From Ensifer adhaerens (lineage in GTDB: Bacteria; Pseudomonadota; Alphaproteobacteria; Rhizobiales; Rhizobiaceae): a stretch of DNA of 64,000 bases. Of the stretch, positions 1 to 64,000 are shown piece by piece. The stretch is from the NCBI RefSeq assembly GCF_001270265.1, contig NZ_LGAP01000002.1, positions 248,001-312,000 on the forward strand. Reading direction: 5' to 3'. Below the pieces are notes generated by a model, which searched no databases, had not been told where the DNA came from, and saw only the letters and a program-made list of their open reading frames with translations. Made by a program: the position numbers and the translations under genes. Every line of letters begins with the position of its first letter. Within the stretch, counting starts at the first letter, position 1.

Positions 1-1331
1 TCGAACAACGACAATTGCTGGAGTGCGGCCCTTCGTGCGGGCATCCGCTTGGGCGTCAAGGGCAGAAAGGCGCGGCGACCCTCTCTTAAGGTCAGCTCAA
101 GATAGGGTGTTGCGTCGAGATTGCCGCCAGACAGTCTCGCATGGGCGACAAATCCGTGGGCCTGATCGTCGCCGTCGAGTGATGCCCGGAATGCGGCTTG
201 ATCGGCGAAGCTTTGCGAAACGTCGAGCCGATCGAGCCGCGTCCACACGTCATCGAGCCTGGCCTCCGTGCCGGGTCGCCGCAGTTTGACGGAGGAGACG
301 TGGTGCTCCGGGTCGAGCAGCCAGCCGGAAATCAGCATGTCGCCGTCATCGGTCTCGAAAACCCGATCGACGTCCATGCGAACCGGCAATGGGAGGCTTG
401 ATACCGTGTCCTTGCCGGTAAAGCCGTTTGCCGCCGAACGTAGGCGCAGCATGGCCTCTGGGGTGGCCCGGGCTTCAAGCAGTACCGAGCGGATGTGGTC
501 CGGGATGTCCAGGGCCGCGCTGACCTGCACGCGCGAATGCGCCGGTGTCAGGTGCCAGCCTCCCCCGGCATTGTATATGATGCCTTTGAGAGTGTCGGCG
601 CGCACTCGTCCGCCCGTTTCCAGAACGGCGATGAAGCCAAGTTCGCCCTCCGGTATGTCAGGTCGGGCAAAACTGGCGACGAAACAATCGGCAACTGTCG
701 TTGCGCCGGCTAGAAGATAGGCCTGGCAACGGCCGGGAACGAACGCGCGGCTCCAACCCATGATGACGATGACACCATCATGGGTCTCTCCGACCAATTC
801 GATGAAGCCGTCGGACGGCTGCAGGGCCTTGATCAGCGAAAGTCCGGCGGAAATCCTGTTGCGGTTCGTCGGCTGCACCATGAGCTGGTCGACGAGGCGA
901 TTGGCGACGGCGACAGTTTCTCCTGCCGCCGTTTGCGCGATAAGGGTTGCCGCCTCTTCGATCGAGATTTGTCTGGGAGTGACGATGAAACGCTCGCTCA
1001 TACGCCCATCGTCAACGTCGATCGTCGAGATGGGAATGTCAGGCTTCGGCTGTGTCAGGAGCGCGGCGAAGCCGCGCATCGCGGTTGGCGATGACGCCGA
1101 CAAGGCCCAGCTTGCAACAGAAGCGCCGTCCAGTGAGGACCTCGCGTCATTGGCCCTGACCGAAATGGCACGGCCCCCGGCACGTCCGCTACCGAGGACG
1201 AGCACGGTTTCCTGATCGATCCTGCTGCAAAGGGCGCGGCCCTTCCCGAGGCGCAAGGCTGCTCCATCGGTCCGGGAGCCGGTCGGGCTGGTGGACCTTT
1301 CGTCGGTCGCTGTCGCCGGCCGCATCATCAT
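1..1331 (-). CDS. wgeF: WgeF-like exopolysaccharide II protein, partial (runs off the left edge)
   Basis: An open frame without stops runs from an ATG at 1331 to the left edge, so only about 443 N-terminal residues are visible. The ATG overlaps the wgeE stop as ATGA, which indicates translational coupling. No catalytic glycosyltransferase motif is seen in the visible part. A module with the motif GWLLDP begins near residue 336. WgeB has a matching GWYHDP module at residue 323, directly before its GT2 domain, so I infer that the missing C-terminus of this protein may also be a glycosyltransferase. The symbol rests on gene order matching the S. meliloti expE/wge operon (expE6 position). Any of three consecutive ATG codons could be the true start. 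Confidence 0.72.
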   Translation of the reverse strand, partial: MMMRPATATDERSTSPTGSRTDGAALRLGKGRALCSRIDQETVLVLGSGRAGGRAISVRANDARSSLDGASVASWALSASSPTAMRGFAALLTQPKPDIPISTIDVDDGRMSERFIVTPRQISIEEAATLIAQTAAGETVAVANRLVDQLMVQPTNRNRISAGLSLIKALQPSDGFIELVGETHDGVIVIMGWSRAFVPGRCQAYLLAGATTVADCFVASFARPDIPEGELGFIAVLETGGRVRADTLKGIIYNAGGGWHLTPAHSRVQVSAALDIPDHIRSVLLEARATPEAMLRLRSAANGFTGKDTVSSLPLPVRMDVDRVFETDDGDMLISGWLLDPEHHVSSVKLRRPGTEARLDDVWTRLDRLDVSQSFADQAAFRASLDGDDQAHGFVAHARLSGGNLDATPYLELTLREGRRAFLPLTPKRMPARRAALQQLSLF

Positions 1332-2059
1332 CTTGCCAGCAATGCCAGCAGCGCCCCCGCTGCAAACCCCATCAGAACGAAGAGGAGCAGCACGAGCGGT
1401 TTGGTGTCGCCGCCGGCGCGCTTCTGCAGAGCGGCAAGTGTCTTCTCCATGCCTGCCACGACGCCATCCATCCGCAGCAGATGCACGTCCAGATCGTCAA
1501 GCCGCCGGCTCATCTCCGCACGAAGGCCATCGATGCCCGCGTTCGGATCGTCCGCTCCGTCCGTCTCCGCCGCATCTGCACCGATATGAGGTACACGCTG
1601 CAGCGAACGTTGGGAAATCTGCAGCTGACGCTGCGCAGCCATCAGCACATCCAGTTTGTCGAGCACCCTGGTTAACGGTGCCGCGATCAGCGCTTCGGCG
1701 GCCTGTTCGTCTGGTTGCGGTACGCGCAGGGGCTGCCCCGCGTCGTCTCCCGTAAACGCCATGACGACGAGATCGCGGCTGCGCTTCTGCACCGCCTCCG
1801 GCAGGGCGATCTCGAATGCGTGCTGGCCGTCACCGATCCCGTTTCGCCGGAGGTCCGGGCGATTGCGGTCGGCGATCGCTTCGGCGACCGGTGCGCCATC
1901 GAGGAGCACGCGCACTTTAAGCCGTTGGCCGGGGGCGGCGGGATCGTGAGCCCAGCCGAACATGCGTCCGCCATCGATGGCATCGACGCGACCGTTGATG
2001 GGTTTGGCGCCTTCGTTCTCGGGCGGCGGCGTGTCGAGTTTCTCTGCGACTTGAGCCAT
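1328..2059 (-). CDS. wgeE: WgeE-like membrane-anchored protein of the galactoglucan cluster
   Basis: This 243-residue protein has three visible parts. Residues 20-110 carry a module with GWAHDP and a downstream R-x-DL pattern, of a kind seen in rhizobial polysaccharide proteins. Residues 130-205 are charged and probably coiled coil. A single hydrophobic segment near residues 218-240 ends the chain, so it looks tail anchored in the inner membrane with the bulk on the cytoplasmic side. It starts 9 bp after wgeD and its stop overlaps the wgeF start. It corresponds by position to expE5. Its role is not known from the sequence; scaffolding of the glycosyltransferases at the membrane is a guess. 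Confidence 0.75.
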   Translation of the reverse strand: MAQVAEKLDTPPPENEGAKPINGRVDAIDGGRMFGWAHDPAAPGQRLKVRVLLDGAPVAEAIADRNRPDLRRNGIGDGQHAFEIALPEAVQKRSRDLVVMAFTGDDAGQPLRVPQPDEQAAEALIAAPLTRVLDKLDVLMAAQRQLQISQRSLQRVPHIGADAAETDGADDPNAGIDGLRAEMSRRLDDLDVHLLRMDGVVAGMEKTLAALQKRAGGDTKPLVLLLFVLMGFAAGALLALLAR

Positions 2060-2068
2060 GGGTCCTCT

Positions 2069-3322
2069 TTATGCGGCCTGAACCTGCTGGAGATTGAAAA
2101 GAGCGAGGTAACGCCCGGCTGTCGTGTCGATGTCATCGGGGCGAACGGCTCGGCCGGAAAGCTGACGAAGAAGCGTCGGCTTTTCGACGATCTGGCGCAT
2201 GGCCGCAGCAAGCTGACGCGGATCGTCGGGTGCGACGGTCAGTCCGTTGACGCCGTTCCTCACCAGCTCCGCCATGCCGCCGATATTGCTGGCGATCACC
2301 GGGCGGCCTTGAGCCTGCGCCTCCTGGATCACCAGCGGCGCATTTTCCCACCAGATGGAGGGGACGACGGTGCAGTCCACGGCGCCGATGAGGGCCGCGA
2401 CGTCTTCCCGTCGATAGGGTCCGCGCCGCTGGACGAAGGGTGCGGTTTCGGAAAACAGGCGGTCGATATCGGCAACGAATTCCTGGGTCTGAAACGGCGC
2501 GCCGCCGTGGACGCGCAGCTCGAAGTCGACGCCATCGGCGATGAGCTGGCGCGCCGCCTCCAGCAGCACCTTGATCCCTTTCCAAGGGTTCAGGTTGCCG
2601 AAATAGCCGAAGACGGGGCGGCCGGTCTTGGGCTTGTCTTTGCCGGTTTCGAGTGCTCGGGGCGGAAGGCCGTTGGCAATGACGGAGATGCGGTTTTCGG
2701 CAATTCCCCAGTCGACATATCGGCGTTTCAGGAATTCGCTCGGCGCGATAAAACAATCAACCGTGCTCAGGAGCGCCTTGAGATGTTGTTCCCTGAGCGC
2801 GAAGCGGTCGGGTTTGATGTCCTTGAAGCACGCGTGACAGCGGTCCGGGCTTGAACCATGGCAGAGCTCCCGCCTGTCGGTTCGCACCATCAGACCGTCA
2901 TGATGGCAGATGGGGTAGTAGTCATGCAGCGTCATGACGATCTTGCATGCAGGGAGGGTCCTGCGCACGATATGCGGAAACTCGGCGCCCATCAGCAGGA
3001 TATGGTGAAGATGCACGACATCAGGCTGGAATTCGCGCAACAGGTCCGTGAGATCAGGCACGAAACCATAGAGGTCGATCTGGCTCATGAAAAAGCGATC
3101 GAAATGACCCGCCCAAAGCAGAATTTCGTCGCCCGTCGGCCCGATGGCCTGGAAACTCGTGCCCGGTCTCGCCTCGCGATGAACCTGATTGACCGCGCCC
3201 AGGAACAGCGCCTCGTGACCTGCTCGTTGGTAGGCGCGGAAGAGGTCATGCGCGAAGACCTCAGTGCCGCCGGGATGAAGGGCCGGGTGATTGTGGGCCA
3301 CCACGAGAATGCGCTTGCTCAT
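2069..3322 (-). CDS. wgeD: GT4-family glycosyltransferase WgeD
   Basis: The 417-residue protein shows a GT-B fold glycosyltransferase family 4 pattern. An N-terminal Rossmann strand is followed by PGGTEVF near residue 17, an LHDYYPICH segment near 132, and the C-terminal donor-site motif ENAPLVIQE (E-x7-E) near residue 324. A cysteine-bearing segment in the middle (CHGSSPDRCHAC) is typical of a subset of these enzymes. It should transfer a sugar from a nucleotide donor during galactoglucan repeat-unit assembly at the cytoplasmic membrane face; donor and acceptor cannot be read from the sequence. Its ATG overlaps the wgeC stop as ATGA. It corresponds to expE4 by order. Confidence 0.85.
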   Translation of the reverse strand: MSKRILVVAHNHPALHPGGTEVFAHDLFRAYQRAGHEALFLGAVNQVHREARPGTSFQAIGPTGDEILLWAGHFDRFFMSQIDLYGFVPDLTDLLREFQPDVVHLHHILLMGAEFPHIVRRTLPACKIVMTLHDYYPICHHDGLMVRTDRRELCHGSSPDRCHACFKDIKPDRFALREQHLKALLSTVDCFIAPSEFLKRRYVDWGIAENRISVIANGLPPRALETGKDKPKTGRPVFGYFGNLNPWKGIKVLLEAARQLIADGVDFELRVHGGAPFQTQEFVADIDRLFSETAPFVQRRGPYRREDVAALIGAVDCTVVPSIWWENAPLVIQEAQAQGRPVIASNIGGMAELVRNGVNGLTVAPDDPRQLAAAMRQIVEKPTLLRQLSGRAVRPDDIDTTAGRYLALFNLQQVQAA

Positions 3323-4158
3323 GCGCGGCTCCGTTGACGCTCACCCACAAGAACGTCCTGATAATGCGTGCCGCCCGGCTCGCGCCAATGGCCGTAGGAC
3401 TTGAGAGCGACCGAGAGGCCGGTACGATTGAACGCGCCCTCGAGAAAGCCGTCATCGAAGCCGACGGCGGCCAACGGTGGCTGACCCGGTACGAACCAGC
3501 AAGGCCCTTGACCGGCGCGCTCGAAGGCAAGGCGCGGATCGCGCCGCCCCGTGGCATTTCGCCTGGCGATGTCGTCGACGATGAAGGCGGTCATGAACAA
3601 ACGGCCGCCATGTGCCAGGACCCGGACGATCTCCGCCAGATAGGCCATGACCTCGTCAGCCGGCAGGTGCGTGACGACCGACGTCATGATGATGAAATCG
3701 AACTGCGCGTCGGCAAATGGCAGTTTCAGTTCCCTGCCCTTGATCGTCCCTGTCGGGTTGTAGAGATCATGGGCGATATCGAGGCGTTGGAAGGTGAAGT
3801 TCGGATAGGTTGGCGTCACCGTTGCCCGGCACCAGCGGATGCCGCCCTCTACGGGGTCGAGGCCATTGTAACGGCCGCGGTCGCCATCGAGATATTGGGT
3901 GAGCGGCACAGCCATGCGGCCGATGCCGCAGCCGATATCGAGAACGCGATGACTGGCACGCAAGCCGCCCATGCGGATGAAATGTCCGAGAAACTCCGCG
4001 CCGATCGCCCGGAAATCACCGTCGCCGACAAAAATGCTGTTCGCGTCCGGCTGCGGAAGGAACCGGTTGCGCGACACGCTGTCGGTCAGCCAGCGAAGAT
4101 GTGCGTCGTCCAGTGGCGGTGATGCACCGATTTCATCGCGCGGCAGGGCATCGATCAT
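3319..4158 (-). CDS. wgeC: SAM-dependent methyltransferase-like protein WgeC
   Basis: This class I methyltransferase fold has motif I (LDIGCGIG) at residues 73-80, followed by a typical acidic position and an FDFIIMTSVVTHLP post-motif. About 279 residues is a usual length. The start at 4158 was chosen because it overlaps the wgeB stop as ATGA; an ATG at 4170 would add four residues and neither has a strong ribosome binding site. It sits between wgeB and wgeD with overlaps on both sides and matches expE3 by order. A methyl group is not part of the textbook galactoglucan repeat, so its substrate, possibly a chain end, remains open. Confidence 0.8.
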   Translation of the reverse strand: MIDALPRDEIGASPPLDDAHLRWLTDSVSRNRFLPQPDANSIFVGDGDFRAIGAEFLGHFIRMGGLRASHRVLDIGCGIGRMAVPLTQYLDGDRGRYNGLDPVEGGIRWCRATVTPTYPNFTFQRLDIAHDLYNPTGTIKGRELKLPFADAQFDFIIMTSVVTHLPADEVMAYLAEIVRVLAHGGRLFMTAFIVDDIARRNATGRRDPRLAFERAGQGPCWFVPGQPPLAAVGFDDGFLEGAFNRTGLSVALKSYGHWREPGGTHYQDVLVGERQRSRA

Positions 4159-6407
4159 GCATTCGTCCATTCAATTGTGCGATCGGGAGACGCGATCTTG
4201 GATCCGCTCGGCGACCGATAGTCGCGCGCCATCAGCGCGGCGATGTCACCGTCCCAGCGCTGGGTGTGGAGCCAAGAATTGTATTGGCTGGCGACCCCGC
4301 GCATGTAGTCCTGGCTGCGCCGGATCGACTGGCGCTCGAAATGATACAGGCAGGCCGACGGCTCATAGCCGATCTCGAAGCCGGCCCGACGGATCTTCAG
4401 GCAGAGGTCGCTGTCTTCATAGTCGCCGATGATATAGTCCTCGGTGAAGCCGCCGACGCTCTCGTAGATATCCCTCGAGGTGACGAGGCAGGCGCCGGTA
4501 ACGCCGGGAACCGTTCGAGCGTGTTGCGCCGGCACGTAGTCACTGGGCATGCCTTTGTAGAAGTGGTGGTTCAGCCAGATCCCCCGCTGGTCGCGCCCGA
4601 AATAGAGACCTGCATGCTGCAGCGATCTGTCTTCGAAGATCAGCCTGGGGCCGACTGCGCCGAATGCCCCGCTCATGATCGGTTGTATCAGGGTCTGCAC
4701 CCAGCCGGGTTCGCAGGGGACGACATCGGAATTGAGCATGACGAGCATGGAGCCGCGCGCCATCCGCGCCCCGGTATTACAGGCCCGCGCGTAGCCGCCG
4801 TTCCGGTTCATGACCACCAGTCGCATGGGCAAACCGTGCAGCAGATGCAACCCACCGAGGAGGTGCTCGGTCTCGTCCTGAATTTCCGGGGAATCCAAAA
4901 CGAATACCAGTTCCGCGTTTTCCATGAGCCAGGGGTCGGTGGCCATGCCCGACAGCTGGAAGCGAAGAAAGTCGAGGACCTTGTAGAGCGGGATCACGAT
5001 GGAAACGAGAGGCGCATGCTGCGGCAGGCCGTAGTCCCTCGTCCGCTTGACCTCTACCGTCTTGCCCAGACGTTGCTCCACCTCTCTGAGCGCCGGCGCA
5101 AGTATCGTGCGGAATGCGTCATCGATGGCGTGTTGCGGCGGGACAGCGCGCAGGATCTGGTTTCGCTGCAGCACGGGTTCGAAGGGTTGCGGCGGCGGGA
5201 TGAGAGGCTTCACAGCGCCAGAGGCCAACCGCATCTGAAAACGTGGCTGAAGCAGCGGGCCGAGCGATTGATCGAGAGGTAGCCGGGCGACAAAGCCGGT
5301 CACATCCGTCTTCGATTTGTCGGCCTGCGTCTGCGCCCATCCGGGAAATTCGTAGATATTGCCGTCGAGCGGCACCGTTTTCCCATCCGCCTGCAGATAG
5401 TCGATGCCGGCCAGCATGGATGATGGATCATGATACCAGCCGCCGACGAGCAGGCTGTCGGAAAGTGCGAGCGCCAGGTCGACCTGGCCGGATGGCTGCT
5501 GTGCCGCTCTCGGAACGTGCCGCTCTTTCAACGGCGCCCGGACCTGCAGGTCGATCGCGGTAGCCGGTCCACCGTTCGGCCAGGTGGCGAGATGCTGAAC
5601 GAGCAGTTCGCGCAGTTCGACGGCGTCGCGATTGTCTGCCCACCAGCGCGTCAGGTTTGGACATTGCGCTTCGCGCTCGGAAAGCTGCCTTATGGCGCCG
5701 CCGTTCTTGCTCAAGAGCACAAGTTGGAAAGGTGGGCTGAGGCTTGGCATCTCGGCGATGAAGTGACAGGCCTGCCAGGCTCCTCGCGTGCGGCGGCGTA
5801 TGATTGCCTTGGGTCGCAACTGGCTGACGCTTGCCGAGCCCACAACATAGATGGCGAGCTTGTCGTCGAACTCCGGATTGATCGTCGTTTCGATCAAAAA
5901 CCGGCCACGGCCAAGCTCGCAGGCAATGCGCGCCGGCCGGGGCATCGGCGCCAATGCGTTGAGGGCGTCTTCGACGATAAGTGAGAAATATGGATCGCCG
6001 GCGACCTTGAATGCGCTTCGCCAAGTCGACAGCAAGACGTTGAGAAATCTGATGCGCGCCTCGGGCGCGAGTTCCAGGAACAGTTGCTCCATGTCGAGGG
6101 GAGGCAGGCTGCTTGCCGGTTCGATGCTGATCGGGACCGCGCTGACGCCGTCTTCGACGGCAATGACGGCCGACATCGGCACCCTCGTCGTGCGCATGGC
6201 CCACAGCGTTCGCTGTCGTCCGTCGACGAGCGGGAGGGTTACGCTGACGAGCGGCACAGGCGGTTTTGACATCGTCAGCACCGGCCGCGTCGGACTTGGC
6301 AGCGCCGGCGGCAAATCCCAGATGAGAACAGCCAGGTCCGATCCTAAACGGAATGCCTTTGCGTCCCGGTGATCGGCATTCGGCTGCTTGATTTCGCTGA
6401 ACGGCAA
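4155..6407 (-). CDS. wgeB: Large GT2-family glycosyltransferase WgeB with an N-terminal accessory region
   Basis: The C-terminal third (from about residue 465) is a GT2 domain: VSIVIPLY strand, LNSD metal/nucleotide motif and a GDYEDSDLC acidic motif expected to hold the catalytic base. The first 460 residues are unlike known GT2 enzymes and include a GWYHDP module near residue 323. I place the start at a TTG at 6407, preceded by AGAGGGA, because an ATG at 6524 would overlap wgeA by 56 bp and has no ribosome binding site. It corresponds to expE2. It presumably adds a hexose to the growing galactoglucan unit. The long N-terminal part may mediate protein contacts. Confidence 0.85.
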   Translation of the reverse strand: MPFSEIKQPNADHRDAKAFRLGSDLAVLIWDLPPALPSPTRPVLTMSKPPVPLVSVTLPLVDGRQRTLWAMRTTRVPMSAVIAVEDGVSAVPISIEPASSLPPLDMEQLFLELAPEARIRFLNVLLSTWRSAFKVAGDPYFSLIVEDALNALAPMPRPARIACELGRGRFLIETTINPEFDDKLAIYVVGSASVSQLRPKAIIRRRTRGAWQACHFIAEMPSLSPPFQLVLLSKNGGAIRQLSEREAQCPNLTRWWADNRDAVELRELLVQHLATWPNGGPATAIDLQVRAPLKERHVPRAAQQPSGQVDLALALSDSLLVGGWYHDPSSMLAGIDYLQADGKTVPLDGNIYEFPGWAQTQADKSKTDVTGFVARLPLDQSLGPLLQPRFQMRLASGAVKPLIPPPQPFEPVLQRNQILRAVPPQHAIDDAFRTILAPALREVEQRLGKTVEVKRTRDYGLPQHAPLVSIVIPLYKVLDFLRFQLSGMATDPWLMENAELVFVLDSPEIQDETEHLLGGLHLLHGLPMRLVVMNRNGGYARACNTGARMARGSMLVMLNSDVVPCEPGWVQTLIQPIMSGAFGAVGPRLIFEDRSLQHAGLYFGRDQRGIWLNHHFYKGMPSDYVPAQHARTVPGVTGACLVTSRDIYESVGGFTEDYIIGDYEDSDLCLKIRRAGFEIGYEPSACLYHFERQSIRRSQDYMRGVASQYNSWLHTQRWDGDIAALMARDYRSPSGSKIASPDRTIEWTNA

Positions 6408-6468
6408 ATTCGATCCCTCTTGGAGTGCGCGCCCTGCGGGAGGAATGCAGGGCACGCCTCGTCCACGC

Positions 6469-7128
6469 TTAGTGAACCGTGAAATAGTTCTCGGGATTTG
6501 CGTGAATGTCGTCGACGTCGACATTGACCAGGGTCAGGGAATCGCCGTGGCCGAGGTCGATGATGACATTGCCGCCGACCTGAGTGATCCGCGAGGCGAG
6601 GTCGTCAGGCGTGGTGATATCGAGACCGTTGATGCCCTTCGAGATCTGCAGCAGATCTTCGCCGGGCGTAAAGTCGAGGATGACGTCGTTACCGCCGCCG
6701 CCGTCGAATACGAAGACATCGCTGCCGGCTCCGCCAACCAGGAGGTCGTCGCCAGCGCCGCCGTCGATGACGTCATTGCCACCAGCGCCGAACAGCGTGT
6801 CGCTGCCTTTGCCGCCGGACAGGAAGTCGTTGCCCTGACCGCCGAGCAATATGTCGCTGCCTTTGCCGCCGAATAGGAGATCGTCACCCCATCCGCCGAT
6901 CAGCGTGTCGTTGCCGTTCTCGCCGTAGAGAACGTCGTCGCCTTCGCCGCCAAACAGCGCATCGTTGCCGTTGCCGCCGAATAGCTGGTCGTCACCTTCG
7001 TCGCCGAAAATGATGTCATGTCCGTTGCCGCCGCTCACGAAATCATCACCCGCTCGGGCGTGGATGAAATCGTTGAAGCGAGAGCCGAACAGCGCGTCGT
7101 CGTATGCGCCGCCTTCTAGTGTGGCCAT
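6469..7128 (-). CDS. wgeA: RTX-type calcium-binding secreted protein WgeA
   Basis: The protein has 219 residues and about 13-14 glycine/aspartate nonapeptides of the type GGxGxDxUx, the parallel beta-roll calcium-binding repeat of RTX and NodO-like proteins. A hydrophobic, repeat-free C-terminus (residues 150-219) fits an uncleaved type I secretion signal, and there is no N-terminal signal peptide. The start at 7128 follows AGGAGAGGCAG, a good ribosome binding site; an upstream ATG at 7200 lacks one. The type I exporter genes wgdA/wgdB lie immediately upstream. In S. meliloti the corresponding ExpE1/WgeA is needed for galactoglucan production. An operator-like inverted repeat is found 215 bp upstream. 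Confidence 0.93.
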
Positions 7129-7342
7129 CTGCCTCTCCTCTTGGTGGATAAATCGCACGTCCACCGACCGCGTCGATGTTGATGCGCCGGGAGTGTGCAT
7201 CGGCCTGGAATATATTTCAACAGGGATTCCAGATTAAATCATGAAATCTTCGCGACATTATTGTTATTTTTCATGTGAAATCAATACAAAAATTAAACTA
7301 TGCACATTGTTCAGCAAATAAGTAGTTAGTTTATCCGCAAAC

Positions 7343-7361
7343 TAGTTCAATATTTGTAGTA
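7343..7361. promoter_or_regulatory. Imperfect WggR-type operator upstream of wgeA
   Basis: TAGTTCAA-tat-TTGTAGTA differs by one base in each arm from the TACTTCAA-N3-TTGAAGTA element found twice elsewhere in the cluster. It lies in an AT-rich 265-bp gap between wgdB and wgeA, the only place where a wge promoter could be. The same arm length, spacer and central TTCAA/TTG support a common binding protein, very probably WggR. The imperfect match suggests weaker binding than at the other two sites. Confidence 0.75.
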
Positions 7362-7393
7362 ATTTACTCGGTATCCCGCTCACGGCCGTCAGT

Positions 7394-8794
7394 TCAATCT
7401 TCCCTGAAAGCGCGATTGAAGCTTTCTGTAAGCGGAGATACCAGGTAGTCGATAGCGCGGCGCGCCTTGTGCACGATCAGCACCTCGGCCGGCATGCCCG
7501 GATACAGGCGAACATCGGGATCGGCGGCAAGAGACGCCGCATCGATCTTCGCGCGAGCGGTGAAATAGGAGACGCCCGACTTCTCGTCGACCGATTGGTC
7601 TGCGGCAACGTAGGTCACCGCCCCATTGAAGGGCAGGCGAGAGCGCTGATTGTAGGCGGTCAGCCTGATCTGCGTCGCGGAGCCCACCGATATGCTGTCG
7701 ATGTCGCGCGGGTTCACGCGTACTTCGACGACCAATGGCTCGTCTTCAGGTACGATTTCGAGCAGCGGCTGGCCGGGCGTGACCGCGCTTCCGGGGGTGC
7801 GCAGCCAGATGTTGCTGACCACGCCTGCCTGCGGAGAGCGGATCTCCATGCGCCGCAGGACATCCTTGGCCGCGATGATCTGTTCCTCGACATCCGTCAG
7901 GTCGATGCGCGCCGTGGTGATCTCTCCGGCGATCGTCGATTGAAACTCGCTTTCGATGCCGATCAGTGCGAGCTGGGCGCCAGCCCTTGCCTTTTCAGCC
8001 TGCGCCTTGTCGCCTGCCAGTTCGCCGCGCGCTCTGGCGAGTTCGCTCAGGCGCGTGTCGACTTCTATGAGCTTTGCGCGCTGCACGAAGCCTTTCTCGA
8101 CCAGCGTGGCGATGGCGGTGCGCTGTTCGGTGATAAGCGCGATCTGCCGGTCGGTCGCTTCGAGCTGGATGAGCAGCGATTTCGTCTGCTCTCCATATTC
8201 CTCGATCGTTTTCGTCTGAACGTCGACGCGCCCCGCCTTGGCCTCGCGTCGCTTGTCGAAGAAGACATTCTCCGCCTTGATCGCTTCATCGACCGCGATC
8301 TCGCCGGCTTCGCCGAATTTTTTCGGGAAGGCGATTGCGGCCGCGCCGTCTTGTTCCGCTTTAAGCCTGGCGAGCCTGGCGATGAGGCCGATGCGACGGC
8401 TGTTGAGCGCGTTCAGGTTCGAACGTGCCCGCGTGTCTTCCAACAGGATGAGCGGTTGCCCGACCGTGACCTGTTCGCCTTCCTGAACCAGAAGGCGTCC
8501 CATCACGCCTCCTTCGAAATGACTGATCGTCTTGCGTTTGGAATCGACGATGACGCTGCCATTGGCAACGGTTGCACTGCTGAGTTCCGTCGATACCGCC
8601 CATGTGAAGAAGCCGCCGAAGGATACGATGATCGTCGCAAGCCCCGCGACCATCAGGCGGCGAAGAGCGCGTTCGGCATGCGCATCATCGGCATCGGCCG
8701 CGGTCGGTGCTGGCTGAGAGGTTACGTTTACCGGGGGCTTGACGTCGACCTCGGACGGCTGCACGCGAAGCGGAAGCATAGGTTTTTCTGTCAT
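7394..8794 (-). CDS. wgdB: Type I secretion membrane fusion protein WgdB (HlyD family)
   Basis: This 466-residue periplasmic adaptor has one N-terminal transmembrane segment (about residues 48-68), a split lipoyl/barrel-sandwich domain, long central helices (about 150-300) and a C-terminal beta-barrel region ending in a YPGMPAEVLI motif typical of HlyD/PrtE proteins. It should link the WgdA ABC exporter to an outer-membrane TolC-type channel, which is not encoded in the window. Its ATG overlaps the wgdA stop as ATGA. It corresponds to expD2 of S. meliloti. The likely cargo is WgeA, encoded next door. Confidence 0.92.
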   Translation of the reverse strand: MTEKPMLPLRVQPSEVDVKPPVNVTSQPAPTAADADDAHAERALRRLMVAGLATIIVSFGGFFTWAVSTELSSATVANGSVIVDSKRKTISHFEGGVMGRLLVQEGEQVTVGQPLILLEDTRARSNLNALNSRRIGLIARLARLKAEQDGAAAIAFPKKFGEAGEIAVDEAIKAENVFFDKRREAKAGRVDVQTKTIEEYGEQTKSLLIQLEATDRQIALITEQRTAIATLVEKGFVQRAKLIEVDTRLSELARARGELAGDKAQAEKARAGAQLALIGIESEFQSTIAGEITTARIDLTDVEEQIIAAKDVLRRMEIRSPQAGVVSNIWLRTPGSAVTPGQPLLEIVPEDEPLVVEVRVNPRDIDSISVGSATQIRLTAYNQRSRLPFNGAVTYVAADQSVDEKSGVSYFTARAKIDAASLAADPDVRLYPGMPAEVLIVHKARRAIDYLVSPLTESFNRAFRED

Positions 8795-10563
8795 GCGGAA
8801 GCAACCTCGCGCAACGTTTCGCCAGGCCCTGGCACAGCAGTCAATATGTCCGTTCGCGGCCCAAACTGGCTGATACGACCATTTTCGAGGACGAGAAGCT
8901 TGTCGGCGACCTGCATGATCGATGGTCGATGCGCGATCATGATGACGATGGCGCCCTGGTCGCGCATGCGCTGGATCGCGCGGACCAGAGCGCGTTCTCC
9001 CAGGGAATCGAGATTGGCATTGGGTTCATCGAGGACGACGAGGCGCGGGCGATTGTAAAGGCAACGTGCCAGCGCGATGCGCTGCCTCTGTCCGCCGGAA
9101 AGCGTAAGATGGCCATCGCCGACGGGCGTGTCGTAGCCGAGCGGCAGACGGCCGATCATCTCGTGCACCTCCGCCAGCCGCGCGGCCTCGATGACCTTGT
9201 AGGGATCGCCATCTTCCATTCTGGCGATGTTTTCCCGGATCGTGCCCTCCAGCAGCGATACCGATTGGGGGAGATAACCGACCGATTCCCCGAAGGACCC
9301 GCGCTCCCAGAGATAGGTGTTGTGGCCATCGAGAAAGACCCCGCCCGATGTCGGCTTCAAGATGCCGACCAACAGCCGGGCAAGCGTCGACTTGCCGGCG
9401 GCCGATGGGCCGACCACGCCCAACACTTCGCCGGGGGAAAGCGAGAAGGAAATGCCCTTGATGATTGGCACTTCGACGCCGGGGACGGCGTAGACGAGTT
9501 TATCCACAATCATGTCACCGGCCGAATGCGGTGTCGGCGTCGTCTGGCGGACCGCCAGATCTTCGCCGATCGCCGCCTCGATCCGACGCCAGCCGGCGAC
9601 GGCGAGCACCCATTGGCGCCAGTTTTCGATGATCGTGTCGAAGGGGATAAGCAGGCGACCGACGAGGATGCTTGAGGCCATCATCGCGCCGGGGGTGATG
9701 GCCTGGTCAAGCACCAGCAGCGCACCCGCTGCAAGCGTGATGACCTGGATCGAGTACCGCAGGCTGCGCGTCAGCGACGTCATCGCCTTGCTTCGGCTTC
9801 CTCCGGTTTCGAGCGCGCCCAAAGCGTGAATTTGCAGGGCGCGCCAGCGCTTGGCGAGCGCCGGCAACATGCCCATCGCCTCGATCGCTTCGGCGTGCCT
9901 GAGGGAGCCGGCGATCTTGGAGACCGCTTCGACATTCGCCTGGTTGGCCTCCTTGGTGAGCTGGCGCGTCATCATGTCGTTGACGAGCCCGCAGCAAACG
10001 AGCAATGCGATCGACACGACGCCGATGAGGCCGAACAGTGGGTGCAGCAGAAACAACGCCCCTAGAAAAATCGGGGACCATGCGGCGTCGAGCGGCGCGA
10101 CCACTGCCGATGACGTGAGGAAACCGCGAAGTTCCGACAGGTCGCGAAGGGATTGGGCGGCACGGCTGAGCCCCTGGTTCACCGACGCCTGGACCGCCGA
10201 TGCCAGAACCGGAGCATTTAGCCTTCGCACGATGGCGCTGCCCATCGCCTGGAAAGCAAGGGCTCGGATGAGATCCAGGACCCCATAGACGACCAATGCG
10301 CTGATCGCCAGGAGCGTCAACATGGTGAGCGTATCAAAGCTCTGGCTGTTGAGAACCCTGTCATGAATCTGCAACATGAACAGCGGTATCGTGAGCTGAA
10401 GCAGGCTTATGCAGACACTGAGCAGCGCGGCGTAAAGCGATACGGATAGAAACACACGCTTGGCTTGCAGTATTAGCAATCTTGGATTGATAATCTCATC
10501 CCGGCGCATAACCCCTAAAATTTGACCGTTGTTTCTCGTCTCGTTCCGAACAGTATCACGCAT
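8791..10563 (-). CDS. wgdA: Type I secretion ABC exporter WgdA (PrtD-like)
   Basis: An N-terminal membrane domain (about residues 20-300, several hydrophobic segments) is followed by a nucleotide-binding domain with Walker A GPSAAGKST, signature LSGGQ and Walker B LVVLDEPNANLD. The ATG at 10563 gives about 590 residues, the usual size of PrtD-type exporters. An upstream in-frame ATG at 10713 would start inside the operator palindrome and add about 50 unlikely residues, so I reject it. An ATG at 10509 is the next alternative. It is transcribed divergently from wggR and should export the RTX protein WgeA. It corresponds to expD1. Confidence 0.92.
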   Translation of the reverse strand: MRDTVRNETRNNGQILGVMRRDEIINPRLLILQAKRVFLSVSLYAALLSVCISLLQLTIPLFMLQIHDRVLNSQSFDTLTMLTLLAISALVVYGVLDLIRALAFQAMGSAIVRRLNAPVLASAVQASVNQGLSRAAQSLRDLSELRGFLTSSAVVAPLDAAWSPIFLGALFLLHPLFGLIGVVSIALLVCCGLVNDMMTRQLTKEANQANVEAVSKIAGSLRHAEAIEAMGMLPALAKRWRALQIHALGALETGGSRSKAMTSLTRSLRYSIQVITLAAGALLVLDQAITPGAMMASSILVGRLLIPFDTIIENWRQWVLAVAGWRRIEAAIGEDLAVRQTTPTPHSAGDMIVDKLVYAVPGVEVPIIKGISFSLSPGEVLGVVGPSAAGKSTLARLLVGILKPTSGGVFLDGHNTYLWERGSFGESVGYLPQSVSLLEGTIRENIARMEDGDPYKVIEAARLAEVHEMIGRLPLGYDTPVGDGHLTLSGGQRQRIALARCLYNRPRLVVLDEPNANLDSLGERALVRAIQRMRDQGAIVIMIAHRPSIMQVADKLLVLENGRISQFGPRTDILTAVPGPGETLREVASA

Positions 10564-10711
10564 GGGCGGTTGCCTGAAGTTAACGTTAAAGCCATCCGTG
10601 GAGGACGTCTGGCTTACATTTAGGGCGAATAATAGTATTGCTTCGCCATGTGTGGCACAAAAGTAAGAGGTAATGCAAGTTCGGGGTCGTGGGAGGGGAG
10701 TGTTGTAGTTC

Positions 10712-10738
10712 AATTTACTTCAAGATTTGAAGTAAATT
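10712..10738. promoter_or_regulatory. Perfect 27-bp palindrome (WggR-type operator) between wgdA and wggR
   Basis: Two perfect 12-bp arms (AATTTACTTCAA and its complement) flank a 3-bp spacer, gat. The core TACTTCAA-N3-TTGAAGTA recurs upstream of wgaA exactly and upstream of wgeA with two changes. It lies 17 bp before the chosen wggR start and about 150 bp before wgdA, so it can control both directions. The position close to wggR would fit autoregulation. MarR-family dimers commonly bind palindromes of this size. Confidence 0.88.
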
Positions 10739-10755
10739 TCGAAATGGAGAGTTGG

Positions 10756-11328
10756 ATGAATGAAAGAGTACTCTATCCGTCCACGGGGATCAAAGATGTG
10801 TCGTTGCTCCAGCAGGAGGACCAGACATCGAAGGCGGTAGGAGCCCACGATCAAGCCGAAGCCGCAAGCGATTGCCGACAGCTAACCTATTTCGAGCTTG
10901 CGCGCCTGATGGAGAGGGTGAGCAGGCGGTTTTCCGGTTTGGTGCGCGCCGAGCTGACCAAGCTGCGTGTCGACGACATCGGTCCAGCTCAGGCCATGGT
11001 CTTGCTGGCGATCGGAGATGCCGAGCTTTCGGTGGCCGAGCTGCTCGATCGCGGACACTATGTCGGCTCGAACGTGTCGTACTACCTGAAGCAGTTGGCC
11101 GATGGGGATTACATCGATCGGGTTGCCTCTCAGCGCGACAAGCGTTCGGCGCGCATCAAGCTGACGGAAAAAGGCCGGCTGCTGAGGGCGAACTTGCGCG
11201 ATGCAGCGATGGCCTATGAGCGGGCGCTCAATCGTGGTCATCAGGATCGCCAGAACCTGGAGACCGCCTTCCAGACCCTGCATCAACTCGAACTCGTTTG
11301 GGGCAGCGTGTCACGTTACGACATGTGA
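10756..11328 (+). CDS. wggR: MarR-family regulator WggR (ExpG) of galactoglucan synthesis
   Basis: This 190-residue protein has a MarR winged-helix core: a recognition region around LSVAELLDRGHYVGSN and a wing with RDKRSARIKLTEKG, flanked by dimerisation helices. The start at 10756 was chosen because GGAGAG precedes it by 4 bp; upstream in-frame ATGs at 10648 and 10744 would put codons across the operator. In S. meliloti WggR/ExpG activates the wga, wgd and wge promoters, and the three inverted repeats in this window stand at precisely those promoters. It lies 48 bp upstream of wgcA, which may share its promoter. Confidence 0.92.
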   Translation: MNERVLYPSTGIKDVSLLQQEDQTSKAVGAHDQAEAASDCRQLTYFELARLMERVSRRFSGLVRAELTKLRVDDIGPAQAMVLLAIGDAELSVAELLDRGHYVGSNVSYYLKQLADGDYIDRVASQRDKRSARIKLTEKGRLLRANLRDAAMAYERALNRGHQDRQNLETAFQTLHQLELVWGSVSRYDM

Positions 11329-11376
11329 CCGGGCGGAACTCAATGTGTACGTCACTCAGGTAGCGGATTAGATAGC

Positions 11377-12606
11377 ATGCATGTGGCATTTGTTCATCGG
11401 CGCGGCTTCGGCCAGTTCGCCGCGTTGGCGGCTGATCTGGTGCGGTCAGGCAACAGCGTCAGCCTGATCACCGAAACCGTGGATCAGAAGATTCCGTCCG
11501 TGCGTGTCATTCGACATAGGGCCGAGCCCGGGCCGCGCATGTCCGCGGCGATCGCTCGACACATGGCGGTGCCGGATCACCATGCCAGGATCGGACATCG
11601 CGTCGCCGAAACGCTCGATGCGATGACACGACAGGACATGACGCCGGATATCGTCGTCGGCCACATCGGCTGGGGCAGCATGATGTTCGTCAAGGATGCC
11701 CTTCCTCGTGTTCCGGCCCTTGGCTATTGCGAGTTCTTCTATCGGTCGCACGGCGCTGACATCGGCTTCGCGCCGGACGATGAACCTGACCTCGAAGAGC
11801 GCAAGAGATTGCGGCTGCGCAATGTCGCGCAACTGCTGTCGCTGGAATCCATGGACGGCGGCATCAGTCCGACAGAGTGGCAAAAGAGCCTTTATCCCGC
11901 CGATACGCGGGAGCGCATTGCCGTTTGTCACGAAGGTATCGATACCGCGCAGTTCCGTCCCAACCCTGCCGCGTCGGTAAGGCTTCCGGACGGTCGTGTG
12001 CTGAAGGCCAACGATCCGCCGGTGGTCACCTTTGTGGCGCGGGATCTCGAACCCTATCGTGGTTTTCCCCAGGCGCTGCAGGCTGCCGCTCAAGTCGTCA
12101 AAAAGCGTCCCGACACGGTTTTCGTCTTCGTCGGAGGTGACGGAACCAGTTACGGGCCTCCTCCTCCTGGTGGTGGTTCGTGGAAATCGCACCTGCTCGC
12201 CTCGCTCGACGTGGCGCCGGACAACATCATTTTTCCAGGTGTCGTCCCGCATCATATTCTTCGCCAGCTTTTCCAGGTCTCTGCGGCGCATGTCTACATG
12301 ACCTACCCCTTCGTGCTTTCCTGGTCCGTGCTCGAAGCCATGGCATGCGGTGCCCTGGTCATCGGATCCGACACGCCTCCAGTTCGCGAAGTCATCCGCA
12401 CGGGTCACAACGGTATTCTGGTGCCGTTCTTCGACGCCGACGCGCTCGCCGAAGCAATCCTCGGCGCCGTAAGCAATCCGCAGGCGTCCGTCGGCATGCG
12501 GGCGGCAGCGCGAAGGACCATCGAGCGGCGCTTCCGGCTGGAGGATTGCCTGCTGCGCCAGAGGGATCTCATGACGACGATGACGGGGCGGCCGGCAATG
12601 GCTTGA
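11377..12606 (+). CDS. wgcA: GT4-family glycosyltransferase WgcA
   Basis: The 409-residue protein is a GT-B glycosyltransferase. It has an N-terminal HRRGFGQF acceptor-side segment, GHIGWGSM near residue 96, a VTFVARDLEPYRGF hinge region near 222, and a C-terminal donor site SWSVLEAMACG with VIGSDTPPVREVI. It lies downstream of wggR in the position of S. meliloti expC, a proposed early glycosyltransferase of galactoglucan assembly. Acceptor and sugar cannot be read from sequence. The gap to the operator upstream of wgaA starts directly after its stop. Confidence 0.88.
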   Translation: MHVAFVHRRGFGQFAALAADLVRSGNSVSLITETVDQKIPSVRVIRHRAEPGPRMSAAIARHMAVPDHHARIGHRVAETLDAMTRQDMTPDIVVGHIGWGSMMFVKDALPRVPALGYCEFFYRSHGADIGFAPDDEPDLEERKRLRLRNVAQLLSLESMDGGISPTEWQKSLYPADTRERIAVCHEGIDTAQFRPNPAASVRLPDGRVLKANDPPVVTFVARDLEPYRGFPQALQAAAQVVKKRPDTVFVFVGGDGTSYGPPPPGGGSWKSHLLASLDVAPDNIIFPGVVPHHILRQLFQVSAAHVYMTYPFVLSWSVLEAMACGALVIGSDTPPVREVIRTGHNGILVPFFDADALAEAILGAVSNPQASVGMRAAARRTIERRFRLEDCLLRQRDLMTTMTGRPAMA

Positions 12607-12621
12607 TAACGACCTAAGTAT

Positions 12622-12640
12622 TACTTCAAATATTGAAGTA
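12622..12640. promoter_or_regulatory. WggR-type operator upstream of the wga operon
   Basis: TACTTCAA-ata-TTGAAGTA has perfect 8-bp arms and a 3-bp spacer, identical in both arms to the core of the wggR/wgdA palindrome. It lies 16 bp after the wgcA stop and about 160 bp upstream of the wgaA start, inside the only sizeable gap of the plus-strand genes. This marks a separate wga promoter under the same regulator. Confidence 0.87.
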
Positions 12641-12800
12641 TATACGAAGTTTATTGTCGCCGTTTGCATGTATTTTCCCGTTGTGCACTGCGAAATTCAC
12701 TGCTACGTAGTCTGTGTGATGAATGGCGCCTCGCTAATATAGGCGATGCCAATTCAGAAACTCCATCGATATGCGTTATCGTTTCTTCAGAGGGCGTTAC

Positions 12801-14282
12801 GTGCAAGAAGTAAGACAATCCACCCTGGGGCCCCGGCTCGGTTTGAAGAAGCTGTTGCTGGCATCGGATCGCGATCGGGCGATCTTGCAGGGCAGCAATG
12901 TTGCCCATCTGGTGGACTACCTGGAAGCCGATGGTGGTTCCTTCGACACGTTGAAGGATGCGTTTCCGCTCGCCGCGGTCGCCTTTTCCGACAAGGGTGA
13001 GGCGGACCTGAAGAAGGGGCTGGCGCGGCTGTCCGGCTTGCGCACGATCCCGGAGTTGGCGGTCTTGCGTCTTGACCCCGCCAATGTGGCGGAGAGCTCG
13101 GCTCTCCTGCGTGCGCTTGCCGAAGACGGCGTGGGGCGGCTTGCCCGATATACGGCTTCGATCACGTCAGAACTCGCCATGCTCAGGCGTGAGCGCGAAG
13201 AGCTCTTTGAAAACTATCGCCTTTTGGAAGACGCCTTCCACGCGCGAAACTGGGAGCCGGTTGCCGAAGTTTTTGCCCATGATCCCTTTGCCGATCCCAA
13301 GGATGAGGGTGTGGGGCAGCTGCTGAGCAGCGCGTTCATTGAGCAGCTTCTGCCCGTCTCCAGTCTCGGTGTCGCCGGGTTCGCCCTTCACCTTCACTCG
13401 CTGCCGAAGGGCAGTGGCGAACTGATCGTCACGCTGACCTATCTGGAGAGTGGCGAAGGTGTTGCGGAATGGAATGTTCCCTTTGTCGGCCTGGTCTCCG
13501 GCTGGAACTTCTTTTCTCTGCCGCGTGCCTGTGGCGGGGCTGCCAGAACCCTTCGTCTGCGTGTATCTGCCAGCGGCTCGGACGCGCTTGGCCTTTCGCT
13601 CGGGCACCATATCGCCAGTGAGCGATACTCGGCGCGATCGGAACACCCGCATCCAGATCTCGATCTGCGCCCGCTCGCGTTTCGCGTATTTACGGGCTTG
13701 CCGGGGGTGAAGCCTGCGAGCACGGCGAACATGATTGCCCCCACCAGCTTGCTGGAAGGGCAATTCACCGTCGACTACAGGCTTGGGCTGGAGAAGCTCA
13801 GCCAGATCGCCGACGTTTCGGTGACCCCAATCGTCCCGGATTTCCAGACCATCCGGTTCCTGGAACATGAACATGCGATCGTCTGTCACCCTTTGCCGAG
13901 CGGTATCTCAGCCGGCGCGATCAATCGCGCCATCGAGCCTGGTACGGTCTCGTTGTCGGCGAGCGCCATTATCGATCATCCCAAAGGCGCGCCGGCGGCC
14001 GTCAGCTTTCTCTTGAGCCCGGCCAGTTCGAACGCCCGCTCGGAAGTCGCCGAACTCGCACGCAAGGGGTCGGCAAAACCTTCGACCCTGTTCAGCGGCT
14101 GGCGGGAGGTCGGTGCTCAGCAATCCATAAGCATCAGCATGCAGATGGACGAGGCGATCCGCGTTCCAATGGATCTGATCATCCTCAGCCGGGCCGTGGG
14201 TGATACCGTCGATTTTTGCTGGCTCAAGTTGTCGAGCTTCCGACTGGTAAAGCAATCGACGGAGGCCCTGAATGCCAGGTAA
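12801..14282 (+). CDS. wgaA: WgaA (ExpA1)-like protein, first gene of the wga operon
   Basis: No catalytic motif is visible in this 493-residue protein. Residues 130-160 are rich in charged residues and may form a coiled coil; the central part (about 190-280) has beta-rich stretches ending in a GWNFFSLPRACGG segment that resembles a carbohydrate-binding jelly-roll, which is inference only. I prefer a GTG start at 12801, preceded by AGAGGG at 6 bp; an ATG at 12771 has no ribosome binding site. Its end overlaps wgaB by 11 bp. The symbol follows gene order (expA1). It may belong to DUF6212, but I could not confirm this. Confidence 0.78.
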   Translation: MQEVRQSTLGPRLGLKKLLLASDRDRAILQGSNVAHLVDYLEADGGSFDTLKDAFPLAAVAFSDKGEADLKKGLARLSGLRTIPELAVLRLDPANVAESSALLRALAEDGVGRLARYTASITSELAMLRREREELFENYRLLEDAFHARNWEPVAEVFAHDPFADPKDEGVGQLLSSAFIEQLLPVSSLGVAGFALHLHSLPKGSGELIVTLTYLESGEGVAEWNVPFVGLVSGWNFFSLPRACGGAARTLRLRVSASGSDALGLSLGHHIASERYSARSEHPHPDLDLRPLAFRVFTGLPGVKPASTANMIAPTSLLEGQFTVDYRLGLEKLSQIADVSVTPIVPDFQTIRFLEHEHAIVCHPLPSGISAGAINRAIEPGTVSLSASAIIDHPKGAPAAVSFLLSPASSNARSEVAELARKGSAKPSTLFSGWREVGAQQSISISMQMDEAIRVPMDLIILSRAVGDTVDFCWLKLSSFRLVKQSTEALNAR

Positions 14283-16947
14283 TCCGGAGGCCGATCTCAT
14301 CGCCATCGCGATGCCGCTTTACGGTCATGCGGCACTTGTCCTGGAAGCCATCGAATCCGCTTTGGCATCCGATCTCAGCACATCCCGGCTTGCGATCGTC
14401 GTATCGGTCGATGGAGACCCGTGCCACGAAACGTTCGACCAGTTGTTGCTCTACGCTGCGGCCCATCCTTTCATTCACGTGATATTCGGCCGCAATGCGG
14501 GACCGGGTGGTGCCCGCAACCGCGCCATCGACTTCATTGTCGAGCATCTGCCCGAGGCTCGGGCGGTGTATTTCCTCGATGCCGACAATCGCGTTCTGCC
14601 CCGCACGATCGAGACGCTCTACGAAAGGCTCAACAGCAGTGCTTGTGGCTGGGTCTATACCAACATCGACACGTTCTCGGTGTCTTGGCGCGCGCATTAC
14701 GGCAATCAGTATTCGCGGCTGGCTCACTGCATCACGGACAATATTTGCGACACGGGATCCCTGATTTCCATCGACGTTTTCCGCGCCGGCGTGCGCTTCA
14801 GCGACGACAGGCAGAACGGATTTGAAGACTGGGAATTCTGGTTGTCCTGCATTGAGAACGGCTTCGTCGGGGTGCCATGCCACGACACGGTCTTTGAGTA
14901 TCGCTTGCGCGCCGAAAGCCGCTTCAAGGAAGCCAATCGGGAACGCGCCACATCGGTAAGTTATCTGCGAAAACGCCACAAGGCCCTGTATCGACGGCCG
15001 ATGCTCGTCGATTTCGAGCATGAGGAAGCCCCGCGCTATCTCTTCGCCCGTACCGAAAATGCGTCGATCTCGCTGTTTACCGATCCGACCAAGACGCCGA
15101 CCGTGCTCCGTCTGGATGACATCATACCGGCATTCTGGGCGAATGTCGGCGAACCCGACAATGTGCATTTCCCCCCCTTTCTCGTGGCGGGCAGCGGTTC
15201 GGCTTTCGATCTGCTGCTGCGCTCGCGCATGCTTCCAAACATTCTCGCCCACCTGGAGCGGTTGAGCGAAAACACCAATGCGTTGTTCGTGCAGCTTGCG
15301 AATGACGGTGTGAAGCGCGGGATCGAGGCGATTGCCCTGCCGGCGGGTTCGCAGAATGTCGGACCGGCTGACCTTGTTTTCCTTCCGACGCCGCTGGTTA
15401 GAGACGTGATCCAGAACAATGCGCTGGAGTGGTTCGCATCGATCGGCAACCAGCAGGTCTGGCCGACGGTGACGTTGCTGAAAGTGCGCTTTCCCTTCCC
15501 CAAAAGCCTGCCGCGCCGATCGCTGATCACGCCGCAGCAGATGATGATCAACTGCATCAATGCCATTGCTTCGAGCCCCTTGCGCCATACGGCGGGCAAG
15601 CGGTGGACATGGCGTCCGTCGCGGCTGGTGCCCTATGGAGAGCTATACAGGGAGTTGCGAAGGGAAGTCGGCGGTTCACCGATCCTGCCGCTCGGCCATA
15701 GTTCCGGCAAGCGGACCGTCGCCCTCTTGGTACCGAACGCCTCTTTCGGTGGAGCCGAGAAAGTCGTTTATGCCGTCGCGCGAGAACTGAAGCGAACCGG
15801 TTTCGAGACGCATCTGTTCGTCCTCGGCAGCGCCAAGATGGATGTCATCGACGAATTCGATTCCAGCTTTGATCACATCCACTTCTGGGACGCCGGCGTT
15901 CCTGCCTGGGGAGGCTCGGGCTCGTTCTTGGGACAGGATTTCATCGCCGAAGAGCATGGGGTCGATTGGCAGGCGTTGAAGGGCCAGCTTTCGGGGTTCG
16001 ATCTGGTGATCAACAACCATGTCATGGCCGTCCATCCGCTCATCGCCCGGCTGCGCTCCGAGGGGACGCGCACGGCATGTTACCTTCACGTCGTCGACAA
16101 CACCGCGTTCAAGCGCCCCGCGGGACAGCCCTTTGCCGCCATCGCCCACGAGCATTGCTATGACGCGTTCCTGACCTGCTCGGAACAGCTGAAGACCTAT
16201 CTGCACAGCTTCGGCGTGCCGCATGCAAAAGTCTTTGCGGTCGCAAACAGCGCGGGCTTTTCGGTTCCACCCAAAGTTCAGACCGATGTTGTTGCCGCCC
16301 GGCGGCAGCCACGCAGCGATGCGCGCCTGCGCGTGCTCTACCTGGGGCGGCTTGACCGGCAGAAGGGGATCGACCGACTGGCCGCGACGCTGTCTGAGCT
16401 CAGGGCGAGGAATGTGCCATTCGAGGCGCGCGCCGTCGGCGGCGAAATCCTTGCCGATTCGAGCGTTTCATGGACAGAGCGATTGAGGGATCTCGGCGTC
16501 GACGTCCGTCCGCCGGCCTTCGCCAGTAAGGAACTCATCAAGGCGCTGTCCTGGGCGGATGTGCTCGTCATGCCCTCGCGCTGGGAGGGTGCGCCGCTCG
16601 CCATTGCCGAGGCGCAGCAGCTCGGATGCGTTCCGATCGCCACGTCGGTTGGGGCCGTCGACGAACTGATCATCGATGGGGAGGACGGTGTGCTGATCCA
16701 CGCGGCAGCCGATCCCGAAGTCGTGAGATCAATGGCCGAGGCCATCGAAACGGTTGCCCGCAACCCGGACCAACTTGCTCCGCTGATCGAGGGCTGCATC
16801 AAGACTGCATCCCGCCGTTCGTGGACATCCTCGTTTTCGCAGTTTCTCGCGTGGTGCGACACCTGGGTCGACAATTCGTCCCAGGCAAGAACCGCCGTCT
16901 TTCCGTCGGATCCAGCGGTCGACGCTGGCATTCGGGCGGCCGGTTGA
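14272..16947 (+). CDS. wgaB: Bifunctional GT2-GT4 glycosyltransferase fusion WgaB (ExpA23)
   Basis: Two glycosyltransferases are joined in 891 residues. The N-terminal GT2 half has an AMPLYGH strand, SVDGD, the FLDADN metal-binding motif near residue 103 and an NGFEDWEFW acidic motif near 183. The C-terminal GT4 half starts near residue 480 (LLVPNASFGGAEKV), with an LYLGRLDRQKG hinge and the EGAPLAIAE (E-x7-E) donor motif near 767. Such a protein could add two sugars in succession, in line with the alternating glucose-galactose backbone of galactoglucan; that link is inference. It overlaps wgaA and corresponds to expA23. Confidence 0.92.
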   Translation: MPGNPEADLIAIAMPLYGHAALVLEAIESALASDLSTSRLAIVVSVDGDPCHETFDQLLLYAAAHPFIHVIFGRNAGPGGARNRAIDFIVEHLPEARAVYFLDADNRVLPRTIETLYERLNSSACGWVYTNIDTFSVSWRAHYGNQYSRLAHCITDNICDTGSLISIDVFRAGVRFSDDRQNGFEDWEFWLSCIENGFVGVPCHDTVFEYRLRAESRFKEANRERATSVSYLRKRHKALYRRPMLVDFEHEEAPRYLFARTENASISLFTDPTKTPTVLRLDDIIPAFWANVGEPDNVHFPPFLVAGSGSAFDLLLRSRMLPNILAHLERLSENTNALFVQLANDGVKRGIEAIALPAGSQNVGPADLVFLPTPLVRDVIQNNALEWFASIGNQQVWPTVTLLKVRFPFPKSLPRRSLITPQQMMINCINAIASSPLRHTAGKRWTWRPSRLVPYGELYRELRREVGGSPILPLGHSSGKRTVALLVPNASFGGAEKVVYAVARELKRTGFETHLFVLGSAKMDVIDEFDSSFDHIHFWDAGVPAWGGSGSFLGQDFIAEEHGVDWQALKGQLSGFDLVINNHVMAVHPLIARLRSEGTRTACYLHVVDNTAFKRPAGQPFAAIAHEHCYDAFLTCSEQLKTYLHSFGVPHAKVFAVANSAGFSVPPKVQTDVVAARRQPRSDARLRVLYLGRLDRQKGIDRLAATLSELRARNVPFEARAVGGEILADSSVSWTERLRDLGVDVRPPAFASKELIKALSWADVLVMPSRWEGAPLAIAEAQQLGCVPIATSVGAVDELIIDGEDGVLIHAAADPEVVRSMAEAIETVARNPDQLAPLIEGCIKTASRRSWTSSFSQFLAWCDTWVDNSSQARTAVFPSDPAVDAGIRAAG

Positions 16948-16983
16948 GCCCACGCCGGTTTTTTAAGCAGAAAGGTCGATTGC

Positions 16984-18162
16984 ATGCCTGCAAGGATTCT
17001 TGTGACGGGTATTCCCGGTCACTACACGCGCCTGGTCAACGGCGCCCACGGTTTGTCCGTCTCCTATGCGGAGCGCCAGAAACAGCCGGAGACGAAAGAG
17101 GAGTTTCTGCAGGAGCTGCGCAATATCAGCAACACCGGCAACTACCTCATTGGCGAAGGGGCGCTGCGTGCGCTTTCACCCCACGCCAAGCACGTGCCGT
17201 TCTGGCATCTCTACAATTGCGCCAAGAATGGCGTCGGCCTCGAAGAATTCAACGCGAATTTCGATATCTGCGTCTTCACCTGCGCCAATCTGCTGCGCAA
17301 GGGGCTTTCGGCTGACGCGGAGGCGGATGTGCTCGAGCAACTCAAGATGCCGATCGTCATGCTCGGCATCGGGCAGCAGAACCGCAAGGACCTGGAGAAC
17401 AATCTGCCGGAGGGCACGAAACGGCTGCTGGCCATTCTCAAGGAGCGTGAGCACTTTTTCCTAACGCGCGGCTTCGAAACCGAAGGTTTTCTCAAGGATC
17501 AAGGTTTCAAGTTCGTGCGGCCGACGGGCTGCCCGTCCGTCTACTTCATGCCCGACAATATGCGCAAATCGCTACGAAAGCTGCCTGAGGTCGACGTCGG
17601 CAAGGCGCGGACGATCTTCTCCGGTTACCTCGGCGGCAACCAGGATACGGTCCTGGATGCGAAGGCCCTGCCCGGGGGCAACAGCGTGCCGCAGTACGTG
17701 GTCCAGGACGAGTTTCTCCACTTCGACATGAGCGTCGAGCCCAATGCTGAGGGACGCGTCTACGACACCGCGTCGGGAACGATGGTGGGCAACCTCGCCT
17801 ATCCCGGGGCCGACAGGCTCGGCAAGGCTTTCCAGGTGCGCACCTTCTTCGACACCAACCAGTGGCGAGCCTGGGCTTCGTCGATGGATTTCAATCTGGG
17901 TCGCCGTTTTCACGGCTCGATCATCGCCATGCAGGCGGCCGTGCCGAGCCTGATGGTCGCGGTGGACGACCGCATGCGCGAAATGCTCGGTTACACCGGA
18001 TTGCCCGCAGTCGATATCAACGAGATCGACAGTGCTGAGAACCGCAGCGAATTCGTTGCCGGGCACCTGGCAAAGCTCAATGCATCGGAACTCGTCGACA
18101 GATATTCCGATCGCGAGCGTACGTTCCGTTCGACTTTGCGAGAAATCGGCATCGGTCACTAG
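16984..18162 (+). CDS. wgaD: Polysaccharide pyruvyltransferase-family protein WgaD
   Basis: The 392-residue protein resembles polysaccharide pyruvyl transferases. It has SNTGNYLIGEGAL near residue 48, VMLGIGQQN near 123, and the conserved late motif GRRFHGSIIAMQA near 308, whose arginine/histidine are expected to bind phosphoenolpyruvate. Galactoglucan carries 4,6-pyruvyl groups on galactose, so a ketal-pyruvyl transfer from PEP is the likely reaction. It is a close paralogue of the next gene. The start is 36 bp after wgaB with a GCAGAAAGG ribosome binding site. Confidence 0.87.
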   Translation: MPARILVTGIPGHYTRLVNGAHGLSVSYAERQKQPETKEEFLQELRNISNTGNYLIGEGALRALSPHAKHVPFWHLYNCAKNGVGLEEFNANFDICVFTCANLLRKGLSADAEADVLEQLKMPIVMLGIGQQNRKDLENNLPEGTKRLLAILKEREHFFLTRGFETEGFLKDQGFKFVRPTGCPSVYFMPDNMRKSLRKLPEVDVGKARTIFSGYLGGNQDTVLDAKALPGGNSVPQYVVQDEFLHFDMSVEPNAEGRVYDTASGTMVGNLAYPGADRLGKAFQVRTFFDTNQWRAWASSMDFNLGRRFHGSIIAMQAAVPSLMVAVDDRMREMLGYTGLPAVDINEIDSAENRSEFVAGHLAKLNASELVDRYSDRERTFRSTLREIGIGH

Positions 18163-18204
18163 CTGAACCCGACATCCTCCCTACTGCTCGTTCAAAGGAC
18201 AGTT

Positions 18205-19377
18205 ATGCGTATCTTACTGACAGGGATCCCCTCGTATCTGCAGCGCACGATCGGCTCGGTTTCCGGCCTGACGGTGCACCACCGACCCTTCTTCGACGAG
18301 GTGACGGCGAAGAAGGACTTCCTCTCCCAGGTCAGGAGAATTGCCAATACCGGCAACTACCTGATCGGCGAAGGTGCCGCCAAAAGCCTTCGGGCGCATG
18401 ACGTCACCTATGTGCCCTTCTGGCACCTCGTCAACAATCGCACCTCGGACGATCTTTACGAGCAGGCAAACCGCGAATTCGATATCTGCGTCTTTGCTTC
18501 CGCCAACCTGTTGCGGCCCGGATACTCTGCCGATCTCGAAGCCGAGGTTTTCGCCAAGCTGAAAATGCCCGTGGTGGTGATGGGCATCGGCATCCAGCGC
18601 AAGGAAGGGCTCAAGGAGTTGCTGCCGGCCGGGACGCTCAAGTTCCTGGACGTGCTCAGGAACCGCGAAAGCTTCTTTCTCACGCGCGGCTATTTTACCG
18701 CGGAGTTCCTGAGAGAGCAGGGGATGAAATTCGTCAAGCCGACGGGTTGCCCCTCGCTTTACTTCGCGCCGAACGAGATGGTCCGGTCACTCACAGCACT
18801 CGCCAATCCTGCTTTGGCCGACGCGCAAAGGATCGCCTTCGGTGGTTACCTCGGCAGCGTGGCCGACACGCTCGTCGACGCGCACGCATTGCTGGGGCCG
18901 AAGTCCGTTGCCAGCTATGTCGTCCAGGACGAGGTCATCGCCTACAATCTCGATCTGCCGGGAGACGACATGATCCCGGTCTACGATCGTGCAAGTGGAC
19001 GGATTACCGGGGCAACGCAGTACAAGCACAAGGAGAAGTGGCAGCGCGAACACGAGCTGATCGCTTTCTTCGACACCAACCAATGGCGAGGCTGGACGAC
19101 GACCAGAGACATGTGCTTCGGCCGCCGGTTCCACGGCTGCATCATCGGCATGCAGGCCGGTGTGCCCGCATTGATGATTGCGGTGGACGACCGTATGCGT
19201 GAAATGCTGGAGTTCATCGGCTTCCCCTATATCGAGGCGGCGACCTGGAACCGCGAGGCGGACAAGCGGACCTATCTCTCGAACTTCCTGTCCAAGATCG
19301 ACTCAGAGGCGGCCATCGACCGCTATCAGGCCTGCGAGGCCAACTTCAGAAATGTGCTCGGTCAGATCGGCATTTGA
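18205..19377 (+). CDS. wgaE: Polysaccharide pyruvyltransferase-family protein WgaE
   Basis: This 390-residue paralogue of wgaD shares its layout and motifs: ILLTGIP at the N-terminus, ANTGNYLIGEGA, VVMGIGIQRK, FDTNQWRGW and GRRFHGCIIGMQAG. AAAGGACAG precedes the ATG, giving a clear ribosome binding site, and 42 bp separate it from wgaD. Two copies side by side suggest either a heteromeric enzyme or two substrates, for example internal and terminal galactose. The sequence alone does not decide this. It matches expA5 by order. Confidence 0.86.
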   Translation: MRILLTGIPSYLQRTIGSVSGLTVHHRPFFDEVTAKKDFLSQVRRIANTGNYLIGEGAAKSLRAHDVTYVPFWHLVNNRTSDDLYEQANREFDICVFASANLLRPGYSADLEAEVFAKLKMPVVVMGIGIQRKEGLKELLPAGTLKFLDVLRNRESFFLTRGYFTAEFLREQGMKFVKPTGCPSLYFAPNEMVRSLTALANPALADAQRIAFGGYLGSVADTLVDAHALLGPKSVASYVVQDEVIAYNLDLPGDDMIPVYDRASGRITGATQYKHKEKWQREHELIAFFDTNQWRGWTTTRDMCFGRRFHGCIIGMQAGVPALMIAVDDRMREMLEFIGFPYIEAATWNREADKRTYLSNFLSKIDSEAAIDRYQACEANFRNVLGQIGI

Positions 19378-19405
19378 GCGCGGACGGTCGAGTGTTGCGG
19401 CGCGC

Positions 19406-20491
19406 ATGGTGCTTCTTTGCGCGCTGCTTTCGCTTCTTGCCTTAGAACCGGGCTCGGCGTTCGGACGGGACCGAAAGCCGGCCGGTATTGTTGGAATCAA
19501 TCGGGTCAACCTGGCTTGGTTGACACCGGACGAGCAGAGAAAAATCCTGGGCGACATCGCCGCAAGCGGCGTAACCCACGTGCGGCTCTCCCTGTCGGCC
19601 CCGGTCGACCGGAGCATCGACGCGGTCGAAATCGCCCATGGCCTCGGGCTGAAGATCCTGCTGGAGATCCAGCTGAGCAACCCGGATTATTATGCGGATG
19701 AGGTGCGCGCCCGCACCGGCTTCGGGCGCATCTGGGACATTCGCCGGCTTTCCGACCTCGACCCGGCGAGATACCGCGAAAACCTCAAGGCAGCGCTTCG
19801 ACGGATGGACGAGGCCGGCGTCAAGCTCATGGCGGTCGAGCCTGGTAACGAGATCAACTACAGTGCCTACAATGGCGACCTGATCGTCTTTCGAAAACCT
19901 GGTGCTTCGACGCCGCGTCGCGCCTCCGATATCCGCACCAGCGTGGCCTTCGAGCGTGGTTTGGCAACCTATGTCGAGATTGCCAGAATTACCCGGCAGG
20001 AGCTGAAGGCGACGATCCATAGTAGCGATGCGGCGGTCATCTCCGCCGGTTTGTCCGACATGAGTGCCGACGAGGCAGATCAAAGGGGCATGGAGCGGCT
20101 TGACCCGGAGGAGGTGATCTCGCTCCTTAAACTGCTTGGGCTCGACGACCATATCGATGCCTATGGCATTCATGTCTATCCGGGACGTAAGGTGGGGCCG
20201 AAGCTTACCGGATATATCAGTGAACTCCTGCGTTTCTGCGGGGCGGGGGACAGTGGCAAGCCCTGCTGGATCACCGAATGGGGTGTGGCAAACTCCGCCC
20301 GTTCCTGCCCGCTTGACGACCGAAAGCGTGCCAATGCGGTTGCGGCGATACGGTCGGTCTTTCGCCAGCTGATGTCGTCGGGGCGGTTGGCGGCCGCTTT
20401 CTACTACGATTGGGACACGCACTCCGCCTATGGCGTCTGGCGGTGCGCTCATCTCAGTTCTGCCGGGGCGAAGGCGATCGCCCCGAATTAG
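19406..20491 (+). CDS. wgaF: Secreted clan GH-A glycoside hydrolase-like protein WgaF
   Basis: A 361-residue protein with an N-terminal hydrophobic signal (residues 1-20) and a TIM-barrel pattern. EPGNE at residues 145-149 matches the Asn-Glu acid/base pair of clan GH-A, and ITEWG with Glu291 matches the nucleophile, at the expected distance. Both catalytic glutamates therefore appear intact, so it should be an active retaining endo- or exo-glycosidase in the periplasm or outside. In an exopolysaccharide operon it could trim or release galactoglucan. The ATG at 19406 lacks a good ribosome binding site and follows wgaE by 28 bp; expA6 by position. Confidence 0.8.
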   Translation: MVLLCALLSLLALEPGSAFGRDRKPAGIVGINRVNLAWLTPDEQRKILGDIAASGVTHVRLSLSAPVDRSIDAVEIAHGLGLKILLEIQLSNPDYYADEVRARTGFGRIWDIRRLSDLDPARYRENLKAALRRMDEAGVKLMAVEPGNEINYSAYNGDLIVFRKPGASTPRRASDIRTSVAFERGLATYVEIARITRQELKATIHSSDAAVISAGLSDMSADEADQRGMERLDPEEVISLLKLLGLDDHIDAYGIHVYPGRKVGPKLTGYISELLRFCGAGDSGKPCWITEWGVANSARSCPLDDRKRANAVAAIRSVFRQLMSSGRLAAAFYYDWDTHSAYGVWRCAHLSSAGAKAIAPN

Positions 20492-20572
20492 GTCCTGACC
20501 CTAGACGGGTGGTGCTGATCGGAACAACCTTCCGCGCGTTTCGTAATAGTCTCAACGCCCTTTTTGGTACTG

Positions 20573-20612
20573 TAAGTTGACTTCGCCATGGCCTTCTGAA
20601 TACTTCAACTTA
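20573..20612. promoter_or_regulatory. Interrupted inverted repeat with a perfect WggR half-site before the SARP-like gene
   Basis: TAAGTTGA (20573-20580) and its complement TCAACTTA (20605-20612) face each other across 24 bp, and TACTTCAA at 20601-20608 equals one arm of the WggR-type operator. The partner arm at the 3-bp spacing is absent. The site lies just upstream of the preferred TTG start at 20646. It could be an operator for the downstream regulator or a chance half-site. Confidence 0.35.
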
Positions 20613-20645
20613 GGATCGTGTTGGAATCTGATAGGGGTCGGGCGA

Positions 20646-22592
20646 TTGGATTCAGGCGGCGAACCACAGTCCACTGCATTCTCCCTGCGGACATTTGGTG
20701 GTCTGGAGTTGCTCGATGAGCGAGGGCAGGCCATCCCTTTTTCCGCAAAGGCACTGGTGATCCTTGCTTACCTCATCTCGACCGGGCGGCGGACCGCGAC
20801 CAGAACGGAAGTCGCCGAACTGCTTTGGGGTAGAGGAGCGCCTTCCACGGCATTTACCAATCTTCGCAGGTTGGTCTTGCGGATCAGGAGCCGTCAAACG
20901 GAACTCGATGCGCATTTTCTTGCATTTTCGAGCCGCGAGGTCGAGATCAGGCCATCCTTGCTCAAATGTGATGTTTCGCTGTTGGCGACGGCCGAACCTC
21001 AGGGCTCGTTCGATGAACTCAAAACGCTTGTCGACCGGCTCAGATTGGTGTTTCTGGGCGAAACCGACCTTCGGAATCCCCTGTTTGGTCGCTGGGTAGC
21101 GCAGCAACGAGAGCGGCAGTCGGCCGCGCTTGAGCACGCCCTGCGCACAATGGCGTCTCTGGCCAAGACAGCCGAGCAACGCGCCGTCGTTCAACAGGCT
21201 GCGCTTCACGTTTTCCTGACGGACTCAAACGACCAGATCGCGCGAAAATTCCTGCTGCAGGCCTACGATGTGCAGGGAGAGGTCGATCATCTTCGACGCA
21301 CGTTTGAACGGCGCAACGAGATGCTCGCATCCTGGATGAAGGAGAAGCGTCAATCGCCGCCAGTCAAGATCGCCGCCCGCGCAGCAACCGTGGAGGCGAT
21401 CAATCCGGCCGGACTGGTTGAACCTCCAACAGCTTGCCTGCCGCGCCTGGCATTGCTGCCACCCAATAACTACAGCCGCGAACCCGCCGCCGCGATGATC
21501 GTGACCTCGCTTCTGGAGGACATCACCATTGGTTTCTGCGTCCTGAGCAGCGTTCAGGTGCTCGCACCCTATTCGGCGTTGCAGATAAGCCGCAAGACCG
21601 AAGACCAACTGGCGATGCTTGAGCACCATGGCCTGACCTATGTGCTCGAGACGCGGTTGAGCGGCGTGGATGAGGAACTTTCCTTGTTCTCGCAACTCGT
21701 GTTTCTCCCGACCAGCGAGATCGTTTGGGCCGAGCGGCTCAGCCTCGATGGCGCGCGTTTCGCGCAGAACAGACGTGACATATCCGGGCGCCTGGCCTTC
21801 TCCGTGGCAAGCGAGATCGAGCGGCACCGGATCACGCGATCCAATTTCGATCGGAATCCGACCGCCTATCACCGCTATCTCCTGGGACGGCAGTTCTTCG
21901 ACCGCTTGACGCTGCCCAATTTGCATCGGGCCCGAAAGGAGATGAAGGCGGTTTTGCAGGAAAGCGCCAATTTCGCGCCGGCTTTGAGTTCGCTTGCACG
22001 AACCTATTCGGAAGAGTGGCTGCTCACAGCGCGAGGCGAGGCAGATTTGCTGAGGTCGGCGGAAACCTATGCCTTGCAGGCAATTGAGACGAGCAGCGAT
22101 ATGGCGGATGGTTACCGCGAGCTTGGCGTGGCAAAGCTGCTGCAGGGCGCTCTCGACGAGAGCGTCGAAACCCTGCAATTGGCGGAGACGCTTAGTCCGC
22201 ATTATGCCGATGTCATCGCCGACCATGCCGACGCCCTGGCCCATTGTTCGCGTCTGGATACGGCGTGTCAGACGATCGAGCGCGCCATTGAACTCAACCC
22301 CATAAGCCCGGATTCGTACCTGTGGACGGCGGCGGGCGCCTGCTACGGCCTCGGGCGTTTCGAGGCGGCTCTGGGCTACATCGACAGAATGGCAGATGCC
22401 AGCTTGGCCGACCGGCTGGCGGCCGCGAGCTGGGCCATGCTCGGCCATCGCGACAAGGCGCATGTGTTTGTTACGAGAGTCCGCCAAACCCATCCTGAGT
22501 TTGACGTGGATAATTGGTTGTCCATCGTGCCGATTAAGGAAAAATGGCACAAAGACATCTATCGTGAAGGTCTCAAGAAGGCAGGCTTCTGA
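20646..22592 (+). CDS. SARP-like transcriptional regulator with C-terminal TPR repeats
   Basis: The N-terminal 90 residues look like an OmpR/SARP-type winged helix (FSLRTFGGLELLDERG, AKALVILAYL, RTEVAELLWG, NLRRLVLRIR). A helical BTAD-like region runs to about residue 230, a middle region (about 260-420) is reminiscent of the part found in TPR-containing cyclase-like regulators, and TPR-like helix pairs fill residues 430-640. No cyclase or ATPase motif is present. The start is uncertain: TTG at 20646 follows TAGGGG, while TTG at 20577 lacks a ribosome binding site. It follows wgaF where S. meliloti has dTDP-rhamnose genes, and precedes a 72-residue protein by 26 bp. Confidence 0.8.
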   Translation: MDSGGEPQSTAFSLRTFGGLELLDERGQAIPFSAKALVILAYLISTGRRTATRTEVAELLWGRGAPSTAFTNLRRLVLRIRSRQTELDAHFLAFSSREVEIRPSLLKCDVSLLATAEPQGSFDELKTLVDRLRLVFLGETDLRNPLFGRWVAQQRERQSAALEHALRTMASLAKTAEQRAVVQQAALHVFLTDSNDQIARKFLLQAYDVQGEVDHLRRTFERRNEMLASWMKEKRQSPPVKIAARAATVEAINPAGLVEPPTACLPRLALLPPNNYSREPAAAMIVTSLLEDITIGFCVLSSVQVLAPYSALQISRKTEDQLAMLEHHGLTYVLETRLSGVDEELSLFSQLVFLPTSEIVWAERLSLDGARFAQNRRDISGRLAFSVASEIERHRITRSNFDRNPTAYHRYLLGRQFFDRLTLPNLHRARKEMKAVLQESANFAPALSSLARTYSEEWLLTARGEADLLRSAETYALQAIETSSDMADGYRELGVAKLLQGALDESVETLQLAETLSPHYADVIADHADALAHCSRLDTACQTIERAIELNPISPDSYLWTAAGACYGLGRFEAALGYIDRMADASLADRLAAASWAMLGHRDKAHVFVTRVRQTHPEFDVDNWLSIVPIKEKWHKDIYREGLKKAGF

Positions 22593-22618
22593 GAATAGAA
22601 CACAGAAGGGAAGCAAGC

Positions 22619-22837
22619 ATGGCAAAAGTCGCTATCTTAGGCCTCGTCGGCGAGGAGGGCCTTTACATTGTCGACCTGGAGGCAGGGACGGTTGCACCGA
22701 TGACGGTACCGGTCAAAGGCGCCTTGCAGGCCGTCGTTGATCTCCAGAAGGCGGGAGGCTCGGTCATGAAAGGTGTCAGCGTCGCGATTTCCGTGAAGTC
22801 GGCGGAGGACATCTCGAACGGCCGGTTCGACGGCTAA
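22619..22837 (+). CDS. 72-residue protein of unknown function downstream of the SARP-like regulator
   Basis: A small protein with a strong ribosome binding site (GAAGGGAAGC) and an ATG 26 bp after the regulator's stop, so probably co-transcribed. It is rich in Gly, Ala and Val, has no cysteine, no signal peptide and no clear membrane segment. The first half reads as two short beta strands (VAILGLVG, LYIVDL), the second as a helix plus a valine-rich strand. I do not recognise the family. Possibilities are a small partner of the regulator or a peptide precursor; neither is shown. Confidence 0.7.
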   Translation: MAKVAILGLVGEEGLYIVDLEAGTVAPMTVPVKGALQAVVDLQKAGGSVMKGVSVAISVKSAEDISNGRFDG

Positions 22838-23340
22838 ACCGGTTCAGGCGGATGCGTTCACCGCATCTCATGACGGTGCGGAAGGCCACAGTGGGCGATG
22901 GCGCGAGGCATTGACCGCGAGTATTGCCGATGCGTTCACGGCGGAAGGCTATTCTATCGTGAAATCGGTGCACGATCCCTCTGATGCATTATGAACTTGC
23001 TGTCTTCAGCCACTTTTGCGGTCGGTGGGACAATGGTTGCGCCGGAGCAAGTCCGGTCGTTGACCAACGGCTGAGTTCAGGACGTCCAGCGTTCCGCTGC
23101 GCTGATTTCGGGCTCGGTAATGCTCTCGGCGCGGGCGGGACGCGTCGGCTGTCAACAGCCGCCAGCTGCAGTGCGAACAAGATTTGCGAGGACCCGTGGG
23201 ATCGAAGCCTGCAAAGTTCGGGAATGTTGTGATCTTGGGTGACAGGACTTTGAATCCTTGCCTGTATTGGATCATGCCTGCAACTGCCGATCGGCGATCA
23301 GCCGGACGGGGAACGGCCCTGGTAACGGCCAATTGGAGTA
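22838..23340. other. Gap without a recognisable gene
   Basis: About 500 bp. Just after the small gene, the frame that ends in a TGA at 22992-22994 reads as a protein-like stretch of some 50 residues (ADAFTASHDGAEG, then IADAFTAEGYSIV) but has no ATG or GTG and no ribosome binding site, so it may be a remnant. The rest shows no convincing coding frame; a promoter for the gene at 23341 must lie near its end. Confidence 0.5.
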
Positions 23341-23880
23341 ATGATTTTGTTTTCAAGAGTTTTTCTGCGTGCCCTTGCCGTCCTGGCCGTTTCAAGCCCA
23401 GCTGCGGCCCTTGCATCCGATGACGTAGCGGCCTTTTATGATGGCGCCCTCTGCAACCCGCCCTACACGATGCAATCGGCAACCGAGCTCTATGACGCTG
23501 CCGAGAAGCTTACGAAACCCGACACGTCGTTGCTGACGGCCTATGTCTACAAGCTGCCCTCCGACATCGAGCGCGATGGCTTTAAGACCAATGAGGTTGT
23601 CTTTGCCGGTAGCTCCGTCGGCGTCCTGATCGAAGGCGCGCGTGCGGACGAACTCGCGGCCCGCTACCGGCTGGAGCGGGAAAAAAGCAGCATTCTCGGC
23701 ACGTCCACCAAGGGCTATGCGCGCGTATTGCCGGACGCCGAACAGCCGACGGCGGAAATGGGCGTCGTGTCGATCGTTGCGCGTGAAAGCGAAGCCATTC
23801 CGGGCAAGACATTGCTCGCATGCGAGTTCGTTTCGCATGCGGATCTGGAAGCGCTCAAGAATCTCGAAGGTGGTAACTAG
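23341..23880 (+). CDS. Exported protein of unknown function
   Basis: The 179-residue protein begins with a clear signal peptide (hydrophobic residues 5-24, AALA before the likely cleavage site). The mature part has two cysteines (near residues 38 and 161) that could form a disulfide, and mixed alpha/beta character. An ATTGGAGTA ribosome binding site supports the start. I do not recognise a family. It stands alone between the galactoglucan region and a CNNM-type membrane protein and is probably periplasmic. Confidence 0.75.
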   Translation: MILFSRVFLRALAVLAVSSPAAALASDDVAAFYDGALCNPPYTMQSATELYDAAEKLTKPDTSLLTAYVYKLPSDIERDGFKTNEVVFAGSSVGVLIEGARADELAARYRLEREKSSILGTSTKGYARVLPDAEQPTAEMGVVSIVARESEAIPGKTLLACEFVSHADLEALKNLEGGN

Positions 23881-24041
23881 CACCAGGCGATACGGCCGGC
23901 TGGCAGGGCCGTCGGGGCGCATTCTGGGATGCTGGGGGAGCTGCGAAGATCGCCTGCGCCCCGTCTGCCGCGTGCGACAAGAGCATGTTAGGCTGATCGC
24001 AATATCAACAGCACGAGGCGCGACGCGCCCGAAGGGAGATC

Positions 24042-25358
24042 ATGTCCGGCTCGGATGGCAGTATGTTCGATTATCTCGGGATACTGGCCGTGTTTCTGCT
24101 TGTCGCCGCCAACGGCTTTTTTGTTGCGGCCGAATTCTCCTTGGTTTCCGTCCGCCGCAGTCGGGTGACCGAGCTGGTGGCGCGGGGACGAATGAATGCG
24201 AGCGCGCTCCAGCATGCCGTCGATAATCTCGATGCCAATCTGGCCGCCACTCAGCTCGGCATCACCATATCGTCGCTGGCCCTCGGCTGGGTGGGCGAGC
24301 CGGCCCTGGCGCATCTGATAGAGCCGCTGTTGAGCGGACTGCCGATGGCGTGGGCGTCGTTCGGCTCGCATGCAATTGCGGTCGCTATTTCCTTCATCAT
24401 CATCACCGCGCTTCATATCGTGCTGGGAGAACTGGCGCCGAAGAGCCTGGCGCTCCAGCGCAGCGAGGTTACGGCTCTTGCTGTTGTGCGCCCGCTCGGA
24501 TTTTTTCTGTTTCTGTTGCGCCCGGCGATTCTGGCTCTCAACGGTCTCGGCAATCTGGTGCTTCGGCTGGTCGGCCTGCGGCCGGGCACCGGCGAAGCAT
24601 CGCTGCATTCGCCGACCGAGCTGAAGCTGCTTGTCGCTGAAAGCCAGGAGGCCGGACTTCTCGATGTTGCACAGCAGGAGCTGGTCGAGCGGATCTTCAA
24701 CATCGGCGATCGCCGGATTTCCGATTTCATGACGCCGCGCATGGAAATCGATTGGATCGATGCCGACGATACGCGCGAGGAAATCCTGCGCACCATCCGG
24801 GATTGCCATCACGAGCAGCTGCTGATCGGCCGGGGCGGTATCGACTATCCCTTGGGCATGGTGCTGAAGAAGGACCTGCTCGATCAGCTGCTCGACGGCC
24901 AGACGCTCGATCCGATGAAGGCGATGCGCGAACCGCTTGTGCTGCACGAATCGGCACGCGTCTTCCGCGTCCTCGAAACGTTCAAGACCGCACCCGTTCG
25001 CCTCGCGATCATCGTCGACGAATATGGCAGCCTCGAAGGCATCATCACCCAGACCGACCTCCTGGAAGCGATTGCCGGCGACCTGCCGGACACGGAAGCG
25101 AGCGATCCGGATATCGTCACCCGTTCGGACGGCTCGTTGCTGATCGAAGGACTGATGTCGGCGCACGACGCCTTCGAGCGGCTCGGCATTTATGACCGGC
25201 CGGAGGGCGACTTCCACACCATTGCCGGCTTCGCGCTGCAGATCCTCGGCCATCTTCCGCACGTTGGCGAAACCTTCGATTTCCAGGACTGGCGCTTCGA
25301 AATCATCGACATGGACGGCATGCGCATCGACAAGCTGCTGGCGTCGCGCAAGGAGTAA
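24042..25358 (+). CDS. CNNM/CBS-domain membrane protein (HlyC/CorC 'hemolysin' family)
   Basis: In 438 residues the order is: a DUF21/CNNM transmembrane domain (about 1-190, with ANGFFVAAEFSLVSVRRSR and LGELAPKSLALQ), a CBS pair (about 215-345, starting at ISDFMTPRMEIDWID) and a C-terminal CorC_HlyC transporter-associated domain (about 355-435). Family members are linked to magnesium or cobalt transport rather than haemolysis. GAAGGGAG precedes the ATG. It stands alone and converges with the ATP-grasp gene downstream. Confidence 0.9.
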   Translation: MSGSDGSMFDYLGILAVFLLVAANGFFVAAEFSLVSVRRSRVTELVARGRMNASALQHAVDNLDANLAATQLGITISSLALGWVGEPALAHLIEPLLSGLPMAWASFGSHAIAVAISFIIITALHIVLGELAPKSLALQRSEVTALAVVRPLGFFLFLLRPAILALNGLGNLVLRLVGLRPGTGEASLHSPTELKLLVAESQEAGLLDVAQQELVERIFNIGDRRISDFMTPRMEIDWIDADDTREEILRTIRDCHHEQLLIGRGGIDYPLGMVLKKDLLDQLLDGQTLDPMKAMREPLVLHESARVFRVLETFKTAPVRLAIIVDEYGSLEGIITQTDLLEAIAGDLPDTEASDPDIVTRSDGSLLIEGLMSAHDAFERLGIYDRPEGDFHTIAGFALQILGHLPHVGETFDFQDWRFEIIDMDGMRIDKLLASRKE

Positions 25359-25418
25359 TGCCCGGCTCCGCTGCTTCGGAATTCGCCTGGTCCGGTGGGC
25401 CAAGCGATGAAGGGGATG

Positions 25419-26465
25419 TCAGAGGGTCGCCAGCGCCCGGTTCGACAGGGCTCCGCCATAGGCTTCGCGAATGGCGAGCTTGTTTTCAAGCGCGATTACG
25501 ATCTCTTCGGCGAAATCGATCGCATGCAGGGCCCGAATGGATTGCAGGCCGCCGGGCGTGAAGACATTGATCTCCAGGATCTTGTCGCCGACGATATCCA
25601 GGCCCACCAGGAACATGCCGTCGTCGATGAGTTTGGGCCTCAGCTTTTCGGCAATCGCCAGTATGGCCGGGGTAATGGTGGCCGCCTGGGCGGTGCCGCT
25701 CGCGTGGATGTTGGACCGCACCTCGCCCTTGGCAGGAACACGCCGGAAGGCGGCATAGACGTCGTTGCGAACCAGCGGGCGGCCGTTCATCAGGAAAAGC
25801 CGGATGTCGCCGGCAGTGGCTTCGGGCAGATAACTTTGGGCGATCAGATATCCGACTTCGCTGACGGCTTCGAAGATCTGGTTGAGGTTGGCTTCGTCAC
25901 TGGATTTTATCTTGAAGACGTTCTTGCCGCCCGAGCCCTGCAGCGGTTTCAGGATAACGCCGTCACGATGGTCGTCGATGAAGGCGCGGATCTCTTCGAT
26001 GTTTTTCGAGATCAGCGTCGTCGGGCGCACGGCCTGGGGGAAGTCCTGAAAATAGAGCTTGTTCTGCGCAAGCGAAAGGCCGGACGGATCGTTGACGACG
26101 ATCGCGCCGCGCTCCGAGGCGACGCGACCGAAGTTCGCGCCGACATTGGTGGCCCAGGGCCGGCCCTCCGCATCTTCGGAGGGGTCGTTGCGCAAGAACA
26201 GCACGTCGATCTCGCTGATGTCGACCACGCTCATTTTCGCGTCGTCGGCCTTCAGGGCTGAAATGAAGGTCTCCGGCTTCTTCGGCTTCGTGCCGTTGAG
26301 GCTGCGCGCCCGGATCATCAGCGTGTCGTCGGGCCGCAGGATGAAATCCCCTGGGGTGGCATAGCAGATCTCGTGCCCTCGGGAGAGTGCGGCGAGCGCC
26401 AGCGACGTCGTCGTATAGGACGCTGTCTCGGTCTCGATGGCGTTGACGAAGAAGGCTATGCGCAT
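25419..26465 (-). CDS. Glutathione-synthetase-like ATP-grasp ligase
   Basis: The 348-residue protein has an N-terminal pre-ATP-grasp Rossmann part and a C-terminal ATP-grasp fold with GVILKPLQGSGGKNVFKI near residue 169 and a metal-binding end, FLVGLDIVGDKILEINVFTPGG. It resembles GshB/RimK-type carboxylate-amine ligases, which activate a carboxylate as acyl phosphate and join it to an amine. It is the last gene of a three-gene unit and starts 8 bp after the QEGLA metallopeptidase. This context argues for a specialised ligase rather than housekeeping glutathione synthesis. Confidence 0.87.
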   Translation of the reverse strand: MRIAFFVNAIETETASYTTTSLALAALSRGHEICYATPGDFILRPDDTLMIRARSLNGTKPKKPETFISALKADDAKMSVVDISEIDVLFLRNDPSEDAEGRPWATNVGANFGRVASERGAIVVNDPSGLSLAQNKLYFQDFPQAVRPTTLISKNIEEIRAFIDDHRDGVILKPLQGSGGKNVFKIKSSDEANLNQIFEAVSEVGYLIAQSYLPEATAGDIRLFLMNGRPLVRNDVYAAFRRVPAKGEVRSNIHASGTAQAATITPAILAIAEKLRPKLIDDGMFLVGLDIVGDKILEINVFTPGGLQSIRALHAIDFAEEIVIALENKLAIREAYGGALSNRALATL

Positions 26466-26473
26466 CAGGTCTC

Positions 26474-28393
26474 CTACTCTGCGACCATGTCGAGCGGGGC
26501 AATTCCCCCACGTGCCCGGTCCAGCCGGGCGCGTGCATGGGCGTCATCCAGAAAGATAGGGCGCACCGCCGGCGCACCCAGCAAGCCGCGCAAGCTCAAC
26601 TCTTGCATGGCGGTAAAATGCGAGGCGGCGATCTTGCCCATCCAGAAGGGTTCGAGGCTGCCGCCGGCGGCCAGGTGGGCAAGCAGTTGAAGAAGACCGC
26701 GCAGATAGATGGCGTCCTTTGCCAGTCCGCCGCCGCGATAGATCCGCAGAACGATATTGAAGGCGTCGTTCGGTTGAAATCGATGCTGATCGACGAGCAG
26801 CCGATATGTCTCCGGGAAAAGCGCACCGTTCAGCATCGCCGCGCAGGCAACCACACGGGCCGCGATGAGACGCAGACGCGCCAGCGTCATGCCGCCGCTC
26901 AAATACTCGGCAAACACGGCGAGCCCCTCCTGCATGCCCTCATAGCCCGCCAGACCAGAGCGGAAGAGCCGCAGTCCCTGCGCCGAGCCGTTGAAGTAGG
27001 TCAGCAGATGCACGCCGATTTCGTGATTGAGCAGGGCCTCGACACGGTGCCGGCTCATCGTTGTGCTGCGCGCAATCAGAAGCTGGCTTCTCGACACCAG
27101 CATTCCGGCGGGAATGTCGTCGCGCAGCTCCACCGAGGCGGTGAAATCGGCATATTGCCGCTTGTAGGCCGAAACCATCGTTTGCGCCCGGTTGCGAACA
27201 TAGGCGCAATCCACGTCGTCAACCACTGGCTTCTGCCTGGGCTCGCCGACCCGCTTTTGCGTTCGCATCAGGATGTCCGTCGCGACATCCAAAAGTTTGG
27301 CCTCGACCGGACCGTAGAGTGCCCGACCGAGTTCGACGAACGTGCGGCCTTCGCGGGCCGAGATCATGGAAAGCTGCAGGTCGAGTTCCTGTTGCTTCTG
27401 GCGATAGAGCGCGTAGAGGAGCGGATCTTCGAGGTGCTCGAAGCTGATGGAAAAAAGCTTCTTCTTCGCGGCCTCGACTTCAAGCGTCAGCGGCCGATAG
27501 AGCAGCCGCGGGCTGACTTCGTACCGGCTCGAAGCAAATTCCGCTAAGGCGGCATCGGCATTGATCGGTGTTACCGCCAAGAGGAAATCGAAGCTCGAGG
27601 CAATCTCGTCGATGGCGCGGTCGGTGCGTGTCACCGTCTCGACGAAGGTCTTTCTCCCGAAGGCCCGGTGCGTCGAAACGCTCGTGTCTGTCGCGCTTTG
27701 CGTCGCTGCCGCCAGCGCCTTGAGACCGGCATCGAAGATGTTGGCAATCAGGCGTTCCCGCAGCTCCGGATAGATCCTCCGGGTTCCCGGCTCGCGATAG
27801 ATCGGCGCAAATCGCACGCGGATGTGAGGGAATGTTGTCAACGGCTTGCCGCCGGTTTCTTTTGCCGACTGCGGCGCGAGCAGGTCCATATGGGCGGTGC
27901 GAAACTTTCCTTCGATCGTGCTGACGGAGCCGACGAAGGCTTTCGCGGCGGCCTGCGCCACCGGGTCTTCGCCGGCGGTGACCTCAATGGTGAAAGGCGG
28001 CAGATAGGGTGCATCTTTGGTAGGTGGATCGTCGTGTTCGAGTTCGCCGTATTCGAGCACGAAGAAGGCGCCGAGCCGCTGGCGAAGCACGCCGCCGACC
28101 GCCTCGACAATAGCTGTCGCCGCCGTGGAGTCCGGTGCGATGAGGTAGGACGCATTGGACTGGGTGATTTCGCGTGCGACGGCGGCGTGCTTCGCCTCAG
28201 CAATATGCACGCAGAGAAAAGGCAGCGGTCGATCGATGTGCAGGCGCCCGCCCCTGGCAAAGTCGCGCCGCACCGCCTTGCCGGCCTGAAGGCAGGCGAT
28301 GATCTCGCCGAGCCTCCGGTCATCGGGTCCCTGGCGGTCGCCTTCCGGATGATCGGTAAGGTCGCGGTTTCTTTGGGTGGCAGCACTCTTCAT
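26474..28393 (-). CDS. DUF1704 'QEGLA motif' putative metallo-carboxypeptidase
   Basis: A 639-residue protein of the DUF1704 family, often labelled flavohemoglobin expression-modulating QEGLA protein. It carries a zinc-binding HEIGVH at residues 457-462 and MQEGLA with Glu489 as the likely third ligand, 31 residues later. The eukaryotic members of this family are the MATCAP carboxypeptidases that remove C-terminal residues of tubulin, so a carboxypeptidase activity is plausible here. The name linking it to flavohemoglobin is a family label only. Its start overlaps the amidohydrolase stop as ATGA. Confidence 0.88.
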   Translation of the reverse strand: MKSAATQRNRDLTDHPEGDRQGPDDRRLGEIIACLQAGKAVRRDFARGGRLHIDRPLPFLCVHIAEAKHAAVAREITQSNASYLIAPDSTAATAIVEAVGGVLRQRLGAFFVLEYGELEHDDPPTKDAPYLPPFTIEVTAGEDPVAQAAAKAFVGSVSTIEGKFRTAHMDLLAPQSAKETGGKPLTTFPHIRVRFAPIYREPGTRRIYPELRERLIANIFDAGLKALAAATQSATDTSVSTHRAFGRKTFVETVTRTDRAIDEIASSFDFLLAVTPINADAALAEFASSRYEVSPRLLYRPLTLEVEAAKKKLFSISFEHLEDPLLYALYRQKQQELDLQLSMISAREGRTFVELGRALYGPVEAKLLDVATDILMRTQKRVGEPRQKPVVDDVDCAYVRNRAQTMVSAYKRQYADFTASVELRDDIPAGMLVSRSQLLIARSTTMSRHRVEALLNHEIGVHLLTYFNGSAQGLRLFRSGLAGYEGMQEGLAVFAEYLSGGMTLARLRLIAARVVACAAMLNGALFPETYRLLVDQHRFQPNDAFNIVLRIYRGGGLAKDAIYLRGLLQLLAHLAAGGSLEPFWMGKIAASHFTAMQELSLRGLLGAPAVRPIFLDDAHARARLDRARGGIAPLDMVAE

Positions 28394-29214
28394 TGGCGTG
28401 CATCCAGTGCCTTGACGAGACCGGGTACGGTTGACGCCGTCAGCGCGCGCAACGCCTCAAGCACCTCGAAATCCGGCTCGCCGGTCCATTCGTCCATGAA
28501 GAATTTCTTGAACTCGATGGCGATCGCACAACCCGTTTGCGGAAAGTGCTCATGAATGAAACGTGTCTGTTCGCCGCGACCCTGAAACGCGACGTTCTCG
28601 CGAACGTCGAATCGCCTGCCCCGAAATTCGAAGCGTCGAAGGGCGTTGAGCAACGTCTCAAGCACATCCGCCCAGCGGCTGCGGTCCATCGAATGGGTGC
28701 CGATGTTGATTTCGGGCGCCCCGGCGGGGTCGGAAGGGGTGGCGTCCGGTCCGTCGCGGCGGTGGTTGTAGCTGTGTACGTCCAGGACGATGAACCCGCC
28801 ATGCCGCCGCTCGATCGACAGCAGCATCGACCGCAGCATGCGATAATATTCGTCATGCAGGACGAGCGAGCGCTCGTGAAGCCCGCGGGGAAGCGCATCT
28901 CGCCAGACGGAAAGCCCCCAGGCTTGCGATGGATCGACGTAGACCGCACCGTCGCGGGCACGGTTGAGATCGACCTCGAAGCGCGAACGATGCACGATTA
29001 TCCGATTTGCCAGGTCCTGAATGATATAGGCCGTGTAGGGGTCTTCTTCCCGCAGGCGCTGGTCGTCGGACAACGCCACGAGCGAGCGGAGATCGGCGCG
29101 CAGGCCATGCCCGTCATGTATCGCCGTGCCGACAATGGGGATATCGCCACGATGCACCGTCCACCAACCGTCTTCATCGACGTGCTGTCGCTTCTCACCT
29201 GTTTGATCAAGCAT
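28390..29214 (-). CDS. N-formylglutamate amidohydrolase-family protein
   Basis: This 274-residue protein matches the N-formylglutamate amidohydrolase (HutG-like) fold: VHRSRFEVDLNRAR near residue 75 holds the substrate/metal region, and VLDVHSYNHRR near 142 the metal-binding histidine. The family hydrolyses N-formyl-L-glutamate or related N-acyl amino acids with a metal ion. The ATG at 29214 follows AGGACCCGGAT; an ATG at 29289 lacks a ribosome binding site. It is the first gene of the unit with the QEGLA protein and the ATP-grasp, and no histidine-utilisation genes are near, so a role outside histidine catabolism is likely. Confidence 0.85.
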   Translation of the reverse strand: MLDQTGEKRQHVDEDGWWTVHRGDIPIVGTAIHDGHGLRADLRSLVALSDDQRLREEDPYTAYIIQDLANRIIVHRSRFEVDLNRARDGAVYVDPSQAWGLSVWRDALPRGLHERSLVLHDEYYRMLRSMLLSIERRHGGFIVLDVHSYNHRRDGPDATPSDPAGAPEINIGTHSMDRSRWADVLETLLNALRRFEFRGRRFDVRENVAFQGRGEQTRFIHEHFPQTGCAIAIEFKKFFMDEWTGEPDFEVLEALRALTASTVPGLVKALDARQ

Positions 29215-29454
29215 ATCCGGGTCCTGTTCCTCCCTCGTCGATGCCCTTGCGGTCTGGTTACAATTCGCGAGCGACCGGTTCGGTTCCAAGTGCAGCTGAA
29301 TTCGCGTCGCGAGCTGAAGCGGGGAACGGGAGCCATAGGCGTTGACGCCACGGCCGTCGCAGCTAGCCGCGAGTTTGCTGCTGGACGGGCGGCGGAACCA
29401 ATGCGGCTCCGCTGCATTTTCCCAACACGTAACAACGTATTAGGGAATTGAGCC

Positions 29455-29610
29455 ATGCTTGGTACTGTTCTGCTTATCGTTTTGATCCTGCTGCTGATCG
29501 GTGCGTTTCCGCGTTGGCCGCATTCGACCAACTGGGGCTATGGCCCTTCGGGCATACTTGGCGTTCTGGTCGTCGTTCTCCTGATCCTCGTGCTAATGGG
29601 GCGGATTTGA
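29455..29610 (+). CDS. DUF3309-family small membrane protein
   Basis: A 51-residue protein with two hydrophobic helices (residues 3-17 and 34-48) separated by PRWPHSTNWGYGPSG, the hallmark of DUF3309 proteins. Such proteins are common in proteobacteria and uncharacterised. It ends 14 bp before the topoisomerase IB gene and may be co-transcribed with it. Confidence 0.85.
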   Translation: MLGTVLLIVLILLLIGAFPRWPHSTNWGYGPSGILGVLVVVLLILVLMGRI

Positions 29611-29624
29611 CTTGGACATAACGC

Positions 29625-30656
29625 GTGTCATCTGCGTCGATGGATCCCGACCTCATTTACGTCACTGATGCCGATCCGGGCATAAGGCGCTACCGCAAGG
29701 GAAAGCGCTTCAGCTATCGCCTTCCGGACGGTTCCGTCCTCAAGGATCCGGGCGAAAGGGCGCGCATCACGGCACTCGGCCTGCCGCCTGCCTATGAGCG
29801 CGTCTGGATCTGCCCGAAACAGAATGGCCATCTGCAGGCCACGGGCTACGATGCGCGCGGGCGAAAGCAGTACCGCTACCACGATGCGTGGCAGGAAATG
29901 CGCAACCACGCTAAGTTCGATCAGTTGATCGACTTCGCCAAGGCTCTGCCGAAAATTCGCCGTACCCTTCGCCGGCACATGGATGGGCCGCTTGACGATG
30001 CCCGCACGGTGCTGGCGGCGCTTGCGGCCCTGCTCGATCAGGCGTGCCTCCGCGTCGGCAGCGCCACCTATGTCGAGGAAAACGGCACCTATGGCGCAAC
30101 GACGCTATTAAAACGGCATCTCAAGTTGCGCGACGAGGGCATCGAGCTTCGCTTCATGGGAAAGGGCGGCAAGCGTGTGGTTCGCCGACTGCGCAGTCCG
30201 CGGCTGCAGCGGCTGCTGGAGGACATTGCCGACCTGCCCGGACGCCAGCTTTTCGTCAGCAAGGATGCCAACGGCGAATTGCATCCGATCGATTCCGGCC
30301 GGCTCAATCGCTACCTCGCCGACATCTCCGGCGCACCGATCTCGGCCAAGACGTTTCGCACCTGGGCGGGCAGCGTCGCGGCCTTTGCCGAAGCCCGCCT
30401 GACGCTTACCGAGGGTCGGCGTCCCTCGGTCAAGCGAATGTGCGAAGCTGCCGCCGACGTGCTGCACAACACCCCGGCCGTCTGCCGCAAGAGCTACGTT
30501 CACCCTGATATCCTCGCCGTGGCCGACAAGGATGCCAAGATCAACCTGCGGCGGCTCGAGGCGCGGCCGAGGCAACGCAGCCTGTTGCGCGCCGAGGAGG
30601 ATCGTCTGCTGCGGTTCCTCCGATACGCCGCGCGCGCGAAGAAGCGCGCGACCTGA
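29625..30656 (+). CDS. Bacterial DNA topoisomerase IB
   Basis: The 343-residue enzyme relaxes supercoils by nicking one strand through a 3'-phosphotyrosine. It has the N-terminal IB domain (to about residue 85) and a catalytic core with the arginine in CLRVGSATY near 143, KGGKRV near 180 and the active tyrosine Tyr291 in KSYVHP. The start is a GTG at 29625 or an ATG at 29640; neither has a strong ribosome binding site. It resembles the poxvirus-like bacterial type IB enzymes that are frequent in rhizobia. Confidence 0.93.
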   Translation: MSSASMDPDLIYVTDADPGIRRYRKGKRFSYRLPDGSVLKDPGERARITALGLPPAYERVWICPKQNGHLQATGYDARGRKQYRYHDAWQEMRNHAKFDQLIDFAKALPKIRRTLRRHMDGPLDDARTVLAALAALLDQACLRVGSATYVEENGTYGATTLLKRHLKLRDEGIELRFMGKGGKRVVRRLRSPRLQRLLEDIADLPGRQLFVSKDANGELHPIDSGRLNRYLADISGAPISAKTFRTWAGSVAAFAEARLTLTEGRRPSVKRMCEAAADVLHNTPAVCRKSYVHPDILAVADKDAKINLRRLEARPRQRSLLRAEEDRLLRFLRYAARAKKRAT

Positions 30657-30668
30657 GCCGCACCATCG

Positions 30669-31031
30669 TCACTTGCCGGTCAGCAGGGCCTCGACGGTGC
30701 GGATGAGGTCTTGACTGTTGAACGGCTTGGCGAGGCGGGGAAGACTGCGATACTGCTCGGGAAGGTCGGACGCGGCGTAACCGGTTAGCAACAGTACCGG
30801 AACGCCTCGGGCGAGGAACTCGTCCGCTACGGGGTAGACGAACTCGCCGTTGAGATTGACATCGAGTGTCGCCGCCTGAGGGGTCTCCCGTTTTGCCGCC
30901 GCGATCGAACTGCGCAGGCTGGTGAATGGACCGATGACCGCGAAGCCGGCGGCCAACAGATCATCCTGGATCTGGATCGCCAGCAGATACTCGTCTTCGA
31001 CAACAAAGACGCTGCGTTGTCCGCCATTCAT
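30669..31031 (-). CDS. Single-domain response regulator
   Basis: A 120-residue receiver domain without output domain. The acidic pair is at residues 12-13 (VVEDEY), the phospho-acceptor is Asp57 in TLDVNL, the switch threonine sits in LLTGYA and the conserved lysine in LAKPF. Its ATG overlaps the stop of the HWE kinase gene (ATGA), so the two are surely a pair. It most likely acts by protein contact, as FixJ-less stress-response receivers do in rhizobia. Confidence 0.9.
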   Translation of the reverse strand: MNGGQRSVFVVEDEYLLAIQIQDDLLAAGFAVIGPFTSLRSSIAAAKRETPQAATLDVNLNGEFVYPVADEFLARGVPVLLLTGYAASDLPEQYRSLPRLAKPFNSQDLIRTVEALLTGK

Positions 31032-34000
31032 CGTTCAGCACCTGCGGAGTAGGGCATTTTGATCGTGTACCTCAAGCCGCTCTTGGCAAAATCCAGTTCG
31101 ACTTCGCCGCCGAGGTCCGCGCCAACGACGCGTTCGAGCAGCAGCCGGCCAAACCCGTTTCTCGAAGGCGACGCTACGGCGGGTCCCCCCGTTTCGCACC
31201 AATCGATATGAAGCGCCTTGTTGACGGGGTCCAGGCTCCAGCTGACGTCCACATGCCCGCTCTCCACCGAAAGCGCGCCATGTTTCGCCGCGTTGGTTGC
31301 AAGCTCGTGGGCGGCCATGCCAAGGGCAAGCGCGTGCCTTGGCGACAGCATGATCGCTGGACCGCCGAAGGAGACATTGCCGGCATTCTCGTTCTTGTAG
31401 GGTGCCAGCTCGTCGCAAAGGATCGTTTCCAAGGAAACCCCGGCCCAGGTCGCCTCCGCAAGCCGGGTATGCGTCTGCGCCAGTGCCCGGATACGGGCAT
31501 GGAACGATTGCTCGGCCTCCTTGCGGTCGGGGGTCATAGCGAAGGACTGGCGGGCAATTGAGGTGACCGTCGCCAGCGTGTTCTTGACGCGGTGGCTGAG
31601 TTCGGCGACCAGCAGATTGCGCTGGGACTCGGCATCCTTTCGTTCGGTAATGTCCATGCAAACACCGGCCAGACGCTGCGACGACGAACCTGCTCTCGGC
31701 AGAAAACGCCCGAACGCTTCCAGCCAGCGAATGGAACCGTCGGGGCGGCAGATGCGATAGGATGTGTGGTAGTCCTCCCGCGTGTCGATCGCGGTCCGGA
31801 TTTCTAGCTCGACCATGGCGAGGTCATCCGGATGGATGTCGGCCTTGAAGTCATCCAGTGTGCCGCCGAAGGTACCCGGTTCCAGTCCGTGAAGGGCTTC
31901 CAGGCCCGGCGACCAAATCACCTTGCCGGTGTCGAAGTTCCATTCCCACGCCCCCATCCGGCCGGCTTCGAGCGCCATCTGCAGCCGCCGCTCGCCGTCG
32001 CGCATTGCCTGTTCGTTCTCCTTGCGCTCGGTGATGTCGACGAATGCGGCGACGGCGCCTTGCGGAATCCCCAAAGCATCAAACAGCGGCGTGGCATTGC
32101 CCAGGAGATGCCGGGACGTGCCGTCGTCAAAGCGGATCTCCTGTTCGAAGTTTCGGACCTCTTCACCGCGCGCAGCGCGTTGGACGGGCATTTCGTCCGG
32201 CGACAGCAAACTGTCCTGCGAATAGACCTTGAAGTGCACGGGCCTTTCGCTTGCCGGTGCCGAGAGCGAAGGATTGCTGTCGGGCGGCAACCGCAGCAGT
32301 TCGAACGAACTTCTATTGCCGCTGATGACCCGGCAATCCGGGGTCCTGGCAATCCAAATCGGGGCAGGCACCGCTTCCATGAGCGCAAGCACCTCCGTCG
32401 CCCTGGCGCGCTCCTTTGCCTCGTTGTGCCGCAGCAGATCTTCGGCTCGCCGTCTTGCCTCTTCTGACCGGATGCGCTGCACGCTGAAGCTCAGCTGGCG
32501 TGCAATGGTCAGCGCGAGATCGATTTCGGAACCGGCGAAGTGGTGCGGCGTGTCATAATAGGTCATGAATTTGCCGATCAGCCGGCCGGCCGAAACCAGC
32601 GGGATGAAACCGAGCGCTCCGATTCCTTCGGTTTCAACGGCCTTGCGCAGGTCGTCCGAGATGTCGGCCAAGTCGACATCTTCGATAAGGATCGGGTTGG
32701 GATCCTGTGCCTCCGCGCCCCACGGCGTGTGACCATCGACAGCGTGGCGGTAGCTTTCCGAAAGCCCGCGGGACGCGACAAAGCGCATGGTACCGGTTTC
32801 GTCGATGAGCAGAATGGATGCCCGGCTGCAGCGCAGCGCCGACTGAATGGCATCAAGCGCCGCCTCATAGACGGCGGCGATCGAACGTGCGCGATGCACC
32901 CGCTCAGTGAATTGATAGAGCGAGGCCTGCTCCCGCAAGCGCTCGGCGAGCGCCAGTTCGGAAGCCTTGCGCTCGCTGATATCGCGGGCAATCTTCGAAG
33001 CGCCGACGATGCGCCCATCGTCATCAAGGATCGGCGATATCGTGAGTGAGATGTCGACGAGGGTGCCGTCCTTGCGTTGTCGTCTGGTCTCATAGTGATC
33101 GACACGTTCGCCTCTGCGAATGCGGTCGAGGATCTGCACCTCTTCGTCCTCATGGCCTTTCGGAATGAGGCGCATGATCGGCGTTCCCACCATCTCCTGC
33201 ACGCTATAGCCGAACAGCGCCTCGGCGCCCCTGTTCCAACTGGTGACGATGCCGTTCAAATCCTTGCTGACGATCGCATCGTCGGAGGATGAGACGATCG
33301 ATGCGAGGTGGCGGGCCGAAAGCTCGGCGATCCGGCGGCTCTCGGTTTGTCTTTGGCTGTCGGCGAGCAGTCGGGCATTGTCGATGGCGATTGCCGCCTG
33401 GGCGGCGATGGCAACGACGACGTCCTCGGAATCGCGGGTAAAGACACCCGGTGCGTCATGACCGAAGAACAGTCCGCCGAGCACTGCCCCGGAGCGGGCG
33501 ATCACCGGAACAGCAAGGTAGCTGACAACGGGCAAATGCCCTTGCGGCATGCCGAAATGCGGCTCGCTCAGCCCGTAACGCGGGTCCTTGCGGATATCGT
33601 CGCTGCGCACGACCCGTTCACCCTTGAAGGTCGGCGCGAATACGGCCGTGTTGCGGGGCAGGCCGAGTTTCTCGAAGGCTTCCCGCGGAGCTCCAGACAG
33701 GGTGAAGAGCTGGAAATGCTCTCCGGTCTCATCGACGACGGTGTAGAAAAACGCCCCGAATTTCGCACCAGTGAGTTCGGTGGCGCTGTCGGTCACAGTC
33801 TGCACGATATGCTCGACATTGAGGTCGCTGGACAGAAGCCTGGAGATGCGATCGAGCGCCTGAATACGGTTGGTCTTGGCGCGCAGTTCCTGTTCCGCCG
33901 CCTTGCGTTTGCCGATGTCGATGAGGACGTTGACGGCGCCGATCATCTCGCCTTCTGCATCGAAGATCGGCGTCGGGTAGGGAAGCACCGGCACCATCGC

Positions 34001-34321
34001 TCCATCCGGGCGCGCGACGATCAGTTCCTCGCCACGAACGGCGCGCTTGCTGCGAAGCGCCTCGGCCATCGGGCACTGATCGGCCGGCAGCCCGGTGCCG
34101 TCGGGGCGATGCAGGCGCCAACAGACGCACCAGCGGTCGGCATTGAGCCGCGGTTCGCGCCCCGCCAATTCTGCCGCGGCGCGATTGAAATAGGTGACGA
34201 CCCCAGCTGCATCCGTGGTGTAGATCGCGATGGGAAGGCTGTCGAGAATCGCTCTGGATTCAATCGTCTGCGACCCCGCTGCGCCCGCCAGCGCTGCCGC
34301 CAATGCTTCTGCGCGGCTCAT
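31028..34321 (-). CDS. Multi-sensor HWE-family histidine kinase
   Basis: In 1097 residues I see PAS (about 20-140), GAF (150-310), PAS (325-445), GAF (455-620), PAS (630-760), PAS (770-890) and a HWE-type kinase core. The phospho-acceptor is His910 in ELSHRVKN, the N-box is AHELATNAAKHGAL, and WCE in IDWCETGG matches the W-x-E of HWE kinases. There is no transmembrane segment, so it senses cytoplasmic cues, perhaps light or redox ligands through PAS/GAF; no cofactor cysteine signature for a bilin or flavin was recognised. It is coupled to the response regulator downstream. Confidence 0.9.
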   Translation of the reverse strand: MSRAEALAAALAGAAGSQTIESRAILDSLPIAIYTTDAAGVVTYFNRAAAELAGREPRLNADRWCVCWRLHRPDGTGLPADQCPMAEALRSKRAVRGEELIVARPDGAMVPVLPYPTPIFDAEGEMIGAVNVLIDIGKRKAAEQELRAKTNRIQALDRISRLLSSDLNVEHIVQTVTDSATELTGAKFGAFFYTVVDETGEHFQLFTLSGAPREAFEKLGLPRNTAVFAPTFKGERVVRSDDIRKDPRYGLSEPHFGMPQGHLPVVSYLAVPVIARSGAVLGGLFFGHDAPGVFTRDSEDVVVAIAAQAAIAIDNARLLADSQRQTESRRIAELSARHLASIVSSSDDAIVSKDLNGIVTSWNRGAEALFGYSVQEMVGTPIMRLIPKGHEDEEVQILDRIRRGERVDHYETRRQRKDGTLVDISLTISPILDDDGRIVGASKIARDISERKASELALAERLREQASLYQFTERVHRARSIAAVYEAALDAIQSALRCSRASILLIDETGTMRFVASRGLSESYRHAVDGHTPWGAEAQDPNPILIEDVDLADISDDLRKAVETEGIGALGFIPLVSAGRLIGKFMTYYDTPHHFAGSEIDLALTIARQLSFSVQRIRSEEARRRAEDLLRHNEAKERARATEVLALMEAVPAPIWIARTPDCRVISGNRSSFELLRLPPDSNPSLSAPASERPVHFKVYSQDSLLSPDEMPVQRAARGEEVRNFEQEIRFDDGTSRHLLGNATPLFDALGIPQGAVAAFVDITERKENEQAMRDGERRLQMALEAGRMGAWEWNFDTGKVIWSPGLEALHGLEPGTFGGTLDDFKADIHPDDLAMVELEIRTAIDTREDYHTSYRICRPDGSIRWLEAFGRFLPRAGSSSQRLAGVCMDITERKDAESQRNLLVAELSHRVKNTLATVTSIARQSFAMTPDRKEAEQSFHARIRALAQTHTRLAEATWAGVSLETILCDELAPYKNENAGNVSFGGPAIMLSPRHALALGMAAHELATNAAKHGALSVESGHVDVSWSLDPVNKALHIDWCETGGPAVASPSRNGFGRLLLERVVGADLGGEVELDFAKSGLRYTIKMPYSAGAER

Positions 34322-34411
34322 AATTCCCTCCGCAAGCGCTTGCTAACGCAGGGCAACGCGGCACAATGCGATTTTGTTCCGCTTGCGTCTTGACCCTAGA
34401 CCCAGCCGTTC

Positions 34412-35482
34412 TCAACGGCTTGAGGTCGCTGCACCGAGGATCAGCCGATTGACGAAGTCGAGCTTTTTGACAACCGGCTGCGATAGGACGAAGGGATAGC
34501 TGTCGGGCTGGCCCATCGACCGCTGGATGGCGTTGAGAGCGACGCTGAGCGGCACCCACGCCGCGACAATGACTTCTGCGCTCGCTGCCCGGTAGGGATC
34601 GAAGGCGATCTCGGCTTCGAGCGCACCATGCCCGACCGGGTCGAGATTCATGCCGAAGGCGCGCCCGGTCTCCAGCGCGTCGACGATGTGGAAGAGATGG
34701 GCCCAACACTCGGCGAAATCTTCTGACGGGTGGGCACTCGCATAGGGGCTGATGAACCGCTCCTGCCAGTCGTCGGGAGGGCCCTGTTGGTAGTGGCGCT
34801 CCAGTGCCGCCGCATAGTCCTGCGTTTCATCGCCGAACAGCGCGCGCGCCTCGGTCCTTGTTGCCTCGTCAGCAACGAGTTTCTGCCAATAGAAGTGACC
34901 GATCTCATGGCGAAAATGCCCGAGCAAGGAGCGGTAGGGTTCGTTCATGGAAACCCGCACGCTTTCGCGTAAGACGTCTTCCGCCTCGGAGGCGCGCAGG
35001 CTGATCAAACCATTCTCGTGGCCCGTTCGGGCGGGAATGGTGTTGCCGTAGGCGTCGACGGCGTCGGCGAGGAATTCGAACGCCAACCCGCCCTCCGGAT
35101 CCTGCTCGCGCGTGGGGTGCGGCAATCGCCAACGCAGCAGCGAGTAGAACAGGTGGCGCTGCGCCAGGCCTATTCTGCGCCAGCGTTCAAGGCCGACGCC
35201 GTCGGTCGTCGGCACGATGGTGTTGTGGCGGCAGGCGGCGCAGTATCGATCGGGCTGATTGGCCGGCACCAGCCAATGGCAGACATCGATGGCGGCGTTG
35301 TCGCAGAAACGAAAGGTCCGCGTTCCGTCGCCGTGGATCTGCCAGAGCCCGTTGTCGAGCGGCACCAGGGCGCGCATCGATAGATCGCCCGGATCGAATC
35401 CCAAGGTGGCCCCGCAACGCACGCAGCTGCGGTTTTCAAAGTGAATCGTCTGGCCACAGGCGCCGCACTGGAAGAGCCGCAT
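34412..35482 (-). CDS. Zinc-ribbon putative zinc metallopeptidase
   Basis: The 356-residue protein opens with a zinc ribbon (CGACGQ and CVRCGA, residues 7-25) and later has CAACRHN. HEIGHFYW near residue 190 is a HExxH metal site, and SEDFAECWAHLFH some 60 residues on supplies the likely third ligand. This matches the putative zinc-binding metallopeptidase family of proteobacteria, whose substrates are unknown. It lies upstream of the kinase with a 90-bp gap. No signal peptide is present, so it is cytoplasmic. Confidence 0.85.
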   Translation of the reverse strand: MRLFQCGACGQTIHFENRSCVRCGATLGFDPGDLSMRALVPLDNGLWQIHGDGTRTFRFCDNAAIDVCHWLVPANQPDRYCAACRHNTIVPTTDGVGLERWRRIGLAQRHLFYSLLRWRLPHPTREQDPEGGLAFEFLADAVDAYGNTIPARTGHENGLISLRASEAEDVLRESVRVSMNEPYRSLLGHFRHEIGHFYWQKLVADEATRTEARALFGDETQDYAAALERHYQQGPPDDWQERFISPYASAHPSEDFAECWAHLFHIVDALETGRAFGMNLDPVGHGALEAEIAFDPYRAASAEVIVAAWVPLSVALNAIQRSMGQPDSYPFVLSQPVVKKLDFVNRLILGAATSSR

Positions 35483-35524
35483 TTTATCTCCTTGCAGGAA
35501 CTTCTCGATCTTCGAAACGTGGCG

Positions 35525-35722
35525 TCAATCGCAACTTTTGCGTGCTTTCATGGCGGCGTCAAGTGTCTGTCGCGACAGACCATATTGCTGAAACAATGGC
35601 CGGGCTTCCAGCGGCGGAAGATCATAGGCGCGGATGAATTCGGTCAGGTCGTAGATGTTGCTCCAGCCGTAGACGACGTCTCTTTGAGCTGTCGGCCTGC
35701 TCTTTTGCGCGGATCTTGCCAT
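35525..35722 (-). CDS. Small 65-residue protein, DUF3606-like
   Basis: A basic N-terminus is followed by a short helical part in which a YDLTEFIRAYDLP stretch and a LSRQTLDAAMKAR end resemble small DUF3606 proteins. The ATG at 35722 follows GAGGGAAGAATC. Upstream in-frame ATGs run through a terminator hairpin and were not used. Function is unknown; assignment to DUF3606 is tentative. Confidence 0.6.
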   Translation of the reverse strand: MARSAQKSRPTAQRDVVYGWSNIYDLTEFIRAYDLPPLEARPLFQQYGLSRQTLDAAMKARKSCD

Positions 35723-35821
35723 CGGTGTCGATTCTTCCCTCGGGTTCATAAACGGCCACTTTCGTGGCCCTGCCAACAACTCGCTGGGCTGGACAAAGTT
35801 CCCTTTCTGTCGTGCGTCGGA

Positions 35822-35850
35822 CAAAAGAAACCCCGCAGGAGCGGGGTTTC
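35822..35850 (-). terminator. Rho-independent terminator after csbD-like gene
   Basis: A 9-bp perfect stem (AAACCCCGC / GCGGGGTTT) with loop of 4 is followed on the minus strand by CTTTT. It begins 16 bp after the stop of the CsbD-family gene and separates it from the small gene downstream. Confidence 0.88.
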
Positions 35851-35865
35851 CAAGATCATTGATCG

Positions 35866-36066
35866 TTAGTGCTGGCGGCCATACCAATCGTCGATATCAC
35901 GGCGAACACGGTCCTTTTCGATGCCGTAGCGCTCCTGAATCTTGCCCTCGAGCTGATCCCGCTTGCCGGCAATCTGGTCGAGGTCATCGTCGGTCAGCTT
36001 ACCCCACTGTTCCTTGACCTTGCCCTTGAACTGCTTCCAATTGCCTTCAACACGATTCCAATCCAT
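35866..36066 (-). CDS. CsbD-family stress protein
   Basis: The 66-residue protein begins with MDWNRVEGNWKQFKGKVKEQWGKL, shortened here to the recognisable MDWNRVEGNWKQ, and has the KGKVKEQWGKLTDDD pattern of the CsbD family, small hydrophilic proteins abundant under general stress. CAGGAG stands 8 bp before the ATG. A strong terminator follows, as expected for a highly expressed single gene. Confidence 0.92.
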   Translation of the reverse strand: MDWNRVEGNWKQFKGKVKEQWGKLTDDDLDQIAGKRDQLEGKIQERYGIEKDRVRRDIDDWYGRQH

Positions 36067-36272
36067 CTGCGAGTACTCCTGACGTTGTGGTTGCACTGAT
36101 AGGCAAACGCCTCGTGCCGGCTTTGGTTCATTCATCGCGGCAAAAAGTTCGGGAATACGACGACGCTGCGAGCGTCCGCACGGCTGTTCGCCTCGTCTTT
36201 CTGCTCCACCGCCACAGATGATGAGTGAACAAACGTCCGCGCCTCATGGCGCCTTCTTGAGGAGTGCTACCC

Positions 36273-36977
36273 ATGAATGAGCCCGTCGTGGCTTTCGATC
36301 TCGGCAGGATGGTGTTCGGGGACGAGCCGCCGCTTTTCCTGCTCGAAATCGCGCTCAGGACGCTGATCATCTATGCCTATACGTTACTTCTGATCCGCTG
36401 GATCGGCAGCCGGTCGATCGGCCAGCTCTCGCTGGTGGAGTTCCTGCTGGTGATCGCGCTTGGTTCCGCCGTCGGCGATGCGATGTTCTATCCCGACGTC
36501 CCCTTGGTGCATTGCATGGTCGTCATCACGGTAGTCGTGCTTCTGGACAAATCGTTGAGCTATATCGTCGCTCGCGACCGCAAGCTCGAGGACGTGATCG
36601 AGGGCATCAGCGTCGAGGTGGTGCGCGATGGCGGCATCCTCTGGAAGGCGCTGAAGCAGCTGAATGTCGGCCACGACGAGCTGTTCGAGCAGCTCCGCTT
36701 GAAGCAAGTTCGACATCTCGGGCAGGTGCGGGCTGCCTATTTCGAAACCAACGGGCTGCTTTCGGTTTTCACATTCGACGAACCGTCGAGGCAGGGGTTG
36801 TCCATCGAGCCGCCCTGGGACGTCAGCAAGCCGACACAGTTTCGCTCCGGATCCGCCGTTCGGGAGAAACGCCGTCTTGCCTGCGTGCAGTGCGCAGAAG
36901 TCGTCGAGCTTTCGCCTGACGAGACGGTGCCGCCATGCCCACGCTGCGGGGCGGATGTCTGGCACGAGATCCGTTAG
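36273..36977 (+). CDS. DUF421 membrane protein with a C-terminal zinc ribbon
   Basis: The 234-residue protein has two or three N-terminal membrane helices and the DUF421/YetF core (RWIGSRSIGQLSLVEFLLVIALGSAVGD, a stretch starting near residue 43; then ISVEVVRDGGILWKALK). Unusually it ends with CVQC...CPRCG, a rubredoxin-like zinc ribbon (last 40 residues). Start: ATG at 36273 after GAGGAG; a GTG at 36264 would add three residues. DUF421 proteins are uncharacterised but linked to spore germination and stress in other bacteria. Confidence 0.87.
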   Translation: MNEPVVAFDLGRMVFGDEPPLFLLEIALRTLIIYAYTLLLIRWIGSRSIGQLSLVEFLLVIALGSAVGDAMFYPDVPLVHCMVVITVVVLLDKSLSYIVARDRKLEDVIEGISVEVVRDGGILWKALKQLNVGHDELFEQLRLKQVRHLGQVRAAYFETNGLLSVFTFDEPSRQGLSIEPPWDVSKPTQFRSGSAVREKRRLACVQCAEVVELSPDETVPPCPRCGADVWHEIR

Positions 36978-37095
36978 TCTGTCACGCGATCCGGGCTGAA
37001 ATCCCGCCAATGCCGCTTGGTGCCCGCTTGGGAATGTGGCAAGGATTTGCGCACGCCACGCAGGGGGTTGCACGCAATCAGGAAGGACAAACGCA

Positions 37096-37788
37096 TTGAA
37101 GGTCATGGGACTTATCGGCGGCATGAGCTGGGAAAGCTCTGCCCAATATTACCGTATCGTCAATCAGGAAGTCCGGGCGCGCCTCGGCGGTGTGCACTCG
37201 GCCAAGAGCTTGATGTGGTCGATGGATTTCGGCGAGATCGAACGGCTGCAGCATAAGGGCGACTGGTCAGCCCTGACAGGTGAGATGACCGCTGCCGCCC
37301 GACGCCTTGAAGCCGGCGGCGCTGATTTTCTGGTGATCTGCACCAACACCATGCACCGGATGGCCGACGCAGTGTCCGCGGCCGTCGCCATTCCGCTCTT
37401 GCATATTGCCGACCCGACGGCAGAAAAGATCAAGGCGCTCGGCCTCAGCCGCGTCGGCCTGCTGGGCACGGCCTTCACCATGGAACAGGATTTCTACAAG
37501 GGGCGGCTGATCAAACGGCACGGGCTGGACGTTCTGGTGCCCGGCGACGAGGACCGGAAAACCGTTCACGACATTATCTACAAGGAGCTTGTGGTTGGCT
37601 GTGTCGAGGCCGCCTCGCGGGACGCCTATCGGCAGGTCATTCAGCGGCTTGTGGAGCGGGGCGCCCAGGCAATCATCATGGGCTGTACCGAGATCATGCT
37701 GCTGATTTCCCAGGCCGACAGCCCGGTTCCGGTTTTCGATACCACGGAACTGCACGCGCTTGCGGCTGTCGATCTCGCTCTCGGTTGA
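37096..37788 (+). CDS. Aspartate/glutamate racemase family protein
   Basis: The 230-residue protein begins MKVMGLIGGMSWES from a TTG at 37096, the standard N-terminus of YgeA/RacX-type racemases, with GGAAGGAC 8 bp upstream. The two catalytic cysteines are present: Cys82 in VICTNTMH and Cys197 in MGCTE. It should interconvert L- and D-amino acids without PLP, with aspartate, glutamate or another amino acid as substrate. It converges with acdS across a strong hairpin. Confidence 0.9.
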   Translation: MKVMGLIGGMSWESSAQYYRIVNQEVRARLGGVHSAKSLMWSMDFGEIERLQHKGDWSALTGEMTAAARRLEAGGADFLVICTNTMHRMADAVSAAVAIPLLHIADPTAEKIKALGLSRVGLLGTAFTMEQDFYKGRLIKRHGLDVLVPGDEDRKTVHDIIYKELVVGCVEAASRDAYRQVIQRLVERGAQAIIMGCTEIMLLISQADSPVPVFDTTELHALAAVDLALG

Positions 37789-37844
37789 GACCGCAAGGAA
37801 ACTGTAGGGCGCCGTCGCGTCGCGGGGGGCGTGACAGGGTTTTG

Positions 37845-37876
37845 GCCACGGCCGGACAGTCTTTTCCGGCCGTGGC
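37845..37876. terminator. Strong hairpin between convergent racemase and acdS genes
   Basis: Perfect 11-bp arms (GCCACGGCCGG and its complement) flank a 10-base loop rich in T. It lies between two convergent stops. No T-run of usual length follows on either strand, so termination in both directions is likely but not certain. Confidence 0.6.
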
Positions 37877-37917
37877 ATCTTGCAGTGTTCGGTCGAGACG
37901 CACAGCGGCAGACAATA

Positions 37918-38931
37918 TCAGCCGTTGCGGAAGGTGTAGCCGTAGCCGTTGAGCGCCGGGGCGCCGCCGAGATGGGCGTAGAGAACCTTTGATCCCTCGG
38001 GGAAATAGCCCTTGCGAACGAGATCGATCAGGCCCTGCATCGACTTGCCCTCATAGACAGGGTCGGTGATCATGCCTTCGAGGCGGGCGCAAAGGCGGAT
38101 GGCCGCCTTGGTTTCGTCGGAGGGCACGCCGTAGACCGGATAGGCGTAATCCTCAAGCAGGACCACGTCCTCTTCGGTGAGCTCGGTGCCGAGTTCAACG
38201 AGATCGGCGGTCCTGCGGGCGATGTCGAGGACCTGTGCTTTTGTTTGGGCCGGTGTGAAGGAGGCGTCGATGCCGATGACGCGGCGCTGGCGTCCGTCCT
38301 TGGCAAAACCGACCAGCATGCCGGCATGGGTCGAGCCGGTGACCGTGCAGACGACGATGTAGTCGAACTTGAAGCCAAGTTCCTTCTCCTGCGCCCGCAC
38401 CTCCTCGGCAAAGCCGACATAGCCGAGCCCGCCATATTTGTGCACGGAGGCGCCGGCGGGGATGGCGTAGGGTTTGCCGCCATGCGCCTTGACGTCCTCG
38501 ATCGCCGCTTCCCAGCTGTGGCGGATGCCGATGTCGAAACCTTCGTCGACCATCTGGACGTCGGCGCCCATGATGCGGCTGAGCATGATATTGCCGACGC
38601 GGTCGTAGACGGCATCCTCGTGCGGCACCCAGCTCTCCTGAACGAGCCGGCACTTGAACCCGATCTTGGCGGCAACGGCGGCGATCATGCGCGTATGGTT
38701 CGATTGAACGCCGCCGATGGACACCAGCGTGTCGGCGCCGGAGCGGAGCGCGTCCGGAATGATGTACTCCAGCTTGCGCAGCTTGTTGCCGCCGAAGGCA
38801 AGGCCGGAATTGCAATCGTCCCTCTTGGCGTAGATCTCGACCTTGCCGCCTAGATGGCCCGAGAGCCGGTTGAGTTTCTCGATATGCGTCGGCCCGAAGG
38901 TCAGCGGGTAGCGTTCGAATTTTTGCAGCAT
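37918..38931 (-). CDS. acdS: 1-aminocyclopropane-1-carboxylate deaminase
   Basis: The 337-residue PLP enzyme splits ACC, the ethylene precursor of plants, into 2-oxobutyrate and ammonia. Lys50 in GGNK is the PLP lysine, and SNHTR follows near residue 77. The positions that separate true deaminases from D-cysteine desulfhydrases are Glu294 (PVYEGKS) and Leu321 (AHLGG), one less than in the Pseudomonas enzyme, so it should be a genuine ACC deaminase. GGAGGGAAC precedes the ATG. Its regulator acdR is divergent. In rhizobia it lowers host ethylene and favours nodulation. Confidence 0.96.
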
Positions 38932-39089
38932 GTTGTTCCCTCCTTCCGTCTTGAAAGTCAGGAAACGCTACCACCCATGATGTGAAAGGTGCTCTCTAAT
39001 ATCGTGTTAGAATTTTGTATTTCTCTAGGAATGCCGCGCCTGATAATAGATTGCATCCGTCTATTGCGCTAAAAGAGGAAGATTCTTTC
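38932..39089. promoter_or_regulatory. acdS-acdR divergent promoter region
   Basis: 158 bp between divergent starts. The AT-rich stretch TTAGAATTTTGTATTTCT at 39007-39024 is roughly midway and has the loose symmetry of an Lrp-type site, the expected target of AcdR. I see no NifA-type TGT-N10-ACA element. The operator call is inference from position and composition. Confidence 0.45.
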
Positions 39090-39554
39090 ATGCAAGGTGA
39101 ACTTGATCGTATCGATCTCAGGATGTTGCGTCTGCTGCAGAAGAACGGCCGGCTGACCAATGCGGAATTGGCGCAGATGGTGGATGTCAGTGCCGCGACG
39201 TGCCATCGCCGGACGCAGAGGCTGTTCGAGGAAGGCTATATCACCAACGTCCGCGCGCTCGTGGCGCCGCAGAAGGTCGATCGCGGCGCACTGGTCATGG
39301 TCGGCGTCGTGCTCGATCGGTCGACGCCGGAGAGTTTTCGCGACTTCGAAAAGGCGGTCGAAAAACTGAAGTTCATCCTCGACTGCCATCTCGTCGCCGG
39401 TGACTTCGACTACTTCCTGAAAATTCGCGTCGGCGACATGGCCGACTTCAATCGCATCCACGGAACGCAGCTGATTGCGCTGCCGGGCGTCCGCCAGACG
39501 CGGACATTCTTCGTCATGAAGGAAGTGGTCGACAATGCCGCTCTCGATTTCTGA
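39090..39554 (+). CDS. acdR: Lrp/AsnC-family regulator of ACC deaminase
   Basis: The 154-residue protein has an N-terminal helix-turn-helix (LDRIDLRMLRLLQKNGRLTN and VSAATCHRRTQRLFEEGYI) and a C-terminal RAM ligand domain (about 70-150, DFDYFLKIRVGD). The ATG at 39090 follows AGAGGAAG; an ATG 75 bp upstream lacks a ribosome binding site. Divergence from acdS is the standard acdR arrangement, where AcdR activates acdS and represses itself. Confidence 0.93.
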   Translation: MQGELDRIDLRMLRLLQKNGRLTNAELAQMVDVSAATCHRRTQRLFEEGYITNVRALVAPQKVDRGALVMVGVVLDRSTPESFRDFEKAVEKLKFILDCHLVAGDFDYFLKIRVGDMADFNRIHGTQLIALPGVRQTRTFFVMKEVVDNAALDF

Positions 39555-39568
39555 GTGATCGGCGCCGG

Positions 39569-39784
39569 CTAGCCCGTGGTGATCAGGATCAGGAGAACGA
39601 AGACCGTCGGCACAAGGGCGAGCGCCGGGATGATGATGGCGGGATATCCGAAGGCAATGATCGCCAGCAGCCAGATCAGCATGCAGTTGATGAGGAACAG
39701 CACCTTGGCGGTGCCCGAGCCCTCAGCCGCTTCCTTGAGCATCCAGCCGAACACCGGCACGTGATAGACCATTTTCGCAATCAT
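39569..39784 (-). CDS. Small 71-residue membrane protein
   Basis: Two long hydrophobic stretches (about residues 25-45 and 47-69) follow a short polar N-terminus MIAKMVYHVPVFGWM. The ATG at 39784 follows AAAGGCTTG. It lies 71 bp downstream of a Crp/Fnr-type regulator on the same strand and may be its target or partner. Family unknown. Confidence 0.7.
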   Translation of the reverse strand: MIAKMVYHVPVFGWMLKEAAEGSGTAKVLFLINCMLIWLLAIIAFGYPAIIIPALALVPTVFVLLILITTG

Positions 39785-39855
39785 TGTTTTCAAGCCTTTC
39801 TTTCGGGGGGCGAAACCCACCGTGATCTGTTGGGGTATCTGACCTTGCGCGAGGG

Positions 39856-40542
39856 TCAGTCTCTGCGCGTCAGGCCCGCCATTGCCCGTAATTGGTGTTC
39901 GTCGAGGATGCGCACCGTCTTCGGGTGGTTGAAGTCGATCAGGCCGTCGCGCTTGAAGCGGTTGAGACAGCGGCTGACGGTCTCGACCGTCAGGCCCAGC
40001 CAATCCGCAAGATCGGCGCGCGAGAGGTAGAGGTTGAAGCTGAACCTGGCCGTGCTGGCTGCGCGCCCGCGCCAGGCGAACTGATCGGCAAGATCGATGA
40101 GCGCTGTTGCAACCTTCTCCGTCGCGGTCTTGCGGCCGAGCAGCGTCGCATGCGCCTGCATCCGGTGCAGCGTCGCCTTGAGTTCGGCGGCGACGCTCGG
40201 CTCGTGGCCGCCGTCTTCGACTTGGCTGCCGGCGAGCGTCTCTATCCGGGCAAATGTCAGTGTTTCGGCGGTGGCGATATTGCGGCCGTCATGGGTGAAG
40301 CCGAAGAGGCGCCCGGGGCCGAGCACATCGGTGATCTGTCGGCGCCCGTCGTCGAGCAATTGCGACAGCGCGACACAGCCGTCGACGACGCGATAGAGAT
40401 GGCGGTTCCGCCCTCCCTGGAAGAGCAATGTGGCATGTTCTCCAACGAGACGCTGCCGATTGGGAGAGACTTTTGCTGTCGAGAAAGCGGCCGGCGGCGG
40501 GGGCGGAAGCGTTGTTTCCGCGAAGGTGATCGTATCGGGCAT
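39856..40542 (-). CDS. Crp/Fnr-family transcription regulator (FixK-like)
   Basis: The 228-residue protein has a cupin-like cNMP domain (about 35-120) and a C-terminal helix-turn-helix (LYLSRADLADWLGLTVETVSRCLNRFKRDGLI region, near residues 168-200) of the FixK/FNR type. It lacks the N-terminal cysteine cluster of oxygen-sensing FNR, so it probably does not sense oxygen itself. Binding of a cyclic nucleotide is not evident. It may act downstream of FixLJ, as FixK paralogues do. Confidence 0.87.
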   Translation of the reverse strand: MPDTITFAETTLPPPPPAAFSTAKVSPNRQRLVGEHATLLFQGGRNRHLYRVVDGCVALSQLLDDGRRQITDVLGPGRLFGFTHDGRNIATAETLTFARIETLAGSQVEDGGHEPSVAAELKATLHRMQAHATLLGRKTATEKVATALIDLADQFAWRGRAASTARFSFNLYLSRADLADWLGLTVETVSRCLNRFKRDGLIDFNHPKTVRILDEHQLRAMAGLTRRD

Positions 40543-40641
40543 GGTCGGCGATCCGTATTGCGATCTCGTCGGGATGGTCGTGCAGCGACGCGCCGGAGAT
40601 CAGGCATCAGCGTTCAGTCACGATCGGGCGTGACTTGGGGC

Positions 40642-41043
40642 TCAGGCTTGGAACCTTGGCTCTGGCGGACCGCGCGGGCTGGCATTGGGCGGGAGCTGCG
40701 ATCGAGCGGATGCAATCGGCTGCCCCGGCGGCAGCACCATTTTGGTCTTGCGGACGATCGTGCGCGCCGCGTCGGCCGGCGCAGGCAGGACGACCCAGAA
40801 GATGCGGCAGGCGCCGCAGAAATGGCTGTGGGAGAGTGGTTTTCCGCTGCCGTCGTCGTCACCGGCTCCGGGCAGGCAGAGATCGGGCAACGAACCATCA
40901 GGCAGTGCGAACTGCGCGCGTTCTGTCGCCGACAGCGCTGTTGCCGCTGCGGGCGCCTGGTGCGCGAAGCCGAGAAGCAGCACGGCCAATGCGCAAAACA
41001 AACGCATGACCTGCTGCATTCTGATCCTCGTGCGAGGCTTCAT
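40642..41043 (-). CDS. DUF2946-like exported protein
   Basis: This 133-residue protein has an N-terminal signal (residues 12-32) and a C-x-H-x2-C pattern region (SHSHFCGACRIF) like that of DUF2946 proteins, which are often found near copper or TonB-dependent genes. None is found here. It carries a proline-rich, probably disordered C-terminus. Function unknown. Confidence 0.65.
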   Translation of the reverse strand: MKPRTRIRMQQVMRLFCALAVLLLGFAHQAPAAATALSATERAQFALPDGSLPDLCLPGAGDDDGSGKPLSHSHFCGACRIFWVVLPAPADAARTIVRKTKMVLPPGQPIASARSQLPPNASPRGPPEPRFQA

Positions 41044-41150
41044 TCGGTTTGCCTATCCCTATGCCAATCTGCTGGCTCAGGGATAGGCGACGTTATTGAC
41101 AAATCTCAATGTGGCAAACCGCGCAGGGGCAGAATGCCGCATCCCTCCGA

Positions 41151-42659
41151 TCAATCTTCCTCGACGAAGACCTGCTCGCGCTTGGCCTTGACGCTCGGCA
41201 GGAAAACCACCGCCAGCACCATGGCTGCGATCAACAGCAGGATCGCGCTGATCGGGCGTGTGACGAAGGTGGTCGGATCGCCGCGCGACAGGATCATCGC
41301 CCGCCGCAGGTTTTCTTCCAGCAACGGACCGAGCACGAAGCCGAGCAGGAGCGGAGCAGGCTCGCAGCGCAGCTTCAACAGGAGGTAGCCGACGAGGCCG
41401 AAGAAGGCGACGGCATAGAGGTCGTAGACGTTGGAGTTGACGCTGTAGACGCCGATCGAGCAGAACGCCATGATGATCGGGAAGAGCACGTAGTATGGGA
41501 TCTTCAACAACCGCACCCACAGCCCGATCAGAGGCAGGTTCAGCACCACCAGCATCAGGTTCCCGATCCACATCGAGGCGATGATGCCCCAGAAGAGAGC
41601 CGGTTGTTCTGCCGCAACGTTGGGTCCGGGCACGATGCCCTGGATGATCATCGCGCCGATCATCAGCGCCATCACCGGGTTTGCCGGAATGCCGAGCGTC
41701 AGGAGCGGGATGAACGAGGTCTGGGCGCCGGCATTGTTGGCGCTTTCCGGGCCCGCGACACCGGCGATGGCGCCATGGCCGAATTCTTCAGGCCGGTCGG
41801 AGACGCGCTTTTCGACGGTATAGGAGGCAAATGCTGCCAGGATGGCGCCGCCGCCCGGCAGAATGCCGAGGGCCGAGCCGATCGCCGTGCCGCGCAGAAC
41901 CGGGCCGACCATGCGCTTGAAGTCGTCGCGCGTCGGCATCAGGTCGGTTACCCTGGCCATAAGAACCTCGCGCGTGCGTTCGTTTTCGAGGTTGCGGAGA
42001 ATTTCGGCGATGCCGAAGACACCGACCGCCAGCGCCACGAAATTCAGGCCGTCGGCATACTCCCGTATCCCGAGCGTGAAGCGCGGCGTGCCGGTGTAGA
42101 TGTCGGTACCGACGAGGCCGAGCAGCAGCCCGAGCGCCACCATCGCCAAGGCCTTGACGATCGATCCGTGCGCCAGCGCGATCGACGACACCAGGCCGAC
42201 GATCATCAGCGAGAAATACTCGGCTGCGCCGAACTTCAGCGCGATCTCGGTCAGGGGCGGGGCAAAGACCGCGACGAGGAATGTCGAGACCGTGCCTGCG
42301 AAGAACGAGCCGAGTGCGGCAATTGCAAGTGCTGCACCGGCGCGGCCCTTGCGAGCCATCTGGTAACCGTCGATCGCCGTCACGGCGGACGAAGATTCGC
42401 CCGGCATGTTGATGAGGATCGCCGTGGTCGAGCCACCGTATTGCGCGCCGTAATAGATGCCGGCGAGCATGATCAGCGAGGAGACCGGCTCCAGCTGAAA
42501 GGTGATCGGCAGCAGCATGGCGATAGTCGCCGTCGCACCGATGCCGGGAAGTACGCCGATCAGCGTGCCGAGCAGAACGCCGATCAGGCAGAAGAGCAGG
42601 TTTTCGGGCGATGCGGCCGTGGAGAAGCCGAGTGCGAGATTGTTGAAGAGATCCATCAT
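41151..42659 (-). CDS. tctA: Tripartite tricarboxylate transporter, large permease TctA
   Basis: A 502-residue integral membrane protein with about 12 hydrophobic segments. GVLPGIGATATIAMLLP (near residue 37) and the second glycine/proline motif GILPGGGAILAAFASY (near 256) are typical of TctA. It forms the main channel of a sodium- or proton-driven uptake system for carboxylates. It lies 7 bp after tctB. The substrate is unknown; the family covers citrate, tartrate and other carboxylates. Confidence 0.93.
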   Translation of the reverse strand: MMDLFNNLALGFSTAASPENLLFCLIGVLLGTLIGVLPGIGATATIAMLLPITFQLEPVSSLIMLAGIYYGAQYGGSTTAILINMPGESSSAVTAIDGYQMARKGRAGAALAIAALGSFFAGTVSTFLVAVFAPPLTEIALKFGAAEYFSLMIVGLVSSIALAHGSIVKALAMVALGLLLGLVGTDIYTGTPRFTLGIREYADGLNFVALAVGVFGIAEILRNLENERTREVLMARVTDLMPTRDDFKRMVGPVLRGTAIGSALGILPGGGAILAAFASYTVEKRVSDRPEEFGHGAIAGVAGPESANNAGAQTSFIPLLTLGIPANPVMALMIGAMIIQGIVPGPNVAAEQPALFWGIIASMWIGNLMLVVLNLPLIGLWVRLLKIPYYVLFPIIMAFCSIGVYSVNSNVYDLYAVAFFGLVGYLLLKLRCEPAPLLLGFVLGPLLEENLRRAMILSRGDPTTFVTRPISAILLLIAAMVLAVVFLPSVKAKREQVFVEED

Positions 42660-42666
42660 CCGTCTC

Positions 42667-43128
42667 CTAGAACTGCGTCCAGGGGCCGAAGCGCTGGAAG
42701 GGCAAGCCGAGGCCGTAGCTGAAGACCGCGACGGAAAAAGCAGTGAGCGCCAGCGACAGCGCGATGGCCGTCAGCGGTTTCATCCGGCCGGAGGCAAAGC
42801 AGGCAATCAGCGCGGTGAAGAACAACGACGGGACGAAGCCGAGACCGCGCACCGTCAGGCCGAAGAAGATTGGCGCGGGCAGGATGAACAGCATACCGCG
42901 TACGGCGATCGCTCCGATCGGCTCTCCGTGAACCCGTGCCGACTGAACGAGGATCACGATGCCGAGAAGCGTCAGGATGGTGGCCAGCACCAGCGGGAAA
43001 TAGCCCGGCCCCATGCGGAAGGCGGTGCCGAGCTCGAGATTGAAAGCCTGCCAGGCAAAGAACAGCCCGACAGCCGTCAGGATGCCGCCACAGAGCGCAT
43101 TGGTGGTGTCGAAGGAGATTGGTTTCAT
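42667..43128 (-). CDS. tctB: Tripartite tricarboxylate transporter, small permease TctB
   Basis: A 153-residue protein with four hydrophobic segments and GPGYFPLVLATILTLLG near residue 39, the TctB signature. It pairs with TctA. Its ATG lies 239 bp downstream of tctC, with a terminator in that gap, so it may be made at a lower level than the binding protein. Confidence 0.92.
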   Translation of the reverse strand: MKPISFDTTNALCGGILTAVGLFFAWQAFNLELGTAFRMGPGYFPLVLATILTLLGIVILVQSARVHGEPIGAIAVRGMLFILPAPIFFGLTVRGLGFVPSLFFTALIACFASGRMKPLTAIALSLALTAFSVAVFSYGLGLPFQRFGPWTQF

Positions 43129-43308
43129 CGTGTCCCCATTTGGTTATTGGAGCCGAGCGTCGGCCGGAAAGGACCGCAGCCAAACCCGAACTGCCTGTTA
43201 TCAGCGGCGCGGCGGCGGCGCCTGGACGGCACTTTCTGGACGTCCAAGGCAGAAGGCCACCGGGATGAACGCTTACTTGTCCTTGCCGGATACTATGCCT
43301 GAAACGGC

Positions 43309-43353
43309 AAAAACCGCCACGATCGCGGCACTTCGGCCGAAGGATCGTGGCGG
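43309..43353 (-). terminator. Rho-independent terminator between tctC and tctB
   Basis: On the minus strand an 11-bp perfect stem (CCGCCACGATC / GATCGTGGCGG) with an 18-base loop is followed by TTTTT. It begins about 15 bp after the tctC stop. It would let most tctC transcripts end while a fraction reads on into tctBA. Confidence 0.85.
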
Positions 43354-43367
43354 GCAGTGGACTTAGA

Positions 43368-44345
43368 TCAATCGGCGTACTGGCCAGCGGCTTCGATCAC
43401 CGGCTTCCAGCGTGTGATTTCACCTTCAAGCTTCGCCTTCAGGGCTGCCGGGGTCGCATCGGCTTCGCTCGACGGTAGGGTGCCGAGTTCGCCGAAGCGG
43501 GCGACGACGTTCGGGTCCTTCAGCGCCACCTGCAGCGACTTCGACAGGCGTTCATTGACGTCGGCCGGGGTGCCCTTCGGCGTATAGACGCCGTGCCAGA
43601 TGCCGACCTGCAGATTGGGAAGCCCGGCTTCCGTCGTCGTCGGCAGATCCGGGAAGACCTTGAGACGCTCGGGCGAGGTAACGGCATAGGCCTTGATGGT
43701 GCCGCCCTGGATCTGCTTGGCGGTGTTGGTGGTCTGGTCGCACATGATGTCGACCTGGCCGCCGAGCAGGTCGGTCATCGCCGGACCGGTACCCTTGTAG
43801 GGAACGGTGGTCAGTGGCGTTTCGATGGCGCTCATGAACATCATGCCGCACAGGTGCGAGGCGGCACCAATGCCGGCATTGGCAACCGTGACCGTGTCCT
43901 TGTTCGCCTTGGCGTATTCGACGAGGCCCTTGAGATCGGCCGGCTCGAGATCCTTGCGCGCGACGATCGTCATCGGCACTTCGGTGACGAGACCGACATA
44001 TTCGAAGGCGTTCAGCGTGTCGTAGGCGAGCTTGCGGTAGAGCGTGGCGCTGGTCGCCATGCCGATGTGGTGGAGCAATACGGTATAGCCGTCCGGATCA
44101 GCCTGGGCGACGCGGCCGGCGCCCAACGTGCCGCCGGCGCCGCCGACGTTTTCGACGATGATCTGCTGGCCGAGGTCCTTCGACATGGATTCGGCGACGA
44201 GGCGCGCGACGGTGTCCGTCGGGCCGCCGGCCGAGAACGGGACGACCATGGTGATCGAGCGTTCGGGATAGGTCTGCGCATTGGCGGAAGCGGCAAACAG
44301 GGACAGCGCGGCAACGGCGCCAAGAAGCGCATTCAGGGTTTTCAT
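43368..44345 (-). CDS. tctC: Tripartite tricarboxylate transporter binding protein TctC
   Basis: The 325-residue periplasmic binding protein has a signal peptide ending in ASANA (residue 22) and the Bug/TctC fold: YPERSITMVVPFSAGGPTDTVARL near the mature N-terminus binds one carboxylate through the beta1-alphaA loop, and ASHLCGMMFMS follows in the middle. The ATG at 44345 comes after GGAGGAAAAG; an ATG at 44393 lacks this. It is the first gene of the transporter. No tctDE-type sensor kinase is found nearby. Confidence 0.94.
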   Translation of the reverse strand: MKTLNALLGAVAALSLFAASANAQTYPERSITMVVPFSAGGPTDTVARLVAESMSKDLGQQIIVENVGGAGGTLGAGRVAQADPDGYTVLLHHIGMATSATLYRKLAYDTLNAFEYVGLVTEVPMTIVARKDLEPADLKGLVEYAKANKDTVTVANAGIGAASHLCGMMFMSAIETPLTTVPYKGTGPAMTDLLGGQVDIMCDQTTNTAKQIQGGTIKAYAVTSPERLKVFPDLPTTTEAGLPNLQVGIWHGVYTPKGTPADVNERLSKSLQVALKDPNVVARFGELGTLPSSEADATPAALKAKLEGEITRWKPVIEAAGQYAD

Positions 44346-44600
44346 CTTTTCCTCCCGGATGAAATATCGACCAGCCGGCAAGGCTCCTCCCACGCCGATT
44401 CTGGTTGACCCATTTGCAAATGCAATCTTAGCACAGACAACGGGTTAGCTGCGCACCGCCGCGCATTTCTGCTGCCGATTGTCTGAATTTGGGTGGATTT
44501 GGAAACAAGGGGCCCGTCTGGTGGGTGGATTTCCACCCATTGCAAGCGCCGCGCGTGAGACTGGCTTCGCCGACGCGGCCTCCGACTGGATGCTCAGTGG

Positions 44601-45344
44601 CTACGATTGTCCCGTACGCTGCCTCAGATACCGCACTTCGTCTGTTGTCAGCGGGCGTGTGGCGCCTTTCGCAAGCTTCCCAAGTGCGATGTCGCCGATC
44701 GAGACGCGCACGAGCCGCAAGACCTCGAAACCGAGGACATCGAGCATTCGGCGGATCTGTCGATTGCGTCCTTCATGCAGCTCAACCTCGATCCAGCTGT
44801 TCTTCTCGCCGCCCCTTAACTGTTCGGCGCGCGCGGCGCGCAAGTGCTCGCCGCCCTCGTCGACGCCGTTGACCATTACGGCAAGCTGGCTGTCGTCGAT
44901 CTCGCCGGTGACCTGCACACGGTAGACTTTGCCAAGATGGGTTTCGGGATCGAGCAGGCGCTGGGCAAGTACGGTGTCGTTGGTGAAGAGCAGCAGGCCT
45001 TCGCTCGCCTTGTCCAGCCGGCCGACCGGGGAAACGAACTGCGCATCGCCATCGCTCAGGCAGTCAAAGACGGTCGGGCGCCCCTCCGGGTCGTGGCGTG
45101 TCGTCACGAGACCACGGGGCTTGTTGAGCATCAGGTAGATCTTGTCTTCCGCCAGAACGGCCATACCATCGACGGCGATGCGGTCCTTTTCGATATCGAC
45201 CCATTGCGAAAGGTCGGTGGCCTTGTTCCCGCCGATGCTGACACGCCCTTCAAGCACGAGCTTTTCGGCCTGCGTTCGCGAGCAGTAACCGAGTTTGGAC
45301 AGTGCGCGGGCGATGGTCACGCGCTTGCCGACCTCGCCGGTCAT
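44601..45344 (-). CDS. RsuA/RluB/E/F-family 23S/16S rRNA pseudouridine synthase
   Basis: An N-terminal S4 RNA-binding domain (ARALSKLGYCSRTQAEKLV) is followed by the catalytic core: GRLDKASEGLLLFTND holds the catalytic aspartate, and ELHEGRNRQIRRM the second motif. It isomerises uridine in rRNA. I start at 45344; an upstream in-frame ATG at 45491 would add a 49-residue Arg-rich tail and overlap the neighbouring stop by 35 bp. Basic extensions of this sort do occur in RluB homologues, so the longer form is possible. Confidence 0.88.
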   Translation of the reverse strand: MTGEVGKRVTIARALSKLGYCSRTQAEKLVLEGRVSIGGNKATDLSQWVDIEKDRIAVDGMAVLAEDKIYLMLNKPRGLVTTRHDPEGRPTVFDCLSDGDAQFVSPVGRLDKASEGLLLFTNDTVLAQRLLDPETHLGKVYRVQVTGEIDDSQLAVMVNGVDEGGEHLRAARAEQLRGGEKNSWIEVELHEGRNRQIRRMLDVLGFEVLRLVRVSIGDIALGKLAKGATRPLTTDEVRYLRQRTGQS

Positions 45345-45456
45345 GCGGCCGGAGCCTTCGCCTCGTCCTGCTGTCGGCCGCTTCTGCCTCACTTCGGGTC
45401 GTCTCCGTCTATCGCTGGCTGCCGGCGCGCGTCTCGCGGCGTCTCGGAACTGTCGT

Positions 45457-47019
45457 TCAGCCGATTTTGATATAGTCGATTTGCCGGGCAAGCCAGCAGC
45501 CGATCGTCAGACCGGAAATAGCGCCCTGTCTGTCGCGGTGGATCCGCACGGTCCAGTCCCCCGGCGCCGGCGCGTCCATCGAGCGCTTGCAGCTGAGCAG
45601 CCAGACATCGTCGGCAAACGGCTGCATCGCATGCATCGCGCCCTTGCCGAGCATGCCGTCGAAGCCGGCAAAGAACATACCGTTGGTCGAAACGATCTCG
45701 ATGTCAGCGTCGAGTTCTGCGGAGTGGTAGCGCCCGGCAATATCCGGCTTCGCCTTGCCGACGACCCTTTCGGCGGTCGTGGCCAGATTTTCGCGTTCCC
45801 GTTCCATCTGCAGGCCGGTGCCGTTTGCCGTCAGCGAGACCGCGCCGGAGCGGGCAATGCCGTCCGCTGCGATCTGCAGAGGTTCTCCTGCGGTCGCAAA
45901 GCGCAGCTCGATCCGCCCCGGTCCCAAGGGGCGCGTCGATAGGGCAAGGCCGGTCTCCGGTTCGAGATAGGTGCCGAATTGCCGGCCATCCCAGACGCCG
46001 GCTGCCCTCTCGACATCCTGGTGACCGAGCGCGACCTTCATCAGAGCCGTCGCGGCGGCATGGGCGTCGGCCTCGTGGTTGAACATCACGACGATCGAGA
46101 GGCGTTCGCTTGCGGCGTGAAGGCGGCGGCTGCGAAAACCGCGCAAGGCGCCGCCGTGGCCGGTGATCGCGACGTCGCCGATCTTTTCGTGGGCAAGACC
46201 GAAGCCGTAAGGCGCGGCCCGCCCATCCGTATAGGACTGCGGTGCGGAGAGCCTGCGGTAGAGACCGCCTTCGTCGTTACGCGTCCGGTCGATGAAGCAC
46301 TCCCAAGCCAGCATGTCGTCGAGCGTTGCCGAAATACCGGCGTCACCCGCCCAATAGATCCGGTTCGCCGCCTCGAAATAACCTGTCGCCTCGTTGCCCT
46401 CGTATCCGACCACGCCGTTCGGCGAGACGCTGGTATCTGGAGTGAGGGCGGCCGTTGTCATGCCGGCCGGATCGAAAGCGCAGCGACCGTAGAGTTCGGA
46501 CAGCGATTTGCCGCTATGGTTTTCGATGAGGTCGGCCAGGATACGGAAGTTGCCGTTCGAATAGGAATAGCGCGTGCCAGGCTCGAAATGGGTCGAGCTT
46601 GCGCGCGACAGCAGCGGCCGGGCGTCCTCGCGGCGAAAGACGCCGTCGGCCATGGCCCCCTGCAGCACGGTCAAGGCCCAGTAGTCGCGCAGGCCTGATT
46701 GGTTGTGACAGAGGTGTGCAACGTCAGGGCGCTTGCCTTCGATGAGTGGCAGGTAGGCATTAAGTGCGCTGTTGAGCCTGGTGGGATCGCCGACCGTGTC
46801 GAGCAGCACCGCGCAGGTGAAGTGTTTGCTGATCGAGCAGATCGGCAGCAGCGTGCCTGAAGTCATCGGCTTGCGTGCAGCGAGATCGGCGTAGCCCCAG
46901 ACGTGCTTCAGGGTCACCTCGCCATCCCTGACCACGCCGACGACGCCGCCCGGCCCGTTGTACCGCTGCGGCAAGGCAAGGATGGCTCGTTCGAGGGCGG
47001 GAAGATCCAGGGTGTTCAT
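45457..47019 (-). CDS. dap: D-aminopeptidase (DAP-type serine hydrolase)
   Basis: At 520 residues it has the length of the Ochrobactrum anthropi D-aminopeptidase. The penicillin-recognising fold spans residues 1-330 with Ser62-x-x-Lys65 (SISK) and Tyr153 in YSYSN; the HGG triad motif is near residue 288. Two C-terminal lipocalin-like barrels follow, one covering the active site in the known enzyme. Starting at the second ATG (47019) gives this numbering; 47028 is the other option. It frees N-terminal D-amino acids from peptides. No signal peptide. Confidence 0.9.
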   Translation of the reverse strand: MNTLDLPALERAILALPQRYNGPGGVVGVVRDGEVTLKHVWGYADLAARKPMTSGTLLPICSISKHFTCAVLLDTVGDPTRLNSALNAYLPLIEGKRPDVAHLCHNQSGLRDYWALTVLQGAMADGVFRREDARPLLSRASSTHFEPGTRYSYSNGNFRILADLIENHSGKSLSELYGRCAFDPAGMTTAALTPDTSVSPNGVVGYEGNEATGYFEAANRIYWAGDAGISATLDDMLAWECFIDRTRNDEGGLYRRLSAPQSYTDGRAAPYGFGLAHEKIGDVAITGHGGALRGFRSRRLHAASERLSIVVMFNHEADAHAAATALMKVALGHQDVERAAGVWDGRQFGTYLEPETGLALSTRPLGPGRIELRFATAGEPLQIAADGIARSGAVSLTANGTGLQMERERENLATTAERVVGKAKPDIAGRYHSAELDADIEIVSTNGMFFAGFDGMLGKGAMHAMQPFADDVWLLSCKRSMDAPAPGDWTVRIHRDRQGAISGLTIGCWLARQIDYIKIG

Positions 47020-47125
47020 GGTGTGCAATGCCAGTCGGTCGGGAAGGAACCTGCCGCCCGGCCGGGCGGATCGGTTTCGTACCTACCGCTCCGTCCGTGC
47101 AGTTGCAACAGCGCTCCGTGTCTCC

Positions 47126-48844
47126 TCAGCGCAATCCGGCCTGGGCGTGATAAAGCCGGCTGTAGGTGCCCTTGGCGGCCAGCAGCGTGTCGTGTGGCCC
47201 TTGTTCGCTGATCCCGTTCGCGTCGACGACGATGATGCGATCGGCATCGCGGATCGTTGCCAGGCGATGGGCGATGACCAATGTGGTGCGGCCCTTCGAA
47301 AGCTCGGCCAGCGATTGCTGGATCGCCTTTTCGGTTTCCGTATCGAGCGCCGACGTGGCTTCGTCGAGGATCAGGATCGAGGGGTTCTTCAGGAACATCC
47401 GGGCGATCGCCAGGCGTTGCTTCTGGCCGCCGGAAAGCTTGACGCCGCGCTCGCCGATAACCGTGTCCATGCCATCAGGCAGGTCCGCGATCATGCCTTC
47501 GAGCTTGGCCCGCCGGGCAGCATCGAGAATGTCGGCTTCGCTCGCGCCTAAGCGTCCATAGACGATATTGTCGCGGATCGTGCCGGCGAACAGGAAGACA
47601 TCCTGCTGCACGATGCCGATCTGTCCGCGAAGCGAGGCGAGCTTGATGTCGCGGATGTCGATGCCGTCGACGGTGATGCTGCCTTCGGCGACCTCGTAGA
47701 AGCGCGGCAGCAGCGAGCAGATCGTCGTCTTGCCGGCACCCGAAGGGCCGACGAACGCCACCGTCTCTCCGGCCTTGATCGTCAGGTCGATGTTGGCGAT
47801 GGTCGGCTTGTCAGCGCTGTAGCCGAAAGAGACGTTGCGATAGGTGATGTCGCCGCGCAGGCCCGACACGTCGACAGCGCCCGGACGATCCTCAATATCA
47901 GGCTCGGTTTCCATCAGTTCGATGAAGCGTTTGAAACCGGCGATGCCCTTCGGATAAGTCTCGATGACCGAGTTGATCTTCTCGACCGGACGGAAGAAGA
48001 CGCCGACCAAAAGCAGGAAGCCAATGAAACCGCCATTGCTCAATTGTCCCGTCAATACGAAATAGCTACCGGTGATCATCACGATCAATTGCGTCAGCCG
48101 CATGCTCATGTAGCTGAGCGATGTGCTGGCGGCCATGATGCGATAGGCCTCGAGCTTCGTTTGGCGGTAATTCTGGTTGTCGGTCTCGAACAGGCTGCGC
48201 TCGTGCTCTTCGTTGGCGAAAGCCTGGACCACGCGGATGCCGCCGACATTCTCCTCAATGCGGGCATTGAAGTCGCCGACGCGGCCATAAAGGTTGCGGA
48301 AGTTGTTGGCCATCCGACCGCCGTAGCGGCTGGTGACCCAGGCGGTGATCGGCACGACGGCCGCCGTGATCAGCGCCAATTGCCAATGCACGGTCAGCAT
48401 CAGCAGCAAGGCGCCGATGAAGGTCATGATCGCGATGAACAGATCCTCAGGGCCGTGATGCGCGACTTCGCCGATCTCTTCCAGGTCCTTCGTCAGGCGG
48501 CCGACGAGATGGCCGGTCTTCTGATTGTCGAAGAAGCTGAAGGAGAGCTTCTGCAAGTGGTCGAAGGCCATGCGACGCATGTCGGTCTCGATGTTGATGC
48601 CGAGCATGTGTCCCCAATAGGTGACCGTCGCCATCAGGCCTGTATTGACGAGGTAGACGACGAGAAGACCGACGGAGGCCAGGAGGATCAGCGTCCATTC
48701 CTGGCTCGGCAGCAACTGGTCGACGAACAACTTGACCGCGACCGGGAAGCCGAGTTCCAGCAGGCCGGACAGCACCGCGCAGGTGAAATCGAGAATGAAG
48801 AGGCCGCGATAGGGCCGGTAGAACGCGAAGAAGCGCTTCAACAT
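47126..48844 (-). CDS. ABC exporter, fused permease/ATPase (MsbA/multidrug type)
   Basis: About 572 residues with six membrane segments (about 15-300) and an ATPase domain: Walker A GPSGAGKTT, signature LSGGQ and Walker B ILILDEATSALD. Such half-transporters work as homodimers to export lipids, glycolipids or drugs. The ATG at 48844 begins MLKRFFAFYRPYRG, typical for the family; an upstream ATG at 48907 is possible. Substrate unknown. Confidence 0.9.
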   Translation of the reverse strand: MLKRFFAFYRPYRGLFILDFTCAVLSGLLELGFPVAVKLFVDQLLPSQEWTLILLASVGLLVVYLVNTGLMATVTYWGHMLGINIETDMRRMAFDHLQKLSFSFFDNQKTGHLVGRLTKDLEEIGEVAHHGPEDLFIAIMTFIGALLLMLTVHWQLALITAAVVPITAWVTSRYGGRMANNFRNLYGRVGDFNARIEENVGGIRVVQAFANEEHERSLFETDNQNYRQTKLEAYRIMAASTSLSYMSMRLTQLIVMITGSYFVLTGQLSNGGFIGFLLLVGVFFRPVEKINSVIETYPKGIAGFKRFIELMETEPDIEDRPGAVDVSGLRGDITYRNVSFGYSADKPTIANIDLTIKAGETVAFVGPSGAGKTTICSLLPRFYEVAEGSITVDGIDIRDIKLASLRGQIGIVQQDVFLFAGTIRDNIVYGRLGASEADILDAARRAKLEGMIADLPDGMDTVIGERGVKLSGGQKQRLAIARMFLKNPSILILDEATSALDTETEKAIQQSLAELSKGRTTLVIAHRLATIRDADRIIVVDANGISEQGPHDTLLAAKGTYSRLYHAQAGLR

Positions 48845-49080
48845 GACAACCGCACTCACATGGGCAGCCGCTTGGGTACGGCCGTAAAATTTGAGTTCAA
48901 ATGTCATGTTTCTACCCGGAAGCCAACAGATATGCGACCGAAAAAGTGCATCGATGCTGCCACCAGACGCACCAACCCGGGCGTGTGGTCCCCGGACGAG
49001 GCATGACGCGGGGCGGAAGGAAGAAAACGTTAACCATAAGCTCCGTAGAACAAGGAATCACCAGGGGAGCGAATGAAGCA

Positions 49081-49380
49081 ATGGCAGGCGATCGATCAGA
49101 TGAAGCAGCGGTGTTTGGCGGACGTGACGTCGTCCCGTTTCCGATGGCAAGAAGACTGAGCACCATTCGCTTCTGCGCCGCCGAACTCGAAGATCTTCAT
49201 GGCGATGACGCCGTGCAATACTGGCGGCGCGAATGCCGGCTGCTTGCCGACGAGTTGCTTGCGATCGGCTGCTCCGAAGCCGAAATGCGGGAGCAGGTCA
49301 TGGCGTTCCAGGCCGAGGTCCAGGCCGAGCTTTGGCAGCGCCACCAGTCGCGGCTTTCCGCTGGCGCGGTAAGCCAGTAA
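49081..49380 (+). CDS. Small DUF6074-like protein
   Basis: A 99-residue hydrophilic protein with VVPFPMARRLS near residue 17 and a helical C-terminus (EDLHGDDAVQYWRRECRLLA). This matches small rhizobial proteins labelled DUF6074. AGGGGAGC lies upstream at a slightly long spacing. Upstream, 48845-49080 contains its promoter region and nothing else recognisable. Confidence 0.75.
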   Translation: MAGDRSDEAAVFGGRDVVPFPMARRLSTIRFCAAELEDLHGDDAVQYWRRECRLLADELLAIGCSEAEMREQVMAFQAEVQAELWQRHQSRLSAGAVSQ

Positions 49381-49456
49381 TTCGACAGCTCGGCCCGCGC
49401 TTAGGTCGAACCACCAACGAGGAATGGCCCCGGCGTGTCCGCCGGAGCCATGATCG

Positions 49457-49957
49457 TCAGCGCGCAATGGCGCCCTGCAAGCGATGCGCCAGCCAAGCGG
49501 CCGCACAACCGAGAGCGGCGACGCCCGCCAGCTCGCAAAATGCGAGCCATCCGGGCTCAAGATGCGCCGCAAAGAACGTGATCAGGCCAAGAAAGTAGGC
49601 GGGCACGTTATTGACGGGCGCAAGTGCGCGCAAGGAGACGACTATCATCGCGACGATGAAGACGACCGGCCCAAAGGCCAGGGCGCCCATTGCCGGCATC
49701 AATGCCTGGAGTGCGAGGGCCGCGGCCATGCCGATCGCGATGCCGACGACAAGGCAGGTGTAGCTCTTCAGTGCCTCGCTAGCGCTATGGCCACGGGTAA
49801 AGAAGGCAACCCACCCCATGAACATCGCCCAGACGGGCCAGCCGATGCTTGCGGACGTGGTGGCAGCGATGGCGGCGGTGGTTGCCGCCACGACCGTCAG
49901 CAGATTGTACTTCCAGGCAAAAGGCGCTCGCTCGGTTGGTTCTGTTTGCACGGTCAT
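49457..49957 (-). CDS. DUF1097-family membrane protein
   Basis: The 166-residue protein has five or more hydrophobic segments. IGWPVWAMFMGWVAFF near residue 38 and NNVPAYFLGLITFFA near residue 117 are typical of DUF1097, an uncharacterised inner-membrane family. CGAGGATA precedes the ATG at 49957. The upstream SDR gene ends 52 bp before it on the same strand. Confidence 0.8.
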   Translation of the reverse strand: MTVQTEPTERAPFAWKYNLLTVVAATTAAIAATTSASIGWPVWAMFMGWVAFFTRGHSASEALKSYTCLVVGIAIGMAAALALQALMPAMGALAFGPVVFIVAMIVVSLRALAPVNNVPAYFLGLITFFAAHLEPGWLAFCELAGVAALGCAAAWLAHRLQGAIAR

Positions 49958-50009
49958 GACATATCCTCGAAATTGGGTTGAAAGGGCGCTGTCACCGGAT
50001 AGCCCAAGT

Positions 50010-50906
50010 TCAAGCTTGGGGCTTTTCGATCGACAGAAGGTCGGCAATGCCGATGCGCCGGGCGAAGTCGATGCGCATGCGCTCGGCGATCTCGATCACT
50101 TCGGCAGCGCCGTCACCGACGAAATCGATGACCGATCGAGCGGGGCGCGATCCTTCCGGCAAGCCGACGATGCGCACGACTTCGTCAGCGACGGCCTGCG
50201 GATCGGCATGATCCGGCGTCAGTTCGCTGAGACGTTCGCCGACCCGGTCCAAAAGACCGTCATAACGGGAATAGGCCCCAACCGTTTCCTTGTCCGCCGG
50301 ACGTCCCGCGGTCGGAAAATGGTTGGTCCCACGGGTAAAGGCGCCGGGCACGACAATCGAGGTCTCGATGCCGAAACGCGTCAGTTCGTAGGACATGGTG
50401 ACGGCAAGGGAATCCATTGCGGCCTTGGCAGCGGCGTAGGGCCCAAGGAAGGGCGGAAAGCCGCCTTTGGTGGTGGTGCTGCTGATCCACAGGACAAGCC
50501 CGTGCTCACGCTTGCGCATTTCGGGCAGCACGGCGCGATTGACCCGCTGCACGCCGAAGAGGTTGGTGTCGAAAACTTTGACCAGTTCCTCCGGCGTGAA
50601 CGCCTCGGTCGGACCGATGACGAGATGGCCGACATTGTGCATGACCACGTCGATGTGGCCCTGTTCCGCAATGATCGCCGCAACGGCGGCGTCCGCAGAG
50701 GGCTGGGACACCACGTCGAGTTCGAGCGGGCGCAGATCGTATCCATCGCGCTCGGCAGCGGCGCGCATCGCTGAGGCGCGTTCGCTGTTGCGGCCATCAA
50801 TGCCGCGCATGGAGGCGTAGACCGTGTGCCCGGCGCGGGCGAGCGCTTCTGCGGAAAGTTTGCCGATGCCTGAGCCGGCGCCGGTGACAAGAATGACGGA
50901 AGACAT
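50010..50906 (-). CDS. Short-chain dehydrogenase/reductase
   Basis: A 298-residue SDR with TGAGSGIG at residues 8-15 for NAD(P) binding, HNVG near 91 in place of NNAG, and the catalytic Tyr-x3-Lys in YAAAK near residue 160. CAAGGAAAAG precedes the ATG at 50906. An upstream in-frame extension reading through the neighbouring gene is not used. It lies 40 bp downstream of a second SDR and both may be one operon repressed or activated by the divergent LysR gene. Substrate unknown. Confidence 0.88.
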   Translation of the reverse strand: MSSVILVTGAGSGIGKLSAEALARAGHTVYASMRGIDGRNSERASAMRAAAERDGYDLRPLELDVVSQPSADAAVAAIIAEQGHIDVVMHNVGHLVIGPTEAFTPEELVKVFDTNLFGVQRVNRAVLPEMRKREHGLVLWISSTTTKGGFPPFLGPYAAAKAAMDSLAVTMSYELTRFGIETSIVVPGAFTRGTNHFPTAGRPADKETVGAYSRYDGLLDRVGERLSELTPDHADPQAVADEVVRIVGLPEGSRPARSVIDFVGDGAAEVIEIAERMRIDFARRIGIADLLSIEKPQA

Positions 50907-50946
50907 GGTTCTTTTCCTTGGTTCGACGATGGGATGGGCGGGAATG

Positions 50947-51687
50947 TCAGGCAACGCCGCCGTTGGCGCGCAGCACCTGGCCATTGACCCAGCCGGCATC
51001 GGGACCGACAAGGAAGGCCACGACACTGGCGATGTCGTCCGGCTGACCGAGCCGCTCAAGCGGCGGCATCTTGGCAAACTGCGCGACAAGCTCCTCGCTC
51101 TTGCCCGACAGGAATAGATCGGTCGCAATCGGACCTGGCGCGACAGTGTTGACGGTGATGTCGCGGCCGCGAAGCTCCTTGGCAAAGACATGCGTCAGGG
51201 CTTCGACGGCGGCCTTGGTGGCGTTGTAGACGGCATAGCCCGGCAGGTTGAGGGCGAGCGTTGTCGAGGAGAAGTTGACGATCCGGCCGCCGTTGCGCAT
51301 GCGCTTTGCCGCTTCGCGCAGGGTGTTGAAGGTGCCCTTGGTGTTGATGGCGAAGTGACGGTCGAACTCTTCGTCGCTGGTTTCGGCAAGCGCCACCGTC
51401 TTCAGGATGCCGGCATTGTTGATCAGCACGTCGATGCCGCCGAAGGCCGCCTCGGTTGCGTCGAACATCCGCTTGACCGCATCAGGGTCGGCAACATCGG
51501 CCCTGGCGGTCAGGGCGCGGCCGCCCTTTTCCTCGATCCTGCGTGCCAGTTTCTCGGCGGAAGCGGCGTCGCCGGCATAGTTGATGACGACTGTGAAGCC
51601 GTCGGTGGCCAGGCGCTCGGCAATCGCCGCGCCGATACCGCGCGAGGCGCCGGTAACGATCGCGACCCTGTCGGTGTGTTGTTGCAT
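50947..51687 (-). CDS. Short-chain dehydrogenase/reductase (FabG-like)
   Basis: The 246-residue protein has TGASRGIG (residues 12-19), NNAG near 91, Ser in NFSST and YNATK near 155, the complete classical SDR set, and ends with a tetramer-type GQVLRANGG. Its N-terminus and cofactor site resemble NADPH-dependent FabG-like reductases, but it is not in a fatty-acid context. It is divergent from a LysR gene with 116 bp between, the usual layout of a regulator and its target. Confidence 0.9.
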   Translation of the reverse strand: MQQHTDRVAIVTGASRGIGAAIAERLATDGFTVVINYAGDAASAEKLARRIEEKGGRALTARADVADPDAVKRMFDATEAAFGGIDVLINNAGILKTVALAETSDEEFDRHFAINTKGTFNTLREAAKRMRNGGRIVNFSSTTLALNLPGYAVYNATKAAVEALTHVFAKELRGRDITVNTVAPGPIATDLFLSGKSEELVAQFAKMPPLERLGQPDDIASVVAFLVGPDAGWVNGQVLRANGGVA

Positions 51688-51803
51688 GATCTTTCTCCTT
51701 CGTTGTGAAGCGGCTTGGCTTCGTTGGTGAGGAGAAGATGACGCCTTTCACATTCCGGATAATCATGCATAATTCTGCATCATAATCCGGAAAGTACGAA
51801 CAA

Positions 51804-52700
51804 ATGGACAGATTCGATGCCATGCGCGTGTTCTCGCGCGTTGTCGAAAGGCGCAGTTTCACTCAGGCCGCGGAGGATCTCGGCCTGCCGCGCTCGACGG
51901 TGACCGACGCCGTCAAGCAGCTGGAGGCACGGCTAGGCGTTCGCCTGCTGCAGCGCACGACACGCCATGTCAGCCCGACGCTGGACGGTGCTGCCTACCA
52001 CCTGCGCTGCATCTCCATTCTCGACGACATCGAAGATGCCGAGGGCGCCTTTGCCGGTGCCAGGCCCAAGGGCCTGCTGCGCATCGACGTGCATGGAACG
52101 CTGGCGCGACACTTCGTGCTGCCGAGTCTGCCCGCCTTTCTCGCAGCCTACCCGGAGATCGAGCTCTACATGAGCGAGGGCGACCGTCTGGTCGATCTCG
52201 TCCGGGAGGGCATCGATTGCGTGCTTCGGGTCGGCGAACCGCAGGACAGCGACATGATCGGGCGGCGCATGACGATGCTGGACGAGGTTACCTGCGCGTC
52301 GCCCGACTACATCGCCCGCCACGGCAGGCCCAAAAGCTTCGGCGGCCTGGAAGGACACCGCATGGTCGGCTTCCGTTCGTCGATAACAGGCGTTCCGATA
52401 CCGCTCGAATTCCAGGTCGGGGACAAGGTCGAACATGTCGCGCTGCCGGTGACGGTCGCGGTCAACGCTGCCGAAAGCTTCGTTGCCGCCGCAAGGCTCG
52501 GGCTCGGGCTCATTCAGGTGCCGCGATATCACGTCGAGCGAGACCTGCATGCGGGTACGCTTGTCGAGCTTCTCGAAAGCTGCCGTCCGACGCCGACGCC
52601 GGTTTTCCTGCTCTATCCGCGCAACCGCCAGCTTTCACCGCGCGTGCGCGTCTTCATCGACTGGCTGGCCGGCGTGTTCGCTGCGGGCAACATTCGATAG
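51804..52700 (+). CDS. LysR-family transcription regulator
   Basis: A 298-residue LysR protein: winged helix in residues 1-60 (RRSFTQAAEDLGLPRSTVTDAVKQLE) and a periplasmic-binding-like effector domain from about 88 on. It is divergent from the FabG-like SDR, its probable target. The 116-bp gap contains ATTCTGCATCATAATCCGGA-type dyad elements (cattccggat...catAATCCGG) that could be the binding site. Effector unknown. Confidence 0.92.
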   Translation: MDRFDAMRVFSRVVERRSFTQAAEDLGLPRSTVTDAVKQLEARLGVRLLQRTTRHVSPTLDGAAYHLRCISILDDIEDAEGAFAGARPKGLLRIDVHGTLARHFVLPSLPAFLAAYPEIELYMSEGDRLVDLVREGIDCVLRVGEPQDSDMIGRRMTMLDEVTCASPDYIARHGRPKSFGGLEGHRMVGFRSSITGVPIPLEFQVGDKVEHVALPVTVAVNAAESFVAAARLGLGLIQVPRYHVERDLHAGTLVELLESCRPTPTPVFLLYPRNRQLSPRVRVFIDWLAGVFAAGNIR

Positions 52701-52707
52701 CGGATCT

Positions 52708-53928
52708 TCAATCCGCCGGCAGTTCTGGATCCCAGGTGAACAGTTCCTTGGCCCGCGCGATCCCGCGCAGGGCAAAGCGCCCCAGCGACACAGCGTCCGC
52801 CTGAAGCTGCGGCGGGCAGGCCTCGACGAAATCCGCCGACATGATCACCTGCCGTTCGACCGAGCGGCACATCGAAGCGATGCGGCTGACCTCGTTGACC
52901 GCCGGGCCGACGACGGTGAAATCGAGGCGGTTCTGGCTGCCGATATTGCCGTAGAAGACCTCGCCGATATGCAGACCGAGATAAACATCGGTGGTCGGCT
53001 TTCCCTCTTCTTCGCGACGAGCATTCAGCACTACCAGCATGCGCCGCAGTTGCCGCTCGGCGGCGATCGCGTTGGCGCAGGCGGTCGCCGGCTCGTCGGC
53101 GTTGAAGATGGCGAGCACGCCGTCGCCGATCAGTTTGAGGACGCTGCCGCCGTGATCATGAATGGCCGAAATCACCGTCCCCGAATAGTCGTTGAGGAAG
53201 GGGATGATGTCCTCTGGGGCGGCTGTGTCGGAGATCCGGGTGTAATTGCGCAGGTCCGAAAACCACATCACGGTTTCGATCCGCTCGGCCTCTCCACGCA
53301 CGATGCTGCCCTCGACCACGCGCCGGCCGGCGTCGGCGCCGAGATAAACATCGGCAAGCGTGCCGATGATCCGGACGCAGGAGGTGGTCTTCACCGCAAG
53401 GGCAAGGGTCGGCAGAAGAATGCGAAGCGCGGCGATATCCTCGTCTGCAAAGCCGCTTTGCCGACGTGTGGTCCAATAGGAATAGAAACAGTCCATTTCG
53501 CCGACGCGGCCCCGGTCGGTGAAATGGTGGATCATGTTGAGGCAGTCGGTATGGCCCTCTTCCTTGAGGCGGTCGAGCACCTGGTATGGCACCGAAGGTT
53601 CATCGGCGAGGCGCACGCGCCGCTCCGGTTCGCGCGCCGTCAGCATGTGGTAGAAGATCGAGCGATGCCAGTTCGCCTGCGCTTCTCCTCCCGTGGTCGA
53701 GGAATATTGCACGACCTCCGGCGTCACATCACTTTCGCTGTTCCATTGGAACGCGCGTCCCTCGAATTCCGGATGCAGCGTGTCGATCAGTCCCTGCGCC
53801 CGGGCAATGTCCATGCCCGCCGCCAGGCAACGCTCGCAAAAGCCAGCGAGCATCTCGGGCTCCTCCAGGCCCTTCAGGCCTTCTTCGGACAGCCACAGGA
53901 TGATGTCGCGGATCTGTTGGTCGTTCAT
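52708..53928 (-). CDS. Class III adenylate/guanylate cyclase
   Basis: The C-terminal half (about 215-400) is a class III cyclase domain with FSDLRNYT, whose aspartate binds metal, and KLIGDGVLAIF with the second metal aspartate. The N-terminal 200 residues are shared by many rhizobial cyclases and have no recognised sensor motif; no membrane segment is seen. It should make cAMP (or cGMP) from the nucleotide triphosphate. The ATG at 53928 follows GGGACAAG. Its stop lies 7 bp from the convergent LysR stop. Confidence 0.9.
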   Translation of the reverse strand: MNDQQIRDIILWLSEEGLKGLEEPEMLAGFCERCLAAGMDIARAQGLIDTLHPEFEGRAFQWNSESDVTPEVVQYSSTTGGEAQANWHRSIFYHMLTAREPERRVRLADEPSVPYQVLDRLKEEGHTDCLNMIHHFTDRGRVGEMDCFYSYWTTRRQSGFADEDIAALRILLPTLALAVKTTSCVRIIGTLADVYLGADAGRRVVEGSIVRGEAERIETVMWFSDLRNYTRISDTAAPEDIIPFLNDYSGTVISAIHDHGGSVLKLIGDGVLAIFNADEPATACANAIAAERQLRRMLVVLNARREEEGKPTTDVYLGLHIGEVFYGNIGSQNRLDFTVVGPAVNEVSRIASMCRSVERQVIMSADFVEACPPQLQADAVSLGRFALRGIARAKELFTWDPELPAD

Positions 53929-54058
53929 TGCTTGTCCCGCGTTGGAGCTGCCGGTGGTTTTGCGGTTGGCATTAGCCTCACGCATTATCAATAGCCGAGT
54001 CCGGCATGAGAACAAGCAACCCCTCAAGGCTCTGTGCGGTTCCAGGGCCCGCCACGGT

Positions 54059-54961
54059 TCAGGTCTCGAGCAGATAGGATGGCGCCGCCCGCAGCCGGGC
54101 AATGTCGCGTAGCGGCGGCGCGCCGAAAAGGCGGGCGTATTCGCGCGAAAATTGCGAAGGGCTATCGTAGCCGACATGATGTCCCGCCGTGGCTGCGTCG
54201 ATTGCCTGGCTAAGGATCAGGCGGCGGGCTTCCTGCAGCCGGAGCTGCTTTTGATATTGCAGCGGGCTCATCGCCGTCACCGTCTTGAAGTGCTGGTGGA
54301 AGGACGAAAGGCTCATATTGGCGCGCTCCGCCAGGTCCTCGATGCGCAGCGGCTTGCGGAAGTCGCGCTTGATAACGTCGATCGCGCGGTTGACCTGGGT
54401 CAGCTTGCTCTCGGCCCGGGCGATCTGGCGCAGACGGTGGCCCTGCTCGCCCATCAGCAGGCGGTAGAGGATCTCGCGTTCCGCCAGCGGCGCCAGGACG
54501 GCGATTTCATCGGGTCTGTCGAGCAGGCGCAGCAGCCGGACGATCGCGTCGAGCAGCTCCGGCGTGGTGTCGCTGAGAAACAGGCCCGGTCCGGGCAAAC
54601 CGCCATCGATCAGCGACGATCCAACCTCGACCACCATTGCGCTCAACATGGTCGGGTCGAGGTCGAGGCGCAGGCAGAGGTAGGGCTTTTCCGATGATGC
54701 GTCGATGACCTGGCCGATGATCGGCAGGTCGACGGAAACGGTGAGATACCGATTGGGATCGTTGCTGTGGACTGTGTCGCCCAGCATCACCTGCTTGGAT
54801 CCTTGCGCAATGAAGCAGACAGCGGGCACGTGCAACGTATGGATTGGCTCGGTCGGGCTCGACGACCGGATCAAAATGAGGCGCGGTATCGCTGTCGACA
54901 GCACGCCGTCAATGCCGCTGTTGCGCTCCATCAGACGTTGGAATTCTTCGAGATCGCCCAA
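54059..54961 (-). CDS. AraC-family transcription regulator
   Basis: A 300-residue regulator with an N-terminal AraC_N cupin domain (about 20-170, VPAVCFIAQGSKQVMLGD) and two C-terminal helix-turn-helix motifs (LRIEDLAERANMSLSSFHQHFK and a second GYDSPSQFSREYARLFG). The closest well-known relatives control short-chain alcohol dehydrogenase genes. An Atu4866-domain gene and an SDR gene follow upstream on the same strand. Confidence 0.92.
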   Translation of the reverse strand: MGDLEEFQRLMERNSGIDGVLSTAIPRLILIRSSSPTEPIHTLHVPAVCFIAQGSKQVMLGDTVHSNDPNRYLTVSVDLPIIGQVIDASSEKPYLCLRLDLDPTMLSAMVVEVGSSLIDGGLPGPGLFLSDTTPELLDAIVRLLRLLDRPDEIAVLAPLAEREILYRLLMGEQGHRLRQIARAESKLTQVNRAIDVIKRDFRKPLRIEDLAERANMSLSSFHQHFKTVTAMSPLQYQKQLRLQEARRLILSQAIDAATAGHHVGYDSPSQFSREYARLFGAPPLRDIARLRAAPSYLLET

Positions 54962-55078
54962 GGCCGTTTTCCTTCGTGCGGGTTTGGCGTCCGGCGCAGG
55001 CTGACCTTTCCCGGGCGCAAGTTCAACGGGATATATGGGGCGGGAGCGGCAGACGTCGTCAGCCGCCGCCCCCTTGGT

Positions 55079-55411
55079 CTAATCTTCGCGGCGCAGGACC
55101 ATGCCGGCATGGTAGAGCACGCCGTCGATAAAATCGCCGTCGGCGGTAAAGCCGGTATCGTCGACATAGTCGATATGATTGCTGGTCACCCAGTAACGGC
55201 CCTGATAGGCGCTCTGCCGTTTGCCGCGCGCTTCGTCATAGCGGCCGTCGGGCAGGAGGTGGTGGCGGACATGCCCATCTTCGGTTGCCCACATGCCGAT
55301 ATAGGGGTGCAGTGCCTGTTGCATGGTTTTTTCCTGTGCGAATAGCGGATCTGGCGAGAGAGCGGAAAGGACAAGGCCCATCGCCATCCATGTTCGAAGA
55401 GTGCGGTTCAT
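55079..55411 (-). CDS. Exported Atu4866-domain protein
   Basis: The 110-residue protein has a signal peptide (about residues 1-25, ending DPLFA) and then a small beta-rich domain, HPYIGMWATEDGHVRHHLLPDGRYDEARG start, typical of the Agrobacterium Atu4866 family. Proteins of this kind often accompany AraC regulators and SDRs, as here. Function unknown. Confidence 0.83.
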   Translation of the reverse strand: MNRTLRTWMAMGLVLSALSPDPLFAQEKTMQQALHPYIGMWATEDGHVRHHLLPDGRYDEARGKRQSAYQGRYWVTSNHIDYVDDTGFTADGDFIDGVLYHAGMVLRRED

Positions 55412-55435
55412 CTGCGGGCGCTCCCTCGAACCGGG

Positions 55436-56170
55436 TCAGTGCGGGCTTGCCGTCGGGCGCACTATGATTTCGCTGACATCGACATCTTCAGGCTGTTCGA
55501 TGGCATAGGCGATTGCCCGGGCAATTGCGGTGGCCGGTATCGCGATCCGCCGGAAGTCGCGCATCGCGCCGCGGGCGGTCTCGTCGGAGATGCTCTCGGC
55601 CAGTTCCGATTCGGTGACGCCGGGCGAGATGACGCTGACGCGGATCCGATCGGTTTCCTGGCGAAGGCCATCGGAGATCGCCCGGACGGCAAATTTTGTC
55701 GCGCAATAGACGGCGGCGGTCGGCGAGACGGCGTGACCGCCGATCGATGACAGGTTGATGATCTGGCCGCTGCCCTGTTCGTTCATGACAGGCAGGCTTG
55801 CGGCAATGCCGTTCAACACGCCGCGAATGTTGACATCGATCATCCGGTTCCACTCATCGACCTTGACGGCGGAAAGTGGCGACAGCGGCATGACGCCCGC
55901 ATTGTTGACGATGACGTCGAGCCGGCCGAATTCGCAAACGGCATGGGCGACGAAGGCCTGCATATCATCAAGGTCGGTGACATCAAGCGCCTTGAAGCTG
56001 GCGGCGCCGCCGGCGGCGCGGATTTCGCCGGCAAGGGCCGACAGCCGATCGGTGCGTCGTGCACCGAGGACGACGCGGGCGCCGGCGGCGGCCAGATATC
56101 GCGCGGCGGCCTCGCCAATGCCGCTGCTGGCACCGGTGATGGCAACGACTTTGCCTTGAAGCTCGGACAT
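55436..56170 (-). CDS. Short-chain dehydrogenase/reductase
   Basis: A 244-residue classical SDR: TGASSGIG at residues 12-19, NNAG near 89, Ser in NLSSIG and YCATK near 154. It lies 24 bp upstream of the Atu4866 gene, and the AraC gene follows, so the three probably form one unit. It resembles the oxidoreductases often found beside AraC regulators of this type; substrate unknown. Confidence 0.9.
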   Translation of the reverse strand: MSELQGKVVAITGASSGIGEAAARYLAAAGARVVLGARRTDRLSALAGEIRAAGGAASFKALDVTDLDDMQAFVAHAVCEFGRLDVIVNNAGVMPLSPLSAVKVDEWNRMIDVNIRGVLNGIAASLPVMNEQGSGQIINLSSIGGHAVSPTAAVYCATKFAVRAISDGLRQETDRIRVSVISPGVTESELAESISDETARGAMRDFRRIAIPATAIARAIAYAIEQPEDVDVSEIIVRPTASPH

Positions 56171-56334
56171 GTTGTTCCTTTCGAGATAGACTGAGGACCT
56201 CCCCGGTTCCGAAAGTCACCATGCGCCGTCCCGCTGAAGGAGCGGTAGAACAGCACTCCGGTATTCTTGCACGATTCTCCGAATGGCTCGCAGCAACGGT
56301 GCCGAAGCGTCGTCGGGCGATTGATGCCGCGGAC

Positions 56335-58395
56335 CTAAACGGCCAGCTGGAGTGCCCGCCCGTCATTTTTCGCCGGCACAGCGCAGCAGATGAGGGCCTC
56401 GCCTTGGCTGACCTCGAACGAGGGCCGCTGCGGATAGGCGACGTCGCCTTCCAGAACCGGCGTGCTGCAACTGCCGCAGCTGCCGTTGCGGCAGCCATAT
56501 TCTGGCGAAAGGCCGCGGGCCTCGGCCAGGTCGAGCAGAGTACCTTCGCCCGGTTGCCAGCGAGCTTCCTTGCCGGAGGCCGCAAAAATCACGCGGACCG
56601 GTGTGCTGGCCGGTGGCTTCGCCGTTGCCGACAATCCGATATCGGGGCTGCGCGTGAGTGAAGAAAGACCGAAGGTCTCCGCATGGATGCGGGCGTCGGC
56701 GATGTTCAGCGCGCGCAGGCCGTCATAGAGCGATTGCATGAAAGGCCGCGGACCACAGAGATAGAAGTCGTAGTCGTCGAAGGGCAGGATTGATTGCAGC
56801 AACGGGATGTCGATGCGGCCGGCGGCGTCGTAGTCCTCGCCAATGCGGGCTCCATCCGGTTGGCTGAGCACGCGCGTCAAGTGGATCTTGCCTTGGCCGG
56901 CATCGATCAGCGATGCGATCTCCTGGTCGAAGGCGCGTTCATCGAGATTGCGGGCCGATTGGAACAGCCATGTCGGGCGGATACGCCGTTTGCGCTGCCC
57001 CTCATAGAGGATGTCGCGCACCATCGCGATCATCGGCGTGATGCCGACGCCGGCGGCAAGAAGCGCCGCCGGCCGCCGTTCGGTCGCGTCGATGACGAAG
57101 CTGCCGGCCGGTGCCCGTGCCTCGACGATGTCGCCCGGGCCGAGGGCGTGGAGAAAGGACGAGACGGTGCCGTCACGCTTGATACTGATCCGGTAGGCTC
57201 CATCGGAAGCGGCGGCCGAAAGCGTGTAGCTTCGAACGGCCGGCTTGCCCGCCGTCTTGATGCGGATCGACAGATGCTGGCCGGCGCGAAACGGTACCAG
57301 TCCCGCATCGTCCGCCGGCTCAAGGTAGAGCGAGCGGATGGTCGTGCTCTCCGCCTGCGTGCGTATGACCCGAAAAGGCCGCCATTCTCCGGCACGTGCA
57401 GCGGCGCGCAGGCGATCCTCCGTCTGCTTCCAATCGCCTGTCATCAGCGAATTGGGCGACCGGCCAGCTTCGCCAAACGACCAGCGAAGCGGCGATCCGT
57501 CCGGCCGGTAGACCACCTGCCGCGGCCGAAAGCGCCAGAGGCGTTCGGCGCCCTGGAAGGCGTCGATTTCCGGCGAGGCGAGGATGACTTCGGCCTCGCC
57601 CGTCATTTGCAGCATGTCTCCGGTCGCAAAATCGACGAAGAGCAGACCCGCCTTGGGGTTGAGCATGAAATTGCCAAGCGTGTTGAAAAACAGGTTGCCG
57701 GCGAAGTCGGGGATCGTCAGCACGCCATCCTCGCTAACACGGACAAAGCCGGTCCTGCCGCCGCGATGCGAGACGTCCACCTGACGCCCGCCGTTGTCGC
57801 GGTCGACGTAGGAGGCGACGAAGAACGTGTCGGCGTTGGCGATGATCTCCTTCGCACGGGCATCAAGATCGTCGAGGTGGACGGGGCGCGTCTCCGGCGG
57901 AGCGTTCGGTTGGCGCACGAATGAAAAATCCCGAAGCTGAATATATTGCGGACAGTTGCCGAAGCTCTGGCCGACGGCGACGGCAAAGCGATCGTCGTCC
58001 ATCCGTCGGATCGTGCCGTTCAATCGGTTCCGCCGCCGCGTTTCCAGCTGGATGCCGAGCATGGCGATCGCGGCTCCGTCCTCCATGCCGACATCGGCGG
58101 GGTCGTTCCGGTCGCGTGGCAATTGAACATCGAGGGCATGGGCGTCGGGCGCCTGCATGAAACCCGGTTCGCCCGCCCGCAGGCTTGCCCAGACATTGCC
58201 GGTGGGATCGACGGTCCCAAGCACGATGAAGGGCAGCAGCGGATAGAACTGTTGATGTTGTTCGGGCATGAAGGTGCGAACGAAATTGCGGCCCGGCGCG
58301 TCCATGCGGTCGACGACGCCGAGGCTGCGTTGAATGGCGAGTTCGCCCTCATGCCACGGTGACGCGGCGCGGTTCGGTTCGATCGTGTCCGGCAT
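56335..58395 (-). CDS. Three-domain fusion: PPOX-like flavin domain, ferredoxin reductase, 2Fe-2S ferredoxin
   Basis: Three parts are fused in 686 residues. Residues 40-300 are a pyridoxamine-phosphate-oxidase-like FMN barrel, residues 330-570 an FAD/NAD(P)H reductase (RSYTLS near 388 binds FAD; GVGITPMIAMV near 443 binds NAD(P)H), and residues 595-686 a plant-type 2Fe-2S domain with C-x4-C-x2-C (CRNGSCGSC) and a later cysteine. Electrons could pass from NAD(P)H through FAD and the cluster to the flavin domain. GCAAGGAAG precedes the ATG at 58395. The substrate is unknown; the GST gene 60 bp upstream hints at detoxification. Confidence 0.9.
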   Translation of the reverse strand: MPDTIEPNRAASPWHEGELAIQRSLGVVDRMDAPGRNFVRTFMPEQHQQFYPLLPFIVLGTVDPTGNVWASLRAGEPGFMQAPDAHALDVQLPRDRNDPADVGMEDGAAIAMLGIQLETRRRNRLNGTIRRMDDDRFAVAVGQSFGNCPQYIQLRDFSFVRQPNAPPETRPVHLDDLDARAKEIIANADTFFVASYVDRDNGGRQVDVSHRGGRTGFVRVSEDGVLTIPDFAGNLFFNTLGNFMLNPKAGLLFVDFATGDMLQMTGEAEVILASPEIDAFQGAERLWRFRPRQVVYRPDGSPLRWSFGEAGRSPNSLMTGDWKQTEDRLRAAARAGEWRPFRVIRTQAESTTIRSLYLEPADDAGLVPFRAGQHLSIRIKTAGKPAVRSYTLSAAASDGAYRISIKRDGTVSSFLHALGPGDIVEARAPAGSFVIDATERRPAALLAAGVGITPMIAMVRDILYEGQRKRRIRPTWLFQSARNLDERAFDQEIASLIDAGQGKIHLTRVLSQPDGARIGEDYDAAGRIDIPLLQSILPFDDYDFYLCGPRPFMQSLYDGLRALNIADARIHAETFGLSSLTRSPDIGLSATAKPPASTPVRVIFAASGKEARWQPGEGTLLDLAEARGLSPEYGCRNGSCGSCSTPVLEGDVAYPQRPSFEVSQGEALICCAVPAKNDGRALQLAV

Positions 58396-58455
58396 CGGTG
58401 GCTTCCTTGCTGACGGGAAAGGCCAGGGCGAAGCAATCCGCCCTGGCAAGGGCAA

Positions 58456-59067
58456 TTATGCGGCAAGGCCTGCCGCCGTTTTCTGGAAGCCGACGAAACC
58501 CGGTAAGGCCTCGATGCGCCCGAGCCAGCCCCTGACGTTGGCGTAGCCGCTGAGGTCGACATTGCCTTCGGGCGCACTGGAGACATAGCTGTAGAGCGCG
58601 ATGTCGGCGATGGACGGCCGGCTGCCCAGCAGGAAGTCGCGGTCGGCGAGTTCGGCCTCGATCCGCTCCAGGATCCGATGCGCTCTCGCGATCACCTCTT
58701 CGGGGCGAAGGCTTGCGCCGAAAACGGTAACCAGCCGTGCGGCGGCCGGTCCGTAGGCGATTTCGCCGGCGGCGACCGACAGCCATTTCTGTACTTTCGC
58801 CGCACCGACGGCGTCTTCTGGCAGCCAGTCGGTGCGGCCGAGCTTCTTGGCGAGATAAACGAGGATGGCGTTGGAGTCGGTTACCACAGTGTCGTCGTCG
58901 TCGAGCACCGGGACCTGCCCGAAGGAATTGAGCTTGAGGAAATCCGGCGCCTTGTGCGCCCTGGCCAGGAGGTCGACATCGACCAGTTCGTGCGGCACGC
59001 CAAGCAGAGCCAGGAAGAGCTGTGCGCGGTGCGAGTGACCCGAAAGCGGATGGCGGTAGAGTTTCAT
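58456..59067 (-). CDS. Glutathione S-transferase
   Basis: A 203-residue GST with thioredoxin-like N-domain ([36 protein letters not shown] binding glutathione near residues 52-66) and all-helical C-domain. The serine and lack of cysteine near the N-terminus fit the theta/beta-like bacterial classes. AAGAGGAAATT precedes the ATG at 59067. It is divergent from a LysR gene, likely its regulator, and upstream of the redox fusion gene. Confidence 0.92.
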
Positions 59068-59292
59068 TGCAATTTCCTCTTGGTAGCGGAGCCCGTGGAT
59101 CGGGAGCACTGGCAGACGCTCCATGCGCCCCATTTCGCCTGCGTCTGCGGTAGCGAAAACCGGATCATCGGAGCGCCTGGCGCGGTTTCGGACGGTTCGG
59201 AATGAACTGCCTTCCCCAGCAATCTATGCCCTTCCAGATTTTAGCTGTAGAGTGCGTTCTTGATAGATGGGCTCTTGAATATTGGAAGGCAG

Positions 59293-60186
59293 ATGGATCG
59301 ACTGGATGCAATGACCGTGCTGCTCGGTGTCGTCGAGGGCGGAAGCCTGTCTGCTGCGTCGCGGCAGCTGCGCATGCCGCTGGCAACGGTCAGCCGCAAG
59401 GTGTCGGAGCTTGAAGCCCACCTCGGCGCGCAATTACTCACCCGGACGAACCGCAGGGTCCAGCTGACGGAGGCGGGGCGATCCTATGTCGAAGCGGCAC
59501 GGGAAATTCTCGCTCGGGTCGACGAGGCGGAGCGGGTGGCCGCCGGCGAATACAGCGCGGTAAAGGGGGATCTGACGATGACGGCGCCGATCGTCTTCGG
59601 ACGGCTGCATGTGCTGCCCGTCGTCGTCGATTTTCTGAAAGCCAACCCTGAGGTCAACATGCGCCTGTCGCTTGGCGATCGGCTCGTCAGCCTCGTTGAC
59701 GATCACATCGACGTCGCACTCAGGATCGGCAATCTGCGCGACAGCAATCTGATCGCCACCAAGCTCGGTACGATAAGGCGGGTCGTTTACGCGAGCCCGA
59801 GCTATGTCGCCCGACATGGCAAGCCGGGCCATCCGCAGGAACTTGCCGACCATGATTGCATCACGTTCGAAGGCTTGATGTCGAACCGTAGCTGGAGCTT
59901 TGCCGATGAGAGGGGCGAGATGGCCGCACCGATCCGGTCACGCCTCGCGGTCAACACTGCAGAGGCCGCGGTCGACGCTGCGGTTGCCGGGCTCGGCCTG
60001 ACGCGCGTTCTGTCTTACCAGGCGGCACGCGCCGTCGCCGACGGTTTGCTCGTGCCGTTGCTGGAACCTTTCGAGCATCCGGCGCTGCCGGTTCAACTGG
60101 TCTATCTGCCGCAGGGCCACGTGCCGATGAAACTCAGGGCCTTCGTCGATTTCGCCGCCCCTCGGCTCAGGGCTGTGCTGAAATGA
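59293..60186 (+). CDS. LysR-family transcription regulator
   Basis: The 297-residue protein has an N-terminal winged helix (GGSLSAASRQLRMPLATVSRKVSELE) and an effector-binding domain from about residue 90. The ATG at 59293 follows TTGGAAGGC. Divergence from the GST/fusion operon with 225 bp between makes these its likely targets. Effector unknown. Confidence 0.92.
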   Translation: MDRLDAMTVLLGVVEGGSLSAASRQLRMPLATVSRKVSELEAHLGAQLLTRTNRRVQLTEAGRSYVEAAREILARVDEAERVAAGEYSAVKGDLTMTAPIVFGRLHVLPVVVDFLKANPEVNMRLSLGDRLVSLVDDHIDVALRIGNLRDSNLIATKLGTIRRVVYASPSYVARHGKPGHPQELADHDCITFEGLMSNRSWSFADERGEMAAPIRSRLAVNTAEAAVDAAVAGLGLTRVLSYQAARAVADGLLVPLLEPFEHPALPVQLVYLPQGHVPMKLRAFVDFAAPRLRAVLK

Positions 60187-60225
60187 CGACCGCCGCAGCT
60201 TCCTCCACGGATTTTTGCGCTGATA

Positions 60226-61182
60226 TCACCGGCTGATCTGCGGTGCCTCGCCGACGATGGCACCCCCATCACCGGTCGCCGCATGCAGGTTACCGGCCGA
60301 CCGCGGCTGAAGCACCGCCGGCAGCGGTCGCGGTCGATGGACGAGCGTAACCAGCACGAAGGACAGGATCATCAACAGGTACCAGGCGCCCAGCTTATGC
60401 AGCGATACCGGTGTCCAGCCGGCATGCTGCGAGGGATAGATCCAGGCGCGGGACCAGGTTCCGATGTTTTCGGCAAACCAGATGAACAGGGCGATGAGCA
60501 GAAAACCAATGACCAGCGGCATGCGGTGGCGGAACCGGAAGACGCGGTAGTGCACGGTCGTGCGCCAGAACAGGATCGCGATGATCGCAAAAAGCAGATA
60601 GCGCAGGTCGAAGACGAAGTGGTGCGTGAAGAAGTTGGCATAGATGGCGAGAGCCAGCAGTACCGTCGCAGAGCGCGGCGGATAGTGGGTGTAATGCAGC
60701 TCGAGAATACGGGTCACGCGCGCCAGGTAGGAGCCGACGGCCGCATACATGAACCCCGAAAAAAGCGGCACGCCGCCGATGCGAAAGAAACTGGGCTCCG
60801 GATAGATCCAGGAGCCGACGGACGTCTTGAAGATCTCCATGAGCGTGCCGACGATATGGAAGATCAGGATAACCTTGGCTTCGGCAATGGTCTCGAGCTT
60901 GCAGGCGAGCATGAGAAGCTGGATGCCGAGTGCAGCCAGGAAAAGGAAATCGTAACGGGCAAGGCCGATCTCGTCCGGCCAGAACAGTTTGGTGGCGATC
61001 ATCAGCGCCAGCAGCGCGCCGCCGAAAAGGCATGCGAAGGCCTGCTTGATGCCGAAAACCAGCAGTTCCGTCAGACCGCCAAGCAGGCCGCTGTCGGGAA
61101 GCCGGTCGAGCAGCCGGTGCGCGGCCGCGTCGATGCGCGCTTCGAGCGATGTGAAACGTCTATCGTCCGATCGCCGAGCCAC
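60226..61182 (-). CDS. DUF817-family membrane protein
   Basis: The protein has about eight hydrophobic segments and the tryptophan/tyrosine-rich DUF817 pattern (SVGSWIYPEPSFFRIGGVPLFSGFMYA region near residue 150, ENIGTWSRAWIYPSQ near 249). I prefer a GTG start at 61182, preceded by AAGGGGG, giving 318 residues; the upstream ATG at 61278 would have its first codons inside a perfect hairpin. DUF817 proteins are uncharacterised. Confidence 0.82.
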   Translation of the reverse strand: MARRSDDRRFTSLEARIDAAAHRLLDRLPDSGLLGGLTELLVFGIKQAFACLFGGALLALMIATKLFWPDEIGLARYDFLFLAALGIQLLMLACKLETIAEAKVILIFHIVGTLMEIFKTSVGSWIYPEPSFFRIGGVPLFSGFMYAAVGSYLARVTRILELHYTHYPPRSATVLLALAIYANFFTHHFVFDLRYLLFAIIAILFWRTTVHYRVFRFRHRMPLVIGFLLIALFIWFAENIGTWSRAWIYPSQHAGWTPVSLHKLGAWYLLMILSFVLVTLVHRPRPLPAVLQPRSAGNLHAATGDGGAIVGEAPQISR

Positions 61183-61237
61183 GCGAATCGCCCCCTTGCC
61201 AGTGCCGCTGGTGCGGTGCCGGGGCAATGCGGTCGAA

Positions 61238-61278
61238 TTGTGGATCAGCCCGAGCTTGACGCTCGGGCTGATCCACAA
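61238..61278. terminator. Perfect 18-bp-arm hairpin between the TRAP operon and the DUF817 gene
   Basis: TTGTGGATCAGCCCGAGC and its exact complement flank the 5-base loop TTGAC. It lies 33 bp after the dctM-type stop, so it most likely terminates the TRAP operon on the minus strand, though no T-run follows. The near-identical arms could also form a DNA cruciform or a processed RNA end. Confidence 0.65.
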
Positions 61279-61310
61279 CCTCGTCTATGTGAGACGCGTG
61301 GAGCCGCCGG

Positions 61311-62591
61311 CTACCGGAACAGGCTTGGCAGCCAGAGGGATAGGCCGGGGATATAGGTGACGAGCATCAACACGGCGATGCTTGCGCCGAAGAACGGCCA
61401 GATCGTGCGCATCGCCTCGCGGATCGAGATCCCGCCGACGGCGCAGCCGACAAAGAGCACGGTGCCGACCGGTGGCGTGTTGAGGCCGATGCCGGCGTTC
61501 AAAATCATCACCACGCCGAAATGCACGGGGTCGATGCCGAACGCCTTGACGACAGGTAGAAGCACAGGCGTGCTGATGATGACCAGCGGCGCCATGTCCA
61601 TGAAGGTGCCGAGCAGCAGCAGAATGACGTTGATCAGCAGTAGGACAATGATTGGATTGTCGGAGATCGCACTGATTGCCGCGACCATGCCCTGCTGAAC
61701 CTGCAGGAACGCCATCAGCCAGCCGAAGGAGGCGGCGGTGCCGATGACCAGCAGCACCATCGCGGTGGTGCGCACCGCCTGCAGAACGGCCTCGACAAAG
61801 CCGTTCCAATCAAGTTCGCGGTAAACGAGGAGTGCGACGAGAAGGGCGTAGAACACGGCAATGCACGAGCTTTCGGTCGCCGTGAACACGCCCGAGCGCA
61901 CGCCGCCGAAGATGATGCCGATCAAGAGCAGCCCCGGAAGCGAAGCCAGCAGATAGAAGCCGAGGCGGCGCAGGCCCGGGAAGGGCTCCGACGGGTATCC
62001 CTTTTTCCGCGCCACCACATAGGCCGTGACCATCAGGGCGGCGGCCAGCAACAGGCCGGGCAGGATGCCGGCGGTAAAGAGATCGGCGACGGAGACGTTG
62101 CCGCCGGCCGCGATCGAATAGAGGATCATGTTGTGGGAGGGCGGGATCATCAGCGCGATGATCGCCGCGTTGACCGTAACGTTGACGGCGTAGCTGCGGT
62201 CGTAGCCGCGCGCCGCCATCTGTGGGATCATCAACCCGCCGACAGCGGATGCGTCGGCAACGGCGGATCCGGAAATCCCTCCGAACAGCGTGGAGGCGAC
62301 GATATTGACCTGGCCGAGGCCGCCGCGCAGATGGCCGACGATGCCGGCGGCAAAGCGGATCAGGCGGTCGGCGATGCCACCGCGCACCATCAGGTCGCCG
62401 GCGAAAATGAAAAACGGAATGGCCATCATGGCAAAGACGTTCATGCCGGAATTCATCTGCTGGAAGACGACGATCGGCGGCAGCCCCATGTAGATGACGG
62501 TCGCGAGCGAGGCGATGCCGAGGCAGAAGGCGATCGGCATGCCGATCATCATCAGTATGGTGAAGGTGCCGAAGAGAATGCTGTAGGCCAC
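61311..62591 (-). CDS. TRAP transporter large permease (DctM type)
   Basis: The 426-residue protein has about 12 hydrophobic segments and the DctM hallmarks MGLPPIVVFQQMNSGMN and SGSAVADASAVGGLMIP (near residue 143). The start is a GTG at 62591 after GGAGGCAGC; it overlaps the small permease stop by one base (TAGTG). It drives uptake of an organic anion, often a dicarboxylate or sugar acid, with sodium. Substrate unknown. Confidence 0.92.
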   Translation of the reverse strand: MAYSILFGTFTILMMIGMPIAFCLGIASLATVIYMGLPPIVVFQQMNSGMNVFAMMAIPFFIFAGDLMVRGGIADRLIRFAAGIVGHLRGGLGQVNIVASTLFGGISGSAVADASAVGGLMIPQMAARGYDRSYAVNVTVNAAIIALMIPPSHNMILYSIAAGGNVSVADLFTAGILPGLLLAAALMVTAYVVARKKGYPSEPFPGLRRLGFYLLASLPGLLLIGIIFGGVRSGVFTATESSCIAVFYALLVALLVYRELDWNGFVEAVLQAVRTTAMVLLVIGTAASFGWLMAFLQVQQGMVAAISAISDNPIIVLLLINVILLLLGTFMDMAPLVIISTPVLLPVVKAFGIDPVHFGVVMILNAGIGLNTPPVGTVLFVGCAVGGISIREAMRTIWPFFGASIAVLMLVTYIPGLSLWLPSLFR

Positions 62592-63112
62592 TATGCTGCC
62601 TCCTGAATGACGATGTCGGCTACCGGAGCTGCGCCCAGAGACACGTCGGCGAGCCGCTCCGCCGCAAACAGCGCGATCAGCAGGCCACCTGCGATCATCG
62701 GAAAGAAATCGACGCCGCCCGGCCAGCCGAGCACGGGGATCGTCGCGGCCCAGGTGCCGGCGGCAAGCAGGGTCGAATAAAAGCTCATGGCCAGGCCGAA
62801 GAGCACGATCAGGGAGAGGCTGACGAGGTCCATCAGGCGCTGTACGGCAGGGGACGCCGAATGGCGGATGAAGTCGAGGCCGAGATGCACGCTCTCGCGC
62901 ACGCCGACGGCAGCTCCGAGCACGATGAACCACGACATCAGATGCAGCGACAGCGGTTCCGACCAGCTGGGCGTGTCGTTGAGGACATAGCGGGCGAAGA
63001 CCTGCCAGCCGACGATTGCCGTCATGGTGACGAGACCCAGGCCCGAGATGTAGAGCGAAAGCCGGCTAAGCCGGGCAAGCACAGGCCTGACGGCCTGCAT
63101 GAAACGCCACAT
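62591..63112 (-). CDS. TRAP transporter small permease (DctQ type)
   Basis: A 173-residue protein with four hydrophobic segments and FARYVLNDTPSWSEPLSLHLMSW near residue 36, typical of DctQ. It lies 80 bp downstream of the binding-protein gene and overlaps the large permease start. Confidence 0.91.
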   Translation of the reverse strand: MWRFMQAVRPVLARLSRLSLYISGLGLVTMTAIVGWQVFARYVLNDTPSWSEPLSLHLMSWFIVLGAAVGVRESVHLGLDFIRHSASPAVQRLMDLVSLSLIVLFGLAMSFYSTLLAAGTWAATIPVLGWPGGVDFFPMIAGGLLIALFAAERLADVSLGAAPVADIVIQEAA

Positions 63113-63192
63113 TGCCTTTTCCTCCGTAGACTGCCGACGAGCGGAGTGTCCGCCCCATCGAGCCGGACACTCCGTAAGGTCGCGGGATGCCG

Positions 63193-64000
63193 CTAGTTGA
63201 TGGCGCGGATCCGTTCGAGAAGATCCTTCATCTGGGGATCAGTGACGAAGCGGTCGTAGACCGGCTTCATCGCCGCGGAGAATTCGGCCTTGTCGACGGT
63301 GATGACGTTGGCCCCGGCTGCGCGAACCGTTTCCTCCGACGCCTTCTCCCGTGCCGTCCAGAGTTCACGCATCTTCACCACCGATTCCTTCGCCGCTTCT
63401 TTCAGGACCTTCTGGTCGTCGGGCGAAAGCTTGTCCCAGCTCATCTTGGAAATCACGAGGATCTCCGGATTGAGGGAGTGTTCGGTCAGGGTGTAGCTCT
63501 TGGCAACCTCGAAATGCCTGGAGGATTCGTAGGACGGCCAGTTGTTTTCGGCGGCATCCACGACACCCGTCTCAAGCGACGAATAAACCTCGCCGAAGGG
63601 CATCGGAGTGGCGTTGGCGCCGAAGGCTTCCATCATCGCGATCCACAGATCCGACTGCTGGACGCGAACCTTCATGCCCTTGAGGTCGGCCAGCTTCTCG
63701 ATCGGCTTCTTGGTCGAATAGAACGAGCGCGCGCCGGAATCGTAGAAGGCGAGCCCGATCAGGCCGTGCGGTTCGAAGGCGGCCAGCACCTCGTCGCCGA
63801 TCGGTCCGTCGACGGTCTTGTGCATGTGCTCGGTCGAGCGGAACAGGAAAGGAAGCCCGAGCACCACGGTTTGCGGCACCAGATTGTTGAACGGTGCGGC
63901 GTTGACGCGGTTCAGGTCGATGACGCCGAAGCGGGTCTGCTCGATCGTGTCCTTCTCGCTGCCAAGCGCTGCGTTGTTGGTGACGTCGATCTTGATGCGG
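63193..64000 (-). CDS. TRAP transporter substrate-binding protein (DctP type), partial (runs off the right edge)
   Basis: The frame is open from the right edge to a stop at 63193, giving the last 268 or so residues. It holds the DctP core: IEQTRFGVIDLNRVNAAPF, then GVVDAAENNWPSYES near the middle, and KMRELWTAREKASEETVRAAG at the end. The signal peptide and ligand-anchoring N-terminus are outside. A GTG at 63879 that could look like a start is internal. It is the first gene of the TRAP operon. Confidence 0.93.
   Translation of the reverse strand, partial: RIKIDVTNNAALGSEKDTIEQTRFGVIDLNRVNAAPFNNLVPQTVVLGLPFLFRSTEHMHKTVDGPIGDEVLAAFEPHGLIGLAFYDSGARSFYSTKKPIEKLADLKGMKVRVQQSDLWIAMMEAFGANATPMPFGEVYSSLETGVVDAAENNWPSYESSRHFEVAKSYTLTEHSLNPEILVISKMSWDKLSPDDQKVLKEAAKESVVKMRELWTAREKASEETVRAAGANVITVDKAEFSAAMKPVYDRFVTDPQMKDLLERIRAIN

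Follow-up and report, generated by a model that had tools for sequence, protein, structure and literature searches.

Three adjoining genes in Ensifer adhaerens, encoding an FGase-type amidohydrolase, a DUF1704/MATCAP protein (the 'QEGLA' protein) and a GshB-type ATP-grasp ligase, form a conserved unit, whose component families are already known but whose assembly is poorly described. In our favoured reading, to which we would give a probability of roughly 45%, the trio is linked to stress and serves to build, and to cut back, a small glutamyl peptide.

The three open reading frames are intact and occupy 25419-29214 (minus strand, read 29214 to 25419) of the window, by which we mean the whole stretch of 64,000 nucleotides that was analysed; individual features are collected in Table 1. 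Genes 1 and 2 share an ATGA overlap (28390-28393) and genes 2 and 3 are separated by 8 bases (26466-26473), just as the original prediction had described, and its naming of the three families agrees with the Pfam and NCBIfam matches. It had also named the lack of a conserved neighbourhood as a possible refutation, and the survey of neighbourhoods did not refute it: the trio was found in order at 80/80 named Rhizobiales loci (L003-L082). With dN/dS values of 0.05-0.13 across the three genes (against L003-L006), the trio represents more than chance, and this order, together with the co-occurrence of ligase and QEGLA protein and the existence of FGase-MATCAP fusions (both described below), leads us to regard the genes as a conserved unit.

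Table 1. Positions of the trio and its features within the window.
Feature	Position	Strand	Evidence or note
FGase-type metallo-amidohydrolase (gene 1), 274 aa	28390..29214	-	PF05013 2.8e-23
DUF1704/MATCAP 'QEGLA' protein, long form (gene 2), 639 aa	26474..28393	-	PF08014 4.8e-94, TIGR02421
Degenerate FGase-like N-terminal domain of QEGLA protein, ~aa 30-240	27674..28306	-	profile comparison
MATCAP-type metallo-carboxypeptidase domain (putative activity), aa 285-628	26510..27541	-	PF08014 coordinates
HEIGVH motif, aa 457-462	27008..27025	-	sequence and alignment
QEGLA motif, aa 488-492	26918..26932	-	sequence and alignment
GshB-type ATP-grasp ligase, PRK12458 subfamily (gene 3), 348 aa	25419..26465	-	NF009110, PF02955, PF02951
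EcfG/RpoE2-type promoter motif GGAAC-N19-TT	29262..29287	-	47 bases before ATG of gene 1

The ligase subfamily scores above cut-off in 18 of 199 family genomes, every one of which also has a QEGLA protein (p 1e-24), and in 8 of 299 phylum genomes, seven of which have one adjoining the ligase (p 3e-7), these p-values being indicative only because the genomes are related; the eighth phylum copy sits at a contig start. Sinorhizobium meliloti 1021 carries the trio (locus L173), on pSymB at about 1,122,940-1,126,750. Exceptions do occur: at L152 a ligase/QEGLA pair is found with no FGase in the 2.7 kb up to the contig end, at L148 a long-form QEGLA copy lacks both partners and is adjoined by an AstE/AspA-type gene, and the ligase stands alone at L189 and L193.

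The FGase belongs to its superfamily by a PF05013 domain score of 83.7 bits (cut-off 28.9), and its AlphaFold model (pLDDT 92) has 2q7s as best Foldseek match (E 5.7e-12), followed by 2odf. It shares with the HutG/FGase enzymes both this fold and ten family-wide residues (H33, D58, R78, D82, N84, R85, H147, S148, N207 and E234), which are common to the five further FGase genes of the same genome; we predict that it is active. Unlike HutG, it scores only 21.3 bits with the HutG model TIGR02017 (cut-off 278.75) and has conserved stretches of its own (REEDPFT, LDxHSYNHRR and EFKKFFMDE). Among its fold neighbours are also 5onj, which hydrolyses poly-gamma-glutamate, and M14 carboxypeptidases, a point in favour of our main reading; CCP5 is a weak match (rank 19, E 6e-3, TM 0.32).

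The QEGLA protein passes both PF08014 (315.8 bits, cut-off 27) and TIGR02421 (355.4, cut-off 338.65), and its AlphaFold model (pLDDT 86) adopts the MATCAP fold, with human MATCAP 7z6s/7z5g as the best Foldseek match (E 5e-8, TMt 0.69) and an HMM alignment to the 7z5g chain that spans HEIG.H, EGLA and KD..YL. The expectation that HEIGVH and the glutamate of QEGLA are intact held up, as H457, E458, H462, Q488, E489 and G490 are invariant among 37 aligned sequences, the window's own protein included; E489 is presumably the third zinc ligand. The likeness to MATCAP/TMCP (PF08014; bacterial TIGR02421) thus extends over HExxxH, the downstream glutamate (EGLA) and the fold, whereas the window protein differs in being bacterial, in having ligase and FGase genes as its neighbours, and in carrying an extra, degenerate FGase-like domain.

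This last feature, like the fusions, the stress-type promoter motif and the placing of the ligase as a GshB paralogue, formed no part of the original prediction. A Pfam search returned no FGase hit of its own for the N-terminal domain; compared with the FGase family profile, with fusion rows left out, it nevertheless gave a probability of 87.8 and a score of 46.7, against at most 18.1 for 20 column shuffles, and fusion proteins 'bridge' it to the FGase in a comparison that used nearly the whole protein. On the strength of the former comparison, the N-terminal third of the window's QEGLA protein looks like an eroded FGase domain. At L154, L175 and L176 a single protein contains both FGase and MATCAP, which we count as evidence that the two act in the same pathway. 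Such a fusion adjoins a ligase in Photobacterium sp. GJ3 and one further genome; the PRK12458 ligases beside the L154 and L175 fusions score 480.1 and 476.2 bits, whilst the L176 fusion (Vibrio HDW18) has lost H147 and has no adjoining ligase. We also count as support for the same-pathway reading a table of PMC3091676 in which, without comment there, VV2_1203 (COG3930) of Vibrio vulnificus is directly followed by VV2_1204 (glutathione synthetase).

As judged from its sequence, the ligase is a GshB paralogue of the small-peptide ligase lineage, because both GSH-S domains match (PF02955 2.2e-53, PF02951 5.3e-12), the GshB positions are kept, and the fusion-adjacent ligases of L154 and L175, Vibrio-type relatives, score above the cut-off of NF003573, a glutathione synthase model (284.6 and 280.2, against 272). 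The prediction of intact ATP-grasp motifs is upheld for positions conserved in canonical GshB, namely R-x-D-P, R222, R242, RSN and G257 (at 90% conservation, the reference being 23 GshB-like sequences that do not belong to a trio), and the protein matches 1gsa at E 1.3e-39. Unlike GshB itself, the window ligase falls below both equivalog models (NF003573, 219.1 vs 272; TIGR01380, 204 vs 299.05) and passes NF009110/PRK12458 (481.2 bits, cut-off 408), and its last loop is altered from NVTSPTG to NVFTPGG, with the T-to-G change present in 103/103 subfamily sequences. In a midpoint-rooted tree of 126 sequences (alignment and tree leave out one distant ATP-grasp, L165) the subfamily does not appear as a single clade, the smallest clade with its 103 members being all 126. 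A second GshB-like gene lies elsewhere in the genome (33% identity), and PRK12458 is counted simply as GshB in PMC3462692.

Upstream, a GGAAC-N18/19-TT motif is found near the FGase start (approximately -150 to +15) at 58/80 loci, where 1.7 would be expected, and is absent from the tested stretch at the other 22; the window site ends GAATTG, not CGTT. The genome has two NepR genes, and no sigma-70 promoter was found within 25200-29600. From the motif we infer that the trio is probably under general-stress (EcfG/RpoE2-type) control.

The original prediction is supported in part: its gene unit, its families and its intact residues hold, whilst the tag or metabolite that would be added, trimmed and deacylated stays a proposal. 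Synthesising these findings, we favour a model in which the trio acts as one cytoplasmic enzyme unit, transcribed in general stress via an EcfG/RpoE2-type sigma factor, on what would most likely be a small peptide resembling glutathione. An acceptor similar to a gamma-glutamyl dipeptide would be extended at its free carboxylate by an amino acid or amine, through the GshB-type ligase and ATP; the C-terminal residue would be taken off by the MATCAP-type metallo-carboxypeptidase; and the FGase would hydrolyse an amide on the glutamate side. We suggest that the 'dead' FGase-like domain of the carboxypeptidase is probably a docking site for the live FGase, such that both hydrolases may act on one molecule. 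Several points speak against this model: the failure of the window ligase with the glutathione synthase models, the exceptions at L152, L148, L189, L193 and L176, the motif-less loci and the GAATTG end of the window site; moreover, the MATCAP enzymes with measured activity work on tubulin tails (PMC10499314).

This brings us to the foremost rival, which we consider possible but clearly less probable, namely that the unit comprises a writer and erasers working on the tail of a protein or peptide: the ATP-grasp would add residues to C-terminal or side-chain carboxylates, the MATCAP-type enzyme would remove the last residue and the M14-like FGase would remove side-chain glutamates. In eukaryotes the tubulin tail cycle employs TTL/TTLL ligases, MATCAP/TMCP and CCP, and the trio likewise combines an ATP-grasp ligase, a MATCAP protein and an M14-like hydrolase; this is analogy only, since the trio's ligase (of GshB, not RimK/TTL, lineage) and M14-like partner come from other lineages. 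The homology to MATCAP, in motifs and in fold, and the M14 enzymes among the FGase fold neighbours would fit such a role, but the CCP5 match is weak. Further encouragement comes from one distant family (f48) in which the trio adjoins a second cassette of RimK-related ATP-grasp (PF14397), 7TM protein (PF14400-PF14402) and putative zinc protease (PF05618), at 4/6 of its ligase loci; this cassette also combines a ligase with a hydrolase, but its families differ from those of the trio, and PF14402 has no match in the window genome. Against a tail, no candidate substrate gene was found near the trio, though the substrate could be encoded elsewhere: among neighbouring ORFs of at least 90 aa at L003-L082, in loose, unannotated single-linkage clusters that may include spurious antisense ORFs, none exceeds 35/80 loci (the largest covering 35, 24 and 14), and among small ORFs (35-95 aa, up to 900 bases away from the trio, blastp 1e-6) none exceeds 11/80.

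Salvage or detoxification seems to us unlikely; here, the hydrolases would degrade acylated or glutathione-conjugated amino acids formed in stress and the ligase would rebuild the peptide. The stress-type motif, the two-to-one ratio of hydrolases to ligase and the AstE/AspA-type deacylase beside the L148 QEGLA copy are in keeping with this. On the other side, we identified no conserved gene for uptake or conjugation next to the trio in the unannotated clusters, an objection softened by S. meliloti, where the trio is followed by a sugar-type ABC transporter. A shade less likely still is a bacterial 'tail code': a single stress-controlled operon would supply a ligase and two erasers resembling in kind those that run the tyrosination and glutamylation of tubulin in eukaryotes, would target the tail of a bacterial protein or peptide, and would use the dead FGase domain as the scaffold for its erasers; eukaryotic MATCAP would have its origin in a system of this sort. 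We give very little credence to a carrier-protein biosynthesis in which, by analogy with LysW/LysX, the ligase would load an amino acid on a carrier tail and the carboxypeptidase release the product. In its favour are the same logic of ATP-grasp and metallo-carboxypeptidase and a weak LysX_arch match (34.5 bits, far below the cut-off of 275.6); against it, the small-ORF search within 900 bases yielded no carrier candidate common to more than 11/80 loci. Anti-phage defence was considered and rejected, with 0 PADLOC matches for the three proteins (E 0.01); the QEGLA protein had no match among 50,697 phage records, and 32 pattern stretches of viral contigs contained no relative.

Neighbourhoods of this sort are reportedly covered, at least possibly, by the work of Iyer et al. 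(2009) on amidoligases. In the literature searched, which left most subscription journals outside its scope, we found no reaction for bacterial QEGLA proteins, and term searches of PMC2651895 and PMC8877191 turned up nothing on the trio. In PMC10308900 a QEGLA gene, of either form, is among those upregulated at 1% vs 3% NaCl (27.5-fold). The eukaryotic TMCP/MATCAP enzymes are the subject of PMC10499314.

Finally, the bacterial relatives of the tubulin detyrosinase bear the name 'flavohemoglobin expression-modulating QEGLA protein'; the conserved operon and the fusion now give these proteins two partners, a likely substrate class and a condition under which they are likely to be expressed. Because the laboratory strain S. 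meliloti 1021 has the trio, its function is directly testable.

The original prediction of a three-gene unit holds in its layout: all three genes exist on the minus strand (see table) and are joined by an ATGA overlap and an 8-base gap. Their family assignments also stand when set against Pfam and NCBIfam, and are refined at two points: the first protein belongs to the FGase superfamily (PF05013) but is distinct from HutG, and the ligase encoded third comes from the GshB lineage, subfamily NF009110 (PRK12458). The start of the first gene was set at the ATG at 29214, with a TTG at 29289 as a possible alternative. Purifying selection acts on all three (dN/dS 0.05-0.13, relative to Rhizobiales loci L003-L006), and the three products are probably cytoplasmic, since no hydrophobic N-terminus was apparent in any of them on inspection.

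Features of the window in and around the three-gene unit
Feature	Position	Strand	Remark
Ligase gene	25419-26465	-	third gene
QEGLA/MATCAP gene	26474-28393	-	second gene
FGase gene	28390-29214	-	first gene
GGAAC-N18/19-TT motif	29287-29262	-	ahead of trio
GGAAC-N19-TT motif	29394-29419	+	upstream of small ORF
Small ORF	from 29456	+	presumably DUF3309-like
HWE histidine kinase (PAS/GAF domains) and receiver-type protein	30669-34321	-	receiver-type protein below Pfam cut-off
GGAAC..CGTT site	34380		immediately upstream of HWE kinase genes
Putative zinc metallopeptidase, PF15887	34412-35482	-	with zinc ribbon
Presumed ACC deaminase	37918-38931	-	from opening residues
Presumed Lrp-type regulator	39015-39554	+	divergent

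The HEIGVH and QEGLA motifs of the second (QEGLA, TIGR02421) protein are intact, as first noted, being invariant in 37 sequences and aligned with human MATCAP, whose fold the protein's model matches (E 5e-8). For the FGase, the best fold matches are 2q7s and 2odf, followed by a poly-gamma-glutamate hydrolase (5onj, E 8e-5) and M14 carboxypeptidases; ten residues are common to it and to five paralogues in the same genome, and we infer that residues kept family-wide would serve in zinc binding or catalysis. The ligase resembles GshB: set beside 23 GshB-like sequences that belong to no trio, it has many positions in common with them at 90% conservation, but it departs from them in a changed last loop and an insert near residue 102. 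It falls under both glutathione synthase model cut-offs.

Ahead of its MATCAP domain (PF08014), the QEGLA protein has some 250 residues in which a Pfam search did not detect FGase. When profiles were compared, with the fusion rows taken out, this N-domain matched FGase (probability 87.8, E 3e-6, score 46.7), against control scores of at most 18.1 for 20 column shuffles, 17.2 for the reversed profile and 13.2 for the MATCAP domain. Strands and helices follow a like order, by eye, in predicted models of the two proteins, and the FGase structure 2q7s ranks 18th for the QEGLA model (E 0.11, probability 0.93), a match that is weak alone, as other hydrolases and phosphorylases score similarly. The profile match spans FGase residues from about 124 onward, with H147 and E234 substituted, while the stretch holding H33, D58, R78, D82, N84 and R85 lies outside it and is mostly gap in an alignment with the fusion proteins. 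Given the match, the two replacements and the uncovered stretch, there seems to be a ‘dead’ FGase-like domain in the second protein, with a predicted live FGase encoded next door; the two might dock with one another.

The expected conservation of the neighbourhood is borne out. A scan with the second protein returned 109 relatives in named genomes, and in the best 80, all Rhizobiales judging from their titles, FGase, QEGLA and ligase genes keep the same order on one strand (80/80). Across 299 genomes of the phylum, TIGR02421 is present in 29 and the ligase subfamily, above cut-off, in eight; seven hold both, as neighbours every time (hypergeometric p 3e-7, inflated by relatedness), and the eighth ligase (G109) starts at base 36 of its contig. 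Within the 199-genome family sample, QEGLA occurs in 19 and the ligase in 18, all 18 having both (p 1e-24, again inflated by relatedness); in the 19th (G468) the ligase is cut by a contig end. Outside the window genome, four of the ligase-linked QEGLA copies in the phylum sample have a separate FGase gene (L146, L147, L149, L151; 1.4-2 kb away in L147 and L151) and one is fused to FGase (L154); in two (L150, L153) the FGase position falls past the contig end, and near one (L152) FGase was not found. FGase is likewise present in 17/17 other QEGLA genomes looked at in the family sample (of 18; G467 left out, L183 included), one cut by a contig end. A long-form copy, the second QEGLA of its genome (G093; L148:8158-11110), has neither FGase nor ligase beside it; an AstE/AspA-type deacylase precedes it in FGase's place, a possible partner swap. 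Solo copies of the ligase subfamily, above the NF009110 cut-off, lie apart from the trio at L189:7989-9035 and L193:8624-9664, in genomes that also have the trio.

FGase and MATCAP, in that order and both above Pfam cut-offs, form a single ORF of 661-665 aa in G243 (L154), Photobacterium sp. GJ3 (L175) and Vibrio sp. HDW18 (L176), with a PRK12458 ligase directly upstream in L154 and L175; the ligases adjoining fusions score above one glutathione synthase model, NF003573. The single operon, together with the fusion of both hydrolases elsewhere, suggests that the ligase and the two hydrolases share one substrate. In the Vibrio fusion (L176:3287-5278), DMYAYN replaces the D-x-HSYN of other FGase domains, so that a metal ligand may be missing from the FGase half. 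Both G243 (L154:11448-12083) and Vibrio sp. HDW18 (L176:2852-3211) have a DUF413 (MaoP) gene upstream of the fusion unit.

GGAAC-N18/19-TT is the general-stress sigma motif of alphaproteobacteria. Scanning from about -150 to +15 of the FGase start, as positioned by profile, we found it in 58 of the 80 loci, where random windows drawn from these loci predict 1.7 and base shuffles 0.9. Its absence from the scanned region in the other 22, and the relatedness of the loci, weigh against stress control. The window genome has two NepR genes, and at one NepR locus (L199) each strand bears the motif, at around base 1375. Divergent from the trio runs a small ORF opening MLGTVLLIVLILLLI, also preceded by the motif, and the intervening sequence possibly holds a divergent pair of stress-type promoters. 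With its HWE kinase and GGAAC..CGTT site, the neighbourhood may be stress-related; further out lie what we take to be ordinary plant-association genes. In published accounts, sites of this form are given in Table 1 of PMC6180224, the S. meliloti RpoE2 regulon responds to starvation as well as to heat, osmotic and oxidative stress (PMC3616915), and in Photobacterium damselae a QEGLA gene is upregulated 27.5-fold at 1% relative to 3% NaCl (PMC10308900).

In a distant family, f48, a cassette made up of a zinc protease (PF05618), a 7TM protein (PF14400/14402) and an ATP-grasp (PF14397) comes after the ligase. L149, L150 and L153 carry the whole set, and L194, where the protease and the 7TM protein were looked for, has both. 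This cassette was not seen at L151 or L152, the sole PF14402 of their genome sitting at the L150 place. PF14402 occurs in 47/299 genomes and was not found in the window genome; of the 29 genomes with QEGLA, 19 have it (4.6 expected, relatedness not removed).

The three families are already known one by one, and a V. vulnificus table lists QEGLA (COG3930) and ligase neighbours together (PMC3091676). The literature searched did not yield a description of the trio, of the fusions or of the promoter motif, although a 2009 survey may cover such neighbourhoods. That the trio acts on a protein tail we consider the less likely of two readings. Named enzymes of both the GshB-type ligase and FGase lineages handle small glutamyl molecules, and for this reason we favour, with a probability of roughly 0.45, a small glutathione-like peptide as the substrate of the trio.
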